The translations under genes and the position numbers were made by a program. DNA of 36,943 bases, taken from contig JASGCE010000008.1 in NCBI GenBank assembly GCA_030054295.1, forward strand, positions 1 to 36,943, written 5' to 3'. Below the pieces are notes generated by a model. The model was not told where the DNA came from. It was given only the letters and a program-made list of their open reading frames with translations, and searched no databases. This document shows positions 1-36,943 of this stretch, in pieces. This DNA comes from Minisyncoccota bacterium. Lineage in GTDB: Bacteria; Pseudomonadota; Alphaproteobacteria; Elsterales; Elsteraceae. The stretch's first letter is position 1, and the number at the start of each line of letters is the position of its first letter.

Positions 1-251
1 CCATCGATGCGGCGATTCAATCCAACCTGCGCGAAACCACGACGCGAGTCCTGGCCTCGTTAACTCCGCGAGAAGAACGGGTGCTGCGGATGAGATTCGG
101 CATCGGCATGACCACCGACCATACATTAGAGGAGGTGGGGCAACAGTTCTCGGTCACCCGCGAACGAATCCGCCAAATCGAGGCCAAGGCCCTGCGCAAA
201 CTCAAACACCCAAGTCGCTCGCGCAAACTGCGTAGCTTTTTGGATACATAG
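1..251 (+). CDS. rpoD: RNA polymerase primary sigma factor RpoD, C-terminal end (partial)
   Basis: The reading frame is open from base 3 to the TAG at 249-251 and enters from outside the window. The 82 visible residues are sigma-70 region 4. They include [16 protein letters not shown] and the region 4.2 helix-turn-helix ([19 protein letters not shown]) that reads the -35 element, followed by [20 protein letters not shown] at the C-terminus. This end is nearly invariant in alphaproteobacterial RpoD, which separates it from RpoH or group 2 sigma factors. A double-hairpin repeat (R1) begins directly behind the stop codon and may act as its transcription end. The 5' part cannot be assessed here. 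Confidence 0.95.
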
Positions 252-372
252 GGTGAAAGGTTTGGTTTTGGAAAAGATTGTCCCCCCTTTCGCTCGCGAA
301 AGCGGGGGATAGTTGTTCTTAGATTTGAGCAAGCAAAGCGAAGCGAAAATCTTAGAACGACTTGGGGGGTAT
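252..372 (+). repeat. R1 double-hairpin repeat, copy a
   Basis: An A/T- and G-rich lead-in (AAGGTTTGGTTTTGG) is followed by a first hairpin (CCCCCCTTTCGCTCG pairing with CGAAAGCGGGGG). A second hairpin follows (GTTCTTAGATTT... pairing with ...AAATCTTAGAAC), and the copy ends in CTTGGGGGGTATG. The same layout recurs at 11083-11182, 11276-11423 (inverted) and 26233-26351, with a degenerate copy at 26388-26440. Here it sits at the 3' end of rpoD. The rest of the gap (373-487) shows nothing I can assign. Confidence 0.8.
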
Positions 373-487
373 GTCTTTGATATTTAACAATAAATTAAAC
401 CTACCCCCGCGGCTTCTCGAATACCCCAAGCACCGAGGTTCCCCAAACCATAGATCTCAATCGTGGCGCAGCAGCAAGTTGTAAAAA

Positions 488-790
488 TTATCGTCGATAG
501 AATTCAACCCCGTCGCGGGCAATCTCATGGGCGATGGGTCGGGAATCAGTCGGAGTCAGAATCATCAAATCGACAAAATAGGGCAGGTAGGAGTCTTCAA
601 GTTCCCCCGCGATCTTTATGACTACATCGTATTTGAGGTCGCTGCCTTCGAGGGCCAGATCAATGTCTGACCCTTCGCGGTAATTGCCGCGCGCCCGCGA
701 ACCATATATCACCGCCCGCTCAACCGCAGGATGGCCGCGAAGGATTCCATGAACAATCGATAATGACTTATCAGACAGACCAAAGGGCAT
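488..790 (-). CDS. MNT-type nucleotidyltransferase antitoxin
   Basis: A 100-residue minimal nucleotidyltransferase. The signature GSRARGNYREGSDIDL spans residues 30-45: Gly30-Ser31 for the nucleotide, Asp42 and Asp44 as the metal-binding pair, and Asp73 (in YFVDLMIL) as the likely third acid, so all catalytic residues look present. In characterised MntA/HepT pairs such an enzyme AMPylates the toxin on a tyrosine and silences it. The start is ATG at 790, which overlaps the upstream stop as TGATG; a GTG three bases earlier (793) is equally possible. It is translationally coupled to the HEPN gene. Function as an antitoxin is inferred from family and pairing. Confidence 0.85.
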   Translation of the reverse strand: MPFGLSDKSLSIVHGILRGHPAVERAVIYGSRARGNYREGSDIDLALEGSDLKYDVVIKIAGELEDSYLPYFVDLMILTPTDSRPIAHEIARDGVEFYRR

Positions 791-1224
791 CACGGGTTCT
801 CGCTGATTTTAATAAATCTAGTCTTTAGCTGTTGCAAAGGTTCCAAGTAAAGTTCCAGTATTCGTTCGCTCATATATTGGGAAAGATTGTTGGCATAGGT
901 ATGGATTGTCACATTCCGATCTTCGATCATTTGCATCCAGACCTCGCCATTGCTTATCAGACCGCGGTTTTGCGCTAGTCGAAAGGCAGATTTAGCGCCG
1001 AAAATATCGCGCTCGCCCTGATCTTCCAAAAAATCCTTGAGCAGCTTCCAGGCCAATTCGTAACAGATCTCGTAGCGTTTGACGATGGCATCGCGGATCA
1101 ACAAAGAATCAGGGGCGGTTTTTAAGGACTCAAGGGCCTCGGTAAGATTCTCCACCGCCTTGAGATAGTTGTTAAAGCGCAAAATCCATCTGGGATTGTT
1201 TTTTTGTTCGGTTGGAAGCGTCAA
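790..1224 (-). CDS. HEPN (HI0074-family) toxin, nucleotidyltransferase partner
   Basis: A 144-residue all-helical protein of the HI0074 'nucleotidyltransferase substrate-binding' family. Markers are RDAIVKRYEICYELAWKLLK (residues 44-63) and GEVWMQMIEDRNVTIHTYA. Residues 103-110 fit RX4HXY (Arg103, His108, Tyr110), the HEPN ribonuclease motif, whose Tyr is the AMPylation target in HepT. It precedes and overlaps its partner nucleotidyltransferase, the usual toxin-then-antitoxin order. The start appears to be TTG at 1224: no in-frame ATG exists before residue 98, and GGTGAG lies four bases upstream. A TATTAT hexamer about 30 bases before the start may be its -10. Toxicity is not demonstrated; some family members have been described only as substrate-binding subunits. 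Confidence 0.85.
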   Translation of the reverse strand: MTLPTEQKNNPRWILRFNNYLKAVENLTEALESLKTAPDSLLIRDAIVKRYEICYELAWKLLKDFLEDQGERDIFGAKSAFRLAQNRGLISNGEVWMQMIEDRNVTIHTYANNLSQYMSERILELYLEPLQQLKTRFIKISENP

Positions 1225-1308
1225 TTAACTCACCTTCAAAACGAAATTCTACTAACGCGAATAATAGCAGAGTAGGAAAAAATTGAAGTTAAAGCTATTT
1301 ACATTTGA

Positions 1309-1869
1309 TCAGGCGAATATCTGAATCTGTTCATTCTTGATTGCGTTGATGCGTGAAAACAGTTTGATTTTCTGGTCGGCCTTTTGTTTGGCATGTTCCG
1401 ACATAAAGGAGAGCAGTTCTTCGAGCTCATCAACGGTGCCGATATTTTTAAAGACCTTGATATTATTCACGAATACCAGAGATTTCTTCTTGCGCGTCAG
1501 AAGTTCGATGATGTTACTAAGCGTGCCCGCGCTTTTAGTGTCCCAGATCATGAAACCGAAGTCTGCAACCTCGGCCATGCGAATGTCCTTGGCAACGAAG
1601 AATGCGCGTGACCCCTGTGAATGATTTGTTTCGACGCATTGAACTGGCCAATGGCCAAGATTATTCCTTGGGCCTTCACCACTACAAAATACGGTTGCCT
1701 TACTTTTATTATGACCAGCAAGATACTTTTGGATAGAGCTATCTACCCCGTCGGCATCGCCCACCACCACCTCAAAATCTTGGGCGATGATCTTGTCAAT
1801 CCGTTCCTTGACCTTCGGGTCAAGAAGCTTGATATTGATCGAGCCAGCAATAAAAACCCGTGTCGTCAT
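1309..1869 (-). CDS. SLOG-like (Rossmann-fold) nucleotide-binding protein, function unknown
   Basis: A 186-residue soluble protein starting MTTRVFIAGS at ATG 1869, with GGAG six bases upstream; this is better than the upstream in-frame start at 1881. Features that suggest the SLOG/DprA-like Rossmann group are FIAGS at the N-terminus, VVVGDADGVDSSIQKYL (residues 34-50), GSRAFFVAKDIRMAEVADFG near the middle, and MIWDTKSAGTLSNIIELL. SLOG domains bind or process nucleotide-derived ligands, and several act as sensors in anti-phage systems. The C-terminal 50 residues are lysine-rich and probably helical. Two bases separate its ATG from the stop of a broken phosphoribosyltransferase frame, so the two were once co-transcribed. 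Biochemical function is unknown. Confidence 0.75.
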   Translation of the reverse strand: MTTRVFIAGSINIKLLDPKVKERIDKIIAQDFEVVVGDADGVDSSIQKYLAGHNKSKATVFCSGEGPRNNLGHWPVQCVETNHSQGSRAFFVAKDIRMAEVADFGFMIWDTKSAGTLSNIIELLTRKKKSLVFVNNIKVFKNIGTVDELEELLSFMSEHAKQKADQKIKLFSRINAIKNEQIQIFA

Positions 1870-1871
1870 AA

Positions 1872-1991
1872 TCATCTCCAAGTCAGAGCAGCTACGAAGA
1901 TCTTCCCTATCTTCTTATAACTTCGCAGTAGTTTGCAAGCGGTTTCCATTGTCGCCCCGGTATGGAACAGATCGTCGATGACTAGAGCATT
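1872..1991 (-). pseudogene. ComF-like phosphoribosyltransferase, 3' remnant
   Basis: Reading the minus strand from 1991, 39 codons run into a TGA at 1872-1874. They contain LVIDDLFHTGATMETACKLL, the PRPP-binding signature of type I phosphoribosyltransferases (hydrophobic-hydrophobic-D-D-x-x-x-T-G-A-T), followed by KKIGKIFVAALTWR. A complete enzyme has another 100-150 residues before this motif. Here an in-frame TAA lies at 1992-1994, and the bases beyond match the end of an intergenic repeat (see 1983-2011). No start codon precedes the motif. The gene was therefore truncated, leaving only its 3' end coupled to the SLOG gene. Family membership rests on one motif. Confidence 0.7.
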
Positions 1992-2011
1992 TTAAAGTTT
2001 CGTTGCACCAA
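1983..2011 (-). repeat. GCTCTAG-terminated repeat end
   Basis: Read on the minus strand, this stretch begins TGGTGCAACGAAACTT and ends GCTCTAG. It matches 25 of 29 bases of the tail of the inverted R1 copy near 11395-11423. It abuts the truncated phosphoribosyltransferase frame exactly, so it marks the breakpoint. Confidence 0.65.
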
Positions 2012-2017
2012 CTCGGC

Positions 2018-2196
2018 CGTCATTGCCGCCGCTCGTGGAACGAGCGTGCTGGCAATCCAGATGGGGAGTTTGAGGGGCATAAGCCCCTCATTTCTAATGA
2101 TTTTTTTGTGATGGGCTTATCCCCGCCACCACCTGCGGGGACAGGCTGATCTGGATTGCCACTCTGCGCTGCTAAAGCAGCTTGAGGGCAATGACG
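2018..2196. repeat. R4 nested palindrome (CGTCATTGC / GCAATCCAGAT type)
   Basis: The outer arms are CGTCATTGCC (2018-2027) and GGGCAATGACG (2186-2196). The inner arms are GGCAATCCAGAT (2051-2062) and ATCTGGATTGCC (2149-2160). Two further hairpins lie inside: TGAGGGGCATAAGCCCCTCA (2071-2090) and CCCCGC/GCGGGG (2121-2140). The whole could fold as one cruciform with two inner hairpins. It lies between the guaA stop and the broken PRTase gene. A half-arm of the same type (TGTCATTGCGAGCCTCGTCG) occurs near 8826. Bases 2197-2242 hold nothing else visible. Confidence 0.8.
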
Positions 2197-2242
2197 ATAA
2201 TACTTGATTCGACAAAACACCAAACTACTCAGGTTGCTTTAC

Positions 2243-3787
2243 CTACTCCCACTCAATGGTTCCCGGGGGTTTAGAGGTAATGTCATAGACGACGCGGTTG
2301 ACTCCCTTGACCTCGTTGATGATTCGGGTGGCGACTCGGCCGAGGAATTCGTGGCTGAAATGGTAAAAATCGGCTGTCATACCATCGACCGAGGTCACGG
2401 CCCGCAGTGCCACCACCTGATCGTAACTGCGCGAATCCCCCATCACTCCGACCGATCGCACCGGCAGTAATACCGCAAAGGCCTGCCAAATTTCGTCGTA
2501 TAATCCAGCCAGACGAATCTCGGAAAGATAGACCTCATCGACCCTTTGCAGCAGGGCCACCTGGTCGCGCGTCACCTCTCCCGGGATGCGAATGGCCAGG
2601 CCGGGGCCGGGGAAGGGATGGCGGCCGACCAGCGATTCGGGCATCCCCAGTTCGCGCCCCAGGGCCCGCACCTCGTCCTTGAACAGGGCGCGGAGTGGCT
2701 CGACCAGTTTCAAATTCATTCTTTCGGGCAGGCCGCCGACATTATGGTGCGACTTGATGGTGACCGATGGGCCACCCAGTACCGATACCGACTCGACGAC
2801 ATCGGGATATAATGTTCCCTGGGCCAGGAATTCGGCATCGGCGAATTTTTTGGCCTCGCGGTCAAAGACATCGATAAAGGCTGCGCCGATGGTTTTGCGT
2901 TTGACCTCAGGGTCGGTGACTCCGGCCAGGCCAGCAAAAAACGCCGCCGAGGCATCGACGCTGACAAGGGGGATATTATAATGGTCGCGGAACAGGGTCA
3001 CGACTTGATCGGCCTCGCCGCGGCGCATCAGGCCGGTATCGACAAAGACGCAGGTCAGTTGCTCGCCGATGGCCTCGTGCAGCAGTACTGCGACGACGGA
3101 TGAATCGACTCCGCCTGACAGGCCGCAGATGACGCGACCCTTGCCGACTTTATTGCGAATATCGGCGATGGCGGTGTTGCGGAAATTGGCCATGGTCCAG
3201 TTTGATTGGCAGCCGACGATAAGCTGGACAAAGTTCTGGATGATCTTTTTGCCGATTTGGGTGTGGACCACTTCGGGATGGAATTGCAGACCGTAGATTT
3301 TGCGGTTCTCGTCGCTGATGGCGGCATGGGGGGCATTGGCGCTGGTGGCGATGGTTGTGAAGCCGTCGGGGAGTTGGCTCACTCGGTCGCCGTGGCTCAT
3401 CCAGACGATGGCGTGGCAATCGGTTGGAATATCGGTAAAGAGTGGCGAGTCGCTGACATGAATTTGCAGGTTGGCGCGGCCGAATTCGCGGTGGCTGCCG
3501 GGCTCGACCTTGCCGCCGAGTTGTGCTGCCAGTACCTGTTGCCCGTAGCAGATTCCAAGAATCGGTACCCCGAGGTCAAAAACTGCCATTGGGATTCGCG
3601 GGGTTGTGGATTCGGTGACCGATGCGGGCCCGCCGGATAAGATGATCCCGCGTGGGGCCAGCTGTTCGATTCTGTGCCAGGGGCTGTTGAAGGGGAGGAT
3701 TTCGCAATAGACTCCAGCCTCTCTCACCCGCCGTGCAATCAGCTGGGTGAATTGGCTGCCGAAATCGAGAATGACGATTGTTTCCAT
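2243..3787 (-). CDS. guaA: GMP synthase (glutamine-hydrolysing)
   Basis: Converts XMP, ATP and glutamine to GMP in the cytoplasm, the last step of de novo guanine nucleotide synthesis. The 514 residues contain an N-terminal class I amidotransferase: [15 protein letters not shown], the GGPASV loop, nucleophile Cys80 in GICYGQQ, and His170/Glu172 in FHPEV. An ATP-pyrophosphatase domain follows, with the PP-loop SGGVDSS at 224-230, and then the dimerisation domain ending [12 protein letters not shown] 3787 gives the standard N-terminus ([12 protein letters not shown]); an upstream TTG at 3814 would add nine atypical residues. No strong ribosome site is visible. It stands alone: the R2 element separates it from PBP1A, and no guaB is nearby. 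Confidence 0.97.
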
Positions 3788-3855
3788 GCCGTCACTATAG
3801 GGATTTTTGGGCAAAAATATAGTGGGTAAAAAGAGCGAAACTCAGAATTAGTTAG

Positions 3856-4315
3856 AAAAACAAAAGGAAAAAGAAAAGCGGTTTGGCGGCAGCCAAGCGC
3901 GAAGCGCAATTTCGTAAGTCACTGACCGTTCTACAATTTGAAGCGTCGCAGACACCTCCCCGTCCGTCACGATCAAAAAATTTGTAGAATGCTTAATAGC
4001 GCGTTCGATTACTCCCATGAATTATTTATCCTTGCGAGCTTGCGAACAAAGTGAGCAAAAACGCGAGTAAGGGTAAATAATTCATAAGAACGCGCTGGTT
4101 TATTATCCAAAGCTAACGCCATCGGTTCGGGCTCGGCTAGCAAAACGCGAACTGCCGCACATAGGACTATTTTTGGCGTTGGCTTTGTACCGCGGCAGCT
4201 TCACAAGTTTTGCTGCGCCGACCCTCTCCGATAGGCGGGTTAATGCTGGGCTTCGCCCAGACCCATTTAAGGCTTCGCCTTAAAAATCCAGCAAGGCTCC
4301 GCCTTGCAACCGATA
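3856..4315 (-). repeat. R2 composite intergenic element, copy A
   Basis: Read on the minus strand, the order is as follows. First come three small hairpins (AAGGCGGAGCCTT, TTAAGGCGAAGCCTTAA, CTGGGCGAAGCCCAG). Then come AACCCGCC.ATCGG.GAGGGTCG, GCAAAACTTGTGAAGCTGCC, and the stretch around GCCGAGCCCGAACCGATGGC. The 97-bp palindrome occupies 3999-4095 (GCGCGTTC...GAACGCGC). A conserved 3' block containing GCTTCAAATTGTAGA follows, then a TTGGCTGCCGCCAA hairpin (3883-3896) and a T-rich tract. The same modules occur in copies B, C and D. This copy fills most of the gap between PBP1A and guaA; its terminator-like end lies in the direction of PBP1A transcription and could end it. Bases 3788-3855 are AT-rich with no clear promoter. 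Confidence 0.85.
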
Positions 4316-4345
4316 GTCGTGTTTTTACTTCACCGATTCTCACCC

Positions 4346-6778
4346 TCAATACTGCCCGTCAACACTGCTGCTGTCGTTGTCATTTTCGCCGCCGCCGCCG
4401 CCACCGCCGCCCGTGTCAGAGCCTTCGCCCCCTGATCCCGGAGTCGTTCCGGTCTTATAGGCCTCCCAGATCGAACCGGCGGCATTGGAGGCCTTACCCG
4501 TATTGGGGTTGATCTTGACCATCTTGATGCCGGGGGGAGTGCGGAATGGAATCGGCGGCGTTCCCGCCAAGGCCTCGGCCATAAAATCGCGGAAGACGAT
4601 GGCTCCGTTGCGCGAGCCGGTTTCCTTCTCCCCCAGACTCTCGGGCTTGTCGAAACCAAGATAGACCCCCACCGCCAGATCGGGCGAAAACCCCACAAAC
4701 CAAGCATCGGTATTGTCATTGGTGGTTCCAGTCTTGCCCGCCAGAGGACGACGGAGTCCGCCAATCACAGCACCAGTTCCCCGCGTCACTACCGATTCCA
4801 ACAAAGAAACCATCTGGAAGGCCGTAGCCGGGGAGACCACCTGAACACGCGGGTCGGGAATCTGCGGCGGCTGCCCCGATGAACTCAATTCGCTACAGCC
4901 CGGGCAGGGGCGATTATCATGTTTAAAGATGGTACGCCCGTCGTGATCCTGCACTCGGTCGATTAAACTCGGTCTGATCTTTTTGCCGCCATTGACGATC
5001 ATGGCGAAGGCGGTCGTCATGCGCATCAGATTGGTATCGACCGCACCAATGCTGGAGGCCAAATAGTGTGGCAGACGATCGACGACGCCGAATTTCTCGG
5101 CATAGTCGCCGACCTTGTCCATACCAATCGACTGGGCGATTCGCACGGTCATGAGATTGCGCGACTCTTCGATGCCCATGCGCAGCGGCATGGGGCCGAG
5201 GAACTTCTCGCCAAAGTTGGCAGGGTTCCATTTGGTGCCATCCTCCTGCTCCACAACAAAGGGGGTATCAAGAACAATGGTCGAGGGGGTCATGCCACTA
5301 TCGAGCGCGGCCATATAGACAAAGGGTTTAAAGGCCGAGCCGGGCTGGCGAATCGCCTGGGTCGCGCGGTTAAATTGACTCTGGTTATAGTCCCAGCCGC
5401 CAACCATCGCCAGCACCCGTCCGGTATGGGGGTCGAGGGCGACAAAGCCGCCGCTGATAGTGGGAATCTGCCTGAGTTGATAGGCATCGGCGGGGGTGGT
5501 TTTGCCGCCCATCGGCTCGACCAGAATAACATCCCCCACCTGTAGCACATCGCCGGGTTTTTGAATCTTGATGACCTTGCCCTTGGTATCGAGCTGTTCC
5601 TCCTCTCCGCTTTGCACCCACAGCATATCGTTCCAGGCGATTTTGGCCGGGGTGGTTTGGTTAGGCCTGCCTGGGACACGGAGGGCAATCTCGACAGTAT
5701 CGGAGGTAATCCGCGTCACACCAGCGAGACTCCAGCTGCTGGGCATGGGTAGGGGGGTAGTCTCAGCCAGTCGCTTGACCAGCGAGGCAATAGACCCACG
5801 ACTGATCGGCCCGCGATAGCCATGACGCATGTCATAGGCCAGCAGACCATTGCGGAAGCTGCGCTCGGCGATCCGCTGCAACCGAGGGTCGAGCGAAGTC
5901 CGTACCGCCAATCCACCCTTGTAAAGGGCATTTTCGCCATAGCGGCTGGCCAGTTCACGACGCACCGCCTCGGCAAAATAGTCAGCGGTTATGACCTCGG
6001 TCGTGGGTTTGCTGTGGAGAGTCAGGGGCGAGGCGAGGGCCTGTTCAGCCTCCTCATCACTGATGATATTCTGTTGCCTCATCCGCGATATGACCCAGTT
6101 GCGCCGTTCCAGGGCGCGGTCGGGATAGAGCAGGGGATTGTAGTTATTGGGGGCCTTGGGCAGGGCTGCCAAAAATGCTGTCTCCGCCACCGTCAGCTGA
6201 TCGAGCGACTTGTCAAAATAGTTGGTTGCCGCCGCCGCAATCCCGTAGGAACCGCCGCCCAGGTAAATCTCGTTCAAATAGAGTTCGAGAATATGTTCCT
6301 TGGTCATGGTGCGGTCGATTCGGACGGCGAGAATCAGTTCTTTGAATTTGCGGGTAAAGGAGATTTCGTTCCCGAGAAGGAAATTCTTGGCCACCTGCTG
6401 GGTGATGGTCGAGCCCCCTTCGGGTCGGCGGTTGCTGCCAAAATTCATCAGGTTGGTCAGGGCAGCCCGCATCATGCCGCGGGGGTCGACTCCGTGGTGG
6501 GTAAAGAAATCCTTGTCTTCGGTGGCGATGAAGGCCCAGGCGACTCGTTTGGGGATGGCGTTGATGGGAACAAAGACTCGTCGCTCGGCGGCAAATTCGG
6601 CGAGCAACCGACCGTCGCCGGCGTGAATCCGCGTCATGACCTGCGGCTGATAGTTGCTCAGAGTCTCGGTACCGGGTAGTCCGCGCTGGTAATAGAATAT
6701 AATCCCAGCGATCACCAGGACAAACAACAGGGCCGCTACCGCCCCGGCAATAAAGATCCGCAGCAGCCATTTAAACAT
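4346..6778 (-). CDS. mrcA: Penicillin-binding protein 1A (bifunctional transglycosylase/transpeptidase)
   Basis: A class A PBP that polymerises and cross-links peptidoglycan. The 810 residues contain a cytoplasmic stub and membrane anchor (residues 5-30) and a GT51 domain with catalytic Glu87 in TEDKDFFTHHGVD and GGSTITQQVAKNFLL. An inserted OB-like segment lies around 330-400. The transpeptidase has nucleophile Ser481 in GSAFKPF, an SRN motif in ESRNLMTVRIAQSIG, and KTGTTND at 682-688. The tail is an unusual low-complexity run with eight consecutive glycines followed by Glu/Asn/Asp and Ser, coded by a GCC/GGC triplet tract near 4388-4412. AGGGG lies eight bases before the ATG. The gene is monocistronic. 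A full-length enzyme is expected to be active. Confidence 0.96.
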   Translation of the reverse strand: MFKWLLRIFIAGAVAALLFVLVIAGIIFYYQRGLPGTETLSNYQPQVMTRIHAGDGRLLAEFAAERRVFVPINAIPKRVAWAFIATEDKDFFTHHGVDPRGMMRAALTNLMNFGSNRRPEGGSTITQQVAKNFLLGNEISFTRKFKELILAVRIDRTMTKEHILELYLNEIYLGGGSYGIAAAATNYFDKSLDQLTVAETAFLAALPKAPNNYNPLLYPDRALERRNWVISRMRQQNIISDEEAEQALASPLTLHSKPTTEVITADYFAEAVRRELASRYGENALYKGGLAVRTSLDPRLQRIAERSFRNGLLAYDMRHGYRGPISRGSIASLVKRLAETTPLPMPSSWSLAGVTRITSDTVEIALRVPGRPNQTTPAKIAWNDMLWVQSGEEEQLDTKGKVIKIQKPGDVLQVGDVILVEPMGGKTTPADAYQLRQIPTISGGFVALDPHTGRVLAMVGGWDYNQSQFNRATQAIRQPGSAFKPFVYMAALDSGMTPSTIVLDTPFVVEQEDGTKWNPANFGEKFLGPMPLRMGIEESRNLMTVRIAQSIGMDKVGDYAEKFGVVDRLPHYLASSIGAVDTNLMRMTTAFAMIVNGGKKIRPSLIDRVQDHDGRTIFKHDNRPCPGCSELSSSGQPPQIPDPRVQVVSPATAFQMVSLLESVVTRGTGAVIGGLRRPLAGKTGTTNDNTDAWFVGFSPDLAVGVYLGFDKPESLGEKETGSRNGAIVFRDFMAEALAGTPPIPFRTPPGIKMVKINPNTGKASNAAGSIWEAYKTGTTPGSGGEGSDTGGGGGGGGENDNDSSSVDGQY

Positions 6779-7157
6779 TGTCGATCCCCTGACGCGGGTA
6801 AAGGCGATAGAATTCTAGACTCACAGTTCATGCCTGTTGTGATAACCAAATCGCCTGAACTTACCATAGGTTACTGATTGCGACTACAGTTTATTATGAT
6901 CGCATGTCCAAAATCGATTTCAAACATGATTTTTCGTTTGAACCATCCATCAACCGAATCGACTCACGCCTTTGCCTTAATGCCCGAGCCCTTTACCCAG
7001 ATTATGGACACGGTAACGGCAATCTTGGCTTTAATCGACGAGGGTCATAATTATCAAAGCGGGTTGAATTTTCGATTGTTTAAAACCATTGCTCATATTA
7101 GGTAAATCATCTATAAAACACATATGAATCTAACCTTGACCGTGAAGGGAAACCATT
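6779..7157. other. Intergenic region between PBP1A and the Sel1 gene
   Basis: A divergent spacer of 379 bases. A 75-codon frame at 6878-7105 on the plus strand has only a TTG start, no ribosome site and no recognisable motif, so I do not call it. The only supported element is the promoter of the Sel1 gene at 7089-7117. Confidence 0.5.
7089..7117 (+). promoter_or_regulatory. Putative sigma-70 promoter of the Sel1-repeat gene
   Basis: TTGCTC (7089-7094), a 17-base spacer, and TATAAA (7112-7117). The predicted start near 7124 leaves a leader of about 34 bases with GAAGGGA before the ATG at 7158. Confidence 0.55.
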
Positions 7158-8435
7158 ATGACAAAAATTTGCCAAATATTTACAATTGCGATTGTTGCTG
7201 TGGTCATGGTTTTTGGTTTCTCCCCCACTGCCCGCGCTGACGAGGCCATCGAAAAGGCCACATTCGATGCCTGTCTACCCAAGGCCGAGGCCGGTGATGC
7301 CGAGTGTCAAAACATTGTTGGCTTGTCCTATGAAAAGGGTAATGGTGTGCCAAAGGACTATTCACAGGCGGCTGCTTGGTACCGCAAAGCAGCAGATCAG
7401 GGCAATCCATATTCCCAAAAAAATCTTGGTGATTTGTATTACAGTGGTAATGGTGTGGAACAGGATTATGCTCAAGCGATCATATGGTACCGCAAAGCTG
7501 CCGAACAGGGTTATATATATGGAGCACAAAACAAGCTTGGTGATATGTATTTTGATGGCAAGGGTGTTGCGAGGGATTATGGTCTAGCTATCATATGGTA
7601 CCGAAAAGTCGGCGATCACTCAAATGCATATGCACAATACCGAATTGGTCGGATGTATAATTTGGGTACTGGTGTTCCGCAGGACTATGACGAGGCGATC
7701 ACTTGGTACCGCAAGGCTGCCGAACAGGGTAATGGTGCGGCGGAATATTACCTTGGCTTTATGTATCTTAATGGCCAAGGGGTCGTTAAGGATCTTATAA
7801 CGGCTGAAAAATACTTTAAGTCTGCGCAGGCGAAAAACATTTCTGAAGCAGTCCCATATCTTAAACAAATTGCTGAAGAAAAAAAACAACGCATTGCCGA
7901 AGAAAAAATGGCAGAAAAACAACGACTTGAAGCCTTAAAGGCCTTTAATGCCATCAGGGTCAAGGCCGATAAGGGCGATGCAAAGGCGATGGTCGCGGTG
8001 GGTTCGATCTATCTGACTGGAAACCCCGCCGTGACTCAAGACTTTACCAATGCCATGAGCTATTTCAAACAGGCCGTCGCCAAGGGTAACATCGACGCCT
8101 ATAGGTTTACGGGTAGAATGTACGAGAAAGGTTTGGGGGTTCCTGCTAGTTGCGAAGTCGCAAATCAATATTATCAAAAGGCGGCTAATAAAGACGATAA
8201 TTGGGCGATTGAAGCCATTGGTAAATGTAATAAAATCATAGCCAATAATGCTTATCAAAAGGGATATGAGGCCGGCAAAAAGGTTGGCTATGAGGCTGGT
8301 ACTGAATCTGGATTTAATCGTGGCGTAGCTGTTGGTTATAATAATGGCTATGGCAGTGGTAAGGCGGCTGGCTATAACAGCGGCTATGGCAATGGGCAAA
8401 GCGCGGCAAATTGGACAAACTTTTGGAATCAATAA
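7158..8435 (+). CDS. Secreted Sel1-repeat protein with C-terminal (Gly-x-x-x)12 tail
   Basis: 425 residues. A Sec signal peptide (residues 1-27, hydrophobic core IFTIAIVAVVMVFGF) ends ARA before DEA, so the protein is probably periplasmic. Residues about 44-235 carry five to six Sel1/TPR-like repeats (consensus GNGVxxDYxxAxxWYRKAAEQG). Next is a charged helix (EEKKQRIAEEKMAEKQRLEA, about 238-257), then a second pair of Sel1 units (about 275-355). Residues 369-416 are twelve uninterrupted G-x-x-x units rich in Tyr and Asn, followed by ANWTNFWNQ. Sel1 solenoids scaffold protein-protein contacts, and the GxxxG periodicity suggests a tightly packed helix. The gene stands alone with its own promoter and its partner is unknown. 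The family assignment is secure and the role is not. Confidence 0.88.
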   Translation: MTKICQIFTIAIVAVVMVFGFSPTARADEAIEKATFDACLPKAEAGDAECQNIVGLSYEKGNGVPKDYSQAAAWYRKAADQGNPYSQKNLGDLYYSGNGVEQDYAQAIIWYRKAAEQGYIYGAQNKLGDMYFDGKGVARDYGLAIIWYRKVGDHSNAYAQYRIGRMYNLGTGVPQDYDEAITWYRKAAEQGNGAAEYYLGFMYLNGQGVVKDLITAEKYFKSAQAKNISEAVPYLKQIAEEKKQRIAEEKMAEKQRLEALKAFNAIRVKADKGDAKAMVAVGSIYLTGNPAVTQDFTNAMSYFKQAVAKGNIDAYRFTGRMYEKGLGVPASCEVANQYYQKAANKDDNWAIEAIGKCNKIIANNAYQKGYEAGKKVGYEAGTESGFNRGVAVGYNNGYGSGKAAGYNSGYGNGQSAANWTNFWNQ

Positions 8436-8820
8436 GGTTGGTTTTTTGGGTGGTCACAGCAGGTTAAAGAATGGCCAACAGCACCCTTCCAAGGGGAATG
8501 ACAAGGAGTGGGATGCTGATAGGATTGAATCTGTTTCTGATTCACTGTGCTGAACGCGAAATGAATGAGTAACGGGAGTCGTCGTTCGACTGAATCTCTG
8601 ACCAGCGGCCTGAGGCAATGCTCCGTTCAAAAATCGCCGCGAGGTTCGCTCCCTGCTGCCCAAACCGAGCATAGTTAACCGCATTGCGAGCCTTGTCCGA
8701 CAGGCTGTCCAGCTTGCCAAGCTGGGTAATGATATTCACCCACCCGAGTCGCTTGCAACCCATTCTGCACCCGAAGCCCCACAAGCCCGGCCTGAGCGAT
8801 TCCTTAATCATGGTGTAGCT
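8436..8820. other. Unassigned spacer with a doubtful 89-codon frame
   Basis: An 89-codon minus-strand frame (8542-8811) reads MIKESLRPG... with an alanine/arginine-rich middle. It has no convincing ribosome site. Its first eight codons lie in a 24-base sequence repeated near 11192-11216 (GGCCTGAGCGATTCCTTA), so the start is probably inside a repeat. I recognise no family. The rest of the stretch has only weak inverted repeats, such as CAGCACCC against GGGATGCTG. Confidence 0.3.
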
Positions 8821-9023
8821 GCCCTGTCATTGCGAGCCTCGTCGCCGCTGCGAAGCAGCACAAGCGACGACGCTTGCCGACGAATGTCGGCATAAGCCGA
8901 CGGGGCTCGACGCTATGAGGGGTCGGGGAGGTTTAAACTTCTCAAAACACCCTCAGTGCACCGCTTCGCTCGACGCTGTGAGGGGTGCAAAAATGTTGAA
9001 ACCTCTCAAACCCCCTCATCGCG
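8821..9023. repeat. Palindrome-rich repeat cluster, left part
   Basis: This stretch holds TGTCATTGCGAGCCTCGTCG (a half arm of the R4 type), GCTGCGAAGCAGC, the inverted pair GACGAATGTCGGC/GCCGAC, and two imperfect direct repeats. The direct repeats follow the pattern GCTCGACGCT(A/G)TGAGGGGT...AACTTCTCAAAACACCCTC and ...AACCTCTCAAACCCCCTC. It looks like layered insertions of short palindromic modules. No coding frame is credible. Confidence 0.6.
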
Positions 9024-9194
9024 TTCTGCCCTGTCGGCGAATGCCGACATTCGTCGGCGGGGCAGAAGGTGATCCAGCGGGGGGAAGACTTGCGGAGCAA
9101 GTCGAGGGGGCGTCAGCCCCCTAACTTATTTGCCTTTTAAAGTGGGGGGCTGACGCCCCCGTCTCACTTCGTTCGACTCCCCCGCTGGATCGCC
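9024..9194. repeat. R3 nested palindrome (full copy)
   Basis: A first stem pairs 9024-9043 (TTCTGCCCTGTCGGCGAATG) with 9048-9067. A second, nested palindrome has outer arms CGATCCAGC-like GATCCAGCGGGG (from about 9071) and CCCCGCTGGATC (ending about 9191). Inside it are AGACTTGCGGAGCAAGTC and GGGGGCGTCAGCCCCC on one side, mirrored by GGGGGGCTGACGCCCCC on the other. A half copy with the same module order lies at 29318-29393. From 9195 to 9353 nothing else is evident. Confidence 0.75.
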
Positions 9195-9353
9195 TTGTCC
9201 AATCGTCGAATATAAATATTCGCCAATTGAACAACGCGATGAGGGGTGAGGGGTGCCATAAAATATGAAAATGCTTTAGTTTGGGGTTTTCAGACTTTCC
9301 CGAAACAGGAAGGGCAAGTGAAATCATTTGTTATAAAATGACCTTAATAACCC

Positions 9354-9382
9354 TTGCTATGCGGCAGCAGATTGAGTATGGT
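9354..9382 (+). promoter_or_regulatory. Putative promoter of tRNA-Arg
   Basis: TTGCTA (9354-9359), a 17-base spacer, and TATGGT (9377-9382), ending 30 bases before the mature tRNA 5' end. Confidence 0.45.
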
Positions 9383-9412
9383 CGCGCCATTATCTTGGTT
9401 GTTACCGGATAG

Positions 9413-9489
9413 GCGCCCGTAGCTCAATTGGATAGAGCACCAGACTACGAATCTGGGGGTTAGGAGTTCGAGTCTCTTCGGGCGCGCCA
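9413..9489 (+). tRNA. tRNA-Arg(ACG)
   Basis: A 77-nt cloverleaf. The acceptor stem GCGCCCG pairs with CGGGCGC; the discriminator is G and CCA is encoded. The anticodon stem CCAGA/TCTGG carries loop CTACGAA, giving anticodon ACG (A34 is normally edited to inosine and reads CGU/CGC/CGA). The T arm contains the expected GTTCGAG. The allantoicase gene begins 79 bases downstream. No integrase or duplicated 3' end nearby suggests an island. Confidence 0.96.
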
Positions 9490-9568
9490 TTTCTGTCAGC
9501 AGATAACCCCATTGCGGTAATAATTCACAGACCCACCAATCCCTGTCATTTACACCCGAAGGAATGCC

Positions 9569-10585
9569 ATGACTGTCCTTACTCTGGAACTGCCGACCCT
9601 TCCCGAATTTGCGCGGAACCGCATCAATCTGGCCTCGCCGCGGCTGGGAGCCAAGGCGATTTTTGCGACCGATGATTTTTTCGCCGACAAGAATCGGATG
9701 CTCCAGGATGTCGAGGCCAGCTTCGATCCCGATAAATATGACACCAATGGCAAATATATGGATGGCTGGGAATCCAAACGCCGTCGCCACGGGGGTCACG
9801 ACTATGCGGTGGTTAAGCTCGGGGCGCGGGGAAGGATTTTTGGCGTTGATCTCGACACGAGTTTTTTTACCGGGAACTTTCCTCCCGCCGCTTCGCTGGA
9901 GGCCTGCAATAGTAACACCGACCCCGATGATTCAACCGTCTGGACGCAGATTCTGCCGGCGGTTTCGCTCTCGGCCTCGGCCCATCATTTCCACGCCATC
10001 GCCAGCACCGAGGCCTGGAGTCACCTCCGCCTCCACATCTATCCCGATGGCGGCATGGCCCGCCTGCGCGTCTATGGCGAGCCGGTCCCCGATTGGCACG
10101 GCAAGGACCCTGCGGCCATTCACGAACTGTCGCTGGCCAACAATGGCGGGCGGATTGTTGCCTATAACAATGCCCACTATGGTTCGGTCTGGACGATGCT
10201 CACCCTGGGGCGCGGGATCAATATGGGCGATGGCTGGGAGACTCGCCGCCGCCGTGAACCCGGCAATGACTGGATTATCGTCAAGCTGGGAGGCACCGGG
10301 ATTGTCGAGAAGATCGAGGTCGATACCTGCCACTACAAGGGCAACTATCCCGACCGCTGTTCAGTGCAGGCAGCCCTCGTCGAGTCCGCCACCGACCAGT
10401 CGATCATTACCGAGGCCATGTTCTGGCCAAGTCTGATGGACGAGCAAAAACTATCGATGGATCAGATTCATGTCTTTGCCGGCACCGACATTATTCACCC
10501 ACGCGGGCCGGTCAATATGGTCAAGCTGAATATATTCCCCGATGGCGGCATATCGCGGCTGCGGATCTTTGGTCGGTTGGCATAA
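9569..10585 (+). CDS. alc: Allantoicase
   Basis: Hydrolyses allantoate to ureidoglycolate and urea in purine-ureide degradation (cytosolic). At 338 residues it has the usual family length. The two homologous jelly-roll halves of allantoicase are visible: DGWESKRRRHGGHDYAVVKLG with DTSFFTGNFPP (residues 70-112), and DGWETRRRREPGNDWIIVKLG with DTCHYKGNYPDRCSVQA (residues 225-270). Each half also carries a LRLHIYPDGG-like strand (LRLHIYPDGGMARLRVYGEP; VKLNIFPDGGISRLRIFGR). A GAAGGA ribosome site precedes ATG 9569. The stop TAA overlaps the next ATG as TAATG, so it is coupled to allA. No allantoinase or uricase is in the window. Confidence 0.96.
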   Translation: MTVLTLELPTLPEFARNRINLASPRLGAKAIFATDDFFADKNRMLQDVEASFDPDKYDTNGKYMDGWESKRRRHGGHDYAVVKLGARGRIFGVDLDTSFFTGNFPPAASLEACNSNTDPDDSTVWTQILPAVSLSASAHHFHAIASTEAWSHLRLHIYPDGGMARLRVYGEPVPDWHGKDPAAIHELSLANNGGRIVAYNNAHYGSVWTMLTLGRGINMGDGWETRRRREPGNDWIIVKLGGTGIVEKIEVDTCHYKGNYPDRCSVQAALVESATDQSIITEAMFWPSLMDEQKLSMDQIHVFAGTDIIHPRGPVNMVKLNIFPDGGISRLRIFGRLA

Positions 10586-11094
10586 TGGCGCGGATGGTTA
10601 AACTCGAGCCCCTGACTCGCGCGGCCTTTGCTGATTTTGGCGATGTGATCGATTGCGATGGAGTGACTCCCAAGCTCATCAATCAGGGGTTTGCCAAGCG
10701 GTACAATAACCTGTCTCCGACTACTGACTTGGGCGGTTTGCCTGCCGATGGTTTGAATGTCAATATCAGTATTTTTGTCGCCCAGCCGCGACCAATGCCG
10801 ATTGAGATTAAACTGATGGAGCGGCATCCGCTGGCGACTCAGGCCTTTTATCCGACGCAGAATCAGGAATGGTTGGTGGTGGTGGCGGGGGATCCTCAGC
10901 GGGAGGAGTCTTACCGCGGCTTCAGGGCGACCGGGCGGCAAGGGGTGACCTATGGCAAGAATATTTGGCACCATCCGCTGTTGGTCTTGCAGCCCGACAG
11001 TTATTTTGTGATTGTTGATCGCCGCGGGCCAGAGGCTAACCTCGAGGAGGTGGAGCTGAAGGAATCGCTGTTTGTGGGGTTGGGTTTGTTTTAG
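10585..11094 (+). CDS. allA: Ureidoglycolate lyase
   Basis: Cleaves ureidoglycolate to glyoxylate and urea, the step after allantoicase. The 169 residues fit the AllA cupin family: LEPLTRAAFADFGDVID at the N-terminus, AKRYNNLSPTTDLGG, NVNISIFVAQPRPMPIEIKLMERHPLATQAFYP, and the barrel end YGKNIWHHPLLVL. It starts at ATG 10585 overlapping the alc stop, so the two are made from one transcript; ATG 10594 (MVKLEPL) is an alternative. An R1 repeat begins at the last codons (GTTTGTTTTAG includes the stop). Together the two genes release both nitrogens of allantoate as urea. Confidence 0.94.
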   Translation: MARMVKLEPLTRAAFADFGDVIDCDGVTPKLINQGFAKRYNNLSPTTDLGGLPADGLNVNISIFVAQPRPMPIEIKLMERHPLATQAFYPTQNQEWLVVVAGDPQREESYRGFRATGRQGVTYGKNIWHHPLLVLQPDSYFVIVDRRGPEANLEEVELKESLFVGLGLF

Positions 11095-11182
11095 GAAAAG
11101 AATGTCCCCCCTCCCTTCAGGGAGCGGGGGATAGCAAGTCTTGGCGAGTGCTTACGAGCGTTAGACTTGCTTGGGGGGTAGG
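11083..11182 (+). repeat. R1 double-hairpin repeat, copy b
   Basis: Starts in the last codons of allA (GTTTGTTTTAGGAAAAGAATG). The first hairpin is CCCCCCTCCCTTCAGGGAGCGGGGG and the second CAAGTCT...AGACTTG, and the copy ends CTTGGGGGGTAGG. It is almost identical to 26233-26351. It pairs with the inverted copy c 94 bases further on. The spacer 11183-11275 carries GGCCTGAGCGATTCCTTA, also present near 8790. Confidence 0.8.
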
Positions 11183-11275
11183 CAGGCACGGCCTGAGCGA
11201 TTCCTTATTCATTTGTTTTTAACATTGTACTCCAATACTAAATGATAAGGCATGGCACCGCTAACTTCGCGCGGC

Positions 11276-11423
11276 ATACCCCCCAAGTCGTTCTAAGATT
11301 TTCGCTGCGCTTTGCTTGCTCAAATCTAAGAACGACTATCCCCCGCTTTCCCTCGCGAAAGGGGGGACATTCTTTGTCTAAACCAAATCTTTGTTGGTGC
11401 AACAAAACCTGAAACTGCTCTAG
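11276..11423 (-). repeat. R1 double-hairpin repeat, copy c (inverted, with GCTCTAG tail)
   Basis: Read on the plus strand it opens ATACCCCCCAAGTCG, holds GTTCTAAGATTTTCG...AAATCTAAGAAC and CCCCCGCTTTCCCTCG, and ends CAACAAAACCTGAAACTGCTCTAG. Its long stem matches copy a (252-372). The tail matches 1983-2011. Beyond it, 11424-11560 contains several GCGGGTAATGACA or inverted versions and a GTTTGCCC/GGGCAAAC hairpin; no gene is visible. Confidence 0.8.
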
Positions 11424-11566
11424 CAAAACAAAGCGAGATTACCCGTCTGCGTTTGCCCCTGCCAGGGCAAACTTGCGGGTAATGACAGGAGGGAGGGCGC
11501 GGGTACTGACATGCGTCAGCGGTGCGGGTAATGACAAAGGATTAAACTATCTTCGCATTTAAATTA

Positions 11567-11641
11567 TGGCTCCCAGGGAGGGATTCGAACCCCCGACCGA
11601 GCGGTTAACAGCCGCTAGCTCTACCACTGAGCTACCTGGGA
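11567..11641 (-). tRNA. tRNA-Asn(GTT)
   Basis: 75 nt on the minus strand. The acceptor stem TCCCAGG pairs with CCTGGGA; the discriminator is G and CCA is encoded. The anticodon stem AGCGG/CCGCT holds loop CTGTTAA, giving anticodon GTT. It lies 37 bases downstream of tRNA-Cys on the same strand and is probably co-transcribed with it. Confidence 0.96.
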
Positions 11642-11678
11642 ACAAGCTTTGTACTGATGTTACAAACACCAGTCACTG

Positions 11679-11752
11679 TGGAGGCCGGGAAGGGAATCGA
11701 ACCCCCGTACAAGGCTTTGCAGGCCTCTGCATAACCACTCTGCCACCCGGCC
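11679..11752 (-). tRNA. tRNA-Cys(GCA)
   Basis: 74 nt on the minus strand. The acceptor stem GGCCGGG pairs with CCCGGCC; the discriminator is U and CCA is encoded. The anticodon stem GAGGC/GCCTT with loop CTGCAAA gives anticodon GCA. It is the first gene of a two-tRNA unit with tRNA-Asn, immediately downstream of the glycan operon on the same strand. Confidence 0.96.
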
Positions 11753-11857
11753 GACCCTGCATCATGCCTTATCTCTCTCACTGCGGGGTTTTTAGCACGA
11801 GAGCCGAGAGATTACAAACAGATTTTTTACATTCAAGCCAGAAACCATTCCAAAAAC

Positions 11858-12814
11858 CTATTGCAACAGGATTGTCGTCAAACCATCATCATTCAGGCTC
11901 ATAATGTTTTGCGTAAATTCTATCATTTCTTCAGCCCCGAAGTAACCAATCATCCCTTGCAGCACCCGGACATAATTTGCCACCTCGCGATCATTGATCA
12001 CTCGGTTTCGTTCATTCTGGCTATGGCGCAACCGTGCCAGCATTTGGATGATATAGACGACTCTTTTGACGACACTAAAATCGTTAAAGGCCGAGCCATT
12101 ATGTTTGATGTTGACCGCCCACTGGGCCTTGATAAATCCGACCTCGCCCTGTTCCGAAGTCAACCAAAACCACGGCCAGTCCCCCACCTTCAGATCATCC
12201 CATTCCGCCAGTAAATTTTGCTGCATGATCGTCGTACGACCGACCACGGCATTCATATGGAAGCCACAGGTATTGAGGGTAAAGAGCAGATCGGGATTTA
12301 AAATAAATTGCTCCAGTTCGCCATTGTTTGGCAGGGGGCGAAGGATTGCTTCCGTACCACTGATAAAGGGAAAGACCCCTTGCATGACCCCTTGCTCATC
12401 GATAAAGAAATATTCATGCCCGCAATAGACGACCGAGGGATGGTCATCGAGCAGAGCCAGTTGATAACGCAGTTTAGACGGGTGACTCCAATGGTCATCG
12501 CCATCCAAAAACCCAATAAAGGGCGATTGAATCCGCTGCACCGCTTCGCGGAAATTTATCGCCGGCCCGACATTGGTTTGCCGGGCGTGAAGCCAGACTC
12601 GCCCCTGCAAACCGTGCGAATCGATGAGGGCCGCAACCCGCGCGGCCGTGCCATCGGGAGAGGCATCGTCACAGACATGTATCGTGCCGAGTCGATCACT
12701 ATCCTGTTGTAATATCGACAAGATTGCCTTCTCGATATAGGCACTGTGATTGTAACAGCAGACCACAATGTCACAATGCCCCCCCGCTCCAGTCGCCCCT
12801 TGATTAGACATCAT
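11858..12814 (-). CDS. Family 2 glycosyltransferase
   Basis: 318 residues with a GT-A fold. The N-terminus is CDIVVCCYNHSAYIEKAILSIL (donor nucleotide strand), followed by VCDDASPDGT and FIGFLDGDDHW; the DGDD is the metal/UDP-sugar site. No transmembrane helix is visible, so it is probably membrane-peripheral on the cytoplasmic side. I chose the ATG at 12814 (or the adjacent ATG at 12811), inside the 3' end of the methyltransferase gene after a G-run; the upstream in-frame stretch to 13048 is the shadow of that gene. It is the last gene of a six-gene glycan operon. Donor and acceptor are unknown. Confidence 0.85.
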   Translation of the reverse strand: MMSNQGATGAGGHCDIVVCCYNHSAYIEKAILSILQQDSDRLGTIHVCDDASPDGTAARVAALIDSHGLQGRVWLHARQTNVGPAINFREAVQRIQSPFIGFLDGDDHWSHPSKLRYQLALLDDHPSVVYCGHEYFFIDEQGVMQGVFPFISGTEAILRPLPNNGELEQFILNPDLLFTLNTCGFHMNAVVGRTTIMQQNLLAEWDDLKVGDWPWFWLTSEQGEVGFIKAQWAVNIKHNGSAFNDFSVVKRVVYIIQMLARLRHSQNERNRVINDREVANYVRVLQGMIGYFGAEEMIEFTQNIMSLNDDGLTTILLQ

Positions 12815-13562
12815 CCCCCCCGTTGCTACAGACCAAAAATATACTGGCGCAGAGATCGGGATAGACCATCCCAAGTTGGTAACAGCCCTCGAGATAGTCA
12901 ACAGAAACAATGTCGGTTTTAAGAATCCGATCCCACTGAAAATTGGCCAGGGCCTTAAAAAATATCCCCGAACGATGGTCAATCCGCAGGCCCGCAGCAC
13001 GGGCATCGCGCTCCAAACTATCGAGCGAATAGGTGATGCGGTGACCATGGTCAGCCTCGGCCGGAGTCACCGCAGCATTGTGGCTAATCAGCCCCATCCG
13101 CACCGCAATCTGCCGCGACGGGGCATTGGCATTGGGACAGACCAGCAGCAGGCGACCATTCGGGGCGAGCCACTCCTGTTTGATCCGCCGCAGCACCGCC
13201 ACCGGATCATCGAGATGCTCCAAAACATGGGTCATGACAATGGTGTCATAACGATGCGGCAAGGCGACCGATTCAAACCGCCCAGGGATGATTGTGACTC
13301 TGGGCGACAGGCGTTTTTGCGCCTCGGCAATCGCCGCTGGCGATCCCTCGACACAGGTTATGTCGGCAAAATGGGGCAGGAGTCGCTCGGTAAATCGACC
13401 CATAAATGACCCCAATTCGAGCAATTTACCAGCCCGAAAAAAAGGCATGAATGAGCGAATCATAAAGCCATGCATTATGTCATAATCAAAATCATAGCCA
13501 TATTTGCGGGCAGTGGAATCATGCGATTCAGTGTCAAGATTTCGTACCGTTAAGTCAGTCAT
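12804..13562 (-). CDS. Class I SAM-dependent methyltransferase
   Basis: 252 residues. The SAM-binding motif I is KLLELGSFMGRFTERLLPHF (residues 46-65), the acidic strand 2 end is ITCVEGSPAAIAEAQKRL, and motif IV-like TIVMTHVLEHLDDPVAVLRRI follows, the pattern of UbiE/Methyltransf_11-type enzymes found in glycan clusters. It overlaps the following glycosyltransferase by 11 bases and lies 34 bases after the upstream propeller gene. It probably methylates a sugar or a glycan end in the pathway encoded here. The start is ATG 13562; no strong ribosome site is visible. The substrate cannot be read from the sequence. Confidence 0.82.
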   Translation of the reverse strand: MTDLTVRNLDTESHDSTARKYGYDFDYDIMHGFMIRSFMPFFRAGKLLELGSFMGRFTERLLPHFADITCVEGSPAAIAEAQKRLSPRVTIIPGRFESVALPHRYDTIVMTHVLEHLDDPVAVLRRIKQEWLAPNGRLLLVCPNANAPSRQIAVRMGLISHNAAVTPAEADHGHRITYSLDSLERDARAAGLRIDHRSGIFFKALANFQWDRILKTDIVSVDYLEGCYQLGMVYPDLCASIFLVCSNGGDDV

Positions 13563-13596
13563 TTCAGGTTCTTTTCCAAGGTTATTGCTTTATCAT

Positions 13597-14580
13597 TCAG
13601 CGGTTGTTCGGATTGCAGATCAGCTCCGCCAGGCCAAATCCGTGGCGGCCAAATTCATTGCCATTATAGAGCAGCCAGAGTTTTTGTTGGTGCCAAAACA
13701 GATTGGGATAGCATTGCATGTCGCTATTCCATGCGCCCGGCTCCCCAGTAAATTCAAGCGGTTCAGGGCTGCGATTCCAGGCCTGTCCATCGCGGGAGTA
13801 GGCCGTGCCGAGCCGATAGCCGCGTTTTGGATCGGTGCGAAATCCAACCGCTTCACGGAAGCAAAATACCATCAGATAGCCGCCGTCGATCTTGGTCACC
13901 GTCGGCAGGGCCTGACATTCATCGATTCCCAATTGGTCGGGAATAATGGCCGTGCCGCTGCGCCCGACCCAATGGAGTCCATCTGGCGATTCGCACTGGG
14001 CGATTTTATAAACCCTTTCTGGTTCAGGGTTGGTTAGAGTGGGCTCCAGCCATCTCTGGCCAAAAATATACCACATTTTCAATTTGTTAGCCTCGCTTAA
14101 GACAAAAGCGTCGCCGATCATAAATGGCTCGTGCAGCGATGCCGACATGACCGGGCCATCGCCATGACGGACAAAACTATCGCCGCCGTCAAAGGATTCG
14201 ACCAGGCCAATGGCAGCATCAATCGGCACACTGATTCGTCGACTGAGACCCGTGCTATAGCCCAAAATCCGACCACCATGGCGAAGGACATGAAGCGGAA
14301 AGATACCATGTTCATCAAAACAGCCGGTGCGACCGAGCGACAGGACGGGATTGCGCGAATGGTAAATGATCGACTTAAGGTCAAGAGAGTAATCAACAAA
14401 GGCAATTTGACTCAAATACTTGCCATTATTGGGTGATAATTTTCTTGTCGAGTAATAGACGCGAATTCGATCATCCAATACTATGGCGTGAGGCGATTGG
14501 GCAAAGCCAACCGCACTGTTTAGTGGGAGGTATGGCTCAACCGCAAAAACCTGTCCGTGGCCAATGGCGTGGATCTTCAT
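13597..14580 (-). CDS. Five-bladed beta-propeller, glycosidase-like (GH43/GH130-like) protein, paralogue 2
   Basis: 327 residues, no signal peptide, hence cytoplasmic. Repeated strand pairs typical of five-bladed propellers are visible: VLDDRIRVYYSTR, LGRTGCFDEHGIFPLHVLRHGGRI, SLHEPFMIGDAFV, ALPTVTKIDGGYLMVFCFRE, YPNLFWHQQKLWLLYNGNEFG. Conserved acids include Asp/Glu in GCFDEHG, Glu in HEPF, and Glu in DECQALP. It is clearly paralogous to the preceding gene (shared GCFDE.G, .L.EPF, VYKI..., W.SDMQ.YP, L.YNGN.FG..GFGLA) and overlaps it by four bases (ATGA). Such propellers cut or rearrange glycosidic bonds, sometimes by phosphorolysis. Its presence in a biosynthetic operon suggests synthesis or editing of an unusual sugar; the activity is inferred. 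Confidence 0.7.
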   Translation of the reverse strand: MKIHAIGHGQVFAVEPYLPLNSAVGFAQSPHAIVLDDRIRVYYSTRKLSPNNGKYLSQIAFVDYSLDLKSIIYHSRNPVLSLGRTGCFDEHGIFPLHVLRHGGRILGYSTGLSRRISVPIDAAIGLVESFDGGDSFVRHGDGPVMSASLHEPFMIGDAFVLSEANKLKMWYIFGQRWLEPTLTNPEPERVYKIAQCESPDGLHWVGRSGTAIIPDQLGIDECQALPTVTKIDGGYLMVFCFREAVGFRTDPKRGYRLGTAYSRDGQAWNRSPEPLEFTGEPGAWNSDMQCYPNLFWHQQKLWLLYNGNEFGRHGFGLAELICNPNNR

Positions 14581-15536
14581 GCCAGTTCCCCCTCCAGCCG
14601 CGCCAGGCCAAAACCATCAATGCCAAAGCCATTGCCTTGATATAGCATGTAAACTTGGCCATCCAGTGCAAAAACATGGGGATAGGCAATCATCTCGCTA
14701 TCCCAGCCAGAGTCCGAAACGGTGATTCCGACCCGCGAATCGCTGCGTTTCCAATGGATGAGATCGGTACTGACAGCATAGCCGATGCGGTAACCCTTGG
14801 CCTGATTCCTAAAATCAACCGAATGGCGGTAACTAAAGAACATGTGATATTTATCATTGGCATAGTAAACATCGGCACTGGCCTGTGATTCATTGTGCTT
14901 AATCTTATCGGGAATAATATTGACACCCGTGCGAATCCAGTCAATGCCATCATTAGACTTGGCATGTCTGATCTTATAGACCACCTCGGGCGATTTTGAC
15001 TGATCAAGCCAAGTGGTGCCACTAATATAGAATAGATGCCAGTTGTCGTTAAAATATTTAATCTTTGGACTACTGATAACAAAAGGCTCGTTCAAGTAAC
15101 TGGATAGTACAGGCCCAGTCCCCATCTTGGTAAAACTATGGCCATCATCGGTCGAGACCGCGCAGCCAATCGCCACATCGAACTTCACCGATTCACAGCG
15201 CGTCACCCCCCCATAATAGAGCCGAACCTCCCCGCCATGCCGAATGACCGAGACCGGATAGGTGCCAAATTCATCAAAACAACCGCGACCCCCAAGGGGC
15301 AAAACTGGCACAGGACTCACCGCCAAAATTTTGGTCAAATCGCCCCGCGCCAGATCGACAAAGCCGCAGCGACTGACCGTGCGGTTCAATTCATCCGGCG
15401 GCGGGCGGGTGCAAAAAAACACCCTCACAAATTCATCATAGACCAGAGTCGATGGGCATTGACCATAGTGATTCATCCAGTCGATTCCATGATCGGCGGG
15501 GTTAAAAATAGGCCCGAGTTTTTGCCATTGCCACAT
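14577..15536 (-). CDS. Five-bladed beta-propeller, glycosidase-like (GH43/GH130-like) protein, paralogue 1
   Basis: 319 residues, cytoplasmic. Propeller blades appear as STLVYDEFVRVFFCTR, LGGRGCFDEFGTYPVSVIRHGGEVRLYYGG, SYLNEPFVISSPKIKYFNDNWHLFYISG, ADVYYANDKYHMFFSYR, YPHVFALDGQVYMLYQGNGFG. The acids at GCFDEFG, NEPF and NESQAS coincide with those of its neighbour, so both copies keep the same potential active-site residues. Three bases separate it from wbqC upstream, and it overlaps the next gene by ATGA. Annotated homologues are generally called glycosylase or hypothetical. Two divergent copies side by side imply a tandem duplication with different substrates or a heteromer. Confidence 0.7.
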   Translation of the reverse strand: MWQWQKLGPIFNPADHGIDWMNHYGQCPSTLVYDEFVRVFFCTRPPPDELNRTVSRCGFVDLARGDLTKILAVSPVPVLPLGGRGCFDEFGTYPVSVIRHGGEVRLYYGGVTRCESVKFDVAIGCAVSTDDGHSFTKMGTGPVLSSYLNEPFVISSPKIKYFNDNWHLFYISGTTWLDQSKSPEVVYKIRHAKSNDGIDWIRTGVNIIPDKIKHNESQASADVYYANDKYHMFFSYRHSVDFRNQAKGYRIGYAVSTDLIHWKRSDSRVGITVSDSGWDSEMIAYPHVFALDGQVYMLYQGNGFGIDGFGLARLEGELA

Positions 15537-15539
15537 GGG

Positions 15540-16244
15540 TTAAGCCTCGGATAGTTGATAGTGGTGAAGATATTTATCTTGAATTTCCGGTCGTGGCACC
15601 ATGCAGATCAGATCAAGAATCGAAAGATTGGGAATAAAAGAATCAGTGGGCTGAGAATAGAATTCAGTTTGCGCGGTCAAAAACTGAAGTTTTATGTTAT
15701 TTTTTGCAAAACTCTGTTGCGAATATAGGGTTTGACCCGAGCTATTATTGATATAGTCAGTCGCGCCAAGTGATTTACAAATTTCGATTACGCGATCTTC
15801 GGATTTTAAACTATGGTCACAGTCAATATAAGAAGAAGTCAAGATTTGGTTATTATAGCCTAAGTAATTACGCAATTGAATAATTGAATTCAAAACATAG
15901 GTATAGAGATTCAGTTCGTTATAAAGCAAAATATCAACAACAACCTTCTCAATTTCATGCCAGTTGGGTGCATGACTATAGTTTTGCTTAATTTTGGCAA
16001 ATTGACGGTGAGGATCATAGCTGCTGGCAATGGTGCGATCCTGAATCATGGCCGAATCCGAAGCTGCCCGCAGCGGCAGGGTGATAAATTCTGGTTCACC
16101 ATTTAGCAAATAACGGTTGCGATTGATCCAACTCCCCTTAGTATATTTTATGTTATCGTAAATAACAAAAATATCGACGGCAGACATTAATTGCCAATAG
16201 CCAATATAGGGTAAAAAGTAAGGCTGCATTATGGCGACTCGCAT
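15540..16244 (-). CDS. WbqC-family protein
   Basis: 234 residues of the WbqC family, found in O-antigen and other surface-glycan clusters. The N-terminus MRVAIMQPYFLPYIGYWQLM is diagnostic, followed by DIFVIYDNIKYTKGSWINRN, the conserved ITLPL strand and a C-terminal NLSILDLICM. The molecular activity of the family is not firmly established; an acyl- or aminoacyl-type transfer to an amino sugar has been considered in view of its habitual pairing with DegT aminotransferases. That pairing occurs here: its ATG directly abuts the DegT stop (TAAATG). It is AT-richer than the flanking operon genes, compatible with acquisition. Cytoplasmic; no signal peptide. Confidence 0.88.
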   Translation of the reverse strand: MRVAIMQPYFLPYIGYWQLMSAVDIFVIYDNIKYTKGSWINRNRYLLNGEPEFITLPLRAASDSAMIQDRTIASSYDPHRQFAKIKQNYSHAPNWHEIEKVVVDILLYNELNLYTYVLNSIIQLRNYLGYNNQILTSSYIDCDHSLKSEDRVIEICKSLGATDYINNSSGQTLYSQQSFAKNNIKLQFLTAQTEFYSQPTDSFIPNLSILDLICMVPRPEIQDKYLHHYQLSEA

Positions 16245-17369
16245 TTAAATTCCCTGTTTGATTACTGTTATTATTCTTTGTTGATCCTCTACAGCCAAAT
16301 CGGGATAGATCGGCAGGCACAGCACCTGCTGGGCGATTTTGCTGGCAATGGGAAGGTTCTGCGGCCGCGACGATTCAAGCCCGCGATAGAGGGGGAACTC
16401 CGAAATCAAGGGATAGAAATAGCGACGGGAATGGATGTTTTGCGCCTTCAGTGCCTCATAGAGTTGGTCGCGGGTCAGACCATAATGCTCGTCGATCAGA
16501 ATCGGGAAATAGCCATAGTTGCTATTATATTCAAGGGATTGGGGGATACATTCGATTCCGCTTATTTGGTTAAGCTCGCGGCGGTACAGCCTATCGACCG
16601 CGCGTCTTTTGCCGATGATCTCCTCCATATGGTCGAGTTGGCTCAATCCCAGAGCGGCATTGAATTCGCTCATTTTGCCATTGAGTCCGACCTCGTTGAT
16701 CGTGGTTTCGTCAAGAAATCCGAAGCTTCTGATCCGCATAATTTTATGCTTGATCGAGTCATCATGGCAAATTATCGCACCCCCTTCAAAACTATTGAAT
16801 ACTTTAGTGCCATGAAAACTTAATATAGAAAGGTCGCCGTGATTCAAGATGGATGTCTGCTGATTCTTTATGCCAAAGGCATGGGCTGCGTCATAGATAA
16901 CCCGCAGTCCAAATTCCTCGGCAATGGACTTGATCTCCTCCACCGCGCTGGGCAGCCCATAACAGTGCACAGGCATAATGGCTTGAGTCTTATGGGTAAT
17001 TGCCGCGCGAATGGCGGCGGGATCAAGGGACAGATTACCCCGTTTAATGTCGCAAAAAACTGGGGTAATATTGTTCCAGCTGAGGCTGTGGGTCGTGGCG
17101 ACAAAACTATAGGGGGTGGTGATGACCTCCCCGCTGATATCGAGGGCCTTTAAACCCACCATCAATGCAATGGTAGCATTATTAAATAGAATTACATTTT
17201 TAACATTAAGATAATCGGCGAGCCTAGATTCGAGTTCTTGGTGGTAATATCCATTATTGGTTACTATTCTTGTTGCCCAAATATAGGATAGTTTTTGGAC
17301 AACCTCCTCAAGTGGAGGCAAATAGGGTTTTGTAACATATATTGCCGAGCCATTCATTTTTTTACTCAT
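16245..17369 (-). CDS. DegT/DnrJ/EryC1/StrS sugar aminotransferase
   Basis: A PLP enzyme that aminates nucleotide-linked keto sugars. About 374 residues from ATG 17369; a TTG at 17399 would add ten residues, neither has a clear ribosome site, and ATG 17357 is also possible. Family landmarks are YVTKPYLPPLEEV near the start, IYDAAHAFG (the ring-stacking Asp) and SILSFHGTKVFNSFEGG. Lys189 (counted from ATG 17369) in that last motif is the internal aldimine; FHxTK...EGG replaces the commoner SFHxxKxxxTGEGG. It is the first gene of the six-gene glycan operon and diverges from recO. It probably makes the amino sugar that the downstream WbqC, methyltransferase and glycosyltransferase use. The exact sugar is not deducible. 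Confidence 0.9.
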   Translation of the reverse strand: MSKKMNGSAIYVTKPYLPPLEEVVQKLSYIWATRIVTNNGYYHQELESRLADYLNVKNVILFNNATIALMVGLKALDISGEVITTPYSFVATTHSLSWNNITPVFCDIKRGNLSLDPAAIRAAITHKTQAIMPVHCYGLPSAVEEIKSIAEEFGLRVIYDAAHAFGIKNQQTSILNHGDLSILSFHGTKVFNSFEGGAIICHDDSIKHKIMRIRSFGFLDETTINEVGLNGKMSEFNAALGLSQLDHMEEIIGKRRAVDRLYRRELNQISGIECIPQSLEYNSNYGYFPILIDEHYGLTRDQLYEALKAQNIHSRRYFYPLISEFPLYRGLESSRPQNLPIASKIAQQVLCLPIYPDLAVEDQQRIITVIKQGI

Positions 17370-17448
17370 TTTGCAATTAATATTGTCTTGATTGCGCAAA
17401 ACTACTATAGTCTAGGATAGTATATTCATTAACAACAGTGAGATTAGT

Positions 17449-18195
17449 TTGGATTGGCACGAGTCGGCAATTGTCATAAATGTCGCACCCTTTAACGACA
17501 GTTCTTCCGTTGCGACGGTCCTGACGGCGGCTCAGGGTCGGCATCGTGGTCTGGTCTATGGTATTCATTCGCCCGAACAGCGCGGTGTTTGGCAATTGGG
17601 CAACCGAATCAAGGCCGAATGGCGCGGTCGTTTGGCCGAGCAGCTTGGTGTTTTTAGTGCTGAGATTCTGTCGCCAACGGGTCTGGCTTTTTTGGATGAT
17701 TCGCTACGATTGGCGACCATTGCGGCGGCCTGTGAATTGTCTGCCACCAGCCTGCCCGACCAGCTGTCCCAGCCGGCGATCTATGCGGGTTTCGAGTCGC
17801 TTTTGCAGCTGATGGCTGGCGACTATTACCTATTTGCCTTTGTGCAGTGGGAGGTGGAACTTTTGGCAGCCTTGGGCTTCGGCCTTGACCTGTCGGCCTG
17901 TGCGGTGAGTGGCGAGGGTCGCGATCTGGCCTTTGTTTCGCCGCGCAGTGGCCGTGCGGTTGGTACGGTGGCGGCGGCTCCGTATCGGGAAAGGCTTTTG
18001 CCCTTGCCGGCATTTTTGCTGCCGCGTGAGGCGGCGGCCGATCCGCAGGAGCCAGCCGATATTTATGCGGCTTTGGCGGGGTTAAAACTGTCGGGTTATT
18101 TTTTGCAGCATCGGGTCTATGGGGCGCACCATCAGGACTTGCCGATGGCGCGGCAGATATTGCAATCGCGGGTGGCGAGACTTTGTGGTGATTGA
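17449..18195 (+). CDS. recO: DNA repair protein RecO
   Basis: 248 residues. RecO with RecR loads RecA onto SSB-coated single strands in the RecFOR pathway. The N-terminal OB fold is visible (MDWHESAIVINVAPFNDSSSVATVLTAA with GRHRGLVYG, then GVWQLGNRIKAEWRGRL), followed by a helical C-terminal domain with YLFAFVQWEVELLAALGFGLDLSACAVSG. The start must be TTG at 17449, because MDWHES aligns with the usual alphaproteobacterial MEWxxE start and no ATG is near; GTGAG lies about eight bases upstream. It diverges from the glycan operon. The four Cys zinc site found in some RecO proteins is absent. Confidence 0.92.
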   Translation: MDWHESAIVINVAPFNDSSSVATVLTAAQGRHRGLVYGIHSPEQRGVWQLGNRIKAEWRGRLAEQLGVFSAEILSPTGLAFLDDSLRLATIAAACELSATSLPDQLSQPAIYAGFESLLQLMAGDYYLFAFVQWEVELLAALGFGLDLSACAVSGEGRDLAFVSPRSGRAVGTVAAAPYRERLLPLPAFLLPREAAADPQEPADIYAALAGLKLSGYFLQHRVYGAHHQDLPMARQILQSRVARLCGD

Positions 18196-18199
18196 CCGA

Positions 18200-18850
18200 T
18201 CACTCGATAATGGTTGCGGTGATTTCCTTAGGGTCGGTGCGGTTTTGCGGATTGGGGGCAAAACGCAGAGTGGTTTTAAAATCGACCCCACAGGCGATGC
18301 CGCTCCAGACCTCCGACCATTGGTCGGGAGATTTATTCGGATCGGGCGGAGTGACAATCGCCGAATCCAGCCAGACCAACCTTCGCGGATCGCGGCATTT
18401 ATCTTTTATCTCAGCGTGGCGGATAATCGCTCCGCGCGCCCGCATCTCGAGGGTATAGTTGGCCAGAGTCTCGCCTGGAATCATCGCCGTGTAATGAACC
18501 TTGCCGTGGCGATCAACCGTAGCCAAGATTCGCCTGGTCACGATCTGATCGCACCGTTCGACCGAGAATTTCTCGAGCCAACTGCCAGCGGTGGGCTGGT
18601 GGCTGCTCCGCGACCAGACTATCGGTTCAACCGCCAGCCAGCCGATCAAAGACCTTGGCACCAGCTGGGGGCATTGACTAGCCAGAGCCGACGGCTCCAG
18701 CCGAACAAGTGCCGCCGACTGCGCCCGCTGATGGTTGGGACTGTTGAGCCAATTCAAAAACTGCGGCAAGGTATCAGGCGGGGAGGCAGCGGCCATTGCC
18801 AGCCGCGTCGCCAGTATCCCCGCGACGACAATCAAACCAAACCTAAACAT
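18200..18850 (-). CDS. Secreted protein of unknown function with four cysteines
   Basis: About 216 residues. A signal peptide (core [16 protein letters not shown]) with probable cleavage near AMA-AAS places it in the periplasm or outside. I recognise no domain. The mature part has four cysteines (in SQCPQL, ERCDQI, DKCRDP, IACGVD), consistent with two disulfides, and tryptophan- and arginine-rich strands ([28 protein letters not shown]). The start is ATG 18850 or 18856; both fall within the last codons of ilvD, so translation is coupled to ilvD termination. The chance that this is only a shadow of recO/ilvD flanks is low, because it fills the whole gap and has an export signal. Confidence 0.65.
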
Positions 18851-20558
18851 CCGCATAGCATTGGGTTTCGCTGGCCCCGCCGGGGTGGGTTACCGCGCCC
18901 TTCTCGGCATCGCCAACGGTTTGGGCGTAGCGCCAGATGGCTCCCGATTGGAAGTCGGTGTCGCGGCCCTTCCATGCGGCCTTGCGTTTGGCCAGTTCGG
19001 CATCGCTGAGGGCCACCGAAATCTCGCCCTTCTCGGCATCGATGGTAATGACATCGCCATTTTGCAACAGAGCAATTGGCCCGCCAACCGCGGCTTCGGG
19101 CCCGACATGGCCGATGCAGAATCCACGGGTCGCGCCCGAGAATCTGCCGTCGGTAATCAGGGCGACCTTGTCGCCGCGCCCCTGGCCATAGATGGCGGCG
19201 GTGGTTGCCAGCATTTCGCGCATTCCGGGGCCGCCACGCGGGCCCTCGTAGCGAATCACCAGCACCTCCCCATCCGCGTAGTTCTTGGCCTGGACGGCGG
19301 CAAAGGCCTCCTCCTCCGTATCAAAAACCCGCGCTGGGCCTTCAAAGCGGAGTTTGCTCATGCCAGCAATCTTGACAATAGCCCCCTGCGGCGCGAGGTT
19401 GCCCCTTAAGCCAACCACTCCACCCGTTTTTGTGATGGGGTTGCTGGTCGGGCGAATCACTTCTTGGTCGCTGCGGAGTTTGGTGTGGGTCAGGTTCTCA
19501 GCGACGGTTTTGCCGGTCACGGTCATACAGTCACCATGGAGATAGCCGCCGTCCAGCAGGGCCTTCATTACCGCCGCGACTCCACCCGCCTGCCACATGT
19601 CCATGGCGACGAACCGCCCACCGGGTTTAAGGTCGGCAATGTAAGGAGTCTGGCGGAAAATGCGACAGACCTCATGGAGGTCAAAATCGATTCCCGCCTC
19701 ATGCGCCATGGCCGGCAGGTGCAGGCCAGCATTGGTCGAGCCTCCCGTCGCTGCCACCACCATCGCCGCATTCTCGAGGGCCTTGCGGGTGACAATATCA
19801 CGCGGGCGGATATTGTGCTTCAGCAGATTCATGATCGCCTTGCCCGAATCGACGGCGAACTGATCGCGCACCTCCATCGGTGCTGGCGCCCCCGCCGAGC
19901 CGGGCAGGGCGAGGCCAATCGCCTCCGAAACACAGGCCATGGTATTGGCGGTAAACTGCCCACCACAGGAACCAGCCGAGGGGCAGGCCACCAGTTCGAG
20001 TTCATGCAGGTCCTGGTCTGATATTTGCCCCGAACTATGTTTGCCGACGGCTTCGAAAACATCCTGCACCGTGACATCCTTGCCGCGGAAACGCCCAGGC
20101 AATATCGAGCCGCCATATAAAAATACCGAAGGCACATTCAGCCGCAACATGGCCATCATCAGGCCGGGGAGAGACTTGTCACAGCCCGCCAAACCGACCA
20201 GGGCATCATAGCAATGGCCGCGAACGGTAAGCTCGACCGAATCGGCAATCACTTCACGGCTGACCAGCGACGACTTCATGCCCTGGTGCCCCATGGCAAT
20301 GCCGTCGGTGACGGTGATGGTGGTGAATTCGCGCGGCATTCCACCGGCGGCATTGACTCCGCGTTTGGCTGCCTGGGCCTGCCGCCCGAGGGCGATGTTA
20401 CAGGGGGCGGCCTCGTTCCAGGTGGTGGCGACACCGATAAAGGGCCGTTCGATCTCCTCGGGCGTCAAGCCCATCGCATAGTAATAGCTGCGATGCGGGG
20501 CCTTGGCGGGGCCAACCGAAACATGACGGCTCGGTAGATTTTTTTTATCAAGACTCAT
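18843..20558 (-). CDS. ilvD: Dihydroxy-acid dehydratase
   Basis: Dehydrates 2,3-dihydroxy-isovalerate/methylvalerate to the branched 2-oxo acids in valine, isoleucine and leucine synthesis. The 571 residues match the shorter IlvD class. The three iron-sulfur ligands are visible: Cys53 in EAAPCNIAL, Cys126 in [11 protein letters not shown], Cys198 in [35 protein letters not shown] marks the C-terminal domain. GAGGATC precedes ATG 20558 by a good spacing. It diverges from the small secreted gene at 20665, and its 3' end overlaps the start of the secreted Cys-rich gene. Functionally it follows IlvB and IlvC; ilvC is not in the window. Confidence 0.97.
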
Positions 20559-20628
20559 GATGATCCTCGCGGGGCTGTGGGTTATTTTGCCAAGACCTTA
20601 GCACAGGCGCGACCCTAGCAAAGTATTT

Positions 20629-20658
20629 TTGTTACTCGGGGCTAAATTCCCTTATAAT
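20629..20658 (+). promoter_or_regulatory. Sigma-70 promoter implying a leaderless transcript
   Basis: TTGTTA (20629-20634), an 18-base spacer, and a perfect TATAAT (20653-20658). The ATG of the next gene is at 20665, seven bases after the -10 hexamer, just where transcription should start, so the mRNA would have almost no 5' leader. Confidence 0.6.
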
Positions 20659-20664
20659 CAGCGG

Positions 20665-21096
20665 ATGAAAAAAATCCTTCTGATGGTTCTTTTGGTTCTT
20701 ACCAATTTGCAGGTCGTAGGCCTAGCCGCCGAGGAGCAACTCAATCGCCCGCCGCGCGTCAAGCGCGCGGTGATCAAACTGCTCCATACCAAATATCCCC
20801 TCTGGCAGGTTGGAACGATTGACCAGTATCTCAGCCGTGAATGCTCGCTCGGGCGGTTTAACCAGCGGGTGCCGTTCAAATATGCCGGGCAGTTTTACGG
20901 TTCGAACGGGGCGGCTATGCTGGGGGGAGTCAAGGGCAGTGGTTTGAACCTGCACGACCCGCTGGGCCAGGCGACCCCTGACCATGATTACTGGTTTTAC
21001 CGCGACCGAACCTCAGCCTGTGTCGTCTATTGGGCGCAGGTGCAACCGACCGAGGCTCCACCAAGCACCGCGACCGAGACTCCGACGGCCCCTTAG
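20665..21096 (+). CDS. Small secreted protein, function unknown
   Basis: 143 residues from ATG 20665 (MKKILLMVLLVLTNLQVVGLAAEEQ, an obvious signal peptide with cleavage near GLAA). An upstream in-frame start at 20629 would bury the signal peptide and lies within the promoter. The mature part has Lys/Arg-rich strands (RPPRVKRAVIKLL), two cysteines (RECSLG, SACVVYW) that could form one disulfide, aromatic patches (DHDYWFYRD), and a Pro/Thr-rich tail (PTEAPPSTATETPTAP). No family is recognised. It diverges from ilvD and converges on a small membrane-protein gene whose end is 19 bases away. Confidence 0.7.
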   Translation: MKKILLMVLLVLTNLQVVGLAAEEQLNRPPRVKRAVIKLLHTKYPLWQVGTIDQYLSRECSLGRFNQRVPFKYAGQFYGSNGAAMLGGVKGSGLNLHDPLGQATPDHDYWFYRDRTSACVVYWAQVQPTEAPPSTATETPTAP

Positions 21097-21115
21097 TTTT
21101 GCACGGGGGGAAGCT

Positions 21116-21280
21116 TTAACTTCTCCTGCTCCTGCTCCAATTTCCTTCTTTTGCTATTCTCTCCTGCTCCTGCTCCAATTTCCTTCTTTTGCTATTCTCT
21201 CTGTCGGCATAATTGATAAGGAGACCAAAGCTCAGAATAAAAACATTGAATATGATTAAGGTAATTACCAAGGGGGTCAT
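21116..21280 (-). CDS. Tiny single-pass membrane protein with re-framed C-terminus
   Basis: 54 codons. ATG 21280 overlaps the stop of the upstream small gene as ATGA. Residues about 3-24 form a hydrophobic helix (LVITLIIFNVFILSFGLLIN), followed by a charged tail beginning ADRENSKRRKLEQEQE. A 38-base unit is tandemly duplicated in the tail (21122-21159 and 21160-21197). Because 38 is not a multiple of three, the second copy is read in another frame (RIAKEGNWSRSRRS). With a single copy the frame would end in EKLKLPPVQN just at the stop of the convergent gene, so the duplication looks recent. No homologue is recognised. Evidence for a real gene is the coupling, the membrane helix and the charged tail; expression is unproven. 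Confidence 0.5.
   Translation of the reverse strand: MTPLVITLIIFNVFILSFGLLINYADRENSKRRKLEQEQERIAKEGNWSRSRRS
21122..21197. repeat. Perfect 38-bp tandem duplication
   Basis: Two identical, directly adjacent units, 21122-21159 and 21160-21197, each beginning TCTCCTGCTCCTGCTCC and ending TTTTGCTATTC. They lie in the 3' part of the small membrane-protein gene and shift its frame. Confidence 0.95.
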
Positions 21281-21525
21281 GACTGCACCTTTCTGAGAAT
21301 GAAGGAAATGACTTCACAAAAACCAATCGAAACAATTAATCCTAGCACTTCCAGGCTTGACAAATCAAGATGGTCGGTAACATGGGTAATAATAGCAATT
21401 CCCGCTGCTACCGAATAGGTATCTAATTTTGTCGCCCAACCTTCCCGTTGGTTTTGGTTGATGCCGATTAATGATTTTATCAGCAGTTCTTTGGCACTGT
21501 ATATCCATCGAAACCAAATCATCAT
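21277..21525 (-). CDS. Small membrane protein encoded directly behind ilvB
   Basis: 82 residues. Its ATG-ATG start directly abuts the ilvB stop (TAA then ATG), so it is read from the ilvB transcript. It has an amphipathic N-terminal part (IYSAKELLIKSLIGI), a moderately hydrophobic middle (YSVAAGIAIITHV) and a strong C-terminal helix (LEVLGLIVSIGFCEVISFIL) ending in RKVQS: probably one or two membrane passes. It overlaps the next tiny gene by four bases. It occupies the place where the acetolactate synthase regulatory subunit gene (ilvN/ilvH) usually sits but shows no ACT domain. A holin-like or membrane-adaptor role cannot be excluded; I do not recognise it. Confidence 0.6.
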   Translation of the reverse strand: MMIWFRWIYSAKELLIKSLIGINQNQREGWATKLDTYSVAAGIAIITHVTDHLDLSSLEVLGLIVSIGFCEVISFILRKVQS

Positions 21526-23343
21526 TTAAACCAAGACCCGCCCGGCAGCGGTGGTCGCGGGATTGGCGACATCGGCGGCTCCCAGCAGCATTTGGTTGTG
21601 GGCGGCCCCCGACGGGATCATGGGGAAGCAGTTTTCTTTGGGGTCAACCATCACATCGACTATGACTGCGCCCTCGATCTCCATCATCCGCATGATGGTT
21701 TCGTCGAGTTTGGCGGGGTCGCTGACGCGCAGGCCAGTCGCGCCAAAGGCATCGGCCAGTTTGACAAAGTCGGGCAGGGCTTCGGAATAGCTTTCGGAAT
21801 AGCGGCTGCCGTGCAGCAGTTCCTGCCACTGGCGCACCATTCCCATCCATTGGTTATTGAGGATAAAGACCTTAACCGGCAGGCGATATTGGGCGAGGGT
21901 AGACATTTCCTGAATATTCATCAGGATCGAGGCCTCGCCCGCCACATCGATCACCAGGGCATCGGGGTGGGCGATCTGGACTCCCATCGCCGCCGGCAAT
22001 CCATAGCCCATAGTTCCCAAACCGCCCGAGGTCATCCAGCGATGGGGCTGATTAAAATGGAGATATTGGGCGGCCCACATCTGGTGTTGACCAACCTCGG
22101 TCGTAATATAGCGGTCTTTTTTGGCGGTCAGGGCCTCCAGCCGTTCCAGGGCATATTGCGGCTTGATCACTTCTTTGGAGCCAATATAGTTCAGGCATTT
22201 GCGTCCGCGCCATTCTTCGATCTGTTGCCACCAGGCGGCAATGGCCATCTTATCGGCGGCCAGTTTCCGAGCCTTCCAACCCTTAATCAGGGCGCGGAGT
22301 GTCAGGGTGCAGTCCCCCACCACGGCGAGATTGACATGGATATTTTTATTGATCGAGGAGGGGTCAATATCGACATGAATCTTCTGCGCCGTCGGGGCAA
22401 AAAGCTTGACATTGCCGGTGACGCGATCATCGAACCGCGCCCCCAGCGAAAGGATCAGGTCGCTGCCGTGCATCGCCAGATTGGCCTCGTAAAGACCATG
22501 CATCCCGAGCATCCCGATAAAATGCGGGTCATTCTGCGGCAGGGCCCCGAGCCCCATCAGGGTCAAGGTGCAGGGGAAACCCGTTAAAGAAACGAATTCA
22601 GCGAGCAGCTTGGATGCCTCTGGCCCTGAGTTAATCAATCCGCCGCCGCCATAGATGACCGGCCTTTTAGCCCGCGATAGCATATCGAGGGCGCGGTCGA
22701 TAAGCATAGGATCGGGCTCGGTCTGGGGGTGATAATTGGGCGGCGGAGTCTGCTGCGGCGGAGTGTAAATTCCGCTGGCAAACTGCACATCCTTGGGCAG
22801 GTCGATCAGGACCGGCCCGGGTCGGCCAGTCGTCGCAATGGTGATGGCCTGGTGCAGAACCTCCGACAGGCGATCGACATTCTTGACCAGATAATTATGT
22901 TTGGTGGCTGGGCGGGTAATGCCCGTCGTGTCGGCCTCTTGGAAGGCATCGTTTCCGATCAAGTGGGTTGGCACCTGACCCGAGACACAGATGAGGGGAA
23001 TCGAATCCATCAGGGCATCGACCAGTCCGGTCACGGCATTGGTCGCCCCTGGCCCTGAAGTCACCAGCACACAGCCGATCTTGCCGGTCGAGCGGGCATA
23101 GCCCTCCGCCGCATGAACCGCAGCCTGTTCGTGCCGCACCAAAATATGACGGATTGAATTCTGTTTGAACAGGGCGTCATAGATGGGGAGTACCGCTCCG
23201 CCGGGATAGCCGAAGATAACCTCTACCCCATGGTCTTTGAGTGCCGTCAAGACCATCTCGGCCCCGGTCATGGTGCGGGATTCGGACTCGGGGTTTTTGG
23301 CTTGGACTCTGTTCTTTGCGGTGGTCGAGGGTGCGGAGGTCAT
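21526..23343 (-). CDS. ilvB: Acetolactate synthase (acetohydroxyacid synthase), catalytic subunit
   Basis: ThDP/FAD enzyme making acetolactate or acetohydroxybutyrate, the first common step to branched amino acids. 605 residues from ATG 23343 (MTSAPSTT); the frame extends upstream to 23418 without a better start. Landmarks are GAEMVLTALKDHGVEVIFGYPGGAVLPIYDAL, the catalytic Glu72 in RHEQAAVHAAEGYARSTGKIG, GLGTMGYGLPAAMG, and the C-terminal ThDP/Mg site VAGEASILMNIQE...LNNQWMGMVRQWQ. At the metal-binding position Glu470 (GAG) stands where many family members have Asp (GDAS/GDGS). The small subunit gene does not follow; two small membrane genes do. It has its own promoter at 23398-23426. Confidence 0.96.
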   Translation of the reverse strand: MTSAPSTTAKNRVQAKNPESESRTMTGAEMVLTALKDHGVEVIFGYPGGAVLPIYDALFKQNSIRHILVRHEQAAVHAAEGYARSTGKIGCVLVTSGPGATNAVTGLVDALMDSIPLICVSGQVPTHLIGNDAFQEADTTGITRPATKHNYLVKNVDRLSEVLHQAITIATTGRPGPVLIDLPKDVQFASGIYTPPQQTPPPNYHPQTEPDPMLIDRALDMLSRAKRPVIYGGGGLINSGPEASKLLAEFVSLTGFPCTLTLMGLGALPQNDPHFIGMLGMHGLYEANLAMHGSDLILSLGARFDDRVTGNVKLFAPTAQKIHVDIDPSSINKNIHVNLAVVGDCTLTLRALIKGWKARKLAADKMAIAAWWQQIEEWRGRKCLNYIGSKEVIKPQYALERLEALTAKKDRYITTEVGQHQMWAAQYLHFNQPHRWMTSGGLGTMGYGLPAAMGVQIAHPDALVIDVAGEASILMNIQEMSTLAQYRLPVKVFILNNQWMGMVRQWQELLHGSRYSESYSEALPDFVKLADAFGATGLRVSDPAKLDETIMRMMEIEGAVIVDVMVDPKENCFPMIPSGAAHNQMLLGAADVANPATTAAGRVLV

Positions 23344-23397
23344 GGCTTGCCTATCAAATTGTAAGTCTAAAAGAAATCGACTCGGAGTAAACTTAAA

Positions 23398-23426
23398 TTG
23401 ATAATGACATTTAAGCAAATGGTCAA
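23398..23426 (-). promoter_or_regulatory. Putative sigma-70 promoter of ilvB
   Basis: On the minus strand: TTGACC (23426-23421), a 17-base spacer, and TATCAA (23403-23398). The predicted leader is about 50 bases, too short for a classical peptide attenuator; no leader peptide rich in Val/Leu/Ile codons is seen. Confidence 0.6.
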
Positions 23427-23469
23427 GGGAAAATGAGACTGGATTGCCCTTAATCTTGGCTCATAATCT

Positions 23470-23775
23470 AAGAATGCGGATGCAGGGCGAAGCCAGCCCG
23501 AACCGACGGCCTTCGTTCAGTAAAAGATTCCAGCGCGTTCTTATGAATTATTTACCCTTACTCGCCTTTTTGCTCACTTCGTTCGCAAGCGAGAAGGGCA
23601 AATAATTCATTGGTAAAAACGAACGCGCTGTACTTCAAAATATAAATTCATGATTGTGCTGAGCGGGGAAGTACCTGCGGTGCTTCAAATTGTAGCAAAG
23701 GTCTGTGACACCCTAACTTGGGCTTCGCCCATTGGCTTGCAGCCAAACCGCTTTTTCTTTTTTTTCTTTTTTACT
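23470..23775 (+). repeat. R2 composite intergenic element, copy B
   Basis: GGGCGAAGCC and AGCCCGAACCGACGGC come first, then the palindrome at 23533-23628 (GCGCGTTC...GAACGCGC, stem ATGAATTATTTACCCTT with AAGGGCAAATAATTCAT). The 3' block has GCTTCAAATTGTAGCAAAGG, a GGGCTTCGCCC hairpin, and finally the TTGGCTTGCAGCCAA hairpin (23732-23746) followed by ACCGCTTTTTC and more T runs. The element fills the space between the ilvB promoter and the stop of the GAF-protein gene. Confidence 0.85.
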
Positions 23776-23776
23776 T

Positions 23777-25111
23777 TCAACCAACTTCGCCCCTGGTGCG
23801 GGTAATCAGACCATTGGCCTTGACTTGACTATTGTGACCCGTCATCAACTGAATCACCGTCAGCAAATCAATCACCAATCGAGTCAAGACATTAACCACA
23901 ATAGCTGATAAGGGATTGTTTATATGACGCAATACCAATTGAGTCTCCAAAACCTCCCCCGCCTGTTTAGCCATAGCCTCGATCTTTTTTATCGCCTGAT
24001 CGTCAAAGCTGATGAGCTTCCCCGTCTGGCGATCCCGCGGATTAATCAACTGAATCACCCCCACCACCTGCCCCAGTTTAGAGATGAGCGGAACCGCCAA
24101 AATCGACCGCGTAGTATAATTAAACGACTTATCAAACGAAAAAGTACCCTTAAGATTGAAGCCCTTGGTATCCTGATAAATATCCTCGATCAGCAGCGAA
24201 TTCATGGTAAAGCAAACGCTGGTCGCAATGGTCGAAAGATTAGGCGCACCAAATTCAACATGCAATTTGAGTGGCGGAAAATTAATCGCCTTGCCCGTCG
24301 TCCCGCCCATCGAAATCTTGAGCGAATCATTATGCACCATAACATAGTTTAATTGGTTCGGCTCGTCAGGGTCGATCTCGTACAATGTCGCGCCATCGGC
24401 CCGACCGATTTTTTTAAGCTCGAGCAAAATAGACTCCAGCAGTTTGGGATGCTGCGACTGCACCTTAAAAACCACAAACCAGGGCAGGCCAGCATTGAGC
24501 AAACTAAAAACAGCAAAATAGATCTCGGCAAATTCAAACCTTTCTATCGCAAAAACGCCAAGCACACTCGACAGCAGCGATAGGCCCCACGAGTTCAAAT
24601 CCTCCGACATGGGATTGCTGCGGACATTGATGACGATCGGAAAGGCCGCAACAAAAATGGTAAAACAACCAAGAGCCACCCCCCAAAATGGGTCCTGCAG
24701 AATCAAGGTCAGCGCCAAACCAATCTGCGGCACAGTCAGCAAAAACACCGTAAAGAAAAGGTTCAGCCGCTCTGTCGAAAATCCATAAAAATGGTTGGCT
24801 TCGGAGGAGGGTGGATTATGGGTCTTGGCCAGACCCTCCCGCTTGGCGAGGTGACGGTTGCGCAATACCAAAACCACAATCAGACCCGACATGACGATGG
24901 TGAGCATTGGCGGAAAAAATACCGGGGTAAAGAACTTGCCCGTTGACCAGATACCCGTCGTCAAAATCACCCCAAAGGCGACCATCATCCCAATCCAGGT
25001 GATGACCGAGGTTTCAAGGCGATTTTCCACAACCTCGTAAATATATTTACTGAAGCTGATGAGCTGGACCAGCGTCGAAAAAATTCCCATCAATACGGCA
25101 AAGCTAATCAT
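23777..25111 (-). CDS. Polytopic membrane protein with cytoplasmic GAF domain
   Basis: About 444 residues from ATG 25111 (MISFAVLMGIF); TTG 25135 is an alternative. The N-terminal half (to about residue 215) has about seven hydrophobic helices, among them SFAVLMGIFSTLVQLISF, VITWIGMMVAFGVILTTGIW, MLTIVMSGLIVVLVL, LFFTVFLLTVPQIGLALTLIL and LGCFTIFVAAFPIVINV. The second half is a GAF domain: RADGATLYEIDPDEPNQLNY, SLLIEDIYQDT, SILAVPLISKLGQVVGVIQLIN and the closing FDDQAIKKIEAMAKQAGEVLETQ helix. No kinase, cyclase, GGDEF or EAL domain follows; about 50 residues with a further hydrophobic helix end it. A ligand sensor is likely; the output is unknown. It stands alone. The stop lies two bases from repeat R2-B. 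Confidence 0.75.
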   Translation of the reverse strand: MISFAVLMGIFSTLVQLISFSKYIYEVVENRLETSVITWIGMMVAFGVILTTGIWSTGKFFTPVFFPPMLTIVMSGLIVVLVLRNRHLAKREGLAKTHNPPSSEANHFYGFSTERLNLFFTVFLLTVPQIGLALTLILQDPFWGVALGCFTIFVAAFPIVINVRSNPMSEDLNSWGLSLLSSVLGVFAIERFEFAEIYFAVFSLLNAGLPWFVVFKVQSQHPKLLESILLELKKIGRADGATLYEIDPDEPNQLNYVMVHNDSLKISMGGTTGKAINFPPLKLHVEFGAPNLSTIATSVCFTMNSLLIEDIYQDTKGFNLKGTFSFDKSFNYTTRSILAVPLISKLGQVVGVIQLINPRDRQTGKLISFDDQAIKKIEAMAKQAGEVLETQLVLRHINNPLSAIVVNVLTRLVIDLLTVIQLMTGHNSQVKANGLITRTRGEVG

Positions 25112-25429
25112 CGGGTGGCTCGGTTCTGAAGTCAAAGGATAGGCTATATTTACTGCCGATTTGCCATTTTGTCATTAAAACAATCGCGCGACCATAGTTT
25201 ACAGTAAAAAATATGGGAACAAGTCAAAAATATAATAAATTACAAAAATACAATAAAAATAAAGTAATTTAATAGTAATTATGTAGTTATAATATCATAA
25301 TCATTCCATTATGACTTTAAATTCACTTTACTATTAGTTTAAATTCACTGTTGACTTAATCGTTAAGTCATTGTATTCAGTAAATGCTATCTGTGTAGCA
25401 ATCAATCTTTGTAAATTGAGGATAAAACG
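25112..25429. other. AT-rich divergent spacer
   Basis: A stretch far more AT-rich than its surroundings (25195-25340 is mostly A and T), with many TATAAT-like words. The structured regulatory region of the beta-barrel gene lies at its right end (25316-25379). No coding frame is visible. Confidence 0.6.
25316..25379 (+). promoter_or_regulatory. Promoter/operator of the outer-membrane protein gene
   Basis: Two identical 12-mers, TTTAAATTCACT, at 25316-25327 and 25338-25349 are 22 bp apart (two helical turns). Directly after them stands TTGACT (25351-25356), a 17-base spacer and TATTCA (25374-25379). A perfect inverted repeat, TGACTTAATCGTTAAGTCA (25352-25370), covers the -35 and the spacer. 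The arrangement suggests an activator on the direct repeats and a repressor (or the same factor) on the palindrome. The transcript would start near 25386, leaving a leader of about 44 bases. Confidence 0.65.
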
Positions 25430-26221
25430 ATGTTTAACTTTAAGAGTAATAGTCTGAAGCTTTCATCAAAGAGGCTTCACTCAAGCCTAGCCCTGGTTGC
25501 CATTGCCGCAATTGGCAGTGCCATGACCCCCGCCAAGGCCGAGACCAATGGCTTTTATGGCCAAATCGATCTGGGGCTGGGTATTATCATGCCAACTGAC
25601 AAGACCATGAAGACAAAATCCACGACATTTGAGTCCATCACCAAGCCAGCCGATTCCGAAAGGAATGATTTGCAGACTACTAATTTTAGGGGTATAGGTT
25701 CATTTCTATCCTTGGGGATTGGCTACGCCTTTAACGATTTCGTGGCACTAGACTTGAATTTTCGCGGGGGAGCCTTGCCGCCCAGGGTAACCGATAGGAA
25801 CGACAAGGAAAAGAACGATACTGAACTTGTCTCTGCCAATTCTATGTCAATCATGCCCAAGGTTCATGGCTATTATCCCCTCGGTGAAAAATCGCGGATC
25901 GGTGCATTTGTGGGTGCCGGCTATGGCTTCAATCGACATATGCAGGAAATCACCAAACTCGACGGCACCACGACAGTTGAAGTGACGGAGAAGGAAAACT
26001 TCGTCTGGTCGGCTGGTTTTGAATATGGCTATTTGCTGGAGGAGAATCTTCGCTTGAATGTGACCGCGGGCTATACTGACCTTGGCAAAATCGAGTGGAA
26101 CAATAGCACTGCCACCACGACGGCAATATCCAACGGCTATTCGACTGTGACCAAAGTCGATCGCTATAGTCAAAAACTGTCGAGCGTCGATCTGACAGTG
26201 GGGATTGCCTATCAGTTCTAG
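25430..26221 (+). CDS. Outer-membrane beta-barrel protein
   Basis: 263 residues. A signal peptide (core SSLALVAIAAIGSAM, cleavage after PAKA at residue 37) is followed by alternating amphipathic strands: GFYGQIDLGLGIIMP, FLSLGIGYAFNDFVALDLNFRG, SIMPKVHGYYPLG, RIGAFVGAGYGFNRHM, NFVWSAGFEYGYLLEENLRLNVTAGYTDLG. The last strand is SSVDLTVGIAYQF, with the C-terminal Phe recognised by the BAM complex. The length and about eight strands fit the OmpA-like/porin_OMP_beta-barrel group found in alphaproteobacteria. TGAGGA is a good ribosome site. Its elaborate promoter suggests regulated expression. An R1 repeat follows its stop. Transport or adhesion role unknown. Confidence 0.85.
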   Translation: MFNFKSNSLKLSSKRLHSSLALVAIAAIGSAMTPAKAETNGFYGQIDLGLGIIMPTDKTMKTKSTTFESITKPADSERNDLQTTNFRGIGSFLSLGIGYAFNDFVALDLNFRGGALPPRVTDRNDKEKNDTELVSANSMSIMPKVHGYYPLGEKSRIGAFVGAGYGFNRHMQEITKLDGTTTVEVTEKENFVWSAGFEYGYLLEENLRLNVTAGYTDLGKIEWNNSTATTTAISNGYSTVTKVDRYSQKLSSVDLTVGIAYQF

Positions 26222-26232
26222 AGTCTTTGCAG

Positions 26233-26351
26233 TTATTGTTGAAACAACAAAGGTTTGGTTTAAGAAAAGAATGTCCCCCCTCCCTTCAGGGAGCGGGGGA
26301 TAGCAAGTCTCAGCGAGTGTTTACGAGCGTTAGACTTGCTTGGGGGGTAGG
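26233..26351 (+). repeat. R1 double-hairpin repeat, copy d
   Basis: TTATTGTTGAAACAACAAAGG and TTTGGTTTAAGAAAAGAATG lead into hairpin CCCCCCTCCCTTCAGGGAGCGGGGG and hairpin CAAGTCT...AGACTTG, ending CTTGGGGGGTAGG. It is nearly identical to copy b (11083-11182). It lies directly behind the beta-barrel gene and may end its transcript. Confidence 0.8.
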
Positions 26352-26387
26352 CATAATTTATTGTAGTCTATTGCTAAGTTCTAAAAC

Positions 26388-26510
26388 ATACCCCCAAGTA
26401 ACTCTAAGGTTCGACTTCGTCTCACCGAGAGTTTCTATCCACCGCATTCTAAAGAGCGAACTGGGTCACTCAAGAGTTGATTTAAATCTTCATTGATACG
26501 ATAAAACCTG
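26388..26510 (-). repeat. R1 repeat, degenerate inverted copy e
   Basis: CATACCCCCAAGTAACTCTAAGG ... GAGAGTTTCTATCC keeps the order of copy c, and AAAACCTGAAAATG near 26495 matches its tail, but the first hairpin is lost. With copy d it reproduces the convergent pairing of copies b and c. Confidence 0.55.
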
Positions 26511-26527
26511 AAAATGACCTTAAATTC

Positions 26528-26792
26528 AATCCAGCGCGTTCTTATGAATTATTTAACCTTACCCGCAGTTTTGCTCACTTCGTTCGCAAGCGAGAAAGGT
26601 TAAATAATTCATGGGAGTAATCGAACGCGCAATTAAGCATTCTATAAATTTTTTGATCGTGTCGGGTGGGGAAATGCCTGCGGCGCTTCAAATTGTAAAG
26701 AAGGTCTGTGACACTTAACCAGCACTACTGGGCTTCGCCCAGACCCATAAGGGCTCTGCCCTTAACCCGCCAAGGCTGCGCCTTGGAACCGG
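26528..26792 (+). repeat. R2 composite intergenic element, copy C
   Basis: The palindrome at 26534-26630 has stem ATGAATTATTTAACCTT with AAGGTTAAATAATTCAT, a perfect pairing. It is followed by AATTAAGCATTCTATAAATT, GCGCTTCAAATTGTAAAGAAGG and GTCTGTGACAC. Three hairpins close it: CTGGGCTTCGCCCAG, AAGGGCTCTGCCCTT and CCAAGGCTGCGCCTTGG. Unlike copies A, B and D, it lacks the T-rich end and carries the hairpin array on the other side of the palindrome, so the modules have been rearranged. Confidence 0.8.
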
Positions 26793-26823
26793 TAATGAGT
26801 ATCAGTAATAGCACAAACTCACC

Positions 26824-27816
26824 CTACTGTATCAACCGACCCTCAGGCGCGGGCGGCGGAGCCTCAATCGGCAAGGGCTGCTGTGAGGCGGCCGAATTAT
26901 CAAACTCAGCCTGATCATTCAGCAACAGAATCGAGAGGCGGCGGTTGCTCGGGTCGGTTGGAGCATCCTCCCGCAGCGGCCTGGTATCGGCAAAGCCAGC
27001 CACACCCTGAATCCGCTTGGGATCAATCCCCAGCTCGATCATCATCCGCCGCGCGGCATTGGCACGGTCGGACGATAGTTCCCAGTTGGAATAGCCCTTC
27101 TTGTCGCCCTTATAGTCAGTCGAATCGGTATGGCCCTCGATCACAATCTGGTTCGGCAATAATGCCAACTGCTGCACCAGATTGGCGAGCAGATCCCTTG
27201 CCGTTGCCGAGGGTTGACTGCTGGCCGCGGCAAACATGGGGGTGCGGTTGGTATCGACCAGTTCGATCCGCAGCCCCTGTGGCGAAGTGTCAAACTTCAC
27301 ATTGGCAATTTCGTTCCTGACCGACGGGCTGTTTAAAATTGTTCTTCTGATCTGGGTTGCCAGAATCTCTTGATTCTGGAGGTCGGCGGGACGACCCTTG
27401 ATCTCCTCGGTAATCGAGGTGGCGCGATCCCCCATGGGTCTGATGACCGAACCCATAAAGCCATCGATCTTGCTATTGCCATTGCCGGTATCAGGGGTGG
27501 CTGGCCCGCCGCCCTGTGGCCCCAGAACCGAGGCTGGCGACCTGAAGGGCCCCGGGCTGCTGATGTCGGCACCGCCCAGAGGCTTGCCCGAACCACTGGA
27601 ACTACGCGACGGAGAGGCGGGCGAGAAATACTCAGCAATCCCAGCGCGAGTCTCGGGCGAGGAGATCTTGATCAACCACAGCAACATAAAAATAATGAAC
27701 ATCGAGGTCATAAAATCGGCCAGGGCGATCTTCCAGGTCTGGGAACCATGGGCCGCCTCGTGCCGTCTTTTGCGCCGCTTGACGATGATCGGGGCTTCAT
27801 CCCTTTTGAGTGCCAT
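26824..27816 (-). CDS. motB: Flagellar motor stator protein MotB
   Basis: 330 residues. The proton-conducting stator subunit that anchors to peptidoglycan. The cytoplasmic basic head is RRKRRHEAAHGSQTWK; the single membrane helix is ALADFMTSMFIIFMLLWLI with the proton-carrying Asp34. The periplasmic plug/linker (SSPETRAGIAEYFSP) is followed by a long Gly/Ser/Pro linker. The OmpA-type peptidoglycan-binding domain contains IVIEGHTDSTDY, WELSSDRANAARRMM and SNRRLSILLL. It follows motA by 36 bases on the same transcript. The start is ATG 27816. The long linker (residues about 65-130) is normal for alphaproteobacterial MotB. The R2-C element lies 31 bases behind its stop. Confidence 0.96.
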   Translation of the reverse strand: MALKRDEAPIIVKRRKRRHEAAHGSQTWKIALADFMTSMFIIFMLLWLIKISSPETRAGIAEYFSPASPSRSSSGSGKPLGGADISSPGPFRSPASVLGPQGGGPATPDTGNGNSKIDGFMGSVIRPMGDRATSITEEIKGRPADLQNQEILATQIRRTILNSPSVRNEIANVKFDTSPQGLRIELVDTNRTPMFAAASSQPSATARDLLANLVQQLALLPNQIVIEGHTDSTDYKGDKKGYSNWELSSDRANAARRMMIELGIDPKRIQGVAGFADTRPLREDAPTDPSNRRLSILLLNDQAEFDNSAASQQPLPIEAPPPAPEGRLIQ

Positions 27817-27852
27817 GGCGAAACTGTCCTAACTCTAAATTGGCCCTAGACC

Positions 27853-28722
27853 CTATACCGGTGGCAAGGAAGTAACCGTCTGCTCGACCTCGTAGAAGGT
27901 CGGGCGGACATCAGCCGACAGGGCCTTGCGGGCAAATTCCACGCTCACCGCCGGGGCATAGCCCTGCATATGGGCGAGAATCCCAGCCTTAATACATTGC
28001 AGATATTTTATCTCGGCCTCAGCATCGCTGCGCAGGGCCGAGGCAATCGGGCCAACAAATCCATAGGAGAGCAGAACCCCGAGCAGGGTTCCGACCAGGG
28101 CTCCACCGATCATTTCGCCAAAGACGCTCGCGGGCTGGTCGAGGTAACCCATGGTGCGGATAATCCCCAAGACCGCGGCAACAATCCCGAGGGCCGGCAA
28201 TCCATCAGCGAGGGTCTGAATGGCATTGGGAACCTGCAAGGAATCGGTCATTTCGGTTTCGATCTCCTCGTCCATCAGATTCTCGACCTCGTGCGGATTG
28301 TCGGTGCCGAGGGTCAGCAACCGCAAATAGTCGCACATAAAAATCAGCGACGCCGAATCGGCGGTAAAACGCGGAAATCGTTGGAAGAGGGTGCTTTCCC
28401 CCGGATTCTCGATATGCTGTTCCAGGGCCAACATGCCCTTGGTCTTGGCCAGTTTAAAGGCAGTATAGAGCAGACTGAGCAGTTCGATATAGCTCTCCTT
28501 ATTATATTTGCGCTTGGCGAAAAGCTTGACCATAGATCGTACCGACCGCATCAAGATATTACTATTGCGGTTGGCAATAATATAGGAACCGATTCCCATG
28601 CCTAGAATCACCGCGCCCTCGAGCGGTACTGAATGAATCAGGATCGCAAATTGACCACCGAGAAGGGCATAGACTCCTATTACCGACATGGTGATTAAGG
28701 CTACGCCAAAAATTACAAGCAT
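27853..28722 (-). CDS. motA: Flagellar motor stator protein MotA
   Basis: 289 residues, the usual length. The inner-membrane partner of MotB that presses on FliG. Four membrane helices are visible: FGVALITMSVIGVYALLG; GAVILGMGIGSYIIAN; LPALGIVAAVLGIIRTMGYL; and GGALVGTLLGVLLSYGFVGPIA. The cytoplasmic loop (about 60-165) carries the charged contact region (KRKYNKESYIELLSLLYTAF, FPRFTADSASLIFMCDYLRLL). Conserved prolines stand in DGLPALG and FVGPIA. AGAGGT lies five bases before ATG 28722. First gene of the motA-motB pair. No other flagellar genes occur in the window. Confidence 0.96.
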   Translation of the reverse strand: MLVIFGVALITMSVIGVYALLGGQFAILIHSVPLEGAVILGMGIGSYIIANRNSNILMRSVRSMVKLFAKRKYNKESYIELLSLLYTAFKLAKTKGMLALEQHIENPGESTLFQRFPRFTADSASLIFMCDYLRLLTLGTDNPHEVENLMDEEIETEMTDSLQVPNAIQTLADGLPALGIVAAVLGIIRTMGYLDQPASVFGEMIGGALVGTLLGVLLSYGFVGPIASALRSDAEAEIKYLQCIKAGILAHMQGYAPAVSVEFARKALSADVRPTFYEVEQTVTSLPPV

Positions 28723-29039
28723 TTGATACCTCTTTGCACGGGTCTAATTTGCGGGCGATGGAAAAGCCGCGGAACCTAATCTTGACAGGATATGCACAAA
28801 ACATGCCATTGGTTAAACTGGACTCTGGCAATAAACCACAAATTCATTGGCATTGGCAAAGAATTTAACTAGGCTGTGGATGGGATAACAAAGGGAGGCA
28901 AAATCATCCCGACTATTATATTGCCTTTGTTCTCGACTATGATGGGCATAATATCGAAGGGGTGTGCCACAAGGCAAAATAAAATAGACAGCCACCCAAT
29001 AAAACTGTATAGTGTGTAAAGTTATTTAGGAGGTCTGTG
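28723..29039. other. Divergent spacer between motA and the small gene at 29040
   Basis: It contains the upstream region of motA (no confident sigma-28 or sigma-54 site found) and the promoter and ribosome site of the small plus-strand gene. A 60-codon minus-strand frame (28813-28995) starts with GTG, lacks a ribosome site and is not called. Confidence 0.5.
28985..29033 (+). promoter_or_regulatory. Promoter and strong ribosome site of the small gene at 29040
   Basis: TAGACA (28985-28990), a 17-base spacer, and TATAGT (29008-29013). A full AGGAGG (29028-29033) lies six bases before ATG 29040. This is the strongest Shine-Dalgarno in the window. Confidence 0.65.
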
Positions 29040-29267
29040 ATGGACGGATTTGTTTCGGGTACAATTCTTAAGCGCAACCCAAGCGAAATTAAAATTTCGC
29101 CCGGCTTAAGCTTTGCCGAAGTGCCTTGGCTTTTGCGCTATGATTTGAGCGATCCCTTAGTTCAGGCTGAAATCGCGCGGCAAGTGGCTATTCCCGAAAA
29201 TGAGGACGGACTGCAACTCTTAGCCGAGATCGAGCAAAATCAAAATAGTCTTCTTAAAGACTTCTAG
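29040..29267 (+). CDS. Small acidic protein, function unknown
   Basis: 75 residues, no signal peptide, no membrane helix, acidic C-terminal half. It begins MDGFVSGTILKRNPSEIK, then SPGLSFAEVPWLLRYDLSDP, then a helical end (LVQAEIARQVAIPENEDGLQLLAEIEQNQNSLLKDF). ATG 29040 is chosen over GTG 29037 because of the perfect AGGAGG at six bases. No recognisable family. It lies between motA (divergent) and a repeat cluster, with a TAG stop inside TCTAGAGCAG, a word that also marks repeat ends elsewhere in the window. The strong translation signals argue for a real, well-expressed gene. Confidence 0.65.
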   Translation: MDGFVSGTILKRNPSEIKISPGLSFAEVPWLLRYDLSDPLVQAEIARQVAIPENEDGLQLLAEIEQNQNSLLKDF

Positions 29268-29317
29268 AGCAGTTCGGCGAGGGGTATCGAAAGGTTATAG
29301 CCTCCCAATACTCCTCA

Positions 29318-29393
29318 TAGCGTTCTGCGAAGCAGAAGGCTATCCAGCGGGGGTGAGACTTACGAAGTAAGTCGAGGGGGCATCCGCCCCCTG
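29318..29393 (+). repeat. R3 palindrome, half copy
   Basis: CGTTCTGCGAAGCAGAAGG, TATCCAGCGGGGG, GAGACTTACGAAGTAAGTC and GAGGGGGCATCCGCCCCC follow in the same order as the left half of 9024-9194. The mirror half is missing; R2-D begins immediately after. Confidence 0.65.
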
Positions 29394-29403
29394 TTTTTTT
29401 GCG

Positions 29404-29880
29404 TATGCAAGGCGAAGCCTTGCGCAGGGGATTGTAAGGGGATGCAATCCCCTTATGGCGAAGCCAACCCGCCAATCGGTGAGGGTCGCCAACCGCCCGA
29501 ATGGGCGGACATTATACCAATGCGCAAAACTTGTGAAGCTGCCCCTCCAAAAATTTAACGACATAAAACGGACTATGCGGGGCAGTTCTCGTTTTGCAAG
29601 CCGAGCCCGAACCGATGGCGTTCGTGGGTCTTTTAAAGCGCGTTCTTATGAATTATTTATCCTTACTCGCCTTTTTGCTCACTGTGTTCGCAAGCTCGCA
29701 AGGATAAATAATTCAATGGGAGTAACGAACGCGCTAAAAACATAATAATAACAACAAATTGCGCGGTATTCTTATTTGTCTGCGACGCTTCAATTTGTAA
29801 ATCGGTCTGTGACTCCCACACATTCGCTGCGCTCATTGGCTTGCAGCCAAACCGCTATTTTTTCTTTTTTGTAATTTTTA
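29404..29880 (+). repeat. R2 composite intergenic element, copy D
   Basis: The longest copy. It starts with hairpins GCAAGGCGAAGCCTTGC and AAGGGGATGCAATCCCCTT, then GGCGAAGCC, AACCCGCCAATCGGTGAGGG, GCGCAAAACTTGTGAAGCTGCC and GCCGAGCCCGAACCGATGGC. The palindrome is at 29638-29734 (stem ATGAATTATTTATCCTT with AAGGATAAATAATTCA). A diverged 3' block (GCGACGCTTCAATTTG) follows, then hairpin TTGGCTTGCAGCCAA (29836-29850) and a T-rich tract to 29880. It is collinear with copy A except for an extra segment holding ACCGCCCGAATGGGCGG. It ends 48 bases before the scpB stop. Confidence 0.85.
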
Positions 29881-29927
29881 GTTTGGTTTATTCACTCGGT
29901 ACAATTTATGAAGAATAGCTCGGGTCG

Positions 29928-30560
29928 TTATTCCTCATCCTCGAACGGGAATTCCGAATCTGCGGCCTCCTCGGCGCTCATGGCGAGGATCGAAATTCCC
30001 GGCCGCCGCTCCAACAGCCCCGCCGCCCGCAGCTCTTCAAGGTTCGGCAGGTCAGACAGTTTAGCCAGACCAAAATGGCTCAAAAACTCTTGGCTGGTCG
30101 CCCATAATGTCGGTCGGCCCGGGCTTTCGCGGCGGCCAGCGGGTTTGATCCAACCCGCCTCCAACAGCACATCGAGCGTGCCTTTATTCAGGGTGACGCC
30201 GCGAATCTCCTCGATCTCCGACCGCGTTACCGGCTGTTGATAGGCGATGATCGACAGGGCCTCAATGGCCGCCCGCGACAGTTTTTTGGGCACGGCGGCG
30301 GTGGCGGCGATGACACTCGACAGGTCGATGGCTGTGCGGAAACACCAGCCGCCCGCGACCTCCACCAGGTTCACGCCGCGGCCGGCATAGTGTCTTTGCA
30401 GACTGGTTAAAATCTCGCCAATGTCGGAATCCTCGGGCAGGCGCGAGCGCAGCTCCGCCACCGTCACCGGCCGGGGCGAGGCAAAGAGGATCGCCTCCAC
30501 CAGCCGCAGCCGCCCATCCAGCAGGTTAATCACATTGGATAGAGTGTCACTGGGCTTCAT
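29928..30560 (-). CDS. scpB: Segregation and condensation protein B
   Basis: 210 residues. A winged-helix kite protein that binds ScpA and with it bridges SMC in chromosome condensation. Visible are LRLVEAILFASPRPVTVAELRSRLP (first winged helix), LVEVAGGWCFRT, and the second winged helix LSRAAIEALSIIAYQQPVTRSEIEEIRGV with GWIKPAGRRESPGRPTLWATS. The acidic tail ends FPFEDEE. It starts at ATG 30560 within the last codons of scpA (14-base overlap). Last gene of the seven-gene operon. No twin-arginine translocase genes follow; the R2-D repeat does. Confidence 0.95.
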   Translation of the reverse strand: MKPSDTLSNVINLLDGRLRLVEAILFASPRPVTVAELRSRLPEDSDIGEILTSLQRHYAGRGVNLVEVAGGWCFRTAIDLSSVIAATAAVPKKLSRAAIEALSIIAYQQPVTRSEIEEIRGVTLNKGTLDVLLEAGWIKPAGRRESPGRPTLWATSQEFLSHFGLAKLSDLPNLEELRAAGLLERRPGISILAMSAEEAADSEFPFEDEE

Positions 30561-31377
30561 TTAAATCCGTAACCTTGTCACTGGGTTCAACCATTTGCAG
30601 CAGAATGGGGCCAAAGGCCTCGGTCTGTTGCAGTTTAATTTTGCCGGCCTTGGCCAGTTCCAAACTGGCGGCAAAAAACGCCGCAACGGCCGAGCGATTG
30701 ACGAGATCGCTTTGACCCGTAAACAACTCCGGCGGTAAAAAACTCGCCAGATATTGCCATTCGGGAGTCCTGCCCACCATCGCCGTCAAACGGACCAAAG
30801 CCTGTTCGACACTATAGAGCGAGGTAGCGGCAATCCGCAATCTGTCAGGCGTCGTCTTGCGGTGAAAACTGCCATAGGCCACCAACAGATCATGCAGCGA
30901 AGCCTGCCAGGCCACCGGTGCCGCCAGAGCGATCTGCTCCATGCGATTGTCTGGGTCTTCACCCCGAGCAAAGACATCGACCCCCAGGCGGGGCAGGGCC
31001 AGCAGCTCCACCCCCGCTTTTTGCATCGCCGCCAAACGCGACAGCTGGAAGGCAAGGTTCTCGGCCATTTCCTCGCCAGTCGGCTCGTCATCCACCGGCG
31101 GTTTGGGCAGCAGCAGCCGCGACTTGAGATAGGCCAGCCAGGCCGCCATGACCAGATAATCGGCACTGAGTTCAAGGCGCGAATTGGGCCTTTGCGACTC
31201 GGCCTTGACAAAGGCAATATATTGATCGACCAGGGCAAGGATACTGATCTGCAAAAGGTCAAGCTTTTGCCCCCGTGCCAGTTCCAACAGAAGCTCCAGC
31301 GGCCCCTCGTAGGAATCGAGTTTAAGCAAAAGAGTCCCGCGCTCTCTCTCGGCTGGCATATTTGTAATATCGGCCAT
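30547..31377 (-). CDS. scpA: Segregation and condensation protein A
   Basis: 276 residues. The kleisin subunit that closes the SMC ring. The N-terminal SMC-binding part is LLLKLDSYEGPLELLLELARGQKLDLLQISILALVDQYI, followed by LSADYLVMAAWLAYLKSRLLLP, with the C-terminal winged helix around VNRSAVAAFFAASLELAKAGKIKLQQTEAFGPILL. AAGGA precedes ATG 31377. It overlaps scpB by 14 bases, so the two partners are translated together, as their joint function would predict. Usual family length. Confidence 0.95.
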   Translation of the reverse strand: MADITNMPAERERGTLLLKLDSYEGPLELLLELARGQKLDLLQISILALVDQYIAFVKAESQRPNSRLELSADYLVMAAWLAYLKSRLLLPKPPVDDEPTGEEMAENLAFQLSRLAAMQKAGVELLALPRLGVDVFARGEDPDNRMEQIALAAPVAWQASLHDLLVAYGSFHRKTTPDRLRIAATSLYSVEQALVRLTAMVGRTPEWQYLASFLPPELFTGQSDLVNRSAVAAFFAASLELAKAGKIKLQQTEAFGPILLQMVEPSDKVTDLNEAQ

Positions 31378-31408
31378 TGCTATTCCTTCGCCGCCCCTCT
31401 CCTAGCCA

Positions 31409-32101
31409 TTACGGGGCAAAAACCCCAACTATAGCCGAGAGGACAAAATTCGTCGGAATGCGGATCAGATAATAGCCCGGGTCAAAATTGATACTGAGCA
31501 GGCCGGTCAGCATCGGAATCAAAAACAGCAGACCGATGATGATAAAAAACCCATAGGGCTCAACCTGCGCCAAGCGGTTGCTCAGGTCACGCGGCAGGAG
31601 TCCGACCAGAATTCTTCCCCCGTCCAAGGGCGGCAAGGGCAGCAGATTAAAGACGGCCAAAAATATATTGATCGAGATGGCGTTCTGCAAATTACTGGTC
31701 AGCCACAGCTGCGCCAGGTCTGGAACATAGGGAATCAACCACAGGGCAAGAGAGCTGATAATTGCAAAAACAATATTGACTCCCGGCCCAGCGGCTGCGA
31801 CCAGGGCCATGCCGATCTTGGGCCTTCGAAGCCGAGCAAAATTGACCGGCACCGGCTTGGCCCAACCGAGAATAAAGGGCGAGCGAAAGAGCAACAGCAG
31901 CCCCGGGATCAAGACCGTTCCCACCGGGTCAATATGTTTAAATGGGTTCAGGGTCACCCGCCCCAGCCGCAGGGCCGTATCATCCCCCAGCCGCGCCGCG
32001 GCAAAGCCGTGCGCCGCCTCGTGCATCGTAATGGCAAATAGCAGGGGCAGGATCCAGGTCGTGATGTTCTGAATGGCTTCGGCAATCGAATCGTAATTCA
32101 T
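31409..32101 (-). CDS. Site-2 protease family (M50) integral membrane metalloprotease
   Basis: About 230 residues. The zinc motif HEAAH lies in the first helix (LPLLFAITMHEAAHGFAAARLGD), and the second zinc site motif is NLLPLPPLDGGRI. Four to six membrane helices are present. ATG 32101 (MNYDSIAEA) overlaps the nagZ stop as ATGA; the longer frame to 32212 is nagZ shadow. It has no PDZ domain, unlike RseP, so it belongs to the short YwhC/group III type, whose substrates are mostly unknown. Its place between cell-wall recycling and chromosome segregation genes seems conserved in some alphaproteobacteria. The activity is likely but the substrate is unidentified. Confidence 0.9.
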   Translation of the reverse strand: MNYDSIAEAIQNITTWILPLLFAITMHEAAHGFAAARLGDDTALRLGRVTLNPFKHIDPVGTVLIPGLLLLFRSPFILGWAKPVPVNFARLRRPKIGMALVAAAGPGVNIVFAIISSLALWLIPYVPDLAQLWLTSNLQNAISINIFLAVFNLLPLPPLDGGRILVGLLPRDLSNRLAQVEPYGFFIIIGLLFLIPMLTGLLSINFDPGYYLIRIPTNFVLSAIVGVFAP

Positions 32102-33168
32102 GCTGTTGGGTCTTTTGACTGAGGGTTGAGGGAGATACGATACTGGTGTAAATAATATTCTAATCTTGCCATAGTTTCGGATGAAGGGATGTTTAGCCCC
32201 TGCAAAGGCCACGCAATCTGCGATGCCTGAAGCCTTGTTTGCGTGTCCTTTCCGAGCTGCGAAGCGGCCTTTAAAACCTGCTGCGAATCCTCGAATTTAC
32301 CGCTGCACTGTAAAACAATATCGCAACCTGCGGCAAGGGTCTCGCGCGTCAAATCGCCGAGACTGCCCTTTAAGGCCTTCATGCCAATATCGTCAGAGAT
32401 TAAAACTCCGTCGAACAACATGCCCTGGCGAATCACCGAGTCAATCGCGGTTCGGGATAGGGTGAGAACGGTTTCATCAATGGCACTATAGACAATATGG
32501 GCGGTCATGGCCCACAGCTTATCGCGGAAACCAAGGTTACTAAAGGGATAGAAATCAGTCTCTTCGAGAATCGCCCGCGCGGTATCAACCCGAGGTAGAT
32601 CATGGTGGCTGTCGGCGGTGGCGCGACCGTGGCCGGGAATATGTTTGATAATCGCTGTCACTCCCGCCGATCTAAATCCGCGAATCATGGCCGCCGCAAG
32701 TTCGGTGACAATCCTGGGGTCGCTATGGAAAGCGCGGTCGCCAATGACGCTGTGGGCCCCTTCATGCCGTAGGTCTAGGACGGGGGCGCAAACCAGATTG
32801 ATGCCAATCATCGACAAGTCGTTACCGATGGCTAAACCGAGTAACTCACTGACATCCAAGCCATGTTTTGGGTTCTGATCATAGATCTTACCAACCTCGG
32901 CCAGCGGCGGATAGGCCGACCATTCGGGCGGTTTGAGCCGCTGCACCCGCCCGCCCTCCTGATCGATCAGTATCGGCGCATCATCGCGTCCAAGAGCCGC
33001 GCGAATGGCCTCGGTCAGGGACTTGACCTGCCCGCGATCCCGCACATTGCGGGCAAAGAGAATGACCCCCAGAGGCTGGTATTGCCGCAGCAGATCGGTT
33101 TCCTCGGCGGTCAGGGACAGGCCACTGATACCGATAATTGCCGCTAGGGGTTCCCGACCCGAGACCAT
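32098..33168 (-). CDS. nagZ: Beta-N-acetylhexosaminidase (cell-wall recycling)
   Basis: 356 residues, GH3. It removes GlcNAc from 1,6-anhydro-muropeptides in the cytoplasm. Visible are PLGVILFARNV, LIDQEGGRVQRLKPPEW, the flexible catalytic loop KHIPGHGRATADSHHDLPRVD with the general acid/base Asp-His pair, and the nucleophile Asp in GVLISDDIGMKAL. GGGAG precedes ATG 33168. It lies 19 bases behind the SPOR gene and overlaps the M50 protease gene by four bases. Full length; nothing appears missing. Its products influence beta-lactamase induction where AmpR exists; none is seen here. Confidence 0.95.
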   Translation of the reverse strand: MVSGREPLAAIIGISGLSLTAEETDLLRQYQPLGVILFARNVRDRGQVKSLTEAIRAALGRDDAPILIDQEGGRVQRLKPPEWSAYPPLAEVGKIYDQNPKHGLDVSELLGLAIGNDLSMIGINLVCAPVLDLRHEGAHSVIGDRAFHSDPRIVTELAAAMIRGFRSAGVTAIIKHIPGHGRATADSHHDLPRVDTARAILEETDFYPFSNLGFRDKLWAMTAHIVYSAIDETVLTLSRTAIDSVIRQGMLFDGVLISDDIGMKALKGSLGDLTRETLAAGCDIVLQCSGKFEDSQQVLKAASQLGKDTQTRLQASQIAWPLQGLNIPSSETMARLEYYLHQYRISLNPQSKDPTA

Positions 33169-33187
33169 AGCCGAATCTCCCCGAAGA

Positions 33188-34096
33188 CTATTTTGTCGGA
33201 ATCACAACCGTGCAGGATTGGCTCTGATCCCTCAGGGTTTGGCAGGCAATTCTGGCTGCCGCCTCGTCCTTAAAGGGGCCAGCCTGAAGCCGATAGATGG
33301 GCAATTTTGTCGTCGCATTTTCGGTTATCTCGATCCGATGGTGGAGGTTGCCGAGCAGTCTAAAGCTGCTTTGCAGTTTGGCCCATTCCTCCTCCACCCG
33401 ATCGCGTTTGCTGAGGGCGACCAGTTGAATCCGCCAGGATTTTGCCGTCAATTCGGGCAGGGGTTCGGGGGCCTTGGGCTCCATAACCTCTTCCTTCGGC
33501 GCGGCGGCGGGTGGGGTGGTTTTTGGTTTTGTGACCACCTCGGCTGGCTTTACCGCCGCTTTGGGCGGAGTCGCCACTTCAGCTGGGGCCGCGGCGGGGG
33601 GGATTTTATCCTTCAGTTCGACTTTTGCCGGACCAGCGGGGGGCTGGGCAACGGGAAGCTTGGCAGCGGGGGCGGTCGGTAATTCCGCCGGTGCCATTCT
33701 ATTCAAGACCCCCTTGTCCTGATTGGCGACTTCGTTCTCAGGGGAAATCTGCCCCTGATTCTCCCCTTGATTCATACTGTTATTCTGGTTCATATTCTGG
33801 GTGGGCAAGCCATTGCTATCGTTCATGACTCCGTTATTGGTCTGGTCATTGCCATAGCCATTATTGGTCGCAGCCCCGTTGTTAAAAAGGGAGCCATCGC
33901 CATTGATGGTCGCGGTCTCGTTCGGAATCTGTTCATTGGGGCGGAGTAAAAAGGCTATAATCGCCCCGATCACGACCAGGCCGATGATAATGGCCGAATA
34001 GAGTCTGACCTTCGAGACTTTTTTGGGGGGATTCTCCTCCTCATCCCAATTGTTAAAGTCCTGATCGAGATTATCGTGACCCAGTTCGTTGCTCAT
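33188..34096 (-). CDS. SPOR-domain membrane protein
   Basis: 302 residues. A cytoplasmic acidic head (MSNELGHDNLDQDFNNWDEEENPP) is followed by one membrane helix (LYSAIIIGLVVIGAIIAFLL, about 31-50). A periplasmic linker comes next, first Asn/Gln/Gly-rich (about 70-120), then Pro/Ala/Lys-rich (about 135-225). The C-terminal SPOR domain reads SWRIQLVALSKRDRVEEEWAKL...PIYRLQAGPFKDEAAARIACQTLR. SPOR domains bind septal glycan stripped of stem peptides, so it is probably a division-site protein. The ATG abuts the argS stop (TAAATG). It precedes nagZ, another peptidoglycan-related gene. Amide-rich linkers of this length are unusual but not diagnostic. Confidence 0.9.
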   Translation of the reverse strand: MSNELGHDNLDQDFNNWDEEENPPKKVSKVRLYSAIIIGLVVIGAIIAFLLRPNEQIPNETATINGDGSLFNNGAATNNGYGNDQTNNGVMNDSNGLPTQNMNQNNSMNQGENQGQISPENEVANQDKGVLNRMAPAELPTAPAAKLPVAQPPAGPAKVELKDKIPPAAAPAEVATPPKAAVKPAEVVTKPKTTPPAAAPKEEVMEPKAPEPLPELTAKSWRIQLVALSKRDRVEEEWAKLQSSFRLLGNLHHRIEITENATTKLPIYRLQAGPFKDEAAARIACQTLRDQSQSCTVVIPTK

Positions 34097-35902
34097 TTAA
34101 CGCATCTCCTCAATGGGTTCAACCCCCAATATTCTCAGCCCTACCGAGAGGGTGAGTTTTGTGGCGGCGACCAAGGTTAATCTTGCCGAGGTACCCTTTT
34201 GATCCTCTGGCTGAATAAAGCGAATTGTCGCATTTTCTCGGCCCTTTGTCCACAGACTATGAAAGGCCGCCGCAACCTCGCCGAGATAGAAGGCGATGCG
34301 GTGCGGTTCATGGGCCTCGCTGGCCTGCTCGACCAGCCTTGGCCAAAAGGCGAGCAGGCGGATCAGACTCAGTTCCTCCTCGCTGGTCAGGCCGCTGAGG
34401 TCGGTTGTCAGCAGGGTCTGTGGCGACAGGTCATAGGCTGGCTTGCCGTCTCCCGCACCCTCCCGCGCCATCCGCAGCACCGAGGCCGCCCGCGCATGGC
34501 CATATTGAACATAGAAGACCGGATTGTCGCGCGACTGCTCCACCACCTTGGCGAGGTCAAACTCCAATGCCATGTCATTCTTGCGGGTCAGCATGATAAA
34601 GCGCACCACCCCCGCCCCGACCTGCTCGACCACCTCGGCCAGGGTGACAAAGGTTCCCGCCCTTTTTGACATCTTGACCGGAATGCCATTATCCAGCAGG
34701 GTCACCAGCTGGCACAGCTTGACATCCAATGTCACCTGACCCTGGCTGAGGGCCTTGACCGCCGCCGCCATCCGCTTGACATAGCCGCCGTGATCAGCAC
34801 CCCAGATATTAATCAGCTGGGTAAAGCCGCGATCAATCTTATCGAGGTGATAGGCAATGTCATTGGCAAAATAGGTATAGCTGCCATTGGACTTGAGCAG
34901 GGCGCGATCACTATCATCACCAAACTCGGTCGAGCGGAACAGGGTCTGGGGGCGATCCTCCCAATCCTCATGAGATTCCGCGGCCTTGCCAGCCTTGGGG
35001 GCCTCGAGATGGCCCTGATAGATTAAACCCATTTGGGTCAGGCTTTCGAGAACCCGCGCCACCGCCCCAGCCTTGACCAGCTGATCTTCGGAGGCAAAAA
35101 CATCGTGCTTAATCCCCAGCTGCGCGAGATCGGTTTTAATCATATTAAGCATCGCCGCAATGGCCGTGGCCATAAAAAAGGGCAGCCACTCGGCCTCGTC
35201 CCGATTTTGCCAAGCGGCACCGGTCTTGGCGTATAGATCGGCAGCAATGGGTCGTAAATAATCACCAGGATAGAGTCCCGCTGGTACCTCGCCAATATCC
35301 TCCCCCGCCGCCTGACGATAGCGGTGATAGAGCGACCGCGCCAAGACCTCGACCTGGGCTCCAGCATCATTGATATAATATTCGCGGCAAACTTTGTGAC
35401 CGGTAAATTCCAACAGGGCGGCCAGAGCATCCCCCACCACCGCGCCCCGCGCATGGGCAAGGTGCAGGGGGCCCGTCGGATTGGCCGAAACATATTCGAC
35501 ATTGACCCTCTGACCGCGGCCAATCTCGCTTGCGCCAAAGCGCGACTCGAGGGCCAATGCGCGGTGGAGTTCTGCCTGCCAGACCGCCGGGGCCAGACGA
35601 AAGTTAAGAAACCCCGGCCCCTCGACCGACCAGGACTGGATGGTGACATCTTCAGATTCGGGTGGCAGGGCGGTCAGGGCCTGGCCGATTTTATGGGCCA
35701 GTTCCTGCGGCTTCAGCCGAGCCTCCTTGGCCAAGACCATCGCGGCATTGGTCGCCAACTCGCCATGCGACAGGTCGCGCGGCGGGTCAACCGTCACGCG
35801 GGTAAATTTAAGTCCACGGGGAATCTCCCCCTTGGCTTCAAGCTGTTCCAGGGCGCGAAAAATCTGCCCGAGAAGCCGAGCCAAAATATGAGAATTGATC
35901 AT
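34097..35902 (-). CDS. argS: Arginyl-tRNA synthetase
   Basis: 601 residues, class I. It charges tRNA-Arg. The N-terminal additional domain leads to the HIGH-type motif in VSANPTGPLHLAHARGAVVGD (about 125-145). The KMSKRAGTF motif lies at about 404-412, and the C-terminal anticodon-binding helices include NPVFYVQYGHARAASVLR and the ending LGVEPIEEM. The start is ATG 35902, nine bases behind the bpt stop. It is directly followed by the SPOR gene. Length and motifs are normal. A tRNA-Arg gene lies elsewhere in the window (9413). Confidence 0.97.
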   Translation of the reverse strand: MINSHILARLLGQIFRALEQLEAKGEIPRGLKFTRVTVDPPRDLSHGELATNAAMVLAKEARLKPQELAHKIGQALTALPPESEDVTIQSWSVEGPGFLNFRLAPAVWQAELHRALALESRFGASEIGRGQRVNVEYVSANPTGPLHLAHARGAVVGDALAALLEFTGHKVCREYYINDAGAQVEVLARSLYHRYRQAAGEDIGEVPAGLYPGDYLRPIAADLYAKTGAAWQNRDEAEWLPFFMATAIAAMLNMIKTDLAQLGIKHDVFASEDQLVKAGAVARVLESLTQMGLIYQGHLEAPKAGKAAESHEDWEDRPQTLFRSTEFGDDSDRALLKSNGSYTYFANDIAYHLDKIDRGFTQLINIWGADHGGYVKRMAAAVKALSQGQVTLDVKLCQLVTLLDNGIPVKMSKRAGTFVTLAEVVEQVGAGVVRFIMLTRKNDMALEFDLAKVVEQSRDNPVFYVQYGHARAASVLRMAREGAGDGKPAYDLSPQTLLTTDLSGLTSEEELSLIRLLAFWPRLVEQASEAHEPHRIAFYLGEVAAAFHSLWTKGRENATIRFIQPEDQKGTSARLTLVAATKLTLSVGLRILGVEPIEEMR

Positions 35903-35911
35903 GGCATAGAG

Positions 35912-36781
35912 TTACGGAATCTTTGCCTGAGCCGCAAGCAAAAACTCGCGCCACTGCCCATCCGTAAAGGTTTCCAAGCCACTATAACGCGATTTATAGC
36001 TCATCTTGGGCGAATCGGCGATCCAATAGCCAAGATAGAGATAGGATTTGCCAAGCCGCGCCACCGCATCGATCAAACTCAGAATCATATAACTCCCCAG
36101 GCTGCGCTCGCCCTTGGGGGTAGGGCTGTCATCAGCACTGCCGCCGACATCAAAAAAACTATAGACCGCCGATAGACCATCGCCCATCGGATCGACGATA
36201 CAGACCCCGGCCAAGCCCCCCGAACCATAGCGCAGTTCATAGAGCTGGGTCGCAATATGCGATGATTCGATCATCTGTTTATAGTCGGCCCAATTCATAT
36301 CGCTCATAGTGCCATCCGGGTGGCGATGGTCTTGGTAGTCGCGGAACAGGCGATAGTGTTCGACCGTCGCTAGGTTGGGTTTGACCGCGAGCCGCAGATC
36401 GCGGTTGCGGTTGATGATCTTATGCTGGGTGCGATTGGGTTTAAACCTGGCCGCCACCACCCGTACCGAGATACAGGCACTACAGTTGGGGCAGTTTGGG
36501 CGATAGAGATGGTTGCCATTGCGTCTAAAACCCTGTTCGGTCAAACTATCGAGGGTTTTTTGCGGCTCGGCCTCGGTCAGGAGATCGACCAGCAGCCGCC
36601 GCTCCCGCTGCCCCGCAAAATAGGCGCAGGGATAGTCGTTCGAAACCAGTGCCCGAATCTGCTGCTCGCCGATGGACAGCTTGACCGTCGAGGGTAGCTC
36701 GCCAAAGACCCACCGCAACCATTCCATCGAGGCAAGGCTGTCATCCAGCGAGGCTAAATTGAGCAATGATTTATCGGTCAT
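35912..36781 (-). CDS. bpt: Aminoacyl-tRNA-protein transferase (Bpt/Ate family)
   Basis: 289 residues. It transfers an amino acid from aminoacyl-tRNA to N-terminal Asp or Glu, marking proteins for ClpAP/ClpS degradation. The N-terminal domain has the Cys signature NDYPCAYFAGQRERRLLVDLL and NGNHLYRPNCPNCSACISVRV. The GNAT-like C-terminal half contains YELRYGSGGLAGVCIVDPMGDGLSAVYSFFD, GSYMILSLIDAV and YLYLGYWIADSPKMSYKSRY. About 40 residues precede the first Cys motif, longer than usual; Met19 could be an alternative start. First gene of the seven-gene operon, immediately before argS. HAMAP-type Bpt proteins use Leu; Arg specificity cannot be excluded here. Confidence 0.9.
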   Translation of the reverse strand: MTDKSLLNLASLDDSLASMEWLRWVFGELPSTVKLSIGEQQIRALVSNDYPCAYFAGQRERRLLVDLLTEAEPQKTLDSLTEQGFRRNGNHLYRPNCPNCSACISVRVVAARFKPNRTQHKIINRNRDLRLAVKPNLATVEHYRLFRDYQDHRHPDGTMSDMNWADYKQMIESSHIATQLYELRYGSGGLAGVCIVDPMGDGLSAVYSFFDVGGSADDSPTPKGERSLGSYMILSLIDAVARLGKSYLYLGYWIADSPKMSYKSRYSGLETFTDGQWREFLLAAQAKIP

Positions 36782-36943
36782 GGCTTCCCAACATTTTCTG
36801 CGAGGGTTTAACTATAGCGGTAATTGCAGACGGGATAAATGATCTTGTAACAGGGGGGCATCCGGTCCTGTGTTCTAGAGCATCTTCGTGATTAAGAGGG
36901 GCGAAACATTAATTTTTATGCATGTTTCACTGTTGCCTCCCCC
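36782..36943. other. Upstream region of the bpt operon with small inverted repeat
   Basis: GGGA is found shortly before the bpt start and TATAGT (minus strand, near 36811-36816) may be a -10. At 36901-36930 GCGAAACAT and ATGTTTCAC form an inverted repeat with a 14-base loop. TTCTAGAGCAT (about 36874) again shows the GCTCTAG word of the R1 tails. No gene is visible to the window end. Confidence 0.4.

Follow-up and report, generated by a model that had tools for sequence, protein, structure and literature searches.

Several bacterial systems have been described in which a phosphoribosyltransferase (PRTase) is paired with a partner of the DprA/SLOG fold. A DprA-PRTase pair has been reported to protect against T7 and lambda, and the antitoxins of shosTA, syrTA and rqlHI are described in the same source as DprA homologues (PMC9122126). 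According to a review, purine metabolism is disturbed by ShosT, an effect that ShosA opposes via DNA repair (PMC12593503). For RqlHI it has been reported that RqlH has a genotoxic PRTase domain which RqlI keeps in check, and also that this domain, when isolated, is not toxic alone in E. coli (PMC4670107); the latter speaks against simply transferring the RqlH mechanism to the locus described here. On the SLOG side, proteins of the YpsA clade have been connected with nucleotide signals and with derivatives of NAD (PMC6459960, PMC9503650). One YpsA branch is paired with a PRTase gene and GxD is the motif named for YpsA, whereas the YpsA of B. subtilis acts in cell division and has gpsB, not a PRTase gene, as its coupled gene (PMC6459960). 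As the coupling of a YpsA-clade SLOG to a PRTase is already in print (PMC6459960), the novelty of the present analysis is modest; a limited literature search returned no paper that names a compact PRTase-SLOG pair as a toxin-antitoxin system. The analysis connects gene pairs that mostly carry the annotations 'ComF family protein' and 'hypothetical protein', and that occur on plasmids of Klebsiella, Enterobacter and Agrobacterium among others, with systems of the ShosTA/RqlHI kind, with a PRTase as the proposed toxin and a SLOG as the proposed antitoxin.

The window, i.e. the whole stretch of 36,943 nucleotides that was analysed, carries what is probably a decayed compact toxin-antitoxin pair, presumably one for phage defence or plasmid addiction. 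The features of the locus are as follows.

1309-1875, minus strand: SLOG gene, open, with a YpsA/DprA/ShosA-like fold (sequence and predicted structure), a probable antitoxin.
1872-1991, minus strand: remnant of a ComF/ShosT-like PRTase, comprising the C-terminal 39 codons with VIDDLFHTGAT, plus TGA.
1981-2231, no strand assigned: MITE-like repeat whose terminal inverted repeats are imperfect (16/25); it replaces the first 157 PRTase codons.
1982-2010, minus strand: repeat end common to 11395-11423 (25 of 29 bases).
2018-2196, no strand assigned: hairpin core of the repeat, 179 nt (fold prediction).

Translation of minus-strand 1875-1991 gives NALVIDDLFHTGATMETACKLLRSYKKIGKIFVAALTWR, with a TGA stop at 1872-1874 and an in-frame TAA immediately upstream of the N of NALVIDDLFHTGATMETACKLLRSYKKIGKIFVAALTWR. 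This frame agrees with the first-pass annotation, in which the PRPP-loop motif VIDDLFHTGAT and the remaining C-terminus were read as running to a TGA. The resemblance of the 39-codon frame to a PRTase, on which that annotation depended, is borne out by three comparisons. In a search of the window's own genome the remnant matched residues 157-196 of the intact PRTase of a close relative, L002 (E 2.6e-14), which excludes a chance match; it matches positions 155-193 of the 193 in the PRTase profile (E 1e-15); and 27-29 of its 39 residues are identical to those of each of seven relatives. All columns that are invariant in the PRTase alignment (A2) are kept across this stretch, and relative to the relatives the remnant is free of internal stops and indels. 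In DNA, one ungapped match to L002 spans both the remnant and the SLOG gene (674 bases, 83.2% identity), and the matches to the other six intact loci are ungapped at 77-82% identity. About residues 158-196 of 196 remain, and an intact catalytic PRTase was not found in the window.

The SLOG frame had been described as still open and is so; it is also conserved. Two starts are possible, at 1875, where the ATG at 1873-1875 overlaps the PRTase TGA as ATGA, or at 1869; the 186-aa reading proposed earlier begins two bases past the TGA, and that ATG is present in addition to the one overlapping the stop. The ORF lister's start was a TTG at 1881, giving 190 aa. Searches of the Pfam, NCBIfam and PADLOC profiles with the window SLOG gave no credible match, nor did a sequence search of the PDB; an NCBIfam 'lipid-transfer protein' match was far under the cut-off and was discarded. 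The predicted structure (pLDDT 90.7) had ShosA as its best Foldseek match (8zva, E 1.4e-5), and pairwise comparison with VIA gave Z 13.9 for B. subtilis YpsA (2nx2, 136 aligned, rmsd 3.0), 13.3 for DprA and 13.0 for ShosA (145 aligned, rmsd 3.4), values that amount to a tie. The YpsA-type GxD/E signature of the SLOG Rossmannoid fold is present as G42 and D44, which are invariant in 10 sequences.

The intact pair, a ComF/ShosT-like PRTase of ~195 aa with a SLOG of 173-292 aa directly after it, is found in numerous bacteria and also on plasmids and prophage contigs. Scanning one genome per species yielded 12 loci, 7 of them at 78-83% protein identity, and all seven close relatives have an intact PRTase frame of 196-198 aa that overlaps the SLOG frame. 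Among alphaproteobacterial genomes the SLOG was found in 6/385, including the genome of the window, and the other five loci have a PRTase directly upstream (5/5). A phylum-wide draw gave the SLOG in 7/398 genomes and the PRTase in 6/398, these being the same genomes apart from the window's own. IMG/VR contributed 6 loci via the SLOG and 2 via the PRTase; 97 plasmid records matched the SLOG and 61 the PRTase, with 25 plasmid regions analysed for the pair; a search of phage genome records returned no match.

Distinct loci were classed with PRTase and SLOG profiles built from the collected sequences. The sample is non-random, the loci having been picked by similarity and several of them since their PRTase looked broken. 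Identical copies (L034, L059, L064-L069, L100, L101) were counted once, loci at contig edges (L012, L013, L039) were excluded from the orphan count, and copies of the window itself (L001, L015, L017, L032) and a weak unrelated match (L016) were skipped. PRTase sequence is present at 45 distinct loci, intact at 38 and broken at 7. An intact SLOG lies just downstream in 38/38 loci with an intact PRTase, the two profile matches being 5-29 bases apart, and an intact PRTase without an intact SLOG was not seen among the 45. The 38 loci match the two-gene PRTase-SLOG operon that had been postulated as the intact ancestor and answer the question of whether SLOG homologues adjoin a PRTase, which they normally do.

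The SLOG outlives the PRTase at four of the seven broken loci, namely the window, L011 (PRTase broken by a stop and a frameshift), L038 (N-terminal half replaced) and L104, the E. hormaechei plasmid pM308-NDM1, where an IS3 cuts the PRTase, so that decay has gone the same way as in the window. At the remaining three (L102, L103, L107) the SLOG is lost or broken as well, and L103 carries an IS1. Fisher's exact test on these counts (38, 0, 4, 3) gave p 0.0025 for a sample that is non-random. Such natural experiments, in which one partner is lost and the other kept, suggest which of the two is the toxin: if the PRTase is the toxin and the SLOG its antitoxin, loss of the PRTase with an open SLOG is the expected direction of decay.

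Together with this dependence of one partner on the other, the ShosT and PsyrT matches, the predicted folds and the HTH fusions suggest that the pair is a compact toxin-antitoxin or defence system resembling ShosTA. Intact PRTases match the PADLOC toxin profiles ShosT (1.2e-9 for L008) and PsyrT, the latter in its C-terminal PRTase part (~528-689; E 1.5e-14 for L009 and 1.3e-19 for L052), and the predicted PRTase structure (pLDDT 79.7) aligns by VIA with ComF (Z 13.0) and with ShosT (8zvc, Z 10.2, 157 aligned, rmsd 3.4). In L010 the SLOG is fused to an antidote-type HTH, dnstrm_HI1420 (3.2e-21), and in A. vitis T60/94 a separate HTH gene follows the SLOG of the pair. Several plasmid copies of the SLOG are annotated 'addiction module antidote protein', and plasmid copies of the pair adjoin parA/parB, repA or recombinase genes.

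The locus is like ShosTA in having two genes, a PRTase that resembles ShosT by profile and structure and a partner that resembles ShosA by fold, with the PRTase directly upstream of the DprA/SLOG-fold gene in the relatives and as a remnant in the window. It differs in that the short SLOG aligns only to residues 126-291 of the 308 of ShosA, in that the structural alignments have a sequence identity of ~11-17%, and in that the window PRTase is truncated. To RqlHI/PsyrTA, which join a RecQ-like helicase bearing a C-terminal PRTase with a DprA-like antitoxin, the likeness is confined to that C-terminal part; an N-terminal helicase is absent and the intact PRTases stand alone at ~195 aa. We infer that in intact copies the PRTase would be the toxin and the SLOG the antitoxin, and that the window holds a relic stripped of its toxin with the antitoxin frame open. 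By analogy with ShosT and the PRTase domain of RqlH, the intact PRTase would draw on PRPP and thereby disturb the nucleotide pools or the DNA, and the SLOG, like ShosA and RqlI, would restrain the toxin or repair the damage; a SLOG with a C-terminal HTH would probably repress its own operon. The role, earlier given as a nucleotide-ligand pairing of possible interest in defence or stress signalling, is here sharpened to probable toxin and antitoxin. Counting against this reading are the PADLOC antitoxin profiles, which gave weak matches to the SLOG and none that was significant, the absence of the non-core parts of ShosA, and the occurrence of orphan SLOGs on rhizobial and cyanobacterial plasmids.

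SLOGs lacking any PRTase were found on rhizobial plasmids (L053, L056, L057; ~33-37% identity) and, in shorter form, in cyanobacteria (L054, L058). The three rhizobial orphans share a setting of toprim, DUF2493 and DUF736 genes, and could possibly be antitoxin-type shields or have another role. In the window, an antitoxin would cost nothing once its toxin was lost and might be retained passively, or it may still serve to shield the cell when replicons bearing the pair come in. The dN/dS of the window SLOG to L002 is 0.127 vs 0.045-0.049 between intact copies, which would agree with a constraint that is relaxed yet still present, along a branch that the comparison does not separate, and fits a recent loss of the partner or a weaker constraint equally well.

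The intact pair might instead serve signalling or metabolism, with the PRTase making a nucleotide derivative that the SLOG senses or processes, and the window would then hold a sensor without its signal source. We regard this as unlikely, although it is the strongest of the alternatives. The published ties between the YpsA clade and nucleotide signals or NAD derivatives (PMC6459960, PMC9503650) speak for it, as does the structure comparison, in which the SLOG fold is common also to LOG and ADP-ribose-binding proteins. However, an intact PRTase was never seen without the SLOG at the loci classed and the SLOG outlives a broken PRTase, and this asymmetry, the similarity to ShosT, PsyrT and antidote HTHs, and the plasmid-maintenance neighbourhoods all favour a toxin and its antitoxin.

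In some relatives the pair is joined to a retron. In four of the seven close relatives (L004, L005, L006, L008) the PRTase-SLOG pair follows without a break on the RT and HTH genes of a type VI retron, with 4 bases of overlap between the RT frame and the PRTase start; an example is L008:3265-5573, where the RT matches the PADLOC profile RT_VI at 9.4e-77 and the HTH matches HTH_VI at 6.3e-34. As these four copies are 97-99% identical in DNA, they appear to represent one recently spread element; L007 has kept just the tail of that RT. The retron-pair form, judged from sequence, looks like this single spread element and no general rule for type VI retrons: 43 RT_VI matches were listed, and 0/30 other matching loci examined have the pair within ~1.5-kb flanks. 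The RT of the retron-pair form was searched for in viral contigs and none was found. The 2.8-kb retron-PRTase-SLOG stretch of L006 (JAGXSS010000044.1, labelled as a Peptococcaceae MAG) is 97% identical to betaproteobacterial loci, which means that it was either transferred very recently or sits on a mis-binned contig. Should a type VI retron truly use the pair as its effector, this would hint at what such retrons do.

A broken retron, in which the pair was the type VI effector and the RT was lost along with the front of the PRTase, would accommodate these RT-bearing relatives, but it is highly improbable for the window. There is no type VI RT on the contig of the window (C254) and no RT at its locus, its nearest relatives (L002, L003) and the more distant pairs have no RT upstream, the sole RT_VI-type match of its genome is on another contig (C304), and the pair is missing within ~1.5 kb of the 30 other RT_VI loci; the retron reading was hence rejected for the window. 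The match on C304 is a 610-aa open frame (G000:C304:26718-27521; 6.3e-40 to RT_VI). A broader proposal, which we advance tentatively, is that the PRTase-SLOG pair forms a toxin-antitoxin or defence family of its own that PADLOC does not recognise as a pair, that it became a type VI retron effector in the one recently spread element, and that the orphan SLOGs of the window and the rhizobial plasmids are antitoxin shields against pair-bearing replicons.

Homology to the intact pairs starts at 1985 in the comparison with L002 and at 1981-1991 across the seven relatives, which coincides with the end of the repeat (1981); the upstream coding sequence is thus replaced exactly at the repeat end, as the first-pass annotation had it. 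The same count of 25 of 29 bases was obtained for the GCTCTAG-type end shared with 11395-11423, and the 179-bp palindrome described there corresponds to the predicted hairpin at 2018-2196, which has a z of -6.1, with 0/200 shuffles folding as well. When ≤3 mismatches are allowed, the genome has 4 instances of the 29-base pattern of the repeat end and 0 of a reversed control pattern. Positions 1985-2215 match 42 places in the genome, the query itself included. In the best copy, found on contig C19, the shared stretch is 1981-2231, and this sets the size of the element at ~250 bp. The terminal inverted repeats listed for the window copy were equalled in 4/2000 shuffles, and those of the C19 copy agree at 19/25 positions. 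Wherever members of the repeat family were read, they lie outside genes or cut them. Insertion of the repeat followed by a deletion, or recombination at repeats, may have removed the front of the PRTase; of the earlier claim that repeat insertion or recombination disabled half of the pair, the truncation at a repeat end stands.

Since the assembly is in 355 contigs and the junction abuts a repeat that matches 42 places, the join could also be an artefact, with the intact PRTase located elsewhere. We consider this very unlikely. Exact matches to the 14 other repeat copies examined are ≤53 bases long and none lies at the junction, which argues against a false join, and the assembly has no other piece of this PRTase family: a search of the genome with the intact PRTase returned the remnant and one weak match (E 0.06), so that the first 157 codons are missing from the assembly. 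Continued translation of the remnant, in the role of a leader peptide to which SLOG translation is coupled, is the least probable explanation, for although the ATGA overlap is preserved and the frame is uninterrupted, the TAA precedes it, its first ATG is internal, and its dN/dS to the relatives is ~0.20-0.24 vs 0-0.10 between intact copies (39 codons only).

The PRTase-SLOG relic adjoins the 3' end of guaA (window 2231-2243). The gene guaA is known as an integration site. At L116:378-1394, in a genome of the same family, a DNA cytosine methyltransferase is located just downstream of guaA, so that in this family the guaA flank may serve as a site of integration. Among the same-family genomes, guaA was found in 5/8 and the rpoD C-terminus in 6/8; a clean empty site was not found among them, with 0/5 guaA loci showing rpoD within the flanks examined. 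Directly beside the SLOG gene, the window carries an intact MNT-like nucleotidyltransferase (488-793) and a HepT/NTase_sub_bind partner (790-1224), which by their sequences are a putative second toxin-antitoxin-like pair at the same site.

Follow-up and report, generated by a model that had tools for sequence, protein, structure and literature searches.

Structured palindromic sites that lie beside single, often foreign genes are familiar from integrons, whose attC sites are direct and arrayed. In Streptococcus pneumoniae, the BOX, RUP and SPRITE elements are dispersed, intergenic, strongly folded, enriched between convergent genes and restricted to their lineage, BOX being modular and SPRITE a duplex with a U-rich tract (PMC3049150). 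REP sequences and REPINs, which are linked to RAYT transposases, are palindromic and extragenic and show compensatory changes in their hairpins (PMC3116915). Mobile insertion cassettes (MICs) and MITEs have ends without a transposase, passenger genes being optional (PMC6542083, PMC3049150), and the dif modules of Acinetobacter plasmids hold individual adaptive genes, toxin-antitoxin pairs among them, between short inverted Xer sites, with no recombinase of their own (PMC6449649).

We analyzed a 36,943-nucleotide stretch of DNA (the window) that carries four copies of a repeat, R2, together with the rest of its host genome, a single fragmented metagenome-assembled genome of an uncultured alphaproteobacterium (355 contigs, completeness 95.5%) that lacks close named relatives (its GuaA is only 71-72% identical to the best matches among named genomes). 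Taken alone, R2 is a modular, palindromic, dispersed intergenic repeat, a known sort of element; being also folded and biased to convergent gaps, it belongs with BOX and SPRITE by type, though not by family. Compared with BOX, RUP and SPRITE, the R2 family is unrelated in sequence, larger and exchanges more modules, and its end module also brackets genes. R2 shares palindromic form, extragenic location and compensatory hairpin changes with REPs and REPINs, but it is far longer and no RAYT-type gene was found in the host genome. The whole family, with its end module around defence-like genes, is closest in logic to MICs and dif modules. As in MICs and MITEs, its ends come without a transposase and its passenger genes are optional; here, however, the ends consist of long modular hairpins, different on the two sides, with no duplication and no partner insertion sequence identified, and in place of short Xer sites on plasmids they are hairpins of 160-250 bp at chromosomal sites. 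Unlike attC sites, they are dispersed and inverted, the inversion holding at six of six two-ended units, and on this ground we rejected an integron cassette.

The first-pass annotation had placed four intergenic copies, A to D, in the window, and all four are where it put them and lie between genes. With the T-rich tail taken as the 3′ end of the unit, their parts are as follows.

3861 to 3915, minus strand: copy A, tail hairpins and T-rich tract
3917 to 3973, minus strand: copy A, 3′ hairpin segment (3hp)
3999 to 4095, minus strand: copy A, R2 palindrome
4115 to 4241, minus strand: copy A, second palindrome (hp2)
4234 to 4314, minus strand: copy A, M5end, a chain of small GC hairpins found at 40-odd further places in the genome
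23493 to 23512, plus strand: copy B, degenerate right arm of hp2 (3 mismatches)
23533 to 23628, plus strand: copy B, R2 palindrome
23653 to 23768, plus strand: copy B, 3hp and tail
26534 to 26630, plus strand: copy C, R2 palindrome
26656 to 26712, plus strand: copy C, 3hp
26728 to 26791, minus strand: copy C, inverted M5end replacing the tail
29404 to 29463, plus strand: copy D, variant M5end with exchanged hairpins
29464 to 29619, plus strand: copy D, hp2 with an extra nested hairpin
29638 to 29734, plus strand: copy D, R2 palindrome
29780 to 29869, plus strand: copy D, 3hp and tail

A full unit thus runs from M5end, which starts with CGG-A/T-TGCAAGG, through hp2 (some 120-150 bp long, with CCAATCGGTGAGGGTCGG and CCGAGCCCGAACCGATGG as its outer arms), some 20-25 bp of linker, the R2 palindrome (bounded by GCGCGTTC...GAACGCGC), the small hairpin 3hp (of the type GAAGTACC-TGC-GGTGCTTC) and the tail hairpins to the T-rich tract. 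The composite nature proposed for the unit was borne out: R2, 3hp and tail nearly always occur together, and the 5′ part varies, consisting of M5end-hp2, of another palindromic family, or being absent. The reported collinearity of copies A and D holds through the 5′ hairpins and hp2, and A, B and D do close with a TTGGC...GCCAAACCGC hairpin and a T-rich tract. Some copies, C among them, have an inverted M5end where the tail would be. The two ends are unlike in most R2 copies, and several show inverted ends at the level of modules.

Other repeats occur alongside. The MCCCC palindromic family (TCCCCCCTCCC...GGGAGCGGGGG), with copies at 11085-11423 of the window, at 26218-26353 upstream of copy C and elsewhere, is dispersed independently of R2. 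The abundant MdRS family (TGTCATTMCCCGC...GCGGGKAATGACA) often abuts M5end or R2 (L003, L006, L010 and L024) and is also found on the outer border of several gene units described below (C206, C286, C304 and C92). A third palindromic element of about 190 bp, MGGGG (CACCTCCCC...GGGGAGGTG), directly abuts R2 at L002, L022, L028 and L017, as though hp2 had been replaced. At L015, L018, L046 and L169 the T-rich tail has grown into microsatellites whose unit differs by copy (CTTTTT, ATTTTTGTTTTT, GTATTTT). The window further contains a 38-bp unit duplicated perfectly in tandem (21122-21197) and a 118-nt inverted repeat, 92% complementary, with arms 10.9 kb apart (256-373 and 11275-11392).

Genome-wide, a covariance model of 30 palindromes matched R2 61 times in 2.72 Mb, a number well beyond chance (E ≤ 2e-10, the E-values being rough), and additional truncated copies lie at contig ends. 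The four copies of the window are therefore a sample of a family that occupies more than 60 intergenic places with a unit of about 300-480 bases. R2 was absent from the eight genomes of the same family that were searched, where a single stray match of 45 bases concerned a hairpin end, and the composite was absent from the other 189 genomes of a 190-genome search of the class. The phages and plasmids searched gave no match, and exact patterns of the R2 core were absent from IMG/VR and GTDB contigs.

The proposal that the structure of the palindrome is preserved stood in part. The stem position put forward as covarying (C-G in B, A-T in C, T-A in D) does not covary: 60 aligned copies give C.A 35 times, T-A 21, C-G twice, and A.A and A-T once each, the 3′ base being almost fixed as A. 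The 3′ arm of copy B reads AAGGGCAAAT and not AAGGYTAAAT, so its C-G pair adjoins an A.C mismatch. The hairpins themselves stay complementary. Across R2 and 3hp in the 60 copies, 13 pairs show two-sided changes, compared with 4.3 ± 0.8 in shuffles and 2-4 in slid controls, counts that treat the copies as they stand, ignoring shared ancestry, and that owe much of their R2 signal to the divergent copies C83 and C252, plus C107, whose two arms have changed in a matching way. Two inner pairs of 3hp swap (C-G/U-A/A-U and G-C/A-U), with zero broken cells in 60 copies. Covariation is clearest in hp2, where eight pairs of the main class show two-sided changes and the arms within a copy match with a mean of 7.5, against 3.9 ± 0.3 when arms are shuffled between copies (2000 shuffles, maximum 5.0, 38 distinct arm pairs). 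The 3hp and hp2 counts likewise ignore shared ancestry. Single copies show whole blocks changed together, and one template-switch event can yield such changes (PMC8794818). The complementarity of the arms may result from re-copying by template switching, from selection on the hairpin, or from both.

Such covarying hairpins also fit the first reading of R2 as a family of structured noncoding RNA genes ending at a Rho-independent-like terminator, a reading that we now regard as very improbable. R2 matches no Rfam family, the T-tract starts six bases past the stem, after AACCGC, some tails run into microsatellites, and between co-directional genes the orientation of R2 shows no preference (8 versus 6); moreover, the 5′ parts are exchanged freely. 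The mismatches in the R2 stem do point to one strand, almost all of them being A.C on the tail strand and hence G.U on the other (10 versus 1 column events, p = 0.01). The strand so favoured, however, would carry the T-tract at its 5′ side, contrary to the terminator idea, and because two founder columns dominate the asymmetry and hp2 leans the opposite way (4 versus 1), we dropped it from seemingly decisive proof of a one-strand RNA to a hint. A riboregulator role for R2 is unsupported. Stable hairpins fold on both strands, the folding energies sharing the weakness of the founder columns, and this would suit R2 copies kept between convergent genes as bidirectional 3′-end structures, for termination or for protection against 3′ exonucleases. 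Convergent gaps account for 14 of 22 with R2 versus 25 of 166 others (p = 3e-6; genes were called with a simple custom codon model that may have missed AT-rich ones), and SPRITE, a hairpin with a U-rich tract, is similarly placed in pneumococcus (PMC3049150). Tolerance of insertions gives an equal bias, however, and the convergent bias of BOX, RUP, SPRITE and insertion sequences in pneumococcus has been read in that way (PMC3049150). Given also the lack of orientation bias in co-directional pairs, and that half of the long convergent gaps manage without R2, a 3′-end function is unlikely, if less so than an RNA gene. The genes next to R2 have background GC content (mean 0.53; 5.8% below 0.40).

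The M5end-hp2 module also occurs without R2. Genome searches with M5end (40 of 77 candidates scored) and with the hp2 right arm, which occurs at 52 places, gave 10 loci lacking R2 and readable on the inner side, picked for the absence of R2 and not for their cargo. Six of these are closed by a second, inverted module, so that the units have inverted ends at the level of modules, though the hp2 class often differs from one side to the other. At most ends the inner border is sharp, directly after GATGGC or GATGGCGT. The genes enclosed or adjoined, with their GC content, are the following.

C1, two-ended: 0.31; protein of 254 aa, no family (no match in Pfam, PADLOC or NCBIfam)
C33, two-ended: 0.31; PDC-S06 (5e-123)
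C63, two-ended: 0.26 and 0.30; proteins of 176 and 246 aa, no family
C206, two-ended: 0.35 and 0.30; AbiH (Pfam 2e-57) and an ankyrin protein
C286, two-ended: 0.32; PDC-S35 (3e-90) with a CAP12/Pycsar TIR domain (5e-38)
C347, two-ended: 0.36; AAA_21 and OLD-type TOPRIM (PADLOC Old 6e-33)
C304, one-ended: 0.30; RT-DUF3800, type VII-A1 (5e-166)
C92, one-ended: 0.37 and 0.45; McrBC
C302, one-ended: 0.42, 0.33 and 0.44; DUF2971/PDC-S31 (3e-22)
C163, one-ended: 0.42 and 0.41; two proteins of 232 aa each, no family

The innermost gene has a GC content below 0.40 at 8 of the 10 loci, compared with 16 of 356 background ORFs (4.5%, five N-masked contigs removed; p = 4e-9). Anti-phage families (OLD-like, AbiH, TIR effector, RT-DUF3800, McrBC and two candidates) are present at seven loci, as against none of 20 control genes of the window, which gave weak or housekeeping matches only (p = 6e-5); since the control genes are ordinary and not AT-rich, foreign origin may account for part of this enrichment. 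Across 511 kb on other contigs, every AT-rich ORF was more than 500 bp away from the nearest module, so these repeats are not generally drawn to AT-rich genes. At C271, an AT-rich nuclease-like ORF (PBECR3) immediately precedes the right hp2 arm of an R2 composite and connects the gene-carrying with the non-coding form.

We excluded C84 from the gene units because the gene next to its truncated R2 arm is an ordinary DoxX gene. AT-rich ankyrin-repeat proteins matching the candidate defence family PDC-M72A are found in the C206 unit and near a truncated R2 arm on C84 (L236, 604-1743; L241, 888-2582 and 3358-4530). A Sel1-repeat protein is encoded at 7158-8435 of the window (Pfam 2.5e-64), and a similar one inside the C302 unit.

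The genome-wide spread, together with an end piece bordering foreign-looking genes, points to a mobile-element platform rather than to a new RNA gene. On balance we favour the interpretation of a modular, hairpin-built and lineage-specific family of non-autonomous mobile elements, with R2 as its non-coding form and with inverted M5end-hp2 ends that bracket AT-rich, mostly defence-like units. A more specific version, in which paired, inverted and covarying hairpin ends move single anti-phage systems without a transposase of their own, R2 being the proliferating non-coding form, is put forward tentatively. In such a scheme, a recombinase or transposase acting in trans would recognize ends able to fold into hairpins, possibly in single-stranded form, and would move whatever sits between them, cargo that may be of benefit; template-switch correction, selection on the hairpin or both would keep the arms complementary, and selection against insertions close to promoters would explain why R2 survives mostly between convergent genes. 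A genome-wide search, limited to Y1_Tnp, found no transposase or recombinase, no transposase was seen bracketed by M5end in the loci read, no target-site duplication was seen by eye in the listed flanks, and no empty site was found.

The unlike hp2 classes at the two ends of a unit fit module exchange better than recent simple transposition. With the lack of duplications and the presence of other palindromic families at the same borders, they also speak for passive repeats, that is, for modules spreading and recombining as neutral or selfish DNA around AT-rich genes that came separately, without moving them. This account is rather doubtful, although it is the least improbable of the alternatives, as the modules face inward and inverted at all six two-ended loci (chance of 0.0002 under random orientation), their inner borders are mostly sharp, and the 511 kb of other contigs lack AT-rich ORFs within 500 bp of a module. 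Movement by a RAYT transposase, which extragenic hairpins with compensatory changes would recall as in REPINs (PMC3116915), was rejected and has next to no probability, Y1_Tnp (PF01797) being unmatched in this nearly complete genome under a search that was positive in control genomes.

These findings bear on how individual defence systems get from site to site by routes other than phages, plasmids, Tn7-like elements and integrons. Our results show that a repeat family of a sort normally dismissed as intergenic junk has an end module common to compact AT-rich, mostly defence-bearing units, and the fast two-sided change in the hp2 stem offers a natural test of template switching versus selection on structure. 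If the proposed mobility is real, the end module would provide a handle for finding more defence genes and the enzyme that moves them, and the three units without a known family (C1, C63 and C163) would be places where new defence genes might be found.
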